Below, in pieces: positions 1 through 64,000 of a DNA stretch of 64,000 bases. Within the stretch, counting starts at the first letter, position 1. Each line of letters opens with the position of its first letter. Source of the stretch: Halichondria panicea (Eukaryota; Porifera; Demospongiae; Suberitida; Halichondriidae); assembly GCF_963675165.1 (NCBI RefSeq), contig NC_087382.1:5061963-5125962 (forward strand), written 5' to 3'. The translations under genes and the position numbers were made by a program. Under the pieces are notes generated by a model. That model saw only the letters and a list, made by a program, of their open reading frames with translations. It was not told the origin of the DNA and ran no database searches.

Positions 1-179
1 CCATAGTCACTGCTGTTGTAGCAATCTGCAAGGGGAGAATGGAATGAAAATAATGGTGGCAAATCAGTTCTGCAAAGTAAGGTTGTGGCCTAGACTGCAT
101 GACTGGCATATGTTGTGTACTAAGGTTTTGGTGGAGGAACCACTTAAGCGCTATTGATCTAGCTATAGCTCCACATCTA

Positions 180-440
180 GTAAGTACTTGTTGCCCATGA
201 GTGGGAAAAATCAAAGCAATCCAGTTCTTTGATTTTCCCCACTCAATATGGCATGTTGCATCACTACCATAGCAACCCAATATTAACTACTTGTTGCCCA
301 GTGAGTGGGCAGATCAGTGCTCTGTATATGGCATGTTGCATCACTACCATGCATAGCAACCCGATATTAACTACTTGTTGCCCAGTGAGTGGGCAGATCA
401 GTGCACTGTATATATATGGCATGTTGCATCACTACCGTAG
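180..440. repeat. Tandem repeat, ~80-88 bp units, in a receptor intron
   Basis: The block TATGGCATGTTGCATCACTACC recurs in part at 247, 327 and 415, with TTGTTGCCCAGTGAGTGGGC between copies. The same sequence family is seen near 48390-48460 and 48740-48860, so this is an amplified piece of an interspersed element. The ORF through it is a repeat artefact. Confidence 0.8.
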
Positions 441-472
441 CAACCCAGAGGAGGTCCGACATGCGTGCACAA
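441..472. repeat. Half copy of an AGAGGAGGT MITE end
   Basis: AGAGGAGGTCCGACATGCGTG matches the terminal arm of the palindromic elements at 59.3 kb and 63.6 kb. Only one arm is present here. Confidence 0.5.
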
Positions 473-497
473 ATCACTAAAATGCATGTAGACTCAC

Positions 498-3400
498 TGC
501 TAACAGCTTGAGTGGTGGTGATGGTTGTAGGGGAGGGCATACAGTGCTGACCAGATGAGAGGCTGCAATCAGGGCCTAGTAGTTGAGTTACACGATGAGT
601 AGAGTTCCAACGTGACGTCAGCTCCGACAGGACCTTGACAGGACAGGCTAACCTCATCTCATCTACCAGTGTGCAGTGGTCCACACAAGAGGACAGGGGA
701 CTAGGAGAACCTGCATTGGGGGAGTACAGTTTAGTAGGGGACTAGGAAAGTGTGAGTAAGTCTGGGGGGGGGGAACTTTCGAAGCATGCATGAGCTCAGA
801 GCACCTCTCTATGGGCTCCCACCACAAAGACTTATAATAGCCAACCTCAAGTACAATTCAATATCAATATTAACAGACCTCCTTCCTTGCAGAATGGCAG
901 TGATCCATGACATATAAGGAGAGTGAGAGCATTTTGACAGGCAGGGCTCAGTCCATTTCCCCCTAGACTGTGATACAGGCCCACCATGCTCCCCTCTATA
1001 TCACCCAGTGATACACTACTCCAACCCTCACGATTCACGTACACACTTCTCTCTCTGTAGCCAGACAGTGAGGAGCAGAACTGACCACCATACATCTCAC
1101 AAGTATCTGCAAGGAATCAACATCCAGTAGCATCACCAATTAACACTGTACACAAGGATTATAGCCATGCGATCAACATTATAAAATGGGCCCGACCAAA
1201 ATAAATCTGTACACATATAAAAGCAAAGTGTCAGCCAGTACTATAACCTACATCAGTACATATAGGCAAACGAAGCTTGCAACCAGTACTGCCACTCACG
1301 ACAATGTGGAGGGTTGCAGTATTCCCACCGCCCACTGCCTCTAGCTGTGTAGCACCATGGTCGCTCCCCTAGTCCACCTGGGTTACGACAAGAGAAGCTA
1401 GCACCATACAGCTCCAGTTGGAAGTGAGCAGGGACAATAGAGTGGGTGTTGGGTGACTGTGAGTACCAGGACTGACAAGGTAACCCACTGATAGTGCGTG
1501 AGAGGTGACCAGCGTAACTTCTACCATTGCCTTTAACACACTCCAATTGTTCCACTACACCCTCACCAGGGCTATCTGTATATAACACATAGTTAATAGC
1601 TAGCCTATAATATAGACCCTATATGACTGCATGCTTCCTTACCTACTGCAGGACTGTCTAAGGACACATAGATACACTCTGGGCTCTCTCCTCCAGGGGT
1701 AGTGCGATTATCACAGCTAGCAAACAGAGCATCACGCAATGGAGAGAGTTGATAACGGTACTCCTCAAGGAAAGATGGGTCCAGAAAAAAGCTACAGAAT
1801 CCTTCAGCTCTGAGAATATCACAAGTGTGCTTGCAGAGAGGTCGTGGTACAGGATGACTATTGGTAGAGCTGGCGTCACAATACGGGTAAACACTGTTAC
1901 AAGCAATGCCTCGAATAAAGTCAGAGCATTGATCAATGGTTTCTTCAGTGATACCAGTGGCCATGTAGGTCAGGTTAGCATGGTGAGTGGCTGTGTAGGT
2001 ATTTATTAACCCAATCTGTTTACTTATGGTGCTTTCCAACACTTTTGTTTCATTATTGACGAGGACATTGGTATCCTCATGGATATAGTTACGACACGTA
2101 TGACTGTAGTAAGGTTGACAAGGACTGCATAAAGAATAAAAGTGCACAGTAAACCACTGTGTAGTAGACTGTGGTGAATGACAGATGAAGAGGTACCCAT
2201 GCAGGCACGGTGCAGCTCTAGCAATTATAGTCTTTGACTGAGCATTAATTACCTGCCCATGCATGCCCCGCCATGCACACGGTGTGTTATCAGCGGCTAA
2301 TTGCTTGAGCTGAACCGCGCCTGTAGGACCTCCTCGGCCTTTGTATTAGACTACTATACCCTACACTTGTACTGCTATATACTGCGCATGGCTTCTATAC
2401 CACAACTCACGATTGATTAGGGTTAGGTTCCAAGGACACTGGAGGGATAGATACAGTCATAACACATGCACACACACAATCATAGTATCTTACCTGCTAA
2501 CTTGATGGTGACCTTCTTGTTAACAGTGAGACGTCTTTTGAGGTGTGGAGGGTTCACATGAATATTGGAGGCAGAGCAGTAATAGTCCCCAACATCAGAC
2601 AATGACACAATTATTTGATATCCAGTTCCTGTGAGTGTACCCAACACACGGTCATCACGTATGAGGAGGACATAAGGGGGCGGGGCACCTCCAGCTGGAC
2701 ACTGTATAATGACAGTGTCCCGCTCACTCACTGTCAGTGTGATGTCATCACTTTCCAGGAAATAAGGTGATCCTGTGCATGTATATATATACATGCAGTC
2801 AATGCAGGAGGGCTTACTTATATAGACAACTTACTTTGTTCTCCAAAGTAGAAGATGGGAGAGGTGAACTGATTGTAGAAGTACAATTCTCTGAGATTTT
2901 TATCCGTGTACCTGTTCTGTATCTGGAAAATGTAGTAGAGGTCTCTCCTGACTGGTGGGGAGAGTGTATAGTGTGTTTCCCGTGGCTTGTTGGTGTTGAT
3001 GTAGAATGTTGGTGGAGCTGATATCACAGGACCATTGTCTACGTAATCATCAAGCTGCTCTTGTCCAAACATAAACACATATATAGAATATCTGCGAGAG
3101 CCATGACAATATTCAGTGTGGCTAGGACGAATAGTAGAGTCCCATTGTACAGTGACCATCTGGGTAGAGTTGATGGTTCCCACTCCAGCACTAATGTTGA
3201 CAGCATCAGGATTATAGCACGGTTCTTCATCTGTGACTGTGTAGGACAGATATACTAGCTGTTAGGAATGGATGGGCTGTGTATATATAGGACCATGCAA
3301 GAGTAGATAAGAGTGAGTGTTGAACTGCTACACTTAGTATGCCTATATACGCTATGCTCGGGACGCTATACAGCCTCGGGTCCTCCGGGTCCCATAATCC

Positions 3401-3767
3401 TATTGAAACCTTGGACTCGCTTATAAAGCTTATGTAGAATGCATGTGCAGTGGGGAGTGTGCAAAGCATGCAAGTATATACTACATGTAGCTCTGTACAT
3501 GACTGAACATACTGAACATGCATGCATGCTGTACACCTTAAAGTGACATATTTTTGCGGGTATTAATTTCTGCTATTGCTGCGAATGAGAGTAAAATCGA
3601 ATGAATCTCAGTGATTACACAGCTATGGCCTATAATCTAACGGCAGTAACATCGCAGAAAAATCTACCAGCATGGTAATTATTGCAGTGAGCCTCACCAC
3701 TAACAACAGTCGTGAGGGAGGTTCCCACCAACAGCAGGACCAGTAGACCAGCTCCTCTTATCATCAT
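498..3767 (-). CDS. ROR-like receptor, 5' (extracellular) part
   Basis: Probable cell-surface receptor related to ROR receptor tyrosine kinases, running off the left edge. Exons: 3767-3698 (signal peptide, hydrophobic LLVLLLVG), 3236-2835 (FN3-like, two early Cys), 2772-2494 (Ig, with IIQCPAG and DYYCSAS), 2215-1643 (Frizzled-type CRD; CNSVYPYCD, PLCKHTCDIL), 1575-1300 (Kringle; PCQSWYS, ERPWCY, YCNPPHC), 1106-879 and 710-498 (second Cys-rich, CRD-like module). All joins are phase 1 and keep frame. Ig-Fz-Kringle is the ROR order (family knowledge); the FN3-like domain and second Cys-rich module are extra. No TM segment or kinase domain is visible, so calling it a kinase is inference. Start: tandem ATGs just before the hydrophobic stretch. 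It could instead be a ROR-like receptor with a different cytoplasmic part. Confidence 0.75.
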
Positions 3768-3860
3768 CTTGTACTGTGTATATCTCTCACTGGTCAGGCT
3801 AAGACACTGCACTCATGACTGCCACACAGTCAGTCTTTTGCTCGATATGTGCAGACTCCA
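3743..3860. repeat. Receptor first-exon region repeated at 6964
   Basis: The segment covering the signal-peptide exon start (CAGCTCCTCTTATCATCA...ACTGGTCAGGCT) recurs at about 6964-7060. There it is cut short and followed by a hAT-like MITE. The similarity continues from 3850 to 5360, matching 7470-8680 apart from insertions. The 5' flank of this receptor and the upstream flank of the MACPF-like genes are therefore paralogous. Confidence 0.75.
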
Positions 3861-3896
3861 GCATCATTATCAGAGTCTCGGGTTCAGGCCGCGCTT

Positions 3897-3942
3897 TCGC
3901 CTCGAATCCAGACCGATTAAAATCTTCCTGGTCTCGAGGCTA
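3897..3942. mobile_element. 46-bp foldback MITE with 9-bp target duplication
   Basis: Near-palindrome with ends TCGCCTCGAATCCAG and CTGGTCTCGAGGCTA. It is flanked by exact copies of GCCGCGCTT at 3888-3896 and 3943-3951. The paralogous site near 8318 has a single uninterrupted GCCGCGCTT, so this is an insertion. Its ends match the elements at 4105 and 5364. Confidence 0.8.
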
Positions 3943-4104
3943 GCCGCGCTTTAGAAATCATCGGACATCATCATAATTATTATTTTATGTCGGACACTAG
4001 TATCAAAGATACAGACACCATTCAAGAATTATTTTAAAGCTGCTTTGTTAGCCTCTGTACTTTCCAAATGTTGTAAAAAATTACTTGTGTTACAGCTGAA
4101 GAAG

Positions 4105-5192
4105 TAGCCTCGATCCCAGGCCGAGTTTTCGCTTTTATAACGGTTAGGCGAACAACTGGGCCTGGTACTAGTTGTCTGCGCATGCGTCAATCGTTCGTCA
4201 GATTCTGACGAATGGATATTCTCGTTCACTTTCGTGACATTTATATTCGTGTACTATCGTGTACTAGAAGTCAGTTCCCGTTTTATCATTATTGGAATCG
4301 ATTGGAATGGCTCTTAGCTGAAGCTTCTCTCTTCTCTGAAGCTTATTCTGAAGACTGAACAACAAGGGAAGAGGTATAAAGCTTTGTCAAGCTTGTTAAG
4401 GTCAGATATTTTTGTGTGGGCCCTATGGCCGGCTATGCTATCAAGTCTTGTTCATGTTTGGCAAGAATGTAGGTAGACTATAGTTTCATCATTAATATAG
4501 TAGATCAAGTGAAGAGTGTGAGCTAGAGAACTTGGTGCTGCCATCATCAGCTCGTCGACAATGACACTATAACCGAGAAATTTAATATGTATAGATCTAC
4601 ACGTATTTAAAATGTCTACTTCTCTGTACAGGAGCAATGGCTAATATCCAGCTATCCCAACAGTGCTCCTCTTGGCTATACTAACGGACGAGACTGGACA
4701 GTTTGAGGTAAGGGTTTAACCATCTTTGGTTTCTTTTAATATTGTCCTATACTCACAGACACAGGACTGGAGTATGACCTGCTCATTCGAGCGTTGCTGG
4801 GTAGCTCAGAGACATCAAGAGAATCTACGTTTTCTCAAGCAATGAGTTACGAGTTGGGGCCTAGAATCAGAGAAGTCCAGCAGCCTGCTAAATCTTTTTG
4901 AAACGTAATTTGAAGGCATTCAATCATCCTGAAGTTGCCCTGGGTCACTGTAATTGTGCTGCAGCACAACTGGCAACTCCCCAGGCCTTTGTGAAGCAGC
5001 TCCCTATGTGCATCTTTTGTGTACTCACTCTGTGCATTTTCTGTGTACAAATTTTGATTATTGATTTATTAAATATTTTTGCCGACCACAAATATACAAT
5101 GAAAATTTGACGCATGCGCAGACAACTAGTACCAGGCCCAGTTGTTCGCCTAACCGTTATAAAAGCGAAAACTCGGCCTGGGATCGAGGCTA
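4105..5192. mobile_element. MULE-like nonautonomous DNA transposon (1088 bp)
   Basis: Perfect 86-bp terminal inverted repeats (4105-4190 and 5107-5192), starting TAGCCTCGATCCCAGG. They are flanked by exact 9-bp direct repeats CTGAAGAAG at 4096-4104 and 5193-5201. The paralogous locus near 8498 holds one copy of the target and no insert. Long TIRs and 9-bp duplications are typical of Mutator-like elements (family knowledge). The interior has no long coding frame, so it must be mobilised in trans. The perfect TIRs suggest a fairly recent insertion. Confidence 0.88.
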
Positions 5193-5363
5193 CTGAAGAA
5201 GACGCCATAGTTGCAATGGTCGGACAAAATAATGTTTGAACAGTTACCAGTAAGGACTCCTACAAAAATGTAAGAGCACTGAGGACTAATAGTCTATAGC
5301 GGAAACTCTTCAGCTAACTGCTGATCAAAAATCAAGCGCTCAAATTCCTATGGGGCTTCTGTG

Positions 5364-5415
5364 TAGCCTCGAATCCAGGCCGATTAAAATTTTAATCGGC
5401 CTGGTCTCGAGGCTA
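5364..5415. mobile_element. 52-bp palindromic MITE of the same family
   Basis: Almost perfect palindrome TAGCCTCGAATCCAGG...CCTGGTCTCGAGGCTA with centre TTAAAATTTTAA. Flanks GCTTCTGTG and GCTACTGTG match in 8 of 9 positions, consistent with a 9-bp target duplication. It looks like two fused TIR ends without an interior. Confidence 0.75.
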
Positions 5416-5432
5416 GCTACTGTGTTGCAATA

Positions 5433-5700
5433 CAGTAGAACCTCGATTATCCGGACACCAGATAAGTGAATATGCCGGATAATCGAATAGATAAACCACA
5501 CCTTCCACTTTATTGAACAGCAGTGCCAGGTTGTATGCGCATGCGTAGAAGATAAACAGGCATCATGTCTCCATGCTACAGCTGCAACGCGCATGCGCGT
5601 TTGAGGGACACGCCCATTTTTGATCTGATAATAAGAAAACTGCCTAGCCGGATAATCGAGGTTCCGGATAATGGAATGCCGGATAATCGAGGTTCTACTG
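5433..5700. mobile_element. pogo/Tigger-like MITE (268 bp)
   Basis: Perfect 22-bp terminal inverted repeats starting CAGTAGAACCTCGATTATCC, flanked by TA at 5431-5432 and 5701-5702. These ends and the TA target are characteristic of Tc1/mariner-superfamily pogo/Tigger elements. No transposase is encoded. Confidence 0.88.
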
Positions 5701-5811
5701 TACTACTGCTCTGTGAGCATCATGAATAAAATTAAACCGTATATCCGGTTTCTATAAGGCCGGTGAAGGAGTCTAGCTATAGCCTAGACCCTTTATTAGG
5801 CTAGCTAGCTA

Positions 5812-5886
5812 GATAACAGCCATGCAGGTCTAGCTACTAAGAGTATGAAGGGTTTATACTCTTATAGTAGTTAGACCTGGCTGTTT
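5812..5886. repeat. Foldback hairpin
   Basis: AACAGCCATGCAGGTCTAGCTACTA pairs imperfectly with TAGTAGTTAGACCTGGCTGTTT around the loop GAAGGGTTT. It resembles a small MITE or a strong hairpin; no target duplication was recognised. Confidence 0.55.
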
Positions 5887-5984
5887 CCTAGCATCTATTA
5901 AGTCAGTGAGTCTATACAGTATAACAAGGTTGGTGGCAAAATTGTTGTAACCTCTGGCTAGCAATACATATAGATCTAGGTAGT

Positions 5985-6965
5985 TTTTTTCAATAGGGGG
6001 GGCCCCTCAAAACTACCCCCTGGATCCGCCTCTGTTAATTAAGTGTGTTAATAGAAGAGTCATGCATGTGGCCATTGTTTATATAGTTTGATGTTACTTG
6101 TGTGATGACATGGAGTCTGTGTTGTGCTTCGTAGGGAATAATAGGAAATTTGTAGGCAATTTGATGCTGTGAATAAACTAATATCTCGAGCGTAATCTAC
6201 CAACCCTAGTTTCTGGGAGGGTACTGCTCAGGTCACGCGATAGCGCGAAACATTTTGGATCCCGCCCACGCACCGGAAGCCACACCCATGTTTTACTGCG
6301 CGCATGACATAGGACACATCCTATTTACAAAGAACAATCCCAGAACAGAGAAGATATCATTGCCTAACTGACTCATCTATATAGCTATATCAATATCTAC
6401 TATACAGGTATGTCACAGTGTATGTGCATATATATAGAAGAAATAGTCCAGTTAGTCAATCATTCTGTGTGATCGTATAATGCTGTCTTCATTCTCTTCA
6501 GACCACTGAAACACCTCTCTGCTGAGCAGCTAGTGACTAGTGATAGGCAGAGTGCACAATAATTATACTATCACGAAGAAAATCTGTATTGAAACCATTG
6601 TTTAATTATTGTTTTGTTTTTTTGTCTTCTACCTGGTATTTAGAGTGTGATCAGGTTTCTGCTGGTGATGTTGGGCTGAATATATAGACACTGACAGTGA
6701 GAAAGAACAACCTTTCCTGATGCAGGCTCTTGACTAGTACTATTTTGTAGCATGCAGCTTTAATAAGTCACAGTAGATCTACGCATGCCCAGGACACTTA
6801 TTATCTGAAGGTGTGTTCTGACTCTCCAACGAGTATAAAAGCTAGCTCTAGCTCAGCTAGCTTCATAGTGCAGTGCAGGCTCAGCTTCCAGCAGGTTACA
6901 GTAATTGCAAAGCTTAGGGGGGTGCTTGAGCACCCTGAGCCCCTAGCTGGATACGCCACTGACTG
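5985..6965. other. No gene recognised; fragments of a GGATCCGCC-ended MITE family
   Basis: I see no conserved coding frame. CCCCCTGGATCCGCCTCTG near 6018-6036 and GGTGCTTGAGCACCC...GGATACGCCACTGAC near 6915-6964 look like pieces of the hAT-like element at 7071-7447. Confidence 0.5.
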
Positions 6966-7070
6966 ACCAGCTCCTCTTATCATCAGTGTATATCTCTCAC
7001 TGGTCAGGCTAGACACTGACTGCACTGCTAGTGCATGCCACAGTCAGTCTTTTGTCTCAACGTCGTCATG

Positions 7071-7447
7071 CAGGGGCGGATCCAGCAGGTAGTAGAGGGT
7101 GCTGAAGCACCCCCCTGACCTTGGACAAATTAATTATCTTTGTGTCTCACTCATTGGTTGATGGAAGTCACTCAGACTTGGTACTAGTAGCTGAGTAGCT
7201 ATAGACCTATCTAGTACAGTAGTATCTTTAAAAGCTGTGATAAAAGCAGCACTGCAGTGCAGACTAGGCTCAACAAGAATAGAGTGCAGTACAACACTTA
7301 CAAAGTCTTATGTCTTTATTATTGACACCTCACCTACAGGAAATGACGTCAAAAGGGGGCATAACCCCTGATTTTCGCGCGCTATCGCTATTTATTGAAG
7401 GAGACTCTTGCAGCACCTACCTATCACTTTTTCTAGATCCGCCACTG
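7071..7447. mobile_element. hAT-like MITE (377 bp)
   Basis: Ends CAGGGGCGGATCCAG and CTAGATCCGCCACTG are inverted repeats with two mismatches, of the CAGNGGCGGAT type common in hAT elements. No clear 8-bp target duplication is visible. The right-hand part (about 7385-7447) recurs at 27004-27066, where the left end is missing, so the large duplication has its breakpoint inside this element. Confidence 0.6.
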
Positions 7448-9050
7448 AACGTGTCTAGATGATGTGTACGTGTGTCTACGTGTGCAGACCGCAGCATGCC
7501 GCAGCATCATAATCCAAGTAGACCTATAGTCTCGGGTCCAGGCTATCTAGTCTCGCACCAGTCCCGATTAAAAATTGGGTCTATCGGCAAGTAAATAGTG
7601 GTAACAAATAATATAATAATAATAATAATAATCGATGCTTTACAGTATGACTTTACATTTAGTCATTTTAGACAAGGTGAATAATTTGTGATGGGTCAGA
7701 AATTAAGATCATACTGACAGGAAGTTCCTAGAAGGAACACCTGAGTGAATATACTACGTAAAATGTATACATAATTATACGGTTATACAGAGCAACAGGG
7801 ACAAAAGGTGATAAGTGCAGATGATTGATTCATGGTTGATGACCACAGTGTGGTTACAATAATGTGAAAACTACAGTTCTGCAAATAGTAGTTGAGAGTC
7901 CTTGGTGCTCAGTGCTCAATCAGGATGAATCTACACATGCAAGAAGGAGAGAAGCTATAGCAACTACTCAGAGTCAGCTAGAAAGATCTAGACTGAGCTT
8001 AAACCAGGCATGTTATGTTTCAAGGTTCCAATGGCATGGATTCAGTTCTCAAAGCAAAAGATGAAAATTAAATTGTATTTGCCAAATACGAATTGCAGTA
8101 CTGCCACTTGAATATGAAATGCTGTGGGCAACAAGAGGCTGCTTTGCATAACTTCTTTTCCTTCATTTCCTTCTTTTTGCCTCCAATTGACCGCAGCGGT
8201 TGACATGCCAAGAAATCTTCGGCGTGTCGACACAACTTCTACATAGGAAGTTCACCAGACCCATGTTATCTACCTAGCATTTAGAAAACATCCGGGGTTG
8301 GCTGCGCGAGACTAGGTCCAGGCCGCGCTTTAGAATCAATCGCGGACATCCTATCATAATAATAATAATAATTATGTCGGACACTATATTCAAAACTTCA
8401 TAAGATACAGACACCATTCAAGAATTATTTTAAAGCTACTCTGTATTTTCCAAATGTTGTAGCTCTAAATAAAAAAAAATTACTTGTGTTACAGCTGAAA
8501 GAAGACGCCGTGGTTGCAATTGTCGGACAAAAACCAAATAATATGTTTGGACAGTGCTGATATTGTCGCCAGTAAGGACTCCTGCAAACATGTAAGAACT
8601 GAGGACCATAGTGGAACTCTTTAGCTAGTTGCTGATCAAAAATCAAGCATGCACTCAAATTCCTATCAGGACCAAGAATTTCCTATCAGAGAAATTCCTA
8701 TCAGAGCCAATGAAATCGTTATTTTTTTGCAATCTGATTGGGCTGTACTCCTCATTGCAGCAGTACAAATCCTATATAAGCGACTGCGTTTCCCCCGGCC
8801 ACCCGTCAGAACGGGTGCCCCACTGCCGGACTACGCCCAGCTAATCACTTTGCTGCACTGACTTCCATTGTTTCTTTTTCGAATTTTGCAGCATACAATT
8901 TATATAATAAAACTTTTCACTTTGGCTATAGATCTAGCTAAAAATAAATGACAATGTGTATATGAGGCGCAAGTTTGTAGGTATATTTGGGTATTCCGAA
9001 ACCTCAAAGAAACACCTTATCGAAAACTTCTTGCATGCATGCATGGGGAT

Positions 9051-9060
9051 GCCTATATAA
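9051..9060 (+). promoter_or_regulatory. Candidate TATA box of the MACPF-like gene
   Basis: CCTATATAAT lies about 50 bp before the ATG at 9107, with no other ATG in between; it is kept in the right copy near 28667. A second TATATAAG sits near 8773. Promoter function is inferred from position and motif only. Confidence 0.4.
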
Positions 9061-9106
9061 TACTTCAAGTGCAGGAAGTTTGATTAGTAGTAGTAGCTAT
9101 AGTAGA

Positions 9107-11173
9107 ATGGCAACTTCTGAGGCAAACCCGAAATCTCCCGCAACCCCTAAAGCAGGAGAGGCAACTGAGTCTATAAAACTTGTGCCAGTTATCACTCCAG
9201 AAGAGATACAGCACTTCCAAGAGCTTGGACTGGGTAGAGGAATTGACAGTACAGATCCAAATCTATGGAAGAACAAAGACCCTATACAGTTGCGAATCAT
9301 CTCCAAAGATCTCAAAAACGTAATCGGTACAAACGAAAATGGCATCAAACGAAAGTATGAGAAGACTGTTTCTTCGTCAAGATCCCAGTTGAGTAAGATA
9401 CAGCTCTCGTTGAATGTTCCAAGCAGCCATGTAAAGATCGGTTTGGATGGGCACTATTCACAGAGTGTGAACTCAAGTGTAGAAGTAAAAGGAACAAAAA
9501 TCCAAACACGAACCATTTCATTTAGATACGACTTCAATGATATACCAGCTGGCTCACAAGTTTTTAATGAGCATATAGATTCGAAGAGCGAAAACCATAG
9601 TGGATTTCAAATATTTGAAAATGACTTGGCCATTTGGATCTTGAGGTACCTCAAAAAACAACAATTGACAAGATCAATCGATGGACTGAAAGGCCAAACA
9701 GCAATTGAAAAACTTGATGACTTTGCGAATCAAATTGATTCAGTCGATTCCGATGATGCCAAAGATCTTAATGAAGCCTGTCGACTGTTTGTCTTTGACC
9801 TGGGAGTCACACACTACGTCAGCTCCATAGAACTTGGAGCAGTCAGCTACAGTGTTGATACTAAAAGGTCGGAAAAGAAAGGTGGAGGAGTTGGGGGTAG
9901 TGTGGGTGTAGCTTCTGCAGCTACTGCTAAAGCCTCTACTGCAATTACAAAAGAGTTCCATCAACGAACAAAGGAAGTCTAGAGCAAACTATCGGGCATT
10001 TCAACGACGAGGGAGTTGTGCGATGGAATACTTCTGATGAAGCGGTTATTGGTTTTCAGATACAACCAATCAACAGGTTGATGAGAGTTGCAGCCGTTCA
10101 GACGGCTATGATCATTGCCATTCAGTTATTCATTCAGAGCAAGACGGATGACTCCAGTGAGAATATCTATAGTGATTCTGTATTGAGAGGGTATACCGGT
10201 GTAATTGATGTATGGTTTTGATTAGGAGGAAAGAAACCTAAAGAGCCGGTACCAACTAGAACAACTCACTGCACATGTATATAGAATATCTATAGTGATT
10301 CTGTATTGAGGGTATACCGGTGCAATTGATGTATGGTTTTGATTAGGAGGAAAGAAACCTAAAGAGCCGGTACCAACTAGAACAACTCACTGCACATGTA
10401 TATAGTTATACTGCATGCATGTGTTTAACTATTGAGTGGCCATAAAATAGCAGTACAATTAATTTACTAATATATACATACATGCAGGTGGTCCCTTCCT
10501 AATCTCGACTACAATCAACAAAACACCCGTCTATTGGAAAGTGGCCGAAGACAAAATTATTGGAACGGATAAAGTTGAATGTTCTTCTATATTCTACTTC
10601 ATGCAATTTGGAGACAACAGCTTTGCTATAGCGTACTGGGGTGATGAACCAAGTGATCGCAAACTACTTACAAACGTGAATTTTATTCTTTCAAAATTAC
10701 GTACAGCTGCTCCAAATCTTCCCCGTTTTGTGACTGCTAACCGAAGCAGAGTTGGGTCTTCTAATTCCTCACTTCTGTTGAAATCAATCTTTCCTGTAAA
10801 GAACGCTCAATTTTCCCTGTACAGCAGGCTGGAGGATTCATTTGCTTGTCTCACCATTGCTATACCATCCGATTTTCAGACTTGGATGGAAGGAGACGAA
10901 GTTTTCATGAAGCACCAATCTCGTCCTTTTACAAGTGACTATGTAACAATGGAACGAAAAGAACAGCATCTTGAAGCCGAATATTTCACTACTTTGTATT
11001 CCTCCAAATCTAAATGCCAAGAAAATCCAAAAATGGGCATTTTATTCCGCCTGCACCCACAAAGCTTCCGAGAAACTGCTCAAGAAGATTATGATGATGG
11101 ATCGAAGTCTTCGAAGGCCAAACTGCTAATGGACTCTACTAAACATGAAGGAGGACCCTCTTTGCATGGGTAA
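9107..11173 (+). pseudogene. MACPF-like gene, left copy, disrupted
   Basis: Nearly identical to the gene at 28723-30664. Exon 1 runs 9107-10198 and exon 2 10488-11173, with a phase-1 intron. Relative to the right copy, exon 1 carries an extra TCTAG (9978-9982), which shifts the frame and gives a stop at once, removing the last part of the first domain and all of exon 2. The exon 1 end and intron start are also tandemly duplicated (10161-10405), giving two candidate donors. The rest of the frame is open, so the break looks recent. It could still express a shortened N-terminal protein of about 291 residues. An allelic difference or sequencing error is less likely but possible. Confidence 0.75.
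10161..10405. repeat. ~122-bp tandem duplication across an exon-intron boundary
   Basis: The block from GAATATCTATAGTGATTCTG to GCACATGTATATAG occurs twice in a row (about 10161-10284 and 10284-10405) and once in the right copy at 29772. The units differ by a 2-bp deletion. The duplicated piece includes the candidate splice donor. Confidence 0.88.
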
Positions 11174-12059
11174 CGTGCAGCTCCAAGTAATGACATTGAA
11201 CCATTTTGCAATAGATTTTTAAGTTTTAGTATAATTAAATAATATTATATGCATGCTCAGGAATTATAAGTTTTAATTGGCTGTCTGCATGTAATGTGTT
11301 GACTGGACTATACATTGTACTGGACTGGACTATTCCTTTTCATAACAAGACCACAATAGTACATAAATTGTTTATTGATTTGAAAAAAGCATAAAACACG
11401 TACTTTTACCTCATAAGCCCAATGTCTTTAGGTAGTCTCATCCGTTGCTTGTACGACAATTGGAGCTAGAACTGTTGCTTACATGCATGTAGACTAGGCT
11501 CAAATGTAGGCCAAATTGCACAAACACATGCAGGAATTAAGTATTTAACGTGTTCTCCATATCCCCTCACCAGGAAAATTCATGCCTAAACCCTTCCAGA
11601 AACAGCACCACCTTTTTAAAATGATATGCTACGACCAGATATTCAAGTGTCAGGAGGTGATCATCCGTCTTGTTTGTGATTTAGAGATTACTAGCTAATT
11701 AAAAAACATAATGTTGCATGTGCTGCATGTAAAGTACGACAAGAGCATGCATACAGACTCGTTGTATACAGCATGAAGACTCGTTGTATACAGCATGAAG
11801 AAAGGAGAACATTCACTTTTTACCACTCAACTGAATACACTTTCAAAATGTTTCTATCAATGTTGTACCGTTTCCTGTACGTATTTGAGAAATTTGGATG
11901 TTTAATGCTAATTGATCAGCCTATAATGTTTGAGCCTATAAACAACAGTTCTAGGTACAACTTCATGTGGTGAAAGCAAGAACACGATACATACTACATG
12001 CACTGCATTATCACTCCTCTGGTTTCATGCCCTCAAGTACAGTTTAGAGAGAATAACAC

Positions 12060-12265
12060 TAAGAGAGAAGTGTGAAAGGAGTCGGAGGTAACCTTGAAGC
12101 AGCCTCTGCCGCCTCTGCCAGAGGAATATTCGACACTTCAAAGGACACAGAGAACGAACGATGGACGAGCAGTTGATTGGGTATTTCGATGACAAAGGAG
12201 AAGTTCGTAGAATACTTCGGATGAAACTGTAATTGGTTTTGAGACACTGCCTGTCAGCTGACTGC
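12060..12265 (+). pseudogene. Degenerate fragment paralogous to the MACPF-like exon
   Basis: Translation gives GVGGNLEAASAASARG, then EQLIGYFDDKGEVR and DETVIGFE, with frame shifts between blocks. These match the exon 1 end of the neighbouring MACPF-like gene (GGSVGVASAATAKAS, EQTIGHFNDEGVVR, DEAVIGFQ). It is an older, decayed tandem paralogue; the same relic is at 31265-31475. Confidence 0.65.
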
Positions 12266-12864
12266 TCTTCCTGCTAGTTGCTACTATACCAGCTCCATGC
12301 ATGCTCATACATAATTACTCCATCTGCATTTATTGTGTAACACTCCTTTGGTTTCTAATTTGTTATTCATGTCAACAACTGGGAGTTTAGCACTTCAGTG
12401 CTCTAATTTTGTGTTTTAATTGACCTTATAATGCAAGCTATAGGTCCAGACAACATTTTGATATTCAGTACAAAGGACACAATCACACAGCAAAACCATT
12501 TAACTAAATTAAAATTAACACTAAACTGACAAATTACAAACAACAGCTATAGAACTATAAAATGTATGTTGCCCACGAAAATATAGGGGTACCTTAGCTA
12601 AAAAGACAGTTCAGTTTATGCATGGGCCAACTTCTGAGTGTGTGACAACACATGCAACAGGACAATTGTTTCTTGGAGGGGGACGGGCTGGTCTGTAATC
12701 CTCTGTTATGAGGGGCTATAGTTCATCCATGTAGGAGAGTCTCAACTGGTCCGGCCTCATGACTGGTGTGATGATGGGAGGAGTGATATAACGATCTGGG
12801 TCAACTTCTTCCCTCACGCCGTCAGTGTAAGGTAGGTCCACAGGGTCTCCTTGTATATAGTCAT

Positions 12865-13360
12865 CTATACTGCTTTAAATAATTTATCGTCGTCGTTTTC
12901 ATCATCTACCTGCTGATACATTTGTCGGACATTGTTAGCTCGTCGGAGTCTCATATCTGCAGCACCTGCTCCTAAGATTTCCTCTATCTTTAGCCATGTA
13001 TTGCTTTTTTTGAGTACGAATTGGTAAAAATGGTAGCAGAGTGTTATCACAAACAGGGTGAATGATATAGCCATTGAAATACTGGCTAGTGCTGACTGAT
13101 CTTTATTTGTATCTTTGACATAGGAGGTGCCAAATGCAAGAATGGCAATATTGAATAGATATAGAGTTTCGAGAGAATCACAATGCTTACTTTTATACAA
13201 GTGATTATTCAGACAATCAGTCCAACAGATAGGGCCCCAGATGATAAAACAGGGAGATAAGTGTCGGGAGCCATGGCAGCTACTAGATTATGAACAATCA
13301 GAGCAAAGAGGAGCAGTCCCACCCAGTAGCGATGCTTGGGAGTGAATGGAGCATGGTATG
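12865..13360 (-). pseudogene. Membrane-protein C-terminal relic
   Basis: Reading leftwards from about 13360: DTYHAPFTPKHRYWVGLLLF, a hydrophobic stretch, a stop and frame change near 13205, then DSLETLYLFNIAILAFGTSY, a second hydrophobic stretch and a charged tail ending at 12865. The order RYW-TM-LE(T/A)-TM resembles the last membrane segments of large sponge/cnidarian adhesion-type receptors, from my recollection of such families. No extracellular part is attached. The frame break could also hide a short intron. Confidence 0.5.
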
Positions 13361-13384
13361 TGTCCATGAAAGTTCCACGCACCT

Positions 13385-13655
13385 CCAATTGTGTCGATAC
13401 TTTACAGTGGTCTGGTCATACAAGGGTGCATGTCCAGTATAATGCTCTCTCCAACACGTGTCACTTTCAACATCATCCTGCATCAGTGTGTGCTATTTTC
13501 CGATTTACTACGAGGTATAGAAGTGGACGATGTCTTTACACAATCTCCGCTCATCACAGAGACCAATCAAATAGTGACAGAATTCACCTCTCTACTGGCA
13601 ACTCCCCTGGACAACCAACTCTTCCTGTTTGCTGGCACTAGCAGTGGAGGTGTGC
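13385..13655 (+). other. Coding-like open stretch, partly repeated at 22246
   Basis: Open for about 90 codons before a CA/TG tract (DLLRGIEVDDVFTQSPLITE, LLATPLDNQLFLFAG). The first 100 bp (CCAATTGTGTCGATACTTTA...) recur at 22246-22346, where they do not continue. No family recognised; it could be an exon or repeat-derived. Confidence 0.3.
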
Positions 13656-13657
13656 TT

Positions 13658-13712
<55 letters not shown>

Positions 13713-13772
13713 TGTGTGTGTGTGTGAGGGTGGTGTGTGTGTGTGTGAGAGGGTGGTGTGTGTGTGTGTGTC
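13658..13772. repeat. TG microsatellite
   Basis: (TG)n interrupted by AGGGTGG spacers; it generates spurious Cys-Val ORFs. A related TG/AGGGTGG tract is at 20490-20660. Confidence 0.95.
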
Positions 13773-14028
13773 ATTGCCAGCAATTGCCATTGTATTTTGG
13801 ACACTATTGTTCTAGCATCCTGTCTAAATATTTGTTCTATTTATATGAAAATTCAAATATTACTCAATCATTTTAACTACTGCAGAAATAAATGCTACTA
13901 TAGACTATTGTAGTGCGTGCGCAAGATCTTCGCTGAACTAGCTACGTTCACTGCACTGGTGCTGGTGAGTAATATTATTGTTTACCTGTTGGTTGAGCTC
14001 ATGTAGACTTCTGTGGTAGATTCTATCC

Positions 14029-14162
14029 TGTGGCAGATCTCTCTAGTCACTGTTACAGGCCGGTACAAGTAATAACAAAATACTGAGCATGCAGTACTGC
14101 CAGCTCAGTATTTTGTTATTACTTTTACCGGCCTGTAACAGTGACTAGAGAGATCTACCACA
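14029..14162. repeat. Large imperfect palindrome, MITE-like
   Basis: Left arm TGTGGCAGATCTCTCTAGTC...CAAAATACTGAGC pairs with right arm GCTCAGTATTTTG...GACTAGAGAGATCTACCACA around a loop of about 14 bp. The DNA or RNA could fold into a hairpin of roughly 58 bp. No target duplication identified. Confidence 0.7.
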
Positions 14163-14352
14163 GTAAATAATTATATAGAACAGTACAGTATAGTAGTCAG
14201 TTCTCAGTCATATTCTTCTCAGTCCTGTTCTAGTTACAACACTTTTACTAAATTAAATTTAACTTTCTTTCTTGGCTCTTTGTTGTCCGCTTCTTTTGTG
14301 CTTTCTTCTTTTGTTTTTTTGGCTCTAAATCCTAGCAACGTGTAGTCTGGAT

Positions 14353-14610
14353 TTAAAACTCTGACACCTGGACATCGTATGTTTGGCTGAGCCTCACAAC
14401 TTTCTTTAAATAGTTCTGGGCCTTTTTCTGAGACCCCATCGGAAAATAATGTGTTCCAGTATCATCTGCTGTTGTAAAATAAAATTGTTTTCCCTCAGTT
14501 CCCATCTTTACTAGCGACCCAATAGGAAAGGAGTTCCTGTGGTGCCTGATCTCTCGTAAGTCGGAGTCGATGTAGTACGGGTACGGGTGGAAGTGGCAGC
14601 AATTTCCCAT
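14353..14610 (-). CDS. Small hypothetical protein
   Basis: About 85 codons from an internal ATG at 14610 (MGNCCHFHPYPYY...), rich in aromatic and charged residues. The frame stays open upstream to 14760, but that part looks non-coding and would place the start only 15 bp from the divergent chromodomain gene. No family recognised. An upstream exon is possible, since AACAG precedes the ATG by about 12 bases. Confidence 0.3.
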   Translation of the reverse strand: MGNCCHFHPYPYYIDSDLREIRHHRNSFPIGSLVKMGTEGKQFYFTTADDTGTHYFPMGSQKKAQNYLKKVVRLSQTYDVQVSEF

Positions 14611-14775
14611 CTCAATTCTTTCTCTGTTCTTTTTTGTATAGTAATTTACTGATTCACATGACAGTAATAGCATGCAATCAATGGTAGTAAAGTGTGTCAA
14701 ATGAATAGAGATAAAATCTTTATGGTCACTAATTATTAATCTTCCAGCAGACCTGTTCATGCAGATCGACCTGTT

Positions 14776-15600
14776 ATGGACTCGTCAAAGAGGCAACGAC
14801 CTGAGAAAGGATACTATTCCTACCTCCATAATATAAGCTCGGCTGACATGGACTTATCTAGCATGCGGGAAGCACGAGATGTGAGAACCACTCTGAGCTG
14901 TAAGTCTGATGACAGTCTGCCAGAAGGGGTCTTCCTTGTTGAAAGGATAATTCATCATCGACTAACTAAGGTACGTAACATTTTATGATATATAGCCCTA
15001 TACGATTGATTCTATTTCTAGGGGAAAACGGAGTATTTGGTAAAGTGGGCTGGTTACTCATTGGAACAGTCTTCATGGGTCGCTAAGGAAGATGTGACTA
15101 TCTCTACTATCCAGTAAGATTATTAAGTATGGCATGGCAGTGCACTGTGTATTACTATAATTATATCTGCACATTTCCCCCCTTTCAGATCATACAATAC
15201 ACCACAAGCACCACATACCGAGCTTATAAGCGACGCAACAAGAAGATTTGTTCTGTCCATTCAATGTAGTTTAAATTTAGGTACTGTAAAATCCTGTAAT
15301 TTAACTATAGATTTCCGGCTAGATGTATTTCGTTACCTATTTAAAGATCGAGGAACCCAAATGACCCGCGGAAAGCTCCAACTTCAACAAACTGATTTTA
15401 ACGATGAATATTTTATAGGTAGTTGGTATATTTTGTATGATAGATATGGCAATGGCTGCACAGTAGATTTTCCTATTGTAGTATGTCCTAGAATTAAGTA
15501 TGGACCGAAAACATATAGAAATAGCAATGGTGAAATGTTAGAGTCACCTAGACTACTATCTGAAATTGTATGTGTAAATCTGGTGAAAAAACGTTGTTGA
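14776..15600 (+). CDS. Chromodomain protein (232 aa)
   Basis: Three exons: 14776-14970, 15022-15113 and 15189-15600, with GT-AG introns of 51 and 75 nt and matching phases. A chromodomain spans the first junction: FLVERIIHHRLTK then GKTEYLVKWAGYSLEQSSW, keeping the aromatic positions (F, W, Y) that form the methyl-lysine cage in HP1-type domains. About 140 further residues (LDVFRYLFKDRGTQ, DEYFIGSWYILYDRYGNG) match nothing I know. Likely a nuclear reader of histone or other methyl-lysine marks (inference). No integrase or reverse transcriptase adjoins it, so a retrotransposon chromodomain is less likely. Its 3' end faces the kinase gene across about 290 bp. Confidence 0.75.
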
Positions 15601-15888
15601 TCATTGTTAATTGTTAATTGTTAATGCATGCATGGCCCAACCTGAGCAGCCAATACGCACTATGTGACTCATAACTAACTGCTTCAGGCCAATTCTCTAC
15701 CATAATGCTTTTAATGACTCTCAAACAAATGGCTGGGTCAACACGCATCCCGACTTACAGCTAACCTTGTCAGCCTTCCATTAGAGAGCACGGATTTGCC
15801 TACAATTATACATAGACTATGTCATAGTTAAAGCTAGCACCAGATTTAAACATGAACGAATGAATGTAAGACATAATTAGTCACATAG

Positions 15889-17015
15889 TCATTCAACATT
15901 AAGAGAAATGGTTTCTAAGCTAGGACGGTCATGAGCATGATAAGAAAGACATTCCTTAATTACATGGGCAAGTTCAGTTGACTTAATTACAATGGAGTTC
16001 ATCTTCTTCATTATTCTACCTAATGAGTATATATCGCTCTGTGTGCTCTGTAAAACAAGCCCATCGCGGAGGTCTGGAGCTACTTGAGTGTGTTCTTTTA
16101 TGTAAATAACTTTCTGTTCCTCGGTCAGGCAGTACTTCTTAGCATGCTTTTCTTTACATGCCTTTCCAAAATCCACAATACATGGCCGGATACATTCTAA
16201 CAAAGTAGTCCCTAATACTACGTTGTCTACTTTAAGATCATTGTGAAGAATACTCAGCTTGTGCATGTATGATAGACCATCACAAATTTGGATCAGTATT
16301 TGCATCCATGTCTTAGGGCTTAATTTAATTTCGTTAGTCGAATACAAGGCAGAATATAATGAAACTTGTTGCTGCTTCACGCTTACATTAGACATTACTA
16401 AAGCTCTCCTGGTGGAACAAATACCAAAACAGTGTGGTATATAAGGGCTGGAATTTAATGTAAGTAATATACTGGCTTCATGCCTAATCGATTCGATTGA
16501 GGAGTCGGAAGTAAATGTTTTGACACAGACGTCAAAACACTCTTTAAAAATCATACGAGAGCATGTTCCAAACCGACCATTTCCTATATGAACATCACCA
16601 CCCCCATCTGCTAAACATTTCTCACTTATCTCTGGAACTACAGTAACTCCTCGCATAATATCAGCATTCGTACACATTCTTGGAGTTGCCTTGGGTAGAC
16701 TGATTACACTCGTCTTCATGGCTGCTGTTAGTAACTTTAGTGGTCGTTGGTGACTGCAGGATGTTCCCAGAGTTCCTGTCCGTAATTGCTTAGCTCGATA
16801 CACGTTGAGTTCCCTGTATGAACAATATTATTTACTGGCTGTTAATCAGCAACTTACAGTTTATAATCTATTGCCTTCTTCTTCCAATTCTGAACATTTT
16901 TCTCGGCACATTCAAGGCTCTTCTTCTCCATACACAGCTGCTTGCCAATTTTGTCAACTCTAGCTTTTCGATTGAGCCTCTTGAGCTTGGATCTTGAGAA
17001 TGTCTGGTCAGCCAT
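15889..17015 (-). CDS. Coiled-coil/kinase-domain protein (360 aa)
   Basis: Two exons, 17015-16858 and 16813-15889, joined by a 44-nt intron (phase 2). The N-terminus is Lys/Arg-rich and helical (KLKRLNRKARVDKIGKQLCM). The kinase domain follows: glycine loop IGNGRFGTC, VAIK-type CVKTF, catalytic loop LHNDLKVDNVVL, IVDFGKA, APD for APE, SDIYSLGRI and a closing HDRPS. The catalytic loop has HND where most kinases have HRD, so it is non-RD, but K, D and DFG are present and activity is plausible. No close subfamily recognised. It is divergently arranged with the RAG1-core-like gene, about 370 bp between starts. Confidence 0.8.
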
Positions 17016-17382
17016 TTTGTAATAAGTCTAAGAGAACCAGAGGTCGCAAAATACCCGCCATAATGCATCTGAGAAGTGTTATCATGCTATTGAATGAGTA
17101 CTGTGGTTAATTTAGTGGGTGATAACACCGCAGCCTATTCACCCACCCACTCATATTGACATGGCTAATTAATTTTGTTACATAACAGCTCAAGGGACCT
17201 TTTGTTCCATTATCCCGGGCCTCCTAGCTATGGCAGTAAACAAGCAGTCCAGAAGAGCAGAGAGCCTGTCCATCACCATCTCAAATTCAGCAAAGAAGTA
17301 CTCTGACTTCAGCCACACAGAACCATAAGTACAGCCAAACTTCTCTCTCTCTATTCCTATCGAGTTGCTGCATCATTGGTAC
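17016..17382. promoter_or_regulatory. Shared region between divergent kinase and RAG1-like genes
   Basis: Starts at 17015 (-) and 17383 (+) face away from each other. The region contains a 32-codon ORF starting ATGGCAGTAAACAAG near 17230 that ends in TAA before the main frame; it may be a 5' leader exon or uORF. Shared promoter activity is inferred from layout only. Confidence 0.35.
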
Positions 17383-19805
17383 ATGAACAAGAAGACAGAA
17401 GAGACATTCATTAGCTTAGTTAATAGCATGGTAACAATAGTTAAACTAGCACAAAGCGATCGTCTGGAGAAAAGGCTTGCAGAACAAGCTAGCAAGGTAG
17501 CAAGAAGGATACGGGGGCTAAAAGGAAGAAGGAGGTATGCCGTACTTGCTGGAGAATACAACCTCTTCGTGCTTGATGGAGAAGCAGAATCGTATTCTGA
17601 AATTGAGCAGCAACTATCCACTGAATCTCCACAGCCAACAACAATCCCCGAAACAAGTAGACCTACCACAGCACACATCAACAAAGGCAAAAAAGTTCAC
17701 GAGGTATCACCACGACAGGTAAAACGAAAGCTAGCACACTGTAAGAGCTCTGCAGAGCAAGCGCTTTGGTTTTGTGAATCATTCGGTCTTCAGCCAGAAT
17801 TTTTAGAGCTACGCAAACAGACAGGATCTCCCATCAAATTCAATTTTTTATCTAGCCCATCTCACAAGCCACAACATCAAACGCCAGCTCTTTCACCAAA
17901 CGATTCTGCGAGGGTACAGCAAGCTCTTTATGTACTTGACAGGTTTGCTGTGAGTGACGAAGCTTATCATGAATTGAGCGTCGCATCTGATTTACCACCA
18001 CTGTACCGAATCAAGGATGCTCGCCTCTCAATTAACAACTCTCTCGACATCCGACATCTCGAAGGTCCTTATCCTGGTGCTTATAGACCACCGAAAGCTG
18101 CAATCCAGGAAGAGCTAGCTAAGATCGTAAGTAAAGAAGAAATTATACATTATTATTATGGATTATTATTTTAGGTTCATTCAGGGAAAGCTATCACCCA
18201 ACCAGTAAAAGTAAAACTCAGTGGTGACGGAGCCAGATTCACAAGATCATCCAATATCATACTTCTCTCATTTGCATTTCCAGAAATTCAAGACAATGTT
18301 TTATCAGGCATGGGTAAGCTTAACAATAAAAATATTAAACGAGAAAGTGGTGAAAATATTTTTATATTGACATTCATACAGGCAATCATACATTTGCTGG
18401 CCTAAAAGCCGAAGAGTCGTATGAAACAATTAGTTCAGGACTATCTGAGGTATTGAAGGAGTTGAACGACATCATTTCACACCCACTACTCACTGTTGAT
18501 GAAACAGAGTACCGCCTTGAGTTTTTCCTGGGTAGTGATTACAAGGTGAGAATGTATAGTTAATTACTGACTATAAAAATTGCATTTAGTTTCTTTTACT
18601 GAGTATGGGCCTCAACAAAGCAACCTCTATGTACGCTTGTGTCTGGTGTACCATCAAGAAGGATGAAAGGTATATCTATAATTATTATGCTTAAACCTAG
18701 CTTCCCCATTTGCCGCTATAGGTGGGATATGTCAAAGGATAGGGCTGACTACACCATAACAAATGCAAGAACATTGAGTTCCCTACAAGCAAAAGGCGCA
18801 CTTCCCAGCAGTAAACCAGCAAGTGTACGACTAGGATCAATTACAACACCACTACTGAACATAGAGCCAGACCATATAATACCCGATGAGCTACACCTAC
18901 TCCTACGTATAGCTGACGTTTTAACAAGAAATCTCATTCTAGAGATAGTGGCATCTGCTAAACAAGACAGACAAGGAAACGCACATATACTCACTCACCT
19001 ACAAACACTACAGACGATCGTTAAAGACTGTGGTATCACGTTCAGGGTATGGGAAGCAAGGGGTCCAGATGGCAAAGCTTCTGGACATTACGAATGGACA
19101 TCACTGCAGGGGAACGACACCAAGAAGTTTCTGGAACGTCTCCCAGTGAGGTTTGCTGACCTACTGAAGGAAGAAATGCAAGCTAAAATGGCCCAACTTT
19201 GGACAGTGAGTACTAATTAAATTTCCCTTCGCATTTTACAAACATAATTATTTATATGGTCTGGCTCTATAGGAATTTCTCTCTTTGTATAAGATGGTTT
19301 CTAGCTGGACTCCACCTCCCAGTGAAGTGGTTGAGCAAAAGGTATAGTGTTAGTTTACTAGTAGGGAGAACCATTGTATCTAATTTACTATAATCTATCA
19401 TGATAGGCGAAAGACTGGATAAGGCTTTTCTTGAGCTTGAAGCACAAGTGTCAAGGGTTTCAGGAAAAGAATATTACGCCCTATATGCACACACTGGTCT
19501 TTCACTTCCCTTACTTTATTTCAAAATACGGAAATGTCAAGATGTTTAGTGGACAAGGTGAGTTCGAGTGTAAAGAGATAACATTTTAATCACCTTTTTC
19601 TCTAGGGGTGGAGAAAAATAATGATGACGCCAAGAGACACTACTTCTCCAGTAATCTGCATGACCCAGTGGGGGAGGTTCTGAAAGCTGAAGCGAGAATA
19701 GACGAGACATCACAATTTAAGCGAAAGAAACGAAAGTACATACGAAAAACTCCATTAGATTTAGTAGACATGAACAAACAGCCACGACTTGACTCTGAAT
19801 CATGA
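17383..19805 (+). CDS. RAG1/Transib-core-like DDE protein (676 aa)
   Basis: Eight exons with consistent phases: 17383-18126, 18175-18313, 18382-18545, 18590-18669, 18722-19205, 19273-19341, 19407-19557, 19606-19805. RAG1-like landmarks occur in order: KLSGDGARF (D600-like), LEFFLGSDYKFLLL (D708-like), YACVWC (C727/C730-like), PDELHLLL, YMHTLVFHFP (H937/H942-like) and FSGQGVEKNN (E962-like). Spacings second D to first Cys (19), Cys-x2-Cys, His-x4-His and second His to Glu (20) equal mouse RAG1 as I recall it; D-to-D is 81 versus 108. This predicts an RNase-H-fold DDE nuclease or transposase with a zinc site. No RING or zinc-binding N-terminus is seen; the N-terminal 240 residues are helical and charged. 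Seven introns and no obvious TIRs argue for a host gene. Start uncertain: the frame is open 18 bases further up without ATG. Confidence 0.8.
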
Positions 19806-22800
19806 TTAATTCTACCCAACATAATAATATAGTATACTATAATTATATCCTGATAGATTGTAGACATTTACTATCTTCAAGTAAATGACTGCTAGCCTAT
19901 ACTTACTTGCAGCCATATACACTCACTTTACATTGCTGGTACATTGCGATTAATGGGGAATTCCCCAAATTAGTGGCTCTACGCAGCTCTTGGGTATGTG
20001 TAGATAATGCGATACGTCATTGATAATTGTGGATTTTTTGACAAAACTGGACACATTTTGGAACCGCTTAGTCCACTTTATATCGAGCAGCAGCCGCTTT
20101 AAGCAGCAGAGTAGGCCGTATATTTTTGCTGGCAATCGGCAAAAATGAAAATATATGTGTAAGAATGCCGCAAATCAAACACAAAAATACAAAATAATCA
20201 AATTTTACAATACAATACACGAGACAAGCGCTGAAACATTGATCAACAAAAGCAGTTAGGGAACTTATACAAGCTGGCTGGCTAGCTTCTTGTGGGATTC
20301 CAAGGTTAGCTAAGGTGTATTTCTTCTTCTTTGTATCGGCAAATCAACTGAAAGTAGCTCCCTACAAGGGAAAAAGGGAAGCATAGCCTTTGGTCTCATA
20401 AGAACACATATAAAATCATACCGTAATATACAGAAAATTACTAACTGATTTACTGACATATTTTAATTGGTGTCCAGTCATTGCTGGCAATGTGTGTGTG
20501 TGTGTAAGATGGTGGTGTGCGTGTGTGAGGGTGGTGTGTGTGTGTAAGAGGGTGGTGTGTGTGTGTGTGAGAGGGTGGTGAGTGTGTGTTGTGTGTGTGT
20601 GTGTGTGTGTGTGAAAGAGGGTGGTGTGTGTGTGTAAGGGTAGTGTGTGTGTGTGAGCGGGTAATTTCTAGCTAATCTGATAGTTGGATGTTTTAATTAT
20701 GAGCTTATTTTATTGCCAAATGTGATTTTAATCCATTCATAGTGATCACTCGGCCTCACTGTAATGCTTGCGGTATATAGTTGTCGTGTGAAGTGATTGT
20801 GTATATCCTACACCGGCAATCAATTAGTCATTGCATTGTGCACATACTAGTCTGATGGTTGTAGGAGGTGTCATCATAATATAACCTGAAATCATTATAA
20901 CTGCTGTGACTATTTATAATAAGCATGGAATTTGCTTCCATTCCAACCCCATCCTGTACGCCTGTGTTACGTACCTGTATGACGAAATGGTACAGCTATG
21001 CCAGTGCAATAATAATTATTGTCGTAACCTTAATGCCACTCTAACTTGCCGTTTATAAACATCCTGCAAGGTACGCAAACAAACACTGCCTCTCAGAAAA
21101 AACTTTTGTCTAATGCTTTTTTTGAAGTGCCATTTGGCCCCTCTAGCTCTACTTGAGTGTATACCCATGAAATGAATGCTCTTGTGGCCCAAGTTGTGGG
21201 GTGTGTGTGTGTGGGCCCACGCTGCCTAACCCTGTAGAGTACTTGTGGTTTACCTGAGGAATGTGCTGTGGGGGGAAGTGTACATAAACAGGACTAGCTA
21301 GCTATTCCTGGGCTTCCCTCGCGCTACAAGAAATGTTGTGTTTATGGTAATGTCAATGGCCTGTTGTGCTACTTTTCAGAAATTCTCAACATCTATAATT
21401 GTTGCGTGTTGAAAGTTGTTTCGTTGTGTTTCACATACAGATAGAGAGGTGTACAGTTAAGCCAGTGTGTGTTTTGTATTTTGTATATTGGGATGCCTTC
21501 GTTATAATAGTATATGTATGGCTTTAATTAGAGCCCTACAAGTGTGCGGTAGATGCATAAGACAAGATAAAGTGTGGTCCCACGAGACATACTGAGAAGT
21601 GCACAGTGCTAATTTTAATTAGCTATAATTAGCCTGTAACCAAATATCCTAACCCACCCTCTGATTTACATTCTATGCTGGCTAACTCCAGCGTGACAGA
21701 CATGCCCTTAGAACTAGTCAAAACCCAAATACCAGTACATTTTTAGTTTGCATATTATACAGTACTGCATGCAATTAACATCGATGTGTGCCCACAGATG
21801 CTTTGAATTCTGCGCAGTCCCAGCCTAATTATTAGCAGATGTGCTTCTGTGCGGTGGATTCCACGGTAACCAGGAGGCTGTAGCACACTCACACACAGTG
21901 TCGCTGTGTTGACATTGTTGGGTGACAATATTGATTATGTCAAAGACATTTTTCTCGTGTGATACTAATTATTAATTAGTATTGTATTAGATTTGTTTCA
22001 GGCTGGTAACCGTCCCTTATTTCACATATAGCCCACCTTTCTGGATTATATAGACAGCTATTTTCTCTGACCTGCTATATATAGCTTTCATGATTGTGCT
22101 CAGTGTGTGCATGCTGTGTGTGGGCAGGAGGGTGTATACGGGCTGGCATGCGGTTACTTCTAATTATTAATTTCACAGTTTTTTTAGTGGCTAGACAAGC
22201 TGTTTGATTGTGAATGTGCGTTGAACTTGTGTGAATTTCTTATGGCGCTGTCCAATTGTGTCGATACTTTACAGTGGTCTGGTCATACAAGGGTGTGCAG
22301 TATAATGCTCTCTCCAACACGTGTCACTTCAACATCATCCTGCAATATGTTTTTTCACATCAATTCTTACAACAATAATTATAGTACCTTCAAAAAAGTA
22401 CGACCACCATTTTGAAAGAACTTTAGATGTGATGGGGAATTAGGCATATTTTTGCGAATGGCGTGGTTTCCTTCGATCTGGGCAGTTGGCGTCTCACAAC
22501 TATAATGTACACGTGAAAAGCAGTATGTACAATAATTATACATGTACAATGTACAATATATATTGAAACATAGCATCAAGTATGTACAGCATAATTATAG
22601 CTAAGTAACTAGCCTAGCTACGATACTCGAGGTGACTAGCTATATAGGATTGTCTCTTTGTTTGTTTTTTTGCAAAACGTATACTTGCAACGTGCAACGG
22701 TAAATTGCAACGCTTTTAATACAGTGTAAACGTACTGATGTACTACATAAACGGAACTTATACTTATATTGACTGCTTACTGCATCTATACAATAATAGT

Positions 22801-24889
22801 GCAACGTACGCTATGACAAGTACAGTCGAAAACGGCAGTGGTTCTTGGTCAGACATGCATGCAATGGAACTAAGCTTTATGTGTTAACGAACAGCTATAG
22901 CGCTCCGGACATTCACCGGGACCAGAGTAGTCTCACAGCAAAGAAGCCAGAACTCAAGCGTGGCTGTATAGTGCGCATTTGATGTATCAAGCTTTCTATA
23001 TTTAGCTAGCTTCAATGCATGTGTGTACAAGGTTTAATTTATACTTCTTAGCTTTTACCCAACTAAGCTTTTTACCATTTGAAAATCTGTCAAAACAAAA
23101 AACTTTTTTTGCAGAGGCTATCTATCCTAGCTAGCTGTAAACGCAGTGCCATGGCATCCAAGTGAAAATACACACACAAACAAACACACTTACTATACCG
23201 TCTTTCTTCTAATTACAGCACCGCTAAAGATTTTCAGTGGCGCACAAATAGAACAAGAAAAAACCATAATTCCAGTTTGGCACTTATAATATTATTTAGA
23301 GTGGTGCTTAGCAACGTAGAGTACTATAGTATAGCTGTTTCCACAAGGCTATCAGATCAGTTGTACATGTAGCCTCGAATTAAGGATGCGTTATTTCTAA
23401 TTATGTAAGCGCTAGCAACTTGGCGCTTAATTGTTATGTGAATTTGGCCCTTCAATTAGAGTGGCGCTGTAATTAAATAACTCACTTATTGTGCTATGAA
23501 ACTATATATATAGGCTTCAATTGGTCTCCACTTGCACTTTGTTTGAGCCCCATTCAACCTTTTACTTGCTTGTCTTTCCTGCATATTATATTGTAGAGTT
23601 ATTACAGGGTGTCATACAGGATTTTAAAGTAGAGGGGGGAAATATAAGGCATTCTTTTAAGCTAAAAAAAGTCAACTGCATGCATGTTATTTTAATACCC
23701 TGGTTAGTATACAGGCTATAGATACTCAGTCATACACCATTACTAATATACCTGCATGAATGCAAATTTTAGGGAGGGGGGGAATACTCCCCCTGTGTAC
23801 TGTATAACACCCTGGTACAATAAGCAATAGCTGTGCATTTACATTGTACAGACGCTCCCCCTGTGTACTGTATGACACTCTGGTACAATCTGAATTATTA
23901 TACAATAGCTGTGCAATTACATTGTACAGCATTGTTCAGCATGTTGAGGGAAACTTACCTAGTTCCACAGTTTTGTCAAACAGCTCTCAAACCATGTCTA
24001 AACTCAACTTCTTTTTTTTCTTTGCAAGAACAGCAAATAAAAAATAAAATTTTTATTGCTATGCAGTTGCAGCTGCACATCTGTTGTACTGCATGCCATT
24101 ATTTGGTACTGAAAACGGCACACTGTGCTGAATTAGCATGTTTACCTGTTTCAGCACACCCATTACATTTAGCACAGTCCATTAGCATATTTATTTAATC
24201 GAACATCAAAATTACAAGCCATGAAAAAGCACACCAATACAACACGTAGGCTGTGCTATATGCCTACAAACTGTTTAGCACACCACGATGTTAATATAGC
24301 ACACGCTCAGGGTCTAAAACAGCACACCTCTTTTCTCTGTGTACATGTCGCCATATATACATACATGCACTGATGCATATTTGTTTTCTAGAAGGACTCC
24401 AGACTTCTTTGCTGATTAACTTTACTACTAACTGTGAGCCTACTGAAAGCAATTCTTTGCCGGCTCTATCAACTAGTATAATTATATAGATCGTAAAATT
24501 ATAGCTTGCGCCAATTAGGCCCTTTTCTCCCAGAGCCTGCATGTAACATATAATTATACTCATGCATGTCCCACTGCATGGCATGCAAGTACCCTATTTG
24601 TATAATACCTCTGCATGCATGCATGCACACTTCTTTGCTGACTCTGGTTAGTGTTTATAAAATAGTATAATTGATGCTTTTGTATATAAGTGTAGCGGAA
24701 AATCGAAATGTATATAAATCTAAATCTTATAAGGACATAAAATAATTCTTATTGTACAAAAAGACTAATTGAATCTACAGTACGTCATGTATAGTACCTA
24801 TAATTATATAAATTACACAAGTTTTGCTATGTGTTACAGTGTGTTAATTTTATGACTGTTCCTTCAAAGTTCAAGCACATTAATTTTAC
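19806..24889. other. Gene-poor AT-rich stretch
   Basis: No supported gene. Contents seen: a TG/AGGGTGG repeat at 20490-20660, the 100-bp repeat at 22246-22346 shared with 13385, and a partial tandem duplication at 23787-23935 (CTCCCCCTGTGTACTGTAT twice, offset 68 bp, the second unit longer). Long enough for distal regulatory DNA of neighbouring genes, but nothing specific can be read. Confidence 0.5.
20490..20660. repeat. TG-rich minisatellite with AGGGTGG spacers
   Basis: Alternating (TG)n and AAGAGGGTGG-type spacers. Same composition as the tract at 13658-13772. Confidence 0.9.
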
Positions 24890-25701
24890 TCAAATCATAA
24901 GCACAGAACACATTATCAGAATCATAATAGCCACTATTGCGGGATTTGAATTTCCTCCACTGTTGCATTCCAGAGGCAGCAAAGATCTGAAATGCTTATT
25001 GCAAGCTGCATGCATGTTTAAAATTAGCATAAAAACGTAACTTATAAATTTTCCACTTACTCTCTCGAATAGGATTACAGCCATGCCAATCAAACCCACA
25101 CTTGTTGTAGGCTTCCTCAACAAAAGAGCAGCTCTCATCCAGACAGTACGCTGTGAGACCTTCCTCCTATTTGGACATTTGTATAATTATAGTTAAAATC
25201 ACCTAAAGGAGTAACTCACCATTCTTTTAGACTGACATGCCCCCAAGCCTTCTTGAGCAGCTTCCACAAACAAGCATTGCAAATCAGGTGTGCTACGGTT
25301 TTTGTTTGTAATTTCTGATTCATTGCAAGCTGCACAAATTGTATGAGGGCATCATAATTATAGTATGTTCATAGTTAGCAGCTCACCCAACTGAAATGCA
25401 TTGCATAGACCACACACATCGTAGGCTGATGAGAAATAGTTTCGACACTCATCATCGTTGCAGAAAGTTGTTTGATTTGTCACCTAAAGTGTGCACAATC
25501 AGTAATTAAATCCAGAAAACATTTATCCATGCAATAAATAACTAATGTGAGAGTTCTGCATCTCCTGAATGTAATATCACTGCTTGGTATCCTTCCAGCC
25601 AGACATGTAAGGCCATCTTCTTCAGCGGCACAGTTGACAAATGTTTGTACTATCAATACGGTGAGAAGAATCAACGTCAGCTTGATAATCTGTATATACA
25701 A
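24890..25701 (-). CDS. Small secreted or membrane-anchored Cys-rich protein
   Basis: Five short exons inferred: 25701-25543 (signal peptide LTLILLTVLIVQTFVNC), 25483-25387, 25329-25220, 25166-25061 and 24986-24890. Exons 2 to 4 join in phase with good splice sites and carry Cys-rich segments (CNDDECRNYFSSAYDVCGLC; CLDESCSFVEEAYNKCGFDW). The last exon has a hydrophobic end, NPAIVAIMILIMCSVLMI, like a GPI signal or TM anchor. However, the best exon 4 donor (GTAAGT, phase 1) puts that exon in another frame, so the end may use an unusual splice or be broken. The exon 1 donor (GTTATT) is weak. No family recognised. Confidence 0.5.
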
Positions 25702-25917
25702 TAGGCATACAACGACATACCATATGAATGCACATAATTATATAGCTATACTTTCTTACCACATTAACAGCCACCATCATACGTACTTTTCCACCGTTAT
25801 CTATATAGCTTAACAAGATTTTTTTGGCTGTGTTTTGCTGTCGTGGGACCAATCCAGAAACTTGAACTGTTTTATGTGTGCATAAACATGCAGTAGCGAG
25901 GTGGGGCCAACTCCCAC

Positions 25918-26154
25918 TCATTGTTTACATTTTTTTGTAATGGTTATGATATGTCAAAAGCCTCCGTATATGTAAACCACATGGCTAATATAAATGTTGG
26001 CAACTTAAGTGCTAGAGTTTTTTTCCAGCGCATGCACACTCATTGTCTAATGGTTTTATGATAATTTGTTATGTTAAAAGCCTCCGTATATGTAAACCAC
26101 ATTGCTAATATAAATGTTGGCAACTAAGCCTGTGCTAAAGTTTTTTGCCAGCTG
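25918..26154. repeat. 120-bp tandem duplication
   Basis: GCCTCCGTATATGTAAACCA starts at 25961 and again at 26081, with similar flanks on both sides. Two diverged units; no coding content. Confidence 0.85.
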
Positions 26155-27003
26155 TAATTAGAATGTCCGGTTGATTTTTAAACCAGACACTCTGACTTCC
26201 TAAAGTTTATAGTCTATTTTCAACCCTATATGTACGAAAAATTTAATAAAAAACTTGTTCTAATCAACAAAAGGACTCAAGTATACTGTAGATGGTATAC
26301 ATGTACATTCATGCACTCCTGGGTACATTAAATTAATGAAAGGATCACAATGCCTAGCCAGACTGCACTGAGAGTGAGAGGGGTAAGGCTGCTTCCTTGC
26401 AACTGGTCTGAGATAGCCCATCGGATAGCATTCTCTGATAGCTACCCTTAGTCTGCTATGTTAACAAAAGACTCACAGCCTGCAACAGGATCGTCTGAAC
26501 GGAGTGAAAGCTGACAAGAGCCTACAGTGCAACAACCAAAGAGAGTAGAACTTTTGATTTTTTACGTTTTTGTGAATATCTTCTAAACTGAATGTGATTA
26601 GATCAATTTGAGTGTAGGTACTGAAAGTTCAACTATTGGCGCTTCCATTGGACCACCACCTGTTACATCATATGACATCATCATTCCAAAATGGCGGCTA
26701 GAATATGTGTACATTGAAAATATGTTAGGCATGAAACTATATATATGTTTGAGTTAAGATCTGAAATTTGTTGTGCAAGTACATTATTCTTGTGCAACTT
26801 TTGAGCTCCAACAGAAGTGCAGGCTACTGGTAGGTTCTGGATATACAGAATTTTGTAAATTTATAGTAGCAAATGTGTTAGGCATTTATTTTTTGAGTTT
26901 ATGCTAGTTAAGGTCTGATTTTTGAGGAGCATGTACTACAATAGTATACTTTTCATCTGTACTAACTTACCGGAGCTAGACCAGTCTCTTCTTTCTATCA
27001 CGC
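26155..27003. other. No feature recognised
   Basis: No conserved frame and no clear repeat on either strand up to the left edge of the right-hand duplication copy. Confidence 0.4.
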
Positions 27004-28722
27004 GCGTTTATTGAAAGAGACTCTTGCAGCACCTACCTATCACTTTTCTAGATCCGCCACTGAACATGTCTAGATGATGTGTATGTGTGTCTACGTGTGC
27101 AGACCGCAGCATCATAATCCGAGTAGACCTATAGTCTCGGGTCCAGGCTATCTAGTCTTGCACCAGTCCCGATTAAAAATTGGGTCTTGAGAACTTCCTA
27201 TCGGCAAGTAAATAGTGGTCACAAATAATATAATAATAATAATAATATAATCGATGCTTTACAGTATGACTTTACATTTAGTCATTTTAGACAAGATGAA
27301 TAATTTGTGATGGGTCAGAAATTAAGATCATACTGACAGGAAGTTCCTAGAAGGAACACCTGAGTGAATATACTACGTAAAATGTATACATAATTATACG
27401 GTTATACAGAGCAACAGGGACAAAAGGTGATAAGTGCAGATGATTGATTCATGGTTGATGACCACAGTGTGGTTACAATAATGTGAAAACCACAGTTCTG
27501 CAAATAGTAGTTGAGAGTCCTTGGTGCTCAGTGCTCAATCAGGATGAATCTACACATGCAAGAAGGAGAGAAGCTATAGCAACTACTCAGAGTCAGCTAG
27601 AAAGATCTAGACTGAGCTTAAACCAGGCATGTTATGTTTCAAGGTTCCAATGGCATGGATTCAGTTCTCAAAGCAAAAGATGAAAATTAAATTGTATTTG
27701 CCAAATACGAATTGCAGTACTGCCACTTGAATATGAAATGCTGTGGGCAACAAGAGGCTGCTTTGCATAACTTCTTTTCCTTCATTTCCTTCTTTTTGCC
27801 TCCAATTGACCGCAGCGGTTGACATGCCAAGAAATCTTCGGCGTGTCGACACAACTTCTACATCGGAAGTTCACCAGACCCATGTTATCTACCTAGCATT
27901 TAGAAAACATCCGGGGTTGGCTGCGCGAGACTAGGTCCAGGCCGCGCTTTAGAATCAATCGCGGACATCCTATCATAATAATAATAATTATGTCGGACAC
28001 TATATTCAAAACTTCATAAGATACAGACACCATTCAAGAATTATTTTAAAGCTATTCTGTATTTTCCAAATGTTGTAGCTCTAAATAAAAAAAAATTACT
28101 TGTGTTACAGCTGAAAGAAGACGCCGTGGTTGCAATTGTCGGACAAAAACCAAATAATATGTTTGGACAGTGCTGATATTGTCGCCAGTAAGGACTCCTG
28201 CAAACATGTAAGAACTGAGGACCATAGTGGAACTCTTTAGCTAGTTGCTGATCAAAAATCAAGCATGCACTCAAATTCCTATCAGGACCAAGAATTTCCT
28301 ATCAGAGAAATTCCTATCAGAGCCAATGAAATCGTTATTTTTTTGCAATCTGATTGGGCTGTACTCCTCATTGCAGCAGTACAAATCCTATATAAGCGAC
28401 TGCGTTTCCCCCGGCCACCCGTCAGAACGGGTGCCCCACTGCCGGACTACGCCCAGCTAATCACTTTGCTGCACTGACTTCCATTGTTTCTTTTTCGAAT
28501 TTTGCAGCATACAATTTATATAATAAAACTTTTCACTTTGGCTATAGATCTAGCTAAAAATAAATGACAATGTGTATATGAGGCGCAAGTTTGTAGGTAT
28601 ATTTGGGTATTCCGAAACCTCAAAGAAACACCTTATCGAAAACTTCTTGCATGCATGCATGGGGATGCCTATATAATACTTCAAGTGCAGGAAGTTTGAT
28701 TAGTAGTAGTAGCTATAGTAGA

Positions 28723-30664
28723 ATGGCAACTTCTGAGGCAAACCCGAAATCTCCCGCAACCCCTAAAGCAGGAGAGGCAACTGAGTCTACAAAACTTGTG
28801 CCAGTTATCACTCCAGAAGAGATACAGCACTTCCAAGAGCTTGGACTGGGTAGAGGAATTGACAGTACAGATCCAAATCTATGGAAGAACAAAGACCCTA
28901 TACAGTTGCGAATCATCTCCAAAGATCTCAAAAACGTAATCGGTACAAACGAAAATGGCATCAAACGAAAGTATGAGAAGACTGTTTCTTCGTCAAGATC
29001 CCAGTTGAGTAAGATACAGCTCTCGTTGAATGTTCCAAGCAGCCATGTAAAGATCGGTTTGGATGGGCACTATTCACAGAGTGTGAACTCAAGTGTAGAA
29101 GTAAAAGGAACAAAAATCCAAACACGAACCATTTCATTTAGATACGACTTCAATGATATACCAGCTGGCTCACAAGTTTTTAATGAGCATATAGATTCGA
29201 AGAGCGAAAACCATAGTGGATTTCAAATATTTGAAAATGACTTGGCCATTTGGATATTGAGGTACCTCAAAAAACAACAATTGACAAGATCAATCGATGG
29301 ACTGAAAGGCCAAACAGCAATTGAGAAACTTGATGACTTTGCGAATCAAATTGATTCAGTCGATTCCGATGATGCCAAAGATCTTAATGAAGCCTGTCGA
29401 CTGTTTGTCTTTGACCTGGGAGTCACACACTACGTCAGCTCCATAGAACTTGGAGCAGTCAGCTACAGTGTTGATACTAAAAGGTCGGAAAAGAAAGGTG
29501 GAGGAGTTGGGGGTAGTGTGGGTGTAGCTTCTGCAGCTACTGCTAAAGCCTCTACTGCAATTACAAAAGAGTTCCATCAACGAACAAAGGAAGAGCAAAC
29601 TATCGGGCATTTCAACGACGAGGGAGTTGTGCGATGGAATACTTCTGATGAAGCGGTTATTGGTTTTCAGATACAACCAATCAACAGGTTGATGAGAGTT
29701 GCAGCCGTTCAGACGGCTATGATCATTGCCATTCAGTTATTCATTCAGAGCAAGACGGATGACTCCAGTGAGAATATCTATAGTGATTCTGTATTGAGAG
29801 GGTATACCGGTGTAATTGATGTATGGTTTTGATTAGGAGGAAAGAAACCTAAAGAGCCGGTACCAACTAGAACAACTCACTGCACATGTATATAGTTATA
29901 CTGCATGCATGTGTTTAACTATTGAGTGGCCATGAAATAGCAGTACAATTAATTTTACTAATAAATACATACATGCAGGTGGTCCCTTCCTAATCTCGAC
30001 TACAATCAACAAAACACCCGTCTATTGGAAAGTGGCCGAAGACAAAATCATTGGAACGGATAAAGTTGAATGTTCTTCTATATTCTACTTCATGCAATTT
30101 GAAGACAACAGTTTTGCTATAGCGTACTGGGGTGATGAACCAAGTGATCGCAAACTACTTACAAACGTGAATTTTATTCTTTCAAAATTACGTACAGCTG
30201 CTCCAAATCTTCCCCGTTTTGTCACTGCTAACCGAAGCAGAGTTGGGTCTTCTAATTCCTCACTTCTGTTGAAATCAATCTTTCCTGTAAAGAGCGCTCA
30301 ATTTTCCCTGTACAGCAGGCTGGAGGATTCATTTGCTTGTCTCACCATTGGTATACCATCCGATTTTCAGACTTGGATGGAGGGAGACGAAGTTTTCATG
30401 AAGCACCAATCTCGTCCTTTTACAAGCGACTATGTAACAATGGAACGAAAAGAACAGCATCTTGAAGCCGAATATTTCACTACTTTGTATTCCTCCAGAT
30501 CTAAATGTCAAGAAAATCCAAAAATGGGCATTTTATTCCGCCTGCACCCACAAAGCTTCCGAGAAACTGCTCAAGAAGATTATGATGATGGATCGAAGTC
30601 TTCGAAGGCCAAACTGCTAATGGACTCTACTAAACACGAAGGAGGACCCTCTTTGCATGGGTAA
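28723..30664 (+). CDS. MACPF-like protein, intact copy (590 aa)
   Basis: Two exons: 28723-29809 and 29979-30664, phase-1 intron with acceptor ATGCAG. Around residue 240 the sequence FVFDLGVTHYVSSIELGA resembles the MACPF signature ([FY]GTH[FY]), followed by a Gly/Ala/Ser/Thr-rich stretch and DEAVIGFQIQP, as in other MACPF-like proteins (recollection). MACPF proteins form membrane pores in immunity, predation or development; which applies here is unknown. No signal peptide is visible. The exon 2 part (about 228 residues) matches no domain I know. The start follows a TATA-like box by about 50 bp; upstream in-frame sequence has no ATG. Its duplicate at 9107 is broken. Confidence 0.7.
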
Positions 30665-31264
30665 CGTGCAGTTCCAAGTAATAACATTGAACCATTTTGC
30701 AATAGTTTTAGTATAATTATTATATGCATGCTCAGGAATTACAAGTTTTAATTGGCTGTCTGCAAGTAATGTGTTGACTGGACTATACATTGTACTGGAC
30801 TGAACTATTCCTTTTCATAACAAGACCACAATAGTACATAAATTATTGATTTGAAAAAAAGCATAAAACACGTACTTTTACCTCATAAGCCCACAATGTC
30901 TTTAGGTAGTCTCATCCGTTGCTTGCACGACAATTAGAGCTAGAACTGTTGCTCAAATGTAGGCCAAATTGCACAAACACATGCAGGAATTAAGTATTTA
31001 ACGTGCTCTCCATATCCCTCACCAGGAAAATTCATGCCTAAACCCTTCCAGAAACAGCACACTCATGTTGTACCGTTTCCTGTACGTATTTGAGAAATTT
31101 AGATGTTTAATGCTAATTGATTAGCCTATAATGTTTGAGCCTATAACAACAGTTCTAGGTACAACTTCATGTGGTGCAAGCAAGAACAATATTTTACGAT
31201 ACATACTACATGCACTGCATTATCACTTCTCTGGTTTCATGCCCTCAAGTACAGTTTAGAGAGA

Positions 31265-31475
31265 ATAACAGTGGAGAGAAGTGTGAAAGGAGTCGGAGGT
31301 AACCTTGAAGCAGCCTCTGCCGCCTCTGCCAGAGGAAGATTCGACACTTCAAAGGATACAGAGAACGGATGATGGACGAGCAGTTGATTGGGTATTTCGA
31401 TGACAAAGGAGAAGTTCGTAGAAATACTTCGGATGAAACTGTAATTGGTTTTGAGATACTGCCTGTCAGCTGATT
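31265..31475 (+). pseudogene. Degenerate MACPF-like fragment, right copy
   Basis: Counterpart of 12060-12265 with the same GVGGNLEAASAASARG and EQLIGYFDDKGEVR blocks, ending at a stop after FEILPVS. The two blocks lie in different frames, so it is non-functional. Confidence 0.65.
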
Positions 31476-31834
31476 GCTCTTCCTGCTAGTTGCTACTATA
31501 CCAGCTAGCTCCATGCTCATACATAATTATAGTCTACTCTATCTGCATGCATTTATTGTCTAACACTCCTTTAATTGGTTTCTAATTTGTTATTCATGTC
31601 AACGCTGGGAGTTTCAGTGCTCTAATTTTGTATTGTAATTGACCTCATAACGCAAGCTAGCTATTATGGCTCTAGTAGGTGTCTTGATTAGACAACAGCA
31701 AAACCATTTTTTAATTGTACACTCTCCAGTCATGCACTAATAGCACATCATACGATTATAATAATAACAAACGAACCAATACAGGATAATTATTGCAGAA
31801 CAACAATCATGCAAAGTGTTTGACAGATAAAATA

Positions 31835-34800
31835 TCACCACAGTTTAGGTAGAGTAATGTCTCTAAAATTGTTTTCGCGGTGTGTCCAATACGTGCCACC
31901 AAACACCCACTCAGACTCGTGACCTTCGACCTCTTGCTTGTGGAAAAAGTTTGGGTTCCATTCTTGACCGATACGCTCTCTCTCAGCTTGAGCAGCACGC
32001 TGGATCTGTACGTTATAATTATAACAGCCAGGTGAAGATATTTCAGAGAGAACAACTAAACTGTAGCCCTTAAGTATAGGATGACATACAATAAAGTTAA
32101 GAGCATGCACTAGCTCTTGCAGGATTGATACATTCTGTCAGTGCTTCATAGTTGTGTAGCTTATAACGGCTTGCCATATATACCACCGAGGCATCAGCAC
32201 CAGCAGTGCTTACGCAGTGGCTATAGTTACAACATGTATAACACTGACATGTACATGTACATACAGTCCAAAATTAAGTGAAAACTATACCTGTTCCACG
32301 GTGTGTTTCTCTGTCTCAGCCTCTTGAAGCTTTCCCTCCTCAAGCATTCTAGGAAGGAATATGGACTATATGTAATTGTCATTGTACAGTAAATATAATT
32401 TTTGAGGACTGGTTATGCTTAGATCTGTACGAAATTGACCTTCACCTCTGATCAGGTCTGAACCTACAGTCGGTACAGGGCAGTTTGTCCTCTAAGTCTT
32501 CTTCCAGTTCATTCAGTTCAACTGCAAACTGGCTGAAGCCGTAATAGTCCTCGTATCCGTCTGGCATGGGACCTGTGGTGGTGGTAATGTGTGTGTGTCT
32601 ACAGGGCTGTATTGAATAACATTCAAGTCCTTAGTAGAATTACTGCATACGTTATGGTCACTCAACAACATTCTAGTAGTATAATTATGGTGTGCAGTGA
32701 ATTTAACCACCACTTCGACCATGCAGTACTAGCCAGTCATGTAAAGTGTTAAATCCTGCATGGGCAAATAACTACGTATACATTGATCCCAAACATGTGT
32801 ATCCACCGGCCAGGCCACCTTTTAAATACATGCAGTCACAGAGTTGGTCTCCCCAAGGGGTGACTTAATGTAGCTCTATACACAAGTTATAATAAAGTAC
32901 ACTAATACATAAATATGTACACGCATGCACCGTACCTGCCCTCCAGATGCATTGTGCTGTCTCAGGGGAATCCCCACAGAACACGGCCTCATGCCACGCC
33001 CCAAACATGTGACGTACAGCTGTTCCACTGGCATCGTACACATCACCGTACACCTGGTACTTTTTATTGCTCCAATAGCTAGCCTGCAACGAAGGGCGAG
33101 AGAAAAAAACACACAAGTAAAAAAAATTTCAGCACAATTGATTTTAAGGAAAGGACAAGATTGACTCGCACTAAAAAGGACGCAAACAAGATAATTAGTT
33201 AGTTATTTTATGGAATTTTATGGCAAAACTAAAGCAGGTCGGTTCAAATGAGGTCAAACACTTGGAAGTTAGTAGTACATGTACACGTACATCCCAACTA
33301 GTTTTACATGCAGGCCAAACACATTGTCTAAATGTACTCACAAGTATAAAAAATATTGTACATGTGCACCTTGACAAAGGTAAGTTTGCAGCTGCACTTG
33401 TCTCCGTTGGTGATGGTCATCTCTCCGTATTGGTCCACCCACCGCTGACCACCCAATACATTGTGGATGCATGAGGTCACCTTCTGCCACTGATAGTGGT
33501 CGTCATGGCTACACGGGGAGAAATGTTTTTTTTAGTAAACAAACATTGAACAGGAAAAAAACAGGAAAAAAACCATTAATTGTGGACACCCTCTAAATCT
33601 ATACAGCCAGGCACCAAAGTCTCTAGTGTTTATTAAATTTCCTTATGGCTTACTCTGAAATGGACAGGTTTCACTATACAGCATAATCAGAACAATTGCT
33701 GTGCATGAATGTACGTGTACATGTATATGTTACCATGCTAACCGTGGCAGAGTGACGTTGACCACTCCTATAGGGAATACTTCCATCGACTTGCCCCAAA
33801 ACTTGCTCTTGATGCGAGCATCTTAAGGGGGAAGATAGTACATGTACATGCAATCATTTCATTGGTCAATAAATGCTGCTGACAACAAGCAGAGAGACAA
33901 GAACATGAACAGTATCAAGATCACCATTGATGCGTGAGTGTATGTGCAAACCCTAACACTGTGTATCGCACAACTTCCTCATGCCTCTTACATATGTCTG
34001 TTATGTGTTCCATACTACTGTAGCAGAAACACAGCTGCATGCACCTCACCTTGCCAAAAAACGTAGTTTGGAGACTCGCAGTGACACGCTGCTATTGGAG
34101 GATGGTGACTCACCTGCGACGGAAAACAACAGCTGTACATGTACATTCAACAAGCAAGAATCTTCGGAGATGCTTCGGCAACTCAAAAATGTGTTAATTG
34201 TATACGTATATATCTATGGTAACTAGCGATCGGTGCTACACATACATTTGGATTTCTATTCCAACTCAACAGTGTATTGCCTTCCATGTAGGTCGGCTTT
34301 TTCCATGGTTACACAATTGACTATGCGTGCAGCTGTTTAAATATGATACTCTAAAGCATGGTATATAACATGTACGCCAAATCTATAGTAACCCATGCCC
34401 CTCACCTGCTCGGCAATGAACTTGAATCCCTTGTCCTCCCTCACCCACTCGTACGTCTCCCCGAGGATAGGGTTGAACGGTTTACGTCCCACACGGTGGT
34501 ACGAGAGTGCATACGATGACATGGCAAACGCTGCTATCCTCACCTGCATGCAGAGGGAGGAGGGTTAAAGAAAGAATACCTTGTGTTCTGGTAACTATAG
34601 CAACTGGTAGTCCTTTACCATTCCTAGCAATTGCAAAGGGCACTTCTACTTCAGCTCATCTTGAGGCTTTATATATAGCTTCAAAAATGGGTATTATATG
34701 TACATACACTACTGCTCGCTAGTAAAAGACCGCTAATATAATAATACACATATGCAAGGTACCCTAGCCTATTAAACCCCGCCCCCCTTCACACACCATC

Positions 34801-35008
34801 CTATCATAAACGTCGTCCAATCGCGAAGCCTGGTCCAAAAGCTCGGAATACTCTAGCTCCTCGCACAGTCTCTGCAGAGCACTGAGCGGCTCGTTAAGAG
34901 ACACAGGCATCGAGATCTTGGAGAGGTCTTTACCAATATTCTTACGAAGGATGCCCCATAAACTGAGATCACCTGAGCATGAGAGATAGTCATATGACTG
35001 TAAAGAAT

Positions 35009-35046
<38 letters not shown>

Positions 35047-35736
35047 ACACACGTAAGCATTGTAATAATAACTTGTACAATATTGGTTACATGTAGACTA
35101 ACATATCAATAATTATGATACGGAAATTTCAAGACTTGAAAAAAAAAAGTTAGTGTTAAAATATCCCTTCCTCCTATAGACAAAATTGTTACTGTAAGGA
35201 CACATGTAATTTATTACAAACCATCATCTTTTTTGGGACAGGGTAGTTGAGAGCGCCTCTGGATGCCTCTGTCACGTGACAGGTCAGGTGACCTGGCCGG
35301 CTCCTCCCTGATGGAGAGGTTCTTGGCAATGGTATAGATAGAAGTTTCAGAGGGATCTAGGAAAACACGAAATGCATTGACGATAACTATACGCATTATT
35401 TCATGCTATAATAGTACAGAACTGGGTACCTAATACTGGTACTTACATGTATATGCAAGCCTACTACAGAAAACGAGCATACATGTATTGTGATTCAATG
35501 GATTCGATGACGATACATGCACAATGCATGTATACACAGAGTCAATTGTGCCAAGGGGAGAGAGGACACACATGCAGCTCTCTAAAGCTAAATCGACAGA
35601 GACGGCACTCACTGGAGTCCAGAGTAGTGAAGGCTTCTTCGTGGGTGAGTGCCTCATACATCTCCAGGTCAGACTCCTCCTCTGCCGAGTCGTCCTCGAC
35701 CACTTCCCCCTCACTCTCACTGCTCTGCTCGTGGAG

Positions 35737-35772
<36 letters not shown>

Positions 35773-38700
35773 ATGGTACTAGAAATTAGCCTTAGTAAAC
35801 CACTATAGCCCGCACAACAATAACTAACCTCGATGCCAGGCCGCCCTCGAAACTAATATTGTCCCATGCAGTTTTATACATGTACTGGTTACCAACTTTC
35901 TTTTTCCCGATAAAGTCAATAAGAATGCCTGAGCCCAACCTAACCCTAGTCCCTAGCAATCATAAGTATGCACATGTACATGTGTACTGCACATGCACCA
36001 TTCACCCACATCATCGAGAGCGTCAAAGAACTTGTCCGACATGGAGGACTGTAGGGAAATGTACGACTCAAATCGACGAATGTTCAGGCCACCTGCTGCG
36101 GGGACGGGGTGGGTCAGAGGTCATATAGATGTACAGTCCAACTTTGATATGTGCCACTACAGCTGTACATGCACATACAGTACACAGCTAGACTCACAAG
36201 CAGTCACTGTTGCACGGTGATCCGTGTAGAGACTCGTGCAACGTTTGCCACGATATTTGTGGCAACTCAAGTGGCTAGACCGCATGTGGTTACCACAAGA
36301 TCATTGATAGTGAAATAGCACTAGAAAATTGTAAGTATCATCACATGCAGTACGCTGATGTCACAAAAAGCACATGCAGCCACTTAGAATCTTATCTGAT
36401 ACGCTGACTGTGCAACACGAGTCTCTACACGGAGTTTGACCAGTCTACTGTTTGCCTTGCAACAGTGGCGGCTTGCGAGTCTAGTACACAGCGACCATAA
36501 TAGACGTGCGAGAGCCTTTTACTTACAAGCATGCAGGGTTACTAATAACATAGACGGTACCTGTATGAGAGCTCTGCAGGCTTGGGCTCATTCGCATTGA
36601 CCCAGGCGTTCCCATACGAGTGTTGCTATACTCCACCCCTGAGGCAATGTTCTGTATCTGAGTGAGTCTCTCCCTAAGCTCGTTGTTCTGGTGGAGGGAT
36701 TGCTTGAGGAGGCGCTGCTGGTTGGAGATGACCTTCTCCTGTTGGTCGTGCTGCACACGGGTCTGCTTGACAGCCTGAGGGGTGTGTGTGTGTGTGTGTG
36801 AGTATAGTTCAGTGCGTGAGAAACTTCGGACATAAACATACGTAGAGGGTCAATAAAGGAATGTCTGACCTAAAGGATACTACCCACCAAATAAAGGATG
36901 CTTTCAGTGGCACCCTTTACCTGCCTTTACATAACTACACATGTACATGTAAAAAAGCTTCTCCATTAAGGAGCGACATACACAAAATAATGGCTGTGAC
37001 TATACAGAAATCTTAACACTGTGACACGTACAAAAATATCACTACATCAGAAGCATTTCTGAGAACACAACCAGCTACATGTGGGTTAGGGTTAGGGTTA
37101 CATGTACATGTATAGCTGATCCCTTACCTTAGGTAGACTGTCATCCTCCAATCTCTTCAGCTTCTCAAGAATCTCACAGAACTGAGCATACACTGGAGAT
37201 GAGTTTGCAAAAATAGAATGAGTTACAGTGTACACTGAGTAACCTACAGTACATGTAAGCACTTAGTGTACAGAAGAACATCGATTAATTATGAAACATG
37301 ACCACCACCCCCCCCACATACAGACATGTGGAATTGAGCTCTACGAGTGAGCATATACAGGTAGTACGGCTGTACCTAAACAGGTAGAGAGGTCACAGAT
37401 AAACACCCCCTCCACCCACCCACACACACATGTATACCTAGACGTCCAGGACAAGCACACATGGACACCCCCTCCACCCACCCACACACACATGTATACC
37501 TAGACGTCCAGGACAAGCACACATGGACACCCCCTCCACCTACATGTACACACACATGTACTTATACGTCACAGACAAGCACGTGGACACCCCCTCCACC
37601 TATACACACATGTACCTAGCTTGGCGACGGCAGTGAAGTCATTGCAGCTGCTCTCTCTGAGCAACTCGTTCTCAATAATTAGAGGAGGAACCTCCTCTTG
37701 TAGAGAGCACCCTGAGCCTGGGGTCGTCTCCGGGGACAACTGTATAATTATGGTCACGCGTACATGTAAAGGTGAATCCTACAGTATTAAAATCATATCT
37801 AAATTTTAAGCGCATGCACTCAACTGCCAATTAAGTACTTACACTGATTGTGGAGTCCTTGTTTTTCTTCTCTGACTTCCCCTTACGGAATCCTTTCGCC
37901 TTCTTGGGTTTAGTGGCCACCCCCTCATTGCCCACCCCCCTCATAGCCTCACCACTCATACTTCTCACACTGTCACCACCCATGCTCCGTGCACTATCAT
38001 TAACCGCACCCACACTTTGGAGCGAGAGAGTGTCCGAGAACATGTCCGGCTAGTGGAGGAAAGAAAGTGCATCACTAAATAAGAGTAAGAGAAATATACA
38101 CTCACTGATTGGGTCATGGACGCTGAGGCATTTTCGTTATTGTAATTGAATACCAAATGCAATGTAGCTACGCAGCTTTGATCTAATTATAATTATAGGC
38201 TCCATTGGTAATTAACATACATGTACATGTAGTACTACACTTGGCTTTAAAATTAATACGGACTCTGATGCAACAAAAACTGTAACGGTAACTGCAATTT
38301 CACGTACTGCTTTGGAGTCCAGGGGTGTGGCAATGGTTGACCTTAGAGACAGGAACCCGGAGAGAGTGTCCAGGCTCTCACCAACGCTGTCCATGTCTGG
38401 AGGGGGCGGGGCAGCGGAGAGCATGACACACAATACACATGGTATTTGATTAACTAATACAACATGTAGCAGTCAACATTGGTACGAACAACAGTGGTTG
38501 ATATGTTAAAACGATGTGCTATGAAGGCTTACAAGGCTTATTTTGCTTGGCTGTATTATAATTAATATATAATAGATGCATGTGCATATCTCATGCATGT
38601 ACAGGCTGTGAATGTGAATGACCCGTGTTTTGAGTATTATGCTCTTTTTGCACCCAAAAAAAGTGAAAGTTACCTTTTCTGATGCTTGAGATGTTGTCTT

Positions 38701-41343
38701 GTATCTTAGCAGCCCAGGAATCGAGCCCCTGCTTCTCCGGAGATGCTAATCCCTCTTTCTTTAACTGGGAACTTGACGACGCCGTTGCTAAGAGAGCTGC
38801 TTTCCGGCTCATCTCGTGAGACCGAAGGGTGGAGCTCCAGGCTGCAAACTGACTGGAGTTTTTAGTCTGAGAGATAGGAAATGCAGAGAGTAGTTCAGGT
38901 TAATTATTGTACTAGTTCGTATAAATTTATACACTGTTGGACAAAGAAGACTCACACTATTCTCTTTAGGTTTTAGATTCGTGTACAATGGTTTTAGTGC
39001 GGGCTGGTTGGTATACATCCGAAAAATCACTCTCATAGAAAGTAAACTTAATCTGGTGAAGGACATGGAGGCCTCTCACAGTTAACAGTCTGTACATGTA
39101 CAACATACTTGCACTAACCAAGCCTCCTAAGGTCTAAGTAACCCCCTAAATGTTCGGGTCGTTCGGGTCCTGCATATACTTGTGAAATATCCGAAAGGAC
39201 CCTGACATGTACATGCACAAGCTCATACATAACCATTTACCCCGCTATACGGTACATTGTAGTACACACACGGACCCGTAGCTCTTGACATAATTATGCT
39301 TTTGTGCAGGTTATATATTATTACGTATGAATTATTACAAAAAGTGATTTCTGCTCTATAAAACAAGGAGACTATACTCACCTTGAGGTGAACAACAACA
39401 TGCTCTCCATCAATGTCGATCCTCCTAGAGCTACCGTCAGCGTGAACAAATGCCATGCCCAAATCCAGACTGCCCAGAGCTTTGCCTTTGGCTATCCCAG
39501 CCTGAGAGCGACTGAAGTAGAGAACACCTCTCTCCAGGACAAAATAGCGCTGTGTGTTTGACAGAGAAAGAGGTTTGAAAGTAATAATCACAACAGAGGA
39601 GGTACACATGACCAGTCAAAACGATAACGAATGTCTGTGTATGAATATCATTCAAGGCTGTACATGTACTTCGATAGTAAATACATGCATGTTTTGTAGT
39701 GTATCTTTCAAGAAACACACTTGACCTTTCTAAGATCTGGCTGGTTGATTGTTGGGCTTATGTTTATCAGAAATAGCTTGTCAACCACTTAGATTTTGAC
39801 TGTTTTAGTGTCATTCTGTTTTGAAGTGCTTTTAATACTATCACTTTGTCTGCAGTCAGGATAGGATCACTGCCAACATCTGAGCCCTGATTCTTTCGAC
39901 TAATTTAATCTCTACTTGTAAAACTCTAGCTACTAGCCAGCAACAAACTTTACTGAGTTCTACACTTTAAAATAATTAAACAGCTCTGCATACACACGTA
40001 GACAACCAATTTTACCTTATGCCAGCCCTTGAGTGGAGACTTGCGTCTCTTGAGCAAATAGCCGCGGATATTTTTGAGTGAGTCATCTTCTGATCCCGTC
40101 CCCTCGTCAGCTGGCTCCTTGTCGAGGTAAAACTCCCAGAGTCCTGAGAACCGATCACCACGCGAGGAGGCCTTGTGTGTGGGAGGGGGCTGCATCTACA
40201 GGGGTGGTGGTGGGGGGGGGGGGGGGGTGATAAACTTAAGCACTACGGGTTGTTCAGGTTGTGATATTCTTGGCTAGAGGAATAACCACTGAGGTTCATT
40301 AAACAGTGACAGCATCAAAACTTAAACGAAGTTGAGTACGCTAACTATCGGTGTTTGTATAGTTGCACTAAAAATATATGACCATCTGTGTATGGTCCAC
40401 TGCACAGTGATTCTAACAGTCGGCAACAAAAACTGCCCACAGCAATAACATAATTATTATCTTTTCTACAAATAACTGTCAACAGGCGAAAATGAAAATT
40501 GACAGTGTCATATGATACACTGTTATCACCAATTCACCATTGCCAAATATACTCACACACACACACACACTAAAGCCCTAAGGCGTTTTGATAAAGGCAG
40601 CCATGTAGCTACCGAGTGCAATCATTCAGTGCGTACAACACACTTATTGTCAAAAAATGTGCAGCATGTATTTCACAGAGTGGTTTGAAAGCATCGGATG
40701 AAACTCCCCATCTTCATTTGGATACAACACCTCACAACTATATATACTAGTAGTATCCCTAAAAAGCATTGTATTGTTTACTAACAAGTGGACTTATAGG
40801 GGAGTAGTTTCGACCGTGTCCAAACTCCCACTGAAACCTGCTAGCAAAGCTTTATTAACTTCCTCATTGTAAAGCTAATATTTTAATATGTTATTGCTAC
40901 TTTTCCTAGCTCTGAGCTCTGTGTTAAAAATAAATTCATAGCATGCAGACGTCTCGTAGGTTTCCACTGACTACAATGTACATGACAGAGATAGATGGAC
41001 AAGATACTAGATACATGTACCCTGCGAGGTACTGTATATACCTGTACCTGTACAAGATTACTAGATACATGTACCCTGCGAGGTACTGTATATACCTGTA
41101 CCTGTACAAGATTACTAGATACATGTACCCTGCGAGGTACTGTATATACCTGTACCTGTAACAAGATTACTAGATACATGTACCTGTACCATGTAACACT
41201 GTACCCACCTTATAAAACTCAGCATATGATGGTGGAACAGGGGCTTGTCTTGACTTAGAGTGTTTAGACTGGGTAGAGGCATGTTGATGATGTCTGTTCT
41301 TTTTACTATTCTTCTTTGAGTGGCTCGACTCTTCTCCCTCCAT
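31835..41343 (-). CDS. Oxysterol-binding protein-related protein, ORP3/6/7-like (933 aa)
   Basis: Lipid-transfer protein acting at membrane contact sites. 21 exons in consistent phase: 41343-41209, 40195-40016, 39549-39382, 38866-38674, 38396-38308, 38049-37843, 37739-37616, 37192-37128, 36774-36561, 36095-36010, 35736-35613, 35356-35222, 34972-34797, 34543-34406, 34113-34050, 33821-33743, 33508-33370, 33083-32936, 32572-32464, 32348-32291, 32005-31835. PH domain about residues 85-180 ([30 protein letters not shown]); coiled coil in exon 9; FFAT-like DKFFDALDD in exon 10 (ER VAP binding by analogy); acidic exon 11; sterol/PI4P-binding ORD from [15 protein letters not shown] with [13 protein letters not shown] and VSHHPP, ending FPKLW-like LPKLW. 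No frame breaks. The total coding length is an exact multiple of three. Confidence 0.93.
37403..37620. repeat. 62-bp minisatellite beside an ORP splice donor
   Basis: ACACCCCCTCCACC repeats at 37403, 37465, 37527 and 37587. The last unit reaches the donor of ORP exon 7 (CTAG|GTACATGTG on the minus strand), and two other units hold similar CTAG|GTATACATGTG sites. Confidence 0.88.
40206..40228. repeat. Poly-G tract beside ORP exon 2
   Basis: GGTGGTGGTGG followed by a run of about 16 G, seen as C-rich just upstream of the exon 2 acceptor on the minus strand. It may serve as the polypyrimidine tract; the G strand could form a quadruplex. Confidence 0.6.
40997..41190. repeat. 54-bp tandem repeat in ORP intron 1
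   Basis: TAGATACATGTACCCTGCGA recurs every 54 bp (41008, 41062, 41116), with a partial fourth unit. The Tyr/Cys-rich ORFs here are artefacts. Confidence 0.92.
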
Positions 41344-41652
41344 ATTGGTAACTTTTTAGGTTTGTGTGTTATTTTTTTCAACTATAACTGGAACTATATA
41401 TATGCAGGCTTGTATTAATGTAATACTGTACTGTATTTATACTAAAAGACAATCTCAAACATTATAGAAAAGCCACGTGGTGTTCTGAATAATGCATACT
41501 TTAGACTCTGACCTTTGTTGAATGCATACACTTTGACCTGCCCTTTGGCCTTTGCCCTTTGCCATGTGGTGTTTTAGATATACGATACAGAACGCAGAAG
41601 CTAGCTAGCTAGCTAGGAATCTCTAGGATTGTATAGTTGGTTGGAGCATCAA
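41344..41652. promoter_or_regulatory. Bidirectional promoter region, ORP / PRELI gene
   Basis: 309 bp separates the ATG of the minus-strand ORP gene from the ATG of the plus-strand PRELI-domain gene, with no coding between. It contains GACCTGCCCTTTGGCC-type blocks and CTAGCTAGCTAG just before the plus gene. Shared regulation is inferred. Confidence 0.45.
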
Positions 41653-43271
41653 ATGGCGTCTGCACCACAAGAAGAGAAGAAGGAGGAAAAAATTCCTGGT
41701 CGATTTTACAGTTGTGAGACAGTTCTAAAGTGAGTTTCATTGTTGTGGGTGTGTCAACTCAGATTTTATCCAAATGGGAAAGGGTCACACAAATAGGCTT
41801 TACAGCCTCTCGAGGTGCTCCCCGTTTCAAGGGTATTTCTTGGTTTAGTTCAGCTCACTCCATTCCCATACTCCATCATAATGGTGTATAATGGAGGGCC
41901 TCAGACCTAGATCACATATGCATGCGTATGCTAGGCCTTGGTGCAGATCAGGTCAATGAAGCACAAACGGTCTTGAATGAAAGGCATGTGGGTCTATCGT
42001 ACAACCTCTAATTTATAAGGCAACCCTCCAAGTATGTGACACCCTTGAGCGCGAGCTTAGGTAATTTTCTCACCTCTAAAAGTAGCAACAGCTGCGTTGA
42101 CATTTAATTTTTTAAGTCGCCTAAATGGAGGTTCATGTAGCCACATGCTGGAAATACACGTTTTAAAGGCTAGAAATCGAGGCAAGTAGACTGAGTAGAG
42201 CTATCTCTAATTAGATGCGACCCTCTAAATAAGCGACACCAGGTCTTAAACATAATTGTTTAACCTTTAAAAGAAGCAACCTCTGGCTTAAAAAGGGTCG
42301 CTCTTAATTAGAGGTCTAGAGGTACCCACTAAGCATCCATTCCTACTATTAAGGCAATTATTCATTTTCATTTTTATATATAAATTAATCCATGCGTATA
42401 GTTATTATCCTGTTAGTTCTGTACACGTGTGATTGCTTTGCATTATTTAACCCCTCCCCCTCCCTCTCCCCTGCAGGTCGACGTGGGAGTGTGTAGTGCA
42501 CGCTCTCTGGAGACGCTATCCCAACCCTTACAGCAAACACGTCTTGTCGGAGGATGTTGTCAGCAGGTGGGTATGCAACTAAACAGTGATCACCGAAGAG
42601 CTTCAGTTTTTAACGGCCACCCCCGAAGGAAGGTCCCAAATGAAAAATTTGCACAACCCCTCAACAAATGCCACCTCTGTATAATCATGTACATGTACAT
42701 TGTATAATGGCCCAAACTTTTTTCAAATGCATCCGTTATAATTATATTTCACTGTATTACAGCAGGAGTTCACACTGTGATAGACACTTAGCTATTCGGT
42801 GATGATCTAAATCTATTCCATTAATCATGATTTGCTGTTGAAAATTGCCTTATTGTAGGGCCATTTACTACTGAATGGTCCTGTTTTCAATAGAGCATTG
42901 TTACAGGTCTTTATTGTCTCTATAGTAGAGTTCCTGTTCAGTAACACCCTTTTTGTTAATCACTGCATGCAGGAGGTCAGAGAAGAACATATTGAGGAGC
43001 AAGAGGTTATTAAGCAAGACGAACAAAGCACCCAAATGGATAGAGAAGGTAAGAGAGACCACCATCACATATACAGTGTACAGCTTACAAATTATCTGTA
43101 ATTAGAGTACAATTCTGTCAAGCCATAACCTTTCATATAATTATACACTCACCCGCAAAATATTCTATAAGTATCTGAGAATGTGCATGTAAGGCATGTA
43201 CATGTGTAAGCAGCAAATTAAAATAATGTTGTTACAAAAACCAATACTACTTTACACAGGCCCCACCCCCT

Positions 43272-43321
<50 letters not shown>

Positions 43322-44051
43322 CATTGGAGGTGCTGGTCAGGCTGCATTCGTCATTGAAGAGTCGATTGTGGACTCGTCCACTCGTACCTTCACAACACAC
43401 ACACGGAATATCAACTTTACCAAACTCCTTTCTATTGAGGAGAAGTGTACCTACTACACATGCCCCGAGGACAACAGCTGGTGAGTTGTGATGGATACTG
43501 TTTATCTGTGTATATACACATAGTACTTTACTCTCATGTGACAGATTGACACAAACCTCTTTCTCACCTGTTTCTATGGTTTTGGCGCTTCCTTGGCTAT
43601 AACAACTGAACTTTTTGTCATCGATCTGTATACTGTACATGTATATGTAGTAGTTGTGTCCTAGTATTCCATACTTTATTATCCTTGCGGTTGCACACTC
43701 TCAAACAAAATTTCTGTCCCCCTCCCCCACACTCAGGACATGCTGTAGGAAGCAGGCATGGATACGATCCGGGCTGATGGGTCTGTCACGAGCAGTGGAA
43801 AAGTTCGGGGTGGAGCGGTACAAAAAGAATGCAAAGAAGGTAACTACCTACTAGTACTACATGTACACCTTTTATAGCCGAAAGCAGAATTATGTATAAT
43901 ACGTATACACACATGCATGTGCATTGGTGTCATGTGACCTCTGCAGGCTGAAGCTGGATTGGTGACTGTGATTGAGAGACTGTTTTACGTCCCCTCGTTC
44001 AGTGACACTCCCACCAAACCACGGCCACACAGTGTCTCCGCCCATAACTGA
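41653..44051 (+). CDS. PRELI/MSF1-domain protein, PRELID1/3-like (203 aa)
   Basis: Mitochondrial intermembrane-space phospholipid-transfer family (Ups/PRELID; moves phosphatidic acid or phosphatidylserine with TRIAP1 in known members). Six exons in phase: 41653-41729, 42477-42566, 42973-43048, 43320-43480, 43737-43839, 43947-44051. Conserved family blocks: RRYPNPYSKHVLSEDVVSR, LLSKTNKAPKW, FVIEESIVDSSTRTFTTHTR, CTYYTCPEDNSW and GLSRAVEKFGVERYKKNAKK. Length fits the family. The N-terminus has a short charged extension (MASAPQEEKKEEK) before the domain. The acceptor of exon 4 follows a long CA repeat. Wording is closest to PRELID1, but the paralogue is uncertain. Confidence 0.9.
43273..43318. 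repeat. CA microsatellite at a splice acceptor
   Basis: (CA)n of about 45 bp runs straight into the AG of PRELI exon 4, in place of a normal polypyrimidine tract. Confidence 0.9.
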
Positions 44052-44189
44052 CTCTTGTTTGCATGTAGCTATAATATTAAATATGTGTTTGTATTGAGTT
44101 GTTTGTATATCCGTTTGTGTGTTTCATTATGCAGTTCTGTTTCTGTGAAAATTTGTAAATTGGCAAGTCATGCTTTACCATGCATGCAA

Positions 44190-44262
44190 TACAAAGCACC
44201 GCGAGTGCTGATCGATGCCTCGATCGGTGGAAGTGCCAAAGCTACATAAAATAAAGCTACTA
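44190..44262. repeat. Interspersed repeat shared with 60190
   Basis: AAGCACCGCGAGTGCTGAT...AAGCTACATAAAATAAAGC matches AAGCACCGCAGGTGCTGAT...AAGCTACATAACATAAAGC at 60190-60243. It lies just after the PRELI stop, so it may be in the 3' UTR. Confidence 0.65.
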
Positions 44263-45132
44263 GCGTTTATACATGCACACAGAATATTTTTGATGGACAT
44301 TTTTGCATTGACTGCATGTTGCTAGAACTCAAAGAGTGGGTAATAATCGACCATGATTGTTGTTAAAAACGATGGATGCCAAAAGTTCAAGCCTAAGATT
44401 ACTGCATGAGCATCAGTAGAGTCTTGCAGCTCTCTTCTCACTGTTGCAGCCACCAATAGCTAGCGTTCAAGTGCAGAACTAATTACTAAGTAGAGTAGCA
44501 ACACTCCATGGACAAGTTTTGCTACGCACTCTTCTGAAAAGGCTGCAATGGCATTCCAAGTACGTAAGCAAACTAGGCATAACTCGAGAACGAAGTATTA
44601 TTTTGCAAATCCACGAATAAAATGACTAGAAGCCTATATAGAAACTCTTACTTGCACTTCATTCATCCTTGAGCAGCTGTAGCAGTCTACACAAACACAC
44701 ACACACACAATCAATCTATGCACACACTACATACCTCGCTTGCGCATGCGCACCGAGGCATAACAATCGCTCCCTATGCCTAAACTAAGAGTCTCAATTG
44801 TTGCGGGAGGAACCTAGTTTCCACTGAGGTACCGTAAATTAATTAAAGATCCTTGACCTGTCATCACTTTACCGAGCCAGCCCGACCTACTAGATCTACA
44901 CATACACATCAGGTATGTGTGTAAAAGGGACAATGTACATCTAAATTGTGTGAGATTTTATGCATGCAAACCTATAAGTTATAGATTGAATTAGTTACAG
45001 TTCAATCATTTGGAGCAGATGGGTTGCTGTACATTAGTAACGCTATCAGTGCCTATGGTTGCAGTATTCTAAAACTATAATATTAATTTTGTATCCCCTG
45101 CAGAACCCTCACCTGAGTAGACAACTAAGCAC

Positions 45133-46640
45133 ATGTTCTCCTGGCTCTTAGGCAAGAAACAATGCGATGTGGCAGACGTCTACAACAACGTCATCGATGG
45201 CCTTAAGCAAATGTACCGAAAGAAGCTCCTCCCACTAGAGCAAACGTACCTTTTTGAAGATTTTCACTCACCATACATGAACGATGGGGACTTCAATGCC
45301 AAACCAATGGTCCTACTAATCGGTCAATATTCTACTGGAAAACTACTTTGATTCGTTACCTGCTAAAAAAGGATTTCCCTGGTATTAGGATTGGACCTGA
45401 ACCCACCACCGATCGCTTCATAGCCATCATGCATGGCCCTAATGAGCAACTCCTGGAAATGCTTTAGCTGTCGACCCAACACGACAGTTCGGTGCCTTGC
45501 AGTCGTTTGGAAACGCTTTCTTGAGCCGATTCGAGGCTTCGTTTTTGCCGAGTCCAGTTCTCGAGAGTATAACGCTCATCGACACTCCGGGAATATTATC
45601 AGGAGAGAAACAACGATTACATCGAGGGTACGATTTTGAGGGTGTGCTGGGCTGGTTTGCAGATCGGGCTGACATGATTATTCTCCTCTTTGATGCACAC
45701 AAGTTAGATATTTCGGACGAGTTTCGAACAGTCATCAATATCATCAAAATGAACCAAACCAAGATTCGTATTGTCCTCAATAAAGCGGATATGATCACAA
45801 CCCAGCAGCTGATGCGCGTGCACGGTGCTTTAATGTGGTCGCTGGGAAAGATATTGGATACTCCAGAAGTCACCAGAGTCTACATTGGCTCTTTCTGGGA
45901 CCAACCCCTTCATCATGATGAAAACCGGAAGCTTTTCGAGGACGAGCAACTAGACCTTTTTGCCGACATTCAGAGCCTGCCTCATACAAATGCTGTGCGG
46001 AAACTCAACGAAATGATCAAGCGAGCGCGACTGGCAAAGGTTCAAGCATTCGTTCTTTCTCATTTGAAAGGGGAAATGCCCTATCTGTTCGGAAAACAAT
46101 CCAAGAAAGATGCCCTTATTAAAAACCTCGGCCAAGTGTTCAACGCCATACACAAGTCTCGTAATATCCCTGTTGGGGATTTTCCCTCCGTGAAAGCCAT
46201 GAGAGAAAAACTTGGAAAATACGATTTCACTCGATTTCCGAAACTCCCAACCACATTTACTTGAAATTGTCGACCAAATGCTGGCAGTCGATATCTCCCA
46301 TATCATGAAGATGCTACCAAAAGAAGAAGACATGACTAAGGACAAAAGAATTCGTGGCGGTGTGTTTGGGCAAATTGACAATGATCCTTTCTCCACTAAG
46401 AGGGATGTCACGAAAGAAGATCCCGAGTGGCTCACCATCGTCTCTTGCTGGTAAAAAAAGGACACATGAAGAGACATCATCAGGTGAGTGCCAATAGTAA
46501 TAATAACAGTAATTGTATGATAATTATATAATTATCATGACTGTGTTAATTGTATCAAGAGTGCATAATACTCCTGGTTATATAACTCAATCTCACATTT
46601 CTTAGCTCCCAAAAAACCAAAGCCGTTCAAAAGACGCTAA
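45133..46640 (+). pseudogene. EHD-family ATPase gene with four frame shifts, no EH domain
   Basis: EHD proteins are dynamin-like ATPases that remodel endocytic membranes. Recognised blocks in order: LKQMYRKKLLPLEQTYLFED, P-loop GQYSTGK, IRIGPEPTTDRF, GNAFLSRFEASFLPSP, LIDTPGILSGEKQR, NKAD and helical-domain residues to about 46350. The frame changes near 45341, 45452, 46246 and 46428, and all four are single-base shifts; the first three lie at short A or C runs. After the last, the frame reads into a basic tail (SLAGKKRTHEETSS) and, via an intron (donor 46484), exon 46606-46640 (APKKPKPFKRR). No EH domain follows. Either a young pseudogene or homopolymer errors in the assembly. Confidence 0.8.
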
Positions 46641-47410
46641 CACAGAGTCTGATGCTAACATCAGCCAAAATAATGGTTACTTCCAAATGTGACTGTAATA
46701 TTAATATTGTGTGTGTCATACGTATAATTAATTTTTTTGTACCGCACAATGATCATGATGTGTGTATAATGTGCAAAATCGTGTAGTATATATAGCCAGT
46801 TCTATGTATAATTAATATCAGGAGTAGAATGTGTACTGCGGAAGTGTAGCATTACCTTACTGTGTCTCAATGTGCGTGTACAGCACAGAAATTATTTTGG
46901 ACTCTTGATATTATTTATATTATTATTAATGTGTCTTTCGCTATAATTAAAATTATAATTATGGACCTATAATTTTCGTGGAGGATTGCTAATTCTAATT
47001 CCCATGAAAAAAGCTGAAGACCCCTCAATTAAAACTATAATTATGTGCTTCGGCTATTGAATAATTAATATTATGCGATATATTATTGTATCATGAATAT
47101 CGATCGATCATGCAGTGGCACTGCAACAAATTGCTCTAGTATATAGTGGATAGATATTATTGGAAATACATAGCAAGAGCTCATGCATGCAACTAGCTCG
47201 ATCAGAACACCCTCCTAGCTCATCACTCTTCCCCACTCGATTCCCTTTATAATACCTAACTTGTGTATTACGATATTACTATAATTATACAACACAAAAG
47301 CACAAAAAGAAAATCAAGGCCATGAAATACACGTTCCATGAACTGATAGGACTTGTACACACACACACACACACACACACATGTCTATTAATGGTCAGTT
47401 GATAAGGGAG

Positions 47411-47967
47411 CTAATAAGGGACGTGGGCCTCAAACTCTCCAAACTCCTCCTCCCTGTGTCCGGTGTGGTCCTCTGGGAAGTCCTCCTCACTGTCCAGCTG
47501 TGGGTGTGTGGGCGTGAGGAAAGGTATTATAACCCACGCATGCATAATGTATAATGTTCAAAGGAAAAACATGCACTTATATATATAGTTAGTAAATAAG
47601 CTACCATAATTATTACACATAAGTACAATGTCCTTCACAAAATCAGAAGTACTCAACCAAATGCAAAAATCATACAGAGCTATAGATCTATAGTCTTATA
47701 ATTATTATCTATAGAGCCACCTATACACTGTACACCCCCAAAATCTCACATATAGTGGGGTTGAGACCACTCCCACCTTCCTGGCACACTCACCGCCTCT
47801 ATCTCGTCATGAGAGTAGAAGTATCTGTCGAGGACCCACTTGAGTGGGAGGAGGGCGATGATGATGACAGGATACAGCATACCAGCCGGGGAGTTCTTGA
47901 CCCCGAACAGAGAAGCCACACACACTATCTGGACTATTGTGTACAAGTGCATCTTCCATGTACGAAC
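47411..47967 (-). pseudogene. Orphan copy of the two terminal SLC4 exons
   Basis: Exons 47967-47794 and 47497-47411 keep open frame, splice sites and stop exactly as in the gene copy at 59023-58471. Their distance from the rest of the gene (about 12 kb, with other genes between) makes them either a relic or an alternative 3' end. Confidence 0.75.
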
Positions 47968-48147
47968 CTACAATGAGGGGCGGGGGGAAGATACAAGTTA
48001 CAAGTGTAGCACAAAATTTATATACACAATGTACACAATTATATTATCTGATAAGCAAGGCAGCGCGCTACTGAATGATATACTCGAGATCAAGATTGCC
48101 TTTCATATTGCCAACAAGTGCATACGTACGTGGCTTAAATTCATGTA

Positions 48148-48358
48148 CCGTATAGCGTGTAATTTTCGTGGGGCAAAATATTCGTGGTTTTCGTAGTTGG
48201 AGGTCTGACCACGTATATTTTACCCACGAATGAAGCGACCTTGCCTACCTTTACCTGCAGTGCAAGCAGCAACCACGAAAATATTACCCACGAAATGTCT
48301 CAATATTTCTGAACCACGAATATTTTTGTCCCCCGAAAATTACCCGCTTTTATTACGG
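48148..48358. mobile_element. TA-target MITE (211 bp) with empty site
   Basis: Ends CCGTATAGCGTGTAATTTTCG and CGAAAATTACCCGC...TTACGG are imperfect inverted repeats, flanked by TA (48146-48147, 48359-48360). The other duplication copy at about 59201 reads TTCATGTATTATTTT with a single TA and no insert. The element therefore jumped in after the duplication. Tc1/mariner-like by target choice. Confidence 0.85.
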
Positions 48359-48384
48359 TATTATTTTTCTTTGCAAACACTGTA

Positions 48385-48865
48385 CACATGTTACCCAGTG
48401 AGTGGGCAGATCAAAGCAATCCAGTGCTCAGTATATGGCATATTGCACTGGAATATATGCACTTCCACTGTTGTAAATACAGTAGATTTCTTTAAGAGAT
48501 ATCCATTTGGGACTTATATGCCCCACCATCCCACTCAATAACTCATTTGGTCCCTTTTATAGGCTACTATTTTTATAACTACTAGCTATAGTGGGAAGAA
48601 AACCTAAAAATTTACTATGGAATTCAGCAAAACTAATGAATACACTAAATTCCTTCAAAACACATGTCTTTTATTACGATTTATATGACCAGTCAGACGA
48701 GTTTAACGTCATTGGGCAACAAGTTAGTTATTGCAGGCGCCCTCGTACAACATGCCATATATTGCACTGGATGACATAATGCCCTCGGGGCCTGCGGCCC
48801 TCGGGCATTATATTGCTCCAGTGCAATATATGGCATGTTGCACTCTGGCTGGGCAATAACTAATA
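48385..48865. repeat. Inverted-repeat element, TGGGCAGATC/ATATGGCAT family
   Basis: CAGTGAGTGGGCAGATC...ATATGGCATATTGCACTGG at the left and CCAGTGCAATATATGGCATG at the right are inverted arms. Near 48755-48830 a tight palindrome centres on CTCGGGGCCTGCGGCCCTCGGG; a similar GC-rich core is at 57627-57651. Same family as 180-440. Confidence 0.65.
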
Positions 48866-48961
48866 CATGTACTCAGTATGGCAGCTATGTATATACATCA
48901 ATAGAGTACATACATGTGGGCGTATTTTCGCGAGTACAATTAATTAACAAACTACGTGAGA

Positions 48962-50760
48962 TTGTAGCCTCCTTCGCAGCCTCTCCTTTTTCTGTTCTTT
49001 GTCACACGGTCAATAAGATAAAATACGGTAAGAATTGGAGGTACAAAGAAAGAAAGAACGAACCGTCCAAGAAAAAGGAGAGCCTGCCTCGCTAAGTCGC
49101 GCGCATAGGTAAATTGTTTGAGACTGTGGGACTGTAGGACAGTACATGTAAGTACCGTTACGTAGGTAGATCTGATGTCTGAACCATGCCAGTTGTACAT
49201 GGCACACAAGTAGATAGAGGTAGAGAGTGTCACACCGTGTACCAGAGGAACATAAGTTCTGTATGGTGGCAGAGCACCAGGAGACTTGTCAGGAGGTACG
49301 TACCTGTAGCTCAGTAGATGTTAGCTTTGTCTTCAGACTTGCTCTGCCCATAGATATGCTCTGCCTAACAGCTCATTTCTCGTTCTCATTTCTTCATTTC
49401 CTCATTTCCTATTTCTTATTTCCTCATTTCCTCATTTCTCATTCCCTGTTTTATAACAACCCGGCACAGTGGTGGCACAGTGAAAATGAGCGTGGGCTTT
49501 CAGTAGATGGGCGGAGCCTGACAGGCAACAAAGCCACAGGATGCCTACGCATTGCAGACTTACTTCATATGCAAGTACGTCTGTCTGGAGATATTATCAT
49601 AGACGATGGCTTTTAATAATACCTAGCATAGTGAAGTCTGAAGACTGAAGGTCTATCTTTGAGCCTATCCTCAAGCCTCAAATTGAGGCTTGAGTTATTT
49701 GAGCAGCAGTTTAGTCTAGAAACAGTGTATTTGAGAATGACATGACAATGTTGCAAGGTTGTGATCTCATGAGTACTGACAGAGTGAGACTAAACCATAC
49801 TAATTTGTGTGCATGAGACAGTTTTCACAGGGGCACGAGCACCAATGTCGAATTTTCCCTTAGCTCAATACAAGTACGTAATAGATGATCGATAGGGTCC
49901 TGTCAATTCCATAGTCGTGTAATCCTACTGTAGTAGTTTTAGAGGTTCTGCTCCTTTTGGAAACTTTCTGGCAGTAGAACCAGCTCTATAGTGGATACGG
50001 AAATAATACCTGCATATAAGCACTCAGGTCTACATTGTCTGCTGTAATTTGAAACACTCGACTAGGTCAAACGTGAGGTCTTGAGAGTGGGAGCACATTG
50101 AGTTTGATAAGGCGAGTCTTGTAGTCTGTAGTTCTGCTGTACGTAGTTCTACTGTAATTATCCGAGGATAAAATTGGTTGCCCTTGCCCTTCTAGTTTGG
50201 ATAGTGTGATTGTGCCAGGGCAATCTTCTTCTTCTTGACTTGGACTAAAACATTCCTTCTGATGACATGAAGGGAACTGTAGGATTTTTCAATTTTGGCA
50301 TGTCAGAAGTATTGCTGTGAGTTGTCCAGGATCTGGGATAGGTTCCTTCTTTGCCCAGGTCCTTTTGACAAGGGCTATTATCAGATACAGTAGTACTCTA
50401 GCCTTTCATGCTTCATCTTGTAGAGCTAACTTCTACATACTGTGTTCTGTAGCTTCACACACTGCTTTGCCTCTAGTTCCTGGTAAATACGCTCCAAGTA
50501 CTGTGTCACAGTGTGTGGGAGGACAGATATTGCGGTTTACTCTTGCCCACGCTCAATTAAATTTGGCTACGTCAGTAGCAGATCACAAGACTTAGCGGGG
50601 CAGGCCTTCCTTTTTCTTAGTGGCTTCCTTTTTTCTTTCTTTGCTCCTCCAATTCCCGTATGGTGTTAACATTGTGACTATAAACAACAGAAACAAAATT
50701 GTAACTGAAAAAAGGCCTGCGAAGGAGGCTAGTGAGATTGTAAGCTAGAGCTAAGATTTT
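48962..50760. repeat. Paired GCCTCCTTCGCAG elements; no gene otherwise
   Basis: TAGCCTCCTTCGCAGCCTCTCC at 48964 and GGCCTGCGAAGGAGGCTAG at about 50716 are inverted, and each sits in a roughly 130-160-bp foldback unit (48964-49093; 50594-50734). The sequence between contains T-rich stretches (TTTCTCATTTCCTCATTTCC near 49390) but no gene I can support. Confidence 0.5.
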
Positions 50761-50972
50761 AGGCTAACAATAATACAGTCTTAACTATTATCGTGGAAAA
50801 AACAGTTACTATTTTAGAACAGTTATATATAATTATATATACATTATATAATTATAGTGTTAACATTGTCCACTATATTTATGTAAGGACAGACAAACAC
50901 AGAGAGTGGCTTTTACTCCCTATATACTTCAACATCATCATATCAAACTACGTATCATCCCGGACCGTAGAA

Positions 50973-52233
50973 ATGGCTACCGCTAACCAAGATCCCAGTG
51001 ATAAGTCAACACAATACAACACTTGCAAGGAGAAAGTGAAGACTTTTGTGGAAGAATGGAGTAATAACTTCAAGATGTGCTACTGTCCCTGTAAGATCAA
51101 TAAGTACGGGATGATGGACTCAGATGATACTGATAACGAGACACCGACGAGAGGTGACGATGAAGAAGACACACACAAGATGGAAGTGAGTAAAACAAGC
51201 TATATACTGTATCTATTATAAGCTACAATCATTGTACATTAACAACTGACATAATTATTTTAAGCAGCATACAGTTACACAAAGTAACCTTGAAGACAGC
51301 AGTACACACTCAGAAAGTGATGCTTCCATTACTCAAGACCCACCAGAGGAAGCCACCTTTGCTCCTACCGAACAACCTCCTTCACCTATTGAGGAACCAA
51401 AAGAAAGTGACCTTGAAGACAACAACACACACTCAGAAAGTGATGCTTCCATTACTCAAGACCCACCAGAGGAAGCCACCTTTGCTCCTGCCAAACAACC
51501 TCCTTCACCTATTGAGGAACCAAAAGAAAGTGACCTTGATGACAACAACACACACTCAGAAAGTGATGCTTCCATTACTCAAGACCCACCAGAGGAAGCC
51601 ACCTTTGCTCCTGCCAAACAACCTCCTTCACCTGTCGAGGAACCAAAAGGATTTTTTTCACAAACAGATCGGGTGTCATTCTCAGACCTTGCCCCACAAA
51701 CCACCTCTGGATTCGTGACAACAACACCTGGCTTTCAGTTTCAAGGAGCTGGAAAACAGCTGTTTGCTGTACGAAGTGCGGATTATGGTGAAACCAATCC
51801 TGAAGAAGAAATTGACATCAATTTCAAGCCTCTGGTCTCTCCCCCTAAAGTGGCTCCAACCAAGTCCTGGGATGATGAGGCTGGTACTTTGTTTACAAAT
51901 CGTGGGAAGTTGTTCCGATTCGATGACTCTATCAACCAGTGGAAGGAAAGGGGAGTGGGTGATATCAAGATTCTGCAGCATGCTGAAACAGGTCGTTGTC
52001 GTATTTTGATGAGAAGAGATCAGATATTGAAGATTTGTTGCAATCATAACATCACTGCTGAGATGACACTGTTGCCGGGAAACACTGACAAGTCGTGGGT
52101 ATGGTTTACGCAATCAGATTTCACCGATGAAGAGCCTAAGAAAGAGAAGTTAGCTGTTCGATTCAAGCATGTCGAAACAGCTAGAGAGTTTAAAGAAGTA
52201 TTTGAACAATGTGTTAAGAGAGATACTGAATAA
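50973..52233 (+). CDS. Ran-binding-domain protein with acidic repeats (392 aa)
   Basis: Two exons: 50973-51185 and about 51268-52233 (phase 0). The C-terminal ~120 residues form a RanBD: LFRFDDSINQWKERGVGDIK, RCRILMRRDQILKICCNH, DKSWVWFTQSDFTDE and LAVRFKHVETAREFKE, as in RanBP1/RanBP2. It should bind Ran-GTP and assist nuclear transport. The middle holds three exact-length 41-residue repeats (SESDASITQDPPEEATFAP), encoded by 123-bp DNA repeats. A short TTTPGFQF before the RanBD recalls FG-type linkers in RanBP2. Too short for RanBP2; a RanBP1- or RanBP3-like role is possible. No frame breaks, unlike several neighbours. Confidence 0.88.
51286..51650. repeat. 123-bp coding tandem repeat, three units
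   Basis: Units start about 51286, 51409 and 51532 (TGCTTCCATTACTC at 51321, 51444 and 51567). They are nearly identical, so expansion is recent or homogenised. In the +1 frame they give a false Lys/Leu-rich ORF. Confidence 0.95.
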
Positions 52234-52394
52234 AACTCAGCGTAGCATTATAAACCAAAAAGAATTTTGAACTCTATAAATTGTTTCTGAGTAGTGCTAT
52301 GTTCCTATTTTGTGTAGACTCTATATCTTCAATTTGTATTTACCTTCTGAGAATTACAATGAGCGTTATTACCTATCATTTATGAGAAATTAGT

Positions 52395-53050
52395 GAGACG
52401 ATCTTTACTGCAAAGAAAAGGGTCAATCAGACAAGAATTGTAATGGAATTTAGTGGTTTATTAAATGGGGTTAACAGGGCGGAGCAGGTCAAAGGGGCTC
52501 GCACATGCGCAGCAATGGGCAGTCAGTTACCTCGTGGCTTGCGCTCACATGGGAACTTAGACACATGCGCAGTATCGTTACCTCGTGGCTTAACTCAGCA
52601 GCAACCAGGACGAGTGTGCTATCTCTTTCCCCAACCCATGAGCTCCCACCCATTAGCGCCACAGCTTGGCTCATCTCTTATGTTAATTTAGTTTACCTCT
52701 TATTTTTAATCTATTTTTCGTTAAACATCTTACTTTAATTTTCTCCAGTGCCCTTCCCTGGCGGAGGGAACTGTGACGGGGGCAGCTGGTTAGGCTTTCG
52801 CCTCGGCTCGTCTCAACTATTTCACCTGTAACTCAAACATTTATAGGCAGAGATCGGTTTGAACGCTAGGGCGGGCGTCTGCAGAGCCAGCTTGCTCCCA
52901 AAAACCAAACCATCGTGGCATTAGGTCATACTGGTTAGGACAGAACAGTATAGTGCTAGGGCTGTTGCAGAGTAAGCTGTTAATTTCGTGTCTGCTACCA
53001 AGTTAAAACAGGATCTTTACTGCAAATAAAAGGGTCAACCGACAAAGAAG
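52395..53050. repeat. Direct repeat pair about 610 bp apart
   Basis: GATCTTTACTGCAAAGAAAAGGGTCAA near 52399 recurs near 53011 as GATCTTTACTGCAAATAAAAGGGTCAA. Between them lies a sequence with two copies of CACATGCGCAG...GTTACCTCGTGGCTT (52502, 52562). It could be a small insertion or a tandem duplication; no coding. Confidence 0.55.
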
Positions 53051-53088
53051 CCACAAGTGTATGCAGAATATAGAAAAAAACTGATAGG

Positions 53089-54871
<1,783 letters not shown>

Positions 54872-55455
54872 AACTTATGTGTTTGTGTATGCGTATCTTT
54901 GTATGTGTATGTTGTATGTTTGTGTATTTTTATGAGCAAGAATGTACTGTATCGTACATATTCTATATACTGTAGGTTTTAATGTACTGACATGGTAAAC
55001 CTTGATAGATTAATATACTCAAGACATTGCCTTAAAATCTGCAAAACACTGAAACAGCTATATAGTTCTAACCTAGCCTTGTTCCCAGGCCGATTTTTCT
55101 CGAAGTTCTAACCACAATCTTCCCCTTATTTCAATAGTTCTGCAAGCTGTTTCAGTGTTTTTCATAGTCATGTGAACAGGCACATGTAATACACTACATC
55201 AGATGAATTCATGACAACACAAACAAACTTTTTATAAAACAAAAAAACAAGTTAGTTCTGAGTGGCAAATTGAACTCTATGAAATTGTCCAGCAACAAAC
55301 GATCCTTGCAACACCATCATAAAAAAACTGCATGTCACTATTCCATCTCCGTTAATCAGTTTAGCTTTTGAAGCACGAGAGGGGAACACATACATGGGTG
55401 GTCTACTAGGAGACGTGGTCTTGTCATCGGCAACAGGACAATCCCACCTGCCAGG

Positions 55456-56581
55456 TCATAGTGTTTCCACAGTGAACTCCCAATAGCTCCAGGATTCGTC
55501 CCAACCATCCTCCTCCGATGGTTTCAATGCTGTGACGGCTGAAGAGTAGTCCCATAGCTCTGGTTTGAGGGCGAGTCTTGCTTCCCAGGCTGGGTCACCG
55601 TAAAATACCGTAGTGTCCTCGTCGTAACTCAGTCCAGACAAATCATGTGAGTGTGTATTGTCAATATTCTCAGCTCCAAATTTCTTCTTGTAGACATCTT
55701 CGTGTTTCTCGATGACAGGCTTAGGTGTTTTGAGAGACTCCAGTTTTGCTAGGAGAGACTGCTGGTTGGCAAAGTAGGCTTCGGCAAAAGTCATTTTCCC
55801 TGGGTTGTTGATAAAGTATTTGTGCACTCCCCATCCACCATAGCCGTACCAGGTTGGGACCACGTATCCCACCATCTGCGAAAAACCAGCGGAATGCATC
55901 CAGGCTAGAGCCATCGAATCCCTGTCACGAATATACCCCATCAAACAATTCCCAGCAGCACTCAGCACCTTAGGTGTGTTGTGTTGGCGACTAAGTTTGT
56001 GAAGCCGACCATCCAGGGATTGACCGTGTATGTACCCATCAATACAGGATAGTTTTCCACTGCTGAAGCAATACCCTAAATTCAGTACACTTTCTGTTGC
56101 ATGTGCACTCGTGATAATCATATCCACTCCTTTCTCTTCCGAATGTGCTGCTCCAATTTCGAGGATGAATGATTCGGTCACATCCGCAGGGCATGATTTT
56201 TGTGCCACTTCTCCATTTGCTGTCTTTCTCCAAGCCACGGTCTGCTCAATCTCTGAATACGAAACACCAAAACTAAACTTGTCCAAAGGTATCGGGCAAT
56301 TTCCAGTCACTCTGTTGATTGTCAATGGCTCCTGTTGTAGTATACACAGGCAGTCGTCCTCTTCCCATCCGGTGAGCACACCCCATACGGTATCGGTGTA
56401 AGGTGTTGTGTGGTCTATCCCTCGTGTCAACTTGTGAATGTCCTGAACAACTTTCTTGTTGCACTCGGAATGGTGTGCAAGAAAGCATGTGTATGTCGGC
56501 TTTAGCTTCGACAGTTGTGGTAAAGCTGAGAATAGATCTCCATCAACATAGATGACTTCTTTGACTCTATCAGGCCATTTT
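55456..56581 (-). CDS. Bacterial-type clan-CD-like peptidase ORF (~375 codons, 5' incomplete)
   Basis: Single uninterrupted frame, no introns. Recognised pieces: YVDGDLFSALPQLSKLKPTY, YTDTVWGVLTGWEEDD, ITSAHATES, AAGNCLMGYI, YVVPTWYGYGGWGVHKYF, FAEAYFANQQSLL and VFYGDPAWEARL. These recall a protein group I know from planctomycete-type bacteria; SxHA and GNCL could be the His and Cys of a caspase/gingipain-like dyad (recollection plus inference). No ATG occurs in the N-terminal part: the frame opens after TGA near 56590, or could be entered by splicing at GATAGAG near 56565. It overlaps the N-terminus of the opposite-strand HELQ-like relic. Either transferred from bacteria or contamination-derived; function unknown. 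Confidence 0.5.
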
Positions 56582-56627
56582 GATTGAGGAGGATGACGTC
56601 ACGAGCAAGAATAATCCCTCTAGCAAT

Positions 56628-57408
56628 ATGGTTACACTGGATGTGAATGAAGAGAACGTAGTTACTGACAAGATGCTAGACGATGTTTTGTTTGGTTCAG
56701 AGCCAGCTGTTGTTGAATCGTGTTGTCAGTCAGAGCATCAGAGTGTATTGACCCCAGTACTGCAAAGCTCTCCTATTTCTTGTCCTCCTCAGGGAAACAG
56801 TACAACAAAGAAATTAATTAATGAAACTATTGAGGATATTTTATTTGGACTATGCCCTGAGGATCTTAATTTCTCTCGAAACACCTCTAATATATCAGAG
56901 TGCGCTAGGACCCTAGCAGCTGGCACTGAAGACGAAGGATTAAATAAGTCTGCTGATGGTATTACAAGAACTAAAGAAGTTCAGTTTATTAAAAGCAGTG
57001 CGCTATTGAGTAATAAGGCAATGGAAGTGAACACAACTAGTGACCGTGGGACGTTTTATGGCCTCCCTCTACAAGTGAAAGAGTGTTATGAAGAATTCAG
57101 AATTCAGAGGAATAAAACAGCTCTATGGTGTGACATGTTACTAGTTAATTATTCAGATTTGGATTTGGAATTCAGCAGTTTCTTTAAACTGTGTCCCCCC
57201 ATACATTGTACACACACACACACGTGCAGATTGGCAGCATTGTTGTCTGAGTCTACCTAGTGTGAGTACTGGAGGCAACCTCATCTACTCCCTGCCCACC
57301 AGTGGAGGCAAGACCCTCGTCGCTGAGATCATCATTCTCAGGCACCTGCTCATACACTGCAAGGACGTGCTCCTTATTCTACCCTTTGTATCCGTCGTGC
57401 AAGAGAAG
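56628..57408 (+). pseudogene. Truncated HELQ-like helicase
   Basis: HELQ is a superfamily 2 DNA-repair helicase. Exon 1 (56628-57127) encodes an acidic N-terminus with two similar motifs (DDVLFGSE, EDILFGLCPED) leading to FYGLPLQVKECYEEFR. Exon 2 (57230-57408) continues [20 protein letters not shown] with Walker [13 protein letters not shown] and [11 protein letters not shown]. The frame is broken just before the intron by a 7-bp tandem duplication AATTCAG (57094-57107); without it the junction would read LYDWQ as in the family. No later exons (DEAH box, motifs IV-VI) follow before the SLC4 duplication at 58005, so about three quarters of the gene is missing. Confidence 0.75.
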
Positions 57409-58004
57409 GTAATGAAACTGGTGTATATGTTTTCCTCTGTCTTATCAGATCAAGCCGTGAACTGAGGCAAAAAACGTTTTTCATGCGTCTGGTGCATTCC
57501 ACAGCCACCACAAGTAGCTGAAACTAGTTGTCCTATAAAAGGAGTGATGTGTACACAAAAAGGAATGCACAAGGAATGCAGTTTTTACACAGCTCAGATA
57601 TAATAATTGGCTCAGTAGTGCACATGCCCTCGAGGCCTGCGGCCCTCGGGCCTAAAGTCACTATAATTATTACTGGAGATTGCAGAATCTTTGCAACACA
57701 TGAATAGAAGTGTGTAGCACTGTGGTTCCTTATATGGGGAATGCTTATACATTTAAGTAGTAAAACAGACCACAGTGTGTACACAAAATCCATATAAGGA
57801 ACGCGTAATGCTCTACGCTTTTACTGGGGTGTTGCAAAGATTCTGCAAACTCCAGTATATACTGAGCCAATATATCCCATGTGGCACTCGTGCATGTATC
57901 ACAACTATATAACATGTGGCACTTAATATAAAATAACTTACTATATATAGGCTAAAAGCATGCATGCATTATATAATTAATTTGGCCACGTAATATATTG
58001 CATG
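57409..58004. other. Intergenic, repeat fragments
   Basis: Contains an inverted pair around CTCGAGGCCTGCGGCCCTCGGG (57629-57650) and two opposed copies of TGCAGAATCTTTGCAACA (57673 and 57830), so probably a roughly 300-bp foldback element. No gene. Confidence 0.45.
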
Positions 58005-59235
58005 CAATGTGTCTTTCGCTATAATTATAATTATAATTATATGGACCTATAATTTTCGTGGAGGATTGCTAATTCCCACGACAAAATACCCCTCAATTAA
58101 AACTATAATTATGTGCTTCGGCTATTGAATATTATGCGATATATTATTGTATCATGAATATCGATCGATCATGCAGTGGCACTGCAACAAATTGCTCTAG
58201 TATAATTATAGTGGATAGATATTATTGGAAATACATAGCAAGAGCTCATCATGCATGCAACTAGCTCGATCAGAACGCCCTCCTAGCTCATCACTCTTCC
58301 CCACTTGACTCCCTTTATAATACCTAACTTGTGTATTACGATATTACTATAATTATACAACACAAAAGCACAAAAAGAAAATCAAGGCCATGAAATACAC
58401 GTTCCATGAACTGATAGGACTTGTACACACACACACACACATGTCTATTAAAGGTCAGTTGATAAGGGAGCTAATAAGGGACGTGGGCCTCAAACTCTCC
58501 AAACTCCTCCTCCCTGTGTCCGGTGTGGTCCTCTGGGAAGTCCTCCTCACTGTCCAGCTGTGGGTGTGTGGGCGTGAGGAAAGGTATTATAACCCACGCA
58601 TGCATAATGTATAATGTTCAAAGGAAAAACATGCACTTATATATATAGTTAGTAAATAAGCTACCATATTACACATAAGTACAATGTCCTTCACAAAATC
58701 AGAAGTACTCAACCAAATGCAAAAATCATACAGAGCTATAGATCTATAGTCTTATAATTATTATCTATAGAGCCACCTATACACTGTACACCCCCAAAAT
58801 CTCACATATAGTGGGGTTGAGACCACTCCCACCTTCCTGGCACACTCACCGCCTCTATCTCGTCATGAGAGTAGAAGTATCTGTCGAGGACCCACTTGAG
58901 TGGGAGGAGGGCGATGATGATGACAGGATACAGCATACCAGCCGGGGAGTTCTTGACCCCGAACAGAGAAGCCACACACACTATCTGGACTATTGTGTAC
59001 AAGTGCATCTTCCATGTACGAACCTACAATGAGGGGCGGGGGGAAGATACAAGTTACAAGTGTAGCACAAAATTTATATACACAATGTACACAATTATAT
59101 TATCTGATAAGCAAGGCAGCGCGCTACTGAATGATATACTCGAGATCAAGATTGCCTTTCATATTGCCAACAAGTGCATACGTACGTGGCTTAAATTCAT
59201 GTATTATTTTTCTTTGCAAACACTGTACATGTACT
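58005..59235. repeat. SLC4 3'-end duplication, gene-linked copy
   Basis: Direct repeat partner of 46920-48390. It lacks the TA MITE found in the other copy. It contains the last two coding exons of the SLC4 gene and about 450 bp beyond the stop. Confidence 0.9.
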
Positions 59236-62200
59236 GGATGTCAAAGTGTTCTGTTTAGAAGCTCTTGATCTCTTGAATAAATTAAAGTCCTACATGCATG
59301 GGCTTAATCCAGAGGAGGTACGACACGCGTGCCTCGATTAGGCTAATTACCTCTGCAATAACGTTGAACGTGGGCGTAACCACGCCTTGATTATCCGCCC
59401 ACGCTCCACGTTATTGCAGAGGCTATTAGCCTAATCGAGGCACGCGTGTTGTACCTCCTCTGGGCTGGATAATCTTGTGTGTGGTTATAATAATTATTAT
59501 TCTCGAATAGAGTTGTCTACAAAATATTACGTACTAATACAAGGGCATATTATTCTACGTATGCCAGGGCATGCAACAGCGAAACATACATGTACATTCA
59601 AAGTTTTTTTAGCACTTTATTTTTTCCAACTACCCTAACCACATTCATCCGCCCATGCACGGTTTGAATTTTGATTGCTACGTGTATTGAATAGTCTCTT
59701 GCCTGGCCTCTCTTCTTGCATACGCCCTTGCTAATGCGATGCACACATGCATCTCCTTTTAACAGGAAAGCTTACATGTACCACGTACATATTTTTGTAT
59801 AGTCTTTAATTCGTACGTACCTAGAGTTAAAACAACTAATTTACAGTTAGAGAGCCTAAGGCACTATAATAATTATTGTAACTACACGTATATATACCAA
59901 GGTTTCTCACCTTCCTGACGTAGTGGACGTTGGGATGGTGTTTAGGCGGTGTGAAGAGGAGGAGAACCCTCTTCACCAGCTGCACTCCATTCAGGGATGC
60001 GTAGGAAAGGTAGAAGAGTACACCCAGTGTCACTGATATGGGGACCAGGTCCAGCACCATGTAGGCCAGGGGGGTCAAAACTGCATGCATGAGGGGGTAG
60101 GGAATGCATGGTGCAATGTACATGTACGTAATTACAGCACTGTGCCATGCATGGCATCCAGGTGAGCATAGACAATCAAAGTAAATGAAAGCACCGCAGG
60201 TGCTGATGCCTCGGTGGATGAGTAAAGCTACATAACATAAAGCCTACTAGCTATAATGATAATCATAAAACGAACTGAAGTCCTTCAAATTATCATCCCC
60301 ACGTCACCTCTTTTTTTTAAGCCATGCACTTACTTATCATAAAATGCACAATTAAAGTGGTCATTCTCTGCTCCCTGATGTAGAGCAGCTTTGGTTTCTC
60401 TCCTGGTGGGTTCTTGGTTGAGTAGACACTGAGTGCTTGAAGGTGCTGGATGGATCTGATTGGGGCTCCACACGTCCAGGGTATGCCAAGCATACCACAC
60501 ACACCTGTGAGGGGGGGAGCAATTATACATATGAAACTACGTATTTCCAATAAGCTTGGCTTTACATGTGCATGCTGTTGCTATATGGTGTTGTACATAC
60601 CTGTCAAAATGGCCACAATAAAGAGGTCAAAATGGTAGCCTACACTCTTCCGAAGTTTGAAATCTGGTCGACTCATTAGGATCATTGTCAGTTGGTTCTC
60701 AATGAAGATCAGTGTGCACAGCTAATATATGCGTGTGTGTGTGGGCGTACGTACGTACACTGCCAGTAAAAGTAATGAACAGGCCAGCCTTCAAATAGAA
60801 TGTCTATGTACCAAACAAGTTTCAGTATGATAATCCTCGCTATATACACACACACGCGCCCACTCACTAATACAGCTGGTATTAAGGCTCCAAAGCCCTC
60901 GCCAATACTGAGTGCTCCGTTGAAAGGATTGATGAACCACCCCCTAGTGATGTTACTCGTGGCATAGTTGGATGGGACCACCAACACCTCCACGGCTATG
61001 AGATCTCTAAAGAGATAGGCCAATAGTACCATGAGGAGAATGGCCGTGAGCATACCAAAGTCACTCACTAGGCGACGCCCCTGCATGAGTGTGTGAGGGG
61101 AAGGGGGGGGGGGGAATATTGCACAATTCAAATGAAAATCGATATAGCTGAGTATATACAGTTACGATTGTACATGTACTATTACGATTACTCAGACTAC
61201 GCGTAGTAGCCGACGGAAGATTGGTTCAACTACAGGCAACATAGAAACACTGGCATCATCGATGGAGTATAAAATTGCACACTCTGAAAATGGACAGTAT
61301 ATCCGATAGTTTCTAAGGTTACACACACTACTGCACATCTCACCTGTTTTCCAAACAACTTGCTGTGTCTCAGCTTACGCATGAACAAAGCGATGAAGAA
61401 CGTGAACACACACAGTATAGTGGACCACAGCGCAGTGTTAGGCTGGTTACATATCCTGAAGTTGCGAGGTAGTTTAGGCGCCACTTCAGACCCGTTCATC
61501 ATCAGACTGACGGTGTAGTCGTCCGTCTGATTGAAGGTGCTGTTTAGAGTGTAGTTATCATTGTAGAGCGGCACGCAGGTGTTTGTGACTATCTTCCCAC
61601 ACGGGTAATTGATACCACACAGCGGGTTGCGTTCAAATATCTGTCAGTGCATGTGCATGTGTTCATTTTTAACAGTAAAAACAAAGCACTTATTGAGAGC
61701 ATAGATTACTGATCGAGAGACTTTTTTCATAATTATAATTATGAGTAATTATCATGCCTACAGTATTAATCGTATACAGATAAACATCACTTGTCACATG
61801 TGCACACTGTACAATTATGTCAATTATATGCAAAATAATGCACGTTAATATACGTAAGTCGATTAGTATACATACATGTACATATACGTACACACAACAC
61901 CGAGCCTCTCAACTCACAACTCACATGAATGATACTAAGACAGGCCTCGTAAATGAAGAAGAAGCAGATGATACCGGTAAAGATCTCCTCACTGAATCGA
62001 GTGAAGTACTTGACGAGAAACGAGATCTCAGAGAGAGCCGCCAACACGAGAAGTAACATCAACCACAGAGAGGTGATTGCTCGCCACTCAATGTACGAGA
62101 TCGAGAAGTAGTCCACTGCAAACTACAGGAATAGTGTTTTCAGTAATTCGATATTACGTATTATAATGGAAATTAATTATTATTAATTTCACTATAATGA

Positions 62201-63482
62201 TTAGCAGTGAGCCAGTTGCCAGGTTATGAACCAGACACGTCTAATCACAGAGAAAAGGTCACTCACCCGATATATAACAGTCTCAAACAACAGCTGAGGA
62301 CCCGTGAAAGCCAGTATCGTTAAGGGCTGCACGGAGAACAGGCCGTACACAATCCCACACAGCCCAGTCGCCAATAGAGTCTCTGACACTCCGATCTGAT
62401 TGTTCGTGACCTCCTCCATTAGACCGCCGAATGCAATCGCAGGTCCTATAAATGCTATATAGAGGAAGATGATGGAAATGAACGGCTGTATGTGGAAGGC
62501 GTCCTTGTAGTCAGAGGGATAGCGTCGGATTAGATTTTTGAAATCTCTCCAGATTCCGCCAAATGGTCGTCGAGAGTGTTTGAGGGGATCAGGGGTGTGG
62601 TCTTTAGTGTCGGGAATCTCCTCAAGAGCATGCTCTATGTGTATGTATGTGTGTGTGTGCAGTGTGTGCAGTGTGTGTGCATGAGTGGGTTAGTGTGTAT
62701 TATGCATGTACACATACGTACAGTGTAGTTCCAGTGAACATTAATAATTTATAATCATATACATTGAACATAATTATAGAGTATGCAACTTTTGTGTGTG
62801 TGGGGAGGAGGGGCTTAGTGAGTACATGCAGTTTACAGCAATATAATTTCCATCTCATGCACACCCTCACGTTTTCTCCTCCGCAGTTCGTTCCTCTCGT
62901 GCATGATGGGGAGCAACAAGTCCTCGTCCCAGTCACCGGGGGGCAACACAATACTGTCGTCGAGGAACTTGTCCATAGCGTCCAGGAAGTCCTCCTTAAT
63001 CTCAGCACTGTAGGCCACATCGTGGAAGTGCTGTGTATATTGATGTCAGTCAAAGGAATGCATGCATGCTGATAAACATTCAAATTATTATTCCTAGGGT
63101 ACTGTATTTACTTGATTAAACAAGAACGGCCATCTCGTTTAAACGCCCATGGTAAAAGCTCAGTCTTTGTCAATAAACGCCCATCTTAAATAATCGCCCA
63201 TGTATGGGGCGTGGCACTGTGGGTGGAGCTAAAGTAGCACGTGGAACCAGTTGCAGCATGGAATAATTTTTACACAGCTTTTGGCTACATGTACGTACAG
63301 TTAGACTTTGAACCCTTTAATTAACAAATAACTCTGTACTTCGAACTCACCGCATCGGACATGAGGGTAGCCATGGCCCTGCCCACCTCGTGATAATCAC
63401 AATGACCCTCGGCCGGCCCCAGGAGGAGATATACAAACCGCACTGGGACTGGCACCTCCGTCAGATCACCAAGGAGATGACT
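58471..63482 (-). CDS. SLC4-family bicarbonate transporter, C-terminal 698 codons
   Basis: Plasma-membrane HCO3- transporter (anion exchanger or Na-bicarbonate cotransporter type). Eleven exons in phase: 63482-63351, 63030-62865, 62634-62267, 62122-61925, 61640-61344, 61080-60868, 60721-60601, 60504-60334, 60080-59911, 59023-58850, 58557-58471. Cytosolic domain: [26 protein letters not shown]. Membrane domain: [36 protein letters not shown], a Cys-containing, N-glycosylatable loop ([13 protein letters not shown]), [31 protein letters not shown] and [20 protein letters not shown]. Acidic tail ends at TAG 58471. The N-terminus is beyond the right edge. The four-Cys loop is more like NBC than AE, which is inference. 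Confidence 0.92.
59307..59465. mobile_element. Foldback MITE, AGAGGAGGT family
   Basis: Long inverted arms: CCAGAGGAGGTACGACACG...CCTCTGCAATAACGT and its near-complement ACGTTATTGCAGAGG...GTACCTCCTCTGG. Shares ends with 63611-63760 and 441-472. It lies in the intron between SLC4 exons 9 and 10. No TSD resolved because the flanks are part of the palindrome. Confidence 0.8.
60190..60243. repeat. Interspersed repeat shared with 44190
   Basis: AAGCACCGCAGGTGCTGATG...CATAAAGC, in an SLC4 intron; matches the sequence after the PRELI gene stop. Confidence 0.65.
63105..63215. repeat. AACGCCCAT repeat fragment
   Basis: AAACGCCCATGG, AAACGCCCATCTT and AATCGCCCATGT follow each other within 70 bp in an SLC4 intron. 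The first stretch begins TACTGTATTTACTTGATTAAAC, like the end of a degraded MITE. No target duplication found. Confidence 0.35.
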
Positions 63483-63610
63483 CTAGATAGGAGAAAGGGG
63501 GATTTACAATAATGCAATATACAAGCATACCTGGGAACTATCTGCTATCAATCAACAGAGCATTTGAAAGGAGGTTCAGTATAGCTTCATACAATCAGCT
63601 TTTATGAGGG

Positions 63611-63760
63611 GCTGGCCCAGGGGAGCTACGACACGAGTACCTCGATTAGGCTTGGTCACGTGCAAAATTCACAGTAAAGTCATTGTTGCATGTGACCAAT
63701 TACCTAACATTTTTTAGCCTAATCGAGGTACTCGTGTCGGACCTCCTCTAGGGGCCGGCT
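63611..63760. mobile_element. Foldback MITE, AGAGGAGGT family
   Basis: Arms GGGAGCTACGACACGAGTAC and GTACTCGTGTCGGACCTCC, with CCTCGATTAGGCT/AGCCTAATCGAGG inside, flank a non-palindromic centre of about 60 bp. It lies just upstream of the first SLC4 exon visible here. A second, shorter-armed member of the 59307 family. Confidence 0.8.
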
Positions 63761-64000
63761 GGTCTATTGAAGCAAGGTCTGAACTAATCACAAACTGTAC
63801 ACACACATGCAAAGACAAATAATGCGCACATGCACAGTGTATAACCTCAAATTCTTACACAGAATAATTATGGGTAAACAACATTTCCTTTCCTCTATCG
63901 GAGGTCAGAGCTGAAACCAGGTGAAACCTACAAAGCTGACCCATTTAACCACACGCAAGCAGGAAATCACCAATCGTACGGATAAACTTACATGAAAAAA

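Follow-up and report, generated by a model that had tools for sequence, protein, structure and literature searches.

The closest described systems are the RAGL and Transib transposons, the CMCT clade and Spy. In the available portion of PMC7204232, RAGL and Transib elements have terminal inverted repeats (TIRs) that start with CAC and generate 5-bp target duplications; RAGL elements carry a RAG2L gene of the kelch-PHD type, and sequences of both RAGL and Transib are known from cnidarians. For the CMCT clade, the accessible part of PMC12730594 reports target duplications of 2-5 bp. Spy, a member of the PHIS group that was grouped with PIF/Harbinger and ISL2EU, is presented in the available text of PMC4482050 as a DDE transposon that has TIRs and the target AAATTT and produces no target duplication.

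The window, by which we mean the whole 64,000-nucleotide stretch of Halichondria panicea DNA analysed here, contains a gene at 17383..19805 that a preliminary description regarded as a domesticated host gene with no obvious TIRs. We found that a perfect 13-bp inverted pair (13772-13784 and 20480-20492) encloses this gene, with the left repeat 3.6 kb ahead of the interval and the right one 0.7 kb beyond it. The element delimited by this pair has the following features in the window.

13772..20492, plus strand: whole transposon, 6,721 bp; homology between copies breaks off sharply at both edges
13772..13784, plus strand: left TIR, 13 bp, CATTGCCAGCAAT, near-palindromic
13798..13804, plus strand: word TGGACAC near the left end, 13 nt inward of the TIR (weak lead)
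14020..14171, no strand assigned: inverted repeat of two adjoining 76-nt arms, 91% complementary, located after the left end and ahead of the chromodomain gene
14776..15600, plus strand: chromodomain protein gene, 232 aa; exons 14776-14970, 15022-15113 and 15189-15600; Pfam Chromo at residues 54-99, E=2e-12
15889..17015, minus strand: gene of two exons (17015-16858 and 16813-15889) for a protein kinase of 360 aa; Pfam Pkinase, E=8e-22
17230..17382, plus strand: N-terminal extension of transposase exon 1, with one in-frame stop in the window copy
17383..19805, plus strand: RAG1-type transposase gene, from the gene model, motifs, profile searches and structure comparison
17383-18126 (from 17230 in intact copies), 18175-18313, 18382-18545 and 18590-18669, plus strand: transposase exons 1-4
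18722-19205, 19273-19341, 19407-19557 and 19606-19805, plus strand: transposase exons 5-8
20470..20476, minus strand: word TGGACAC near the right end, 3 nt inward of the TIR (weak lead)
20480..20492, minus strand: right TIR, perfect complement of the left TIR

A pattern search of the genome (131 Mb in 39 contigs) revealed 35 TIR ends, with control patterns giving 1 and 0, and these ends were assigned to 16 two-ended elements and three single ends. The termini CATTGCC...GGCAATG were present in all 16 two-ended copies, 14 of which were 6.71-6.73 kb long; the other two were longer owing to different nested insertions. The mean pairwise divergence among the 16 was 0.11% across the transposase gene and its introns, a value from which L020 and L026, which are more diverged and not two-ended, were excluded. 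Each TIR is near-palindromic, with 12 of 14 positions being self-complementary. The distance of the subterminal word TGGACAC from the TIR differs by 10 nt between the two ends (13 versus 3); since 59 of 2000 shuffles shared a word as long as this one, we treat it only as a lead. The element is a young, multi-copy DNA transposon with three genes.

The transposase gene model of eight exons and seven introns put forward in the preliminary description held up, as seven GT-AG introns of 44-68 nt allowed the eight exons to be joined in frame, giving a 676-aa product from the ATG at 17383. The frame reaches further upstream to an ATG at 17230, and this extension is interrupted by a single stop near the N terminus in the window copy. 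The full 727-aa transposase was encoded in 15 of the 18 copies examined, that is, in all of the two-ended copies but the window's, while L020 and L026 had frame breaks in the gene; splice dinucleotides were intact, at the same introns, in all 18. The closest named protein was Halichondria panicea LOC135350804, which by eye showed few differences from the intact copies.

The catalytic residues were also as first read, with three acidic residues and the C-x2-C and H-x4-H pairs arranged in RAG1 order (D266, D347, C366-x2-C369, H588-x4-H593 and E613). The spacing between the second Asp and the first Cys is 19 residues and that between the second His and the Glu is 20, identical to the mouse RAG1 distances D708-C727 and H942-E962; the mouse numbering (D600, D708, C727, H937 and E962) was confirmed on PDB chains. 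We aligned 67 of 136 family proteins, chosen by eye for length (an earlier alignment comprised 28 of 39 proteins), and counted the rows reaching each column: the first Asp was conserved in 67/67, the second in 65/67, both Cys in 66/66, the two His in 61/61 and 59/60, and the Glu in 55/55. The conservation of these motifs in the family is more than chance.

The likeness of the transposase to RAG1 was assessed by a profile search, a profile-sequence alignment with shuffle controls, and a structure comparison. When the family profile was searched against the PDB, the top chain was the amphioxus RAG1-like protein (BbRAG1L), with a whole-sequence E-value of 1.1e-4, although the two matched BbRAG1L stretches scored just 1.4 and 0.51 each; the whole-sequence value for zebrafish RAG1 was 1.2e-4. 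RAG1 and RAG1L chains accounted for 16 of the best 60 of 82 profile matches (E<=10), and many coiled-coil proteins were also matched through the N-terminal coiled coil of the transposase in two profile searches (best 60 of 75 and best 60 of 82). The search with the single transposase sequence gave E=1.1. Upon alignment with RAG1 by hhalign, using a single sequence as the template, the probability was 21% and the E-value 0.001, with the first Asp outside the matched region; DELHL of the transposase was set on 'IDALHC' of RAG1, in line with the suggestion that PDELHLLL corresponds to a similar RAG1 helix. The profile similarity to RAG1 is significant at the level of the whole sequence and weak for single stretches, and the sequence evidence alone for RAG1 kinship is modest.

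For the structure comparison, a model of the coral homologue P0015 stood in for the sponge protein. It revealed an RNase H fold with D, D and E and a C2/H2 zinc-ligand insertion, the superposition of the catalytic residues being taken from the sequence alignment and not from coordinates. In the best alignment to RAG1, the match opens at residue 459 of RAG1, has approximately 15% identity and barely covers model residues before 285; it thus appears to start downstream of the nonamer-binding domain. A better match to hAT had been raised as a point to check, and the outcome favoured the RAG1-type core, as the structural match to hAT was not the closest; the element also lacks an 8-bp duplication, in contrast to hAT transposons. 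No KDZ, EnSpm or Chapaev chain was present among the 50 structural matches listed, which excludes none of these families. Taken together, the profile search, the profile-sequence alignment and the comparison of the coral homologue model support a RAG1/Transib-type core, as originally proposed.

Other searches placed bounds on this relationship. Pfam contains models for RAG1, EnSpm and KDZ, and one Pfam scan gave no match to any of these among the 25 of 105 families listed; an earlier Pfam scan likewise gave no RAG1 match. The Pfam RAG1 model gave no match in the sponge genome, and as the control also gave none in 14 genomes, this result carries no information. No Transib chain was found among the best 60 matches listed in the sequence searches. 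In viral contigs, 38 pattern stretches yielded no confirmed relative, and the same was true of 73 stretches in prokaryote genome contigs. Two homologues among the 120 relatives listed, P0052 and P0089, bear the precomputed Pfam label PF28422.1, which did not appear in our own scan and which may be an existing name for part of the transposase.

We compared the flanks of 15 insertions, as the window insertion is embedded in (TG)n repeat sequence, is unscorable, and was excluded from the duplication and target counts. Exact sharing between the two flanks amounted to 0 letters in 11 insertions, 1 letter in 3 and 3 letters in 1, so that the search for the 5-bp target duplications raised in the preliminary description returned no fixed duplication; nor were the ends CACAGTG-like, but CATTGCC. 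When the joined flanks were compared with the genome (best 40 of 3745 candidates scored), a paralogous empty site spanning the junction was found for at least 9 of the 15 insertions. The junction showed neither gain nor loss at 8 of the 9 empty sites listed, two of them at 160/160 identity, whereas the ninth (C6:127383) differed by one A at the junction, and both of the empty-site copies for this ninth site were approximately 91% identical to the joined flanks. For one insertion, the surrounding sequence is locally repeated in tandem, and the other repeat unit provided the same empty site. At the eight exact junctions, therefore, insertion added the element and nothing else. We conclude that insertion leaves no target-site duplication, as observed for one family in one genome with paralogous empty sites.

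A purine occupied position -4 from the left end in all 15 scorable targets (G in 11, A in 4), corresponding to 1.22 bits, while the other 119 positions reached at most 0.59 bits; a value of 1.22 was matched by approximately 1 in 200,000 simulated columns, or 1e-4 over 20 positions. Position +4 on the right side contained C in 5, G in 4, A in 3 and T in 3. Because the preference at -4 is not mirrored on the right, insertion appears to be oriented with respect to the target. The Spy target AAATTT was absent from the junctions of all 16 copies.

As far as the available portions of the cited sources describe the known systems, the sponge element is similar to them in part. Its duplication of 0 bp differs from the 5 bp of RAG1, RAGL and ProtoRAG; its ends are CATTGCC, whereas those of RAGL and ProtoRAG start with CAC and resemble the RSS heptamer; and it carries a chromodomain protein and a kinase, identified by Pfam, in place of the convergently placed kelch-PHD RAG2L. 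In comparison with RAG1 itself, the match of the sponge family appears to start after the nonamer-binding domain, at the identity given above. Transib likewise differs by its 5-bp duplication and the sponge element by its three genes. Spy is alike in being a DDE transposon with TIRs and no duplication, and unlike in that the sponge element lacks the AAATTT target and has a RAG1-type core. The zinc-ligand motifs and CA..TG termini of the CMCT clade were present and its 2-5 bp duplication was absent. In fold and active site the element resembles a RAG1-type transposase; by the features tested, it is not a RAGL or Transib transposon. We found no description of it in the literature, including the available portions of PMC10045372, PMC12730594, PMC7204232, PMC4411706 and PMC4482050, with Repbase and subscription papers lying outside the search. 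Our main reading, to which we give a probability of about 0.83, is that the element represents a lineage of its own among RAG1-type transposons, one that inserts with zero stagger; its placement within the wider clade, which also includes EnSpm/CACTA and Chapaev, is provisional. The lineage may deserve a separate superfamily.

The two additional genes recur at matching positions in other copies. The kinase retains Lys151, HND at 243 and DFG at 267; its second exon was whole in just 12 of 19 loci, less often than the transposase, and individual copies may therefore not need the kinase or may obtain it in trans. Among 61 candidate homologues of the chromodomain protein, none reached E<=1e-3. Two relatives of the element were also found. 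L086, on contig C13, is diverged (26-74% identity, depending on the stretch) and retains the chromodomain gene, the opposite-strand kinase and the transposase in the same order, while L087, on contig C3, is a closer relative with pieces of all three genes. The transposase matches of both end before the HxxxxH/E region, so that both are incomplete as seen, and no convincing TIRs were found for L086 among 25 of 36 inverted pairs listed. The retention of gene order despite the divergence of L086 suggests that the chromodomain and kinase genes serve the element, and the two relatives suggest that this group of transposons has long been present in the sponge lineage.

A mechanism can be proposed from these features. 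The RAG1-type transposase would move the element, pairing its two ends and probably excising it by nick-and-hairpin chemistry like that of RAG and Transib. In strand transfer, the two 3' OH ends would be joined to directly opposed phosphates with zero stagger; no gap would then be filled and no duplication formed. Since the target preference is one-sided, the complex may hold the two ends in non-equivalent ways. The chromodomain protein may act as a reader of a histone mark (methylated histone) and thereby direct insertion or hold it back, in a role akin to that of the RAG2 PHD finger, to which it is unrelated, and the kinase may have a regulatory role, modifying the transposase or the host repair response.

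Other explanations were weighed against the same evidence. The seven introns and the interrupted N-terminal frame of the window copy would suit the view of the preliminary description, in which a host gene present once and having a RAG1-like core was domesticated; however, the copies refute this view for the present locus, and it retains hardly any credence in light of 16 near-identical two-ended copies with TIRs, different flanks and exact empty sites, and of the same introns in all 18 copies examined. A single-strand mechanism of the Helitron or IS200/605 kind, with the RAG-like gene as an auxiliary, was also considered, as palindromic ends, an absent duplication and a directional target fit such systems, and the sponge element has near-palindromic ends, no duplication and a one-sided target preference. 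In contrast, its ends form a perfect 13-bp inverted pair, the transposase retains its catalytic residues, and neither the chromodomain protein nor the kinase has a Pfam HUH or tyrosine nuclease (the C-terminal part of the former bears no Pfam assignment), and we consider this mechanism very improbable. RAG-type excision yields blunt signal ends, and the host's end-joining machinery could capture such ends where double-strand breaks happen to occur, in which case the lack of a fixed duplication would stem from repair rather than from the chemistry of the transposase. Trimming or addition of bases is usual in end joining, whereas no base was lost or added at 8 of the 9 junction pairs listed, and the strong one-sided preference at -4 points to a chosen target; this explanation is therefore improbable.

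The element could also belong to one of the known CMCT superfamilies (Chapaev, EnSpm or Transib) as an outlying and poorly annotated member and move by the ordinary mechanism, its absent duplication being a family-specific oddity. By published description, in the portions available, the clade (EnSpm/CACTA, Mirage, Chapaev, Plavaka, ESTA and Lanisha) is similar to the sponge element in having C(2)C and H(4)H (H(3-4)H across the clade) between the second D and the E and CA..TG termini. We nevertheless judge this assignment unlikely: the clade's duplications, 2-5 bp in the available part of PMC12730594, stand against 0 bp at 8 of the 9 empty sites listed, and the Pfam scan provided no RAG1, EnSpm or KDZ match among the 25 of 105 families listed. 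A distinct RAG1-type lineage with zero-stagger insertion thus remains our preferred reading. A broader version of it is tentative and, in our estimate, falls slightly short of an even chance: an undescribed RAG1-type superfamily of sponges and cnidarians with blunt insertion and a fixed orientation to the target purine, in which the chromodomain protein would be an independent counterpart of the RAG2 histone reader. A weaker lead is that the ends are possibly bipartite, with an inner element whose distance from the TIR is 3 nt at one end and 13 nt, one helical turn more, at the other, reminiscent of the 12/23 asymmetry of the signals in V(D)J recombination.

RAG1 is the DNA-cutting enzyme that underlies the diversity of vertebrate antibodies. 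RAG1-type enzymes are regarded as transposases with a 5-bp stagger, and a young, largely intact relative with zero stagger suggests that the stagger can be changed within the RAG1 fold. The element thus offers a natural system for asking which parts of the complex set the stagger, and it bears on the loss of productive transposition by RAG. A second, unrelated histone reader travelling with a RAG1-type enzyme would make the partnership with the RAG2 PHD finger look like a recurrent solution. As RAGL and Transib have already been reported from cnidarians (PMC7204232, available portion), the early presence of the RAG1 fold is not news; what is new here is the lineage itself, together with the genes it carries and the manner in which it inserts.

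Several minor observations were made in the element and around it. The hairpin at 14020-14171 sits within a region over which at least one other copy (L042) matches without a break; it may be a small nested element or may give rise to double-stranded RNA. In the C17 copy (L070/L071, G000:C17:2200400-2211399), the nested insert contains ORFs that by eye are like a DIRS-type reverse transcriptase with a tyrosine recombinase and a RecQ-like helicase. In the nested insert of the C12 copy (L068/L069, G000:C12:4257300-4269299), one ORF pair occurs twice in the same orientation, approximately 5.4 kb apart; by eye, it is of the piggyBac transposase type and the translations of both occurrences are identical. 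Around the window insertion (13426-13668 and 20493 onward), the element lies in the (TG)n repeat just past an open plus-strand stretch (...LLATPLDNQLFLFAGTSSGGVLQ); this stretch resembles a semaphorin/plexin-type domain by eye, and the element may thus have inserted into an intron of a gene of this type. Neighbouring host exons in the window comprise one with a Fz-like domain, below the cut-off (1608-2345, minus strand), one of a Dynamin_N/DUF5600 protein, which we take to be an EHD-type GTPase (45446-46261, plus strand), and one with a RanBP1 domain (51250-52230, plus strand).
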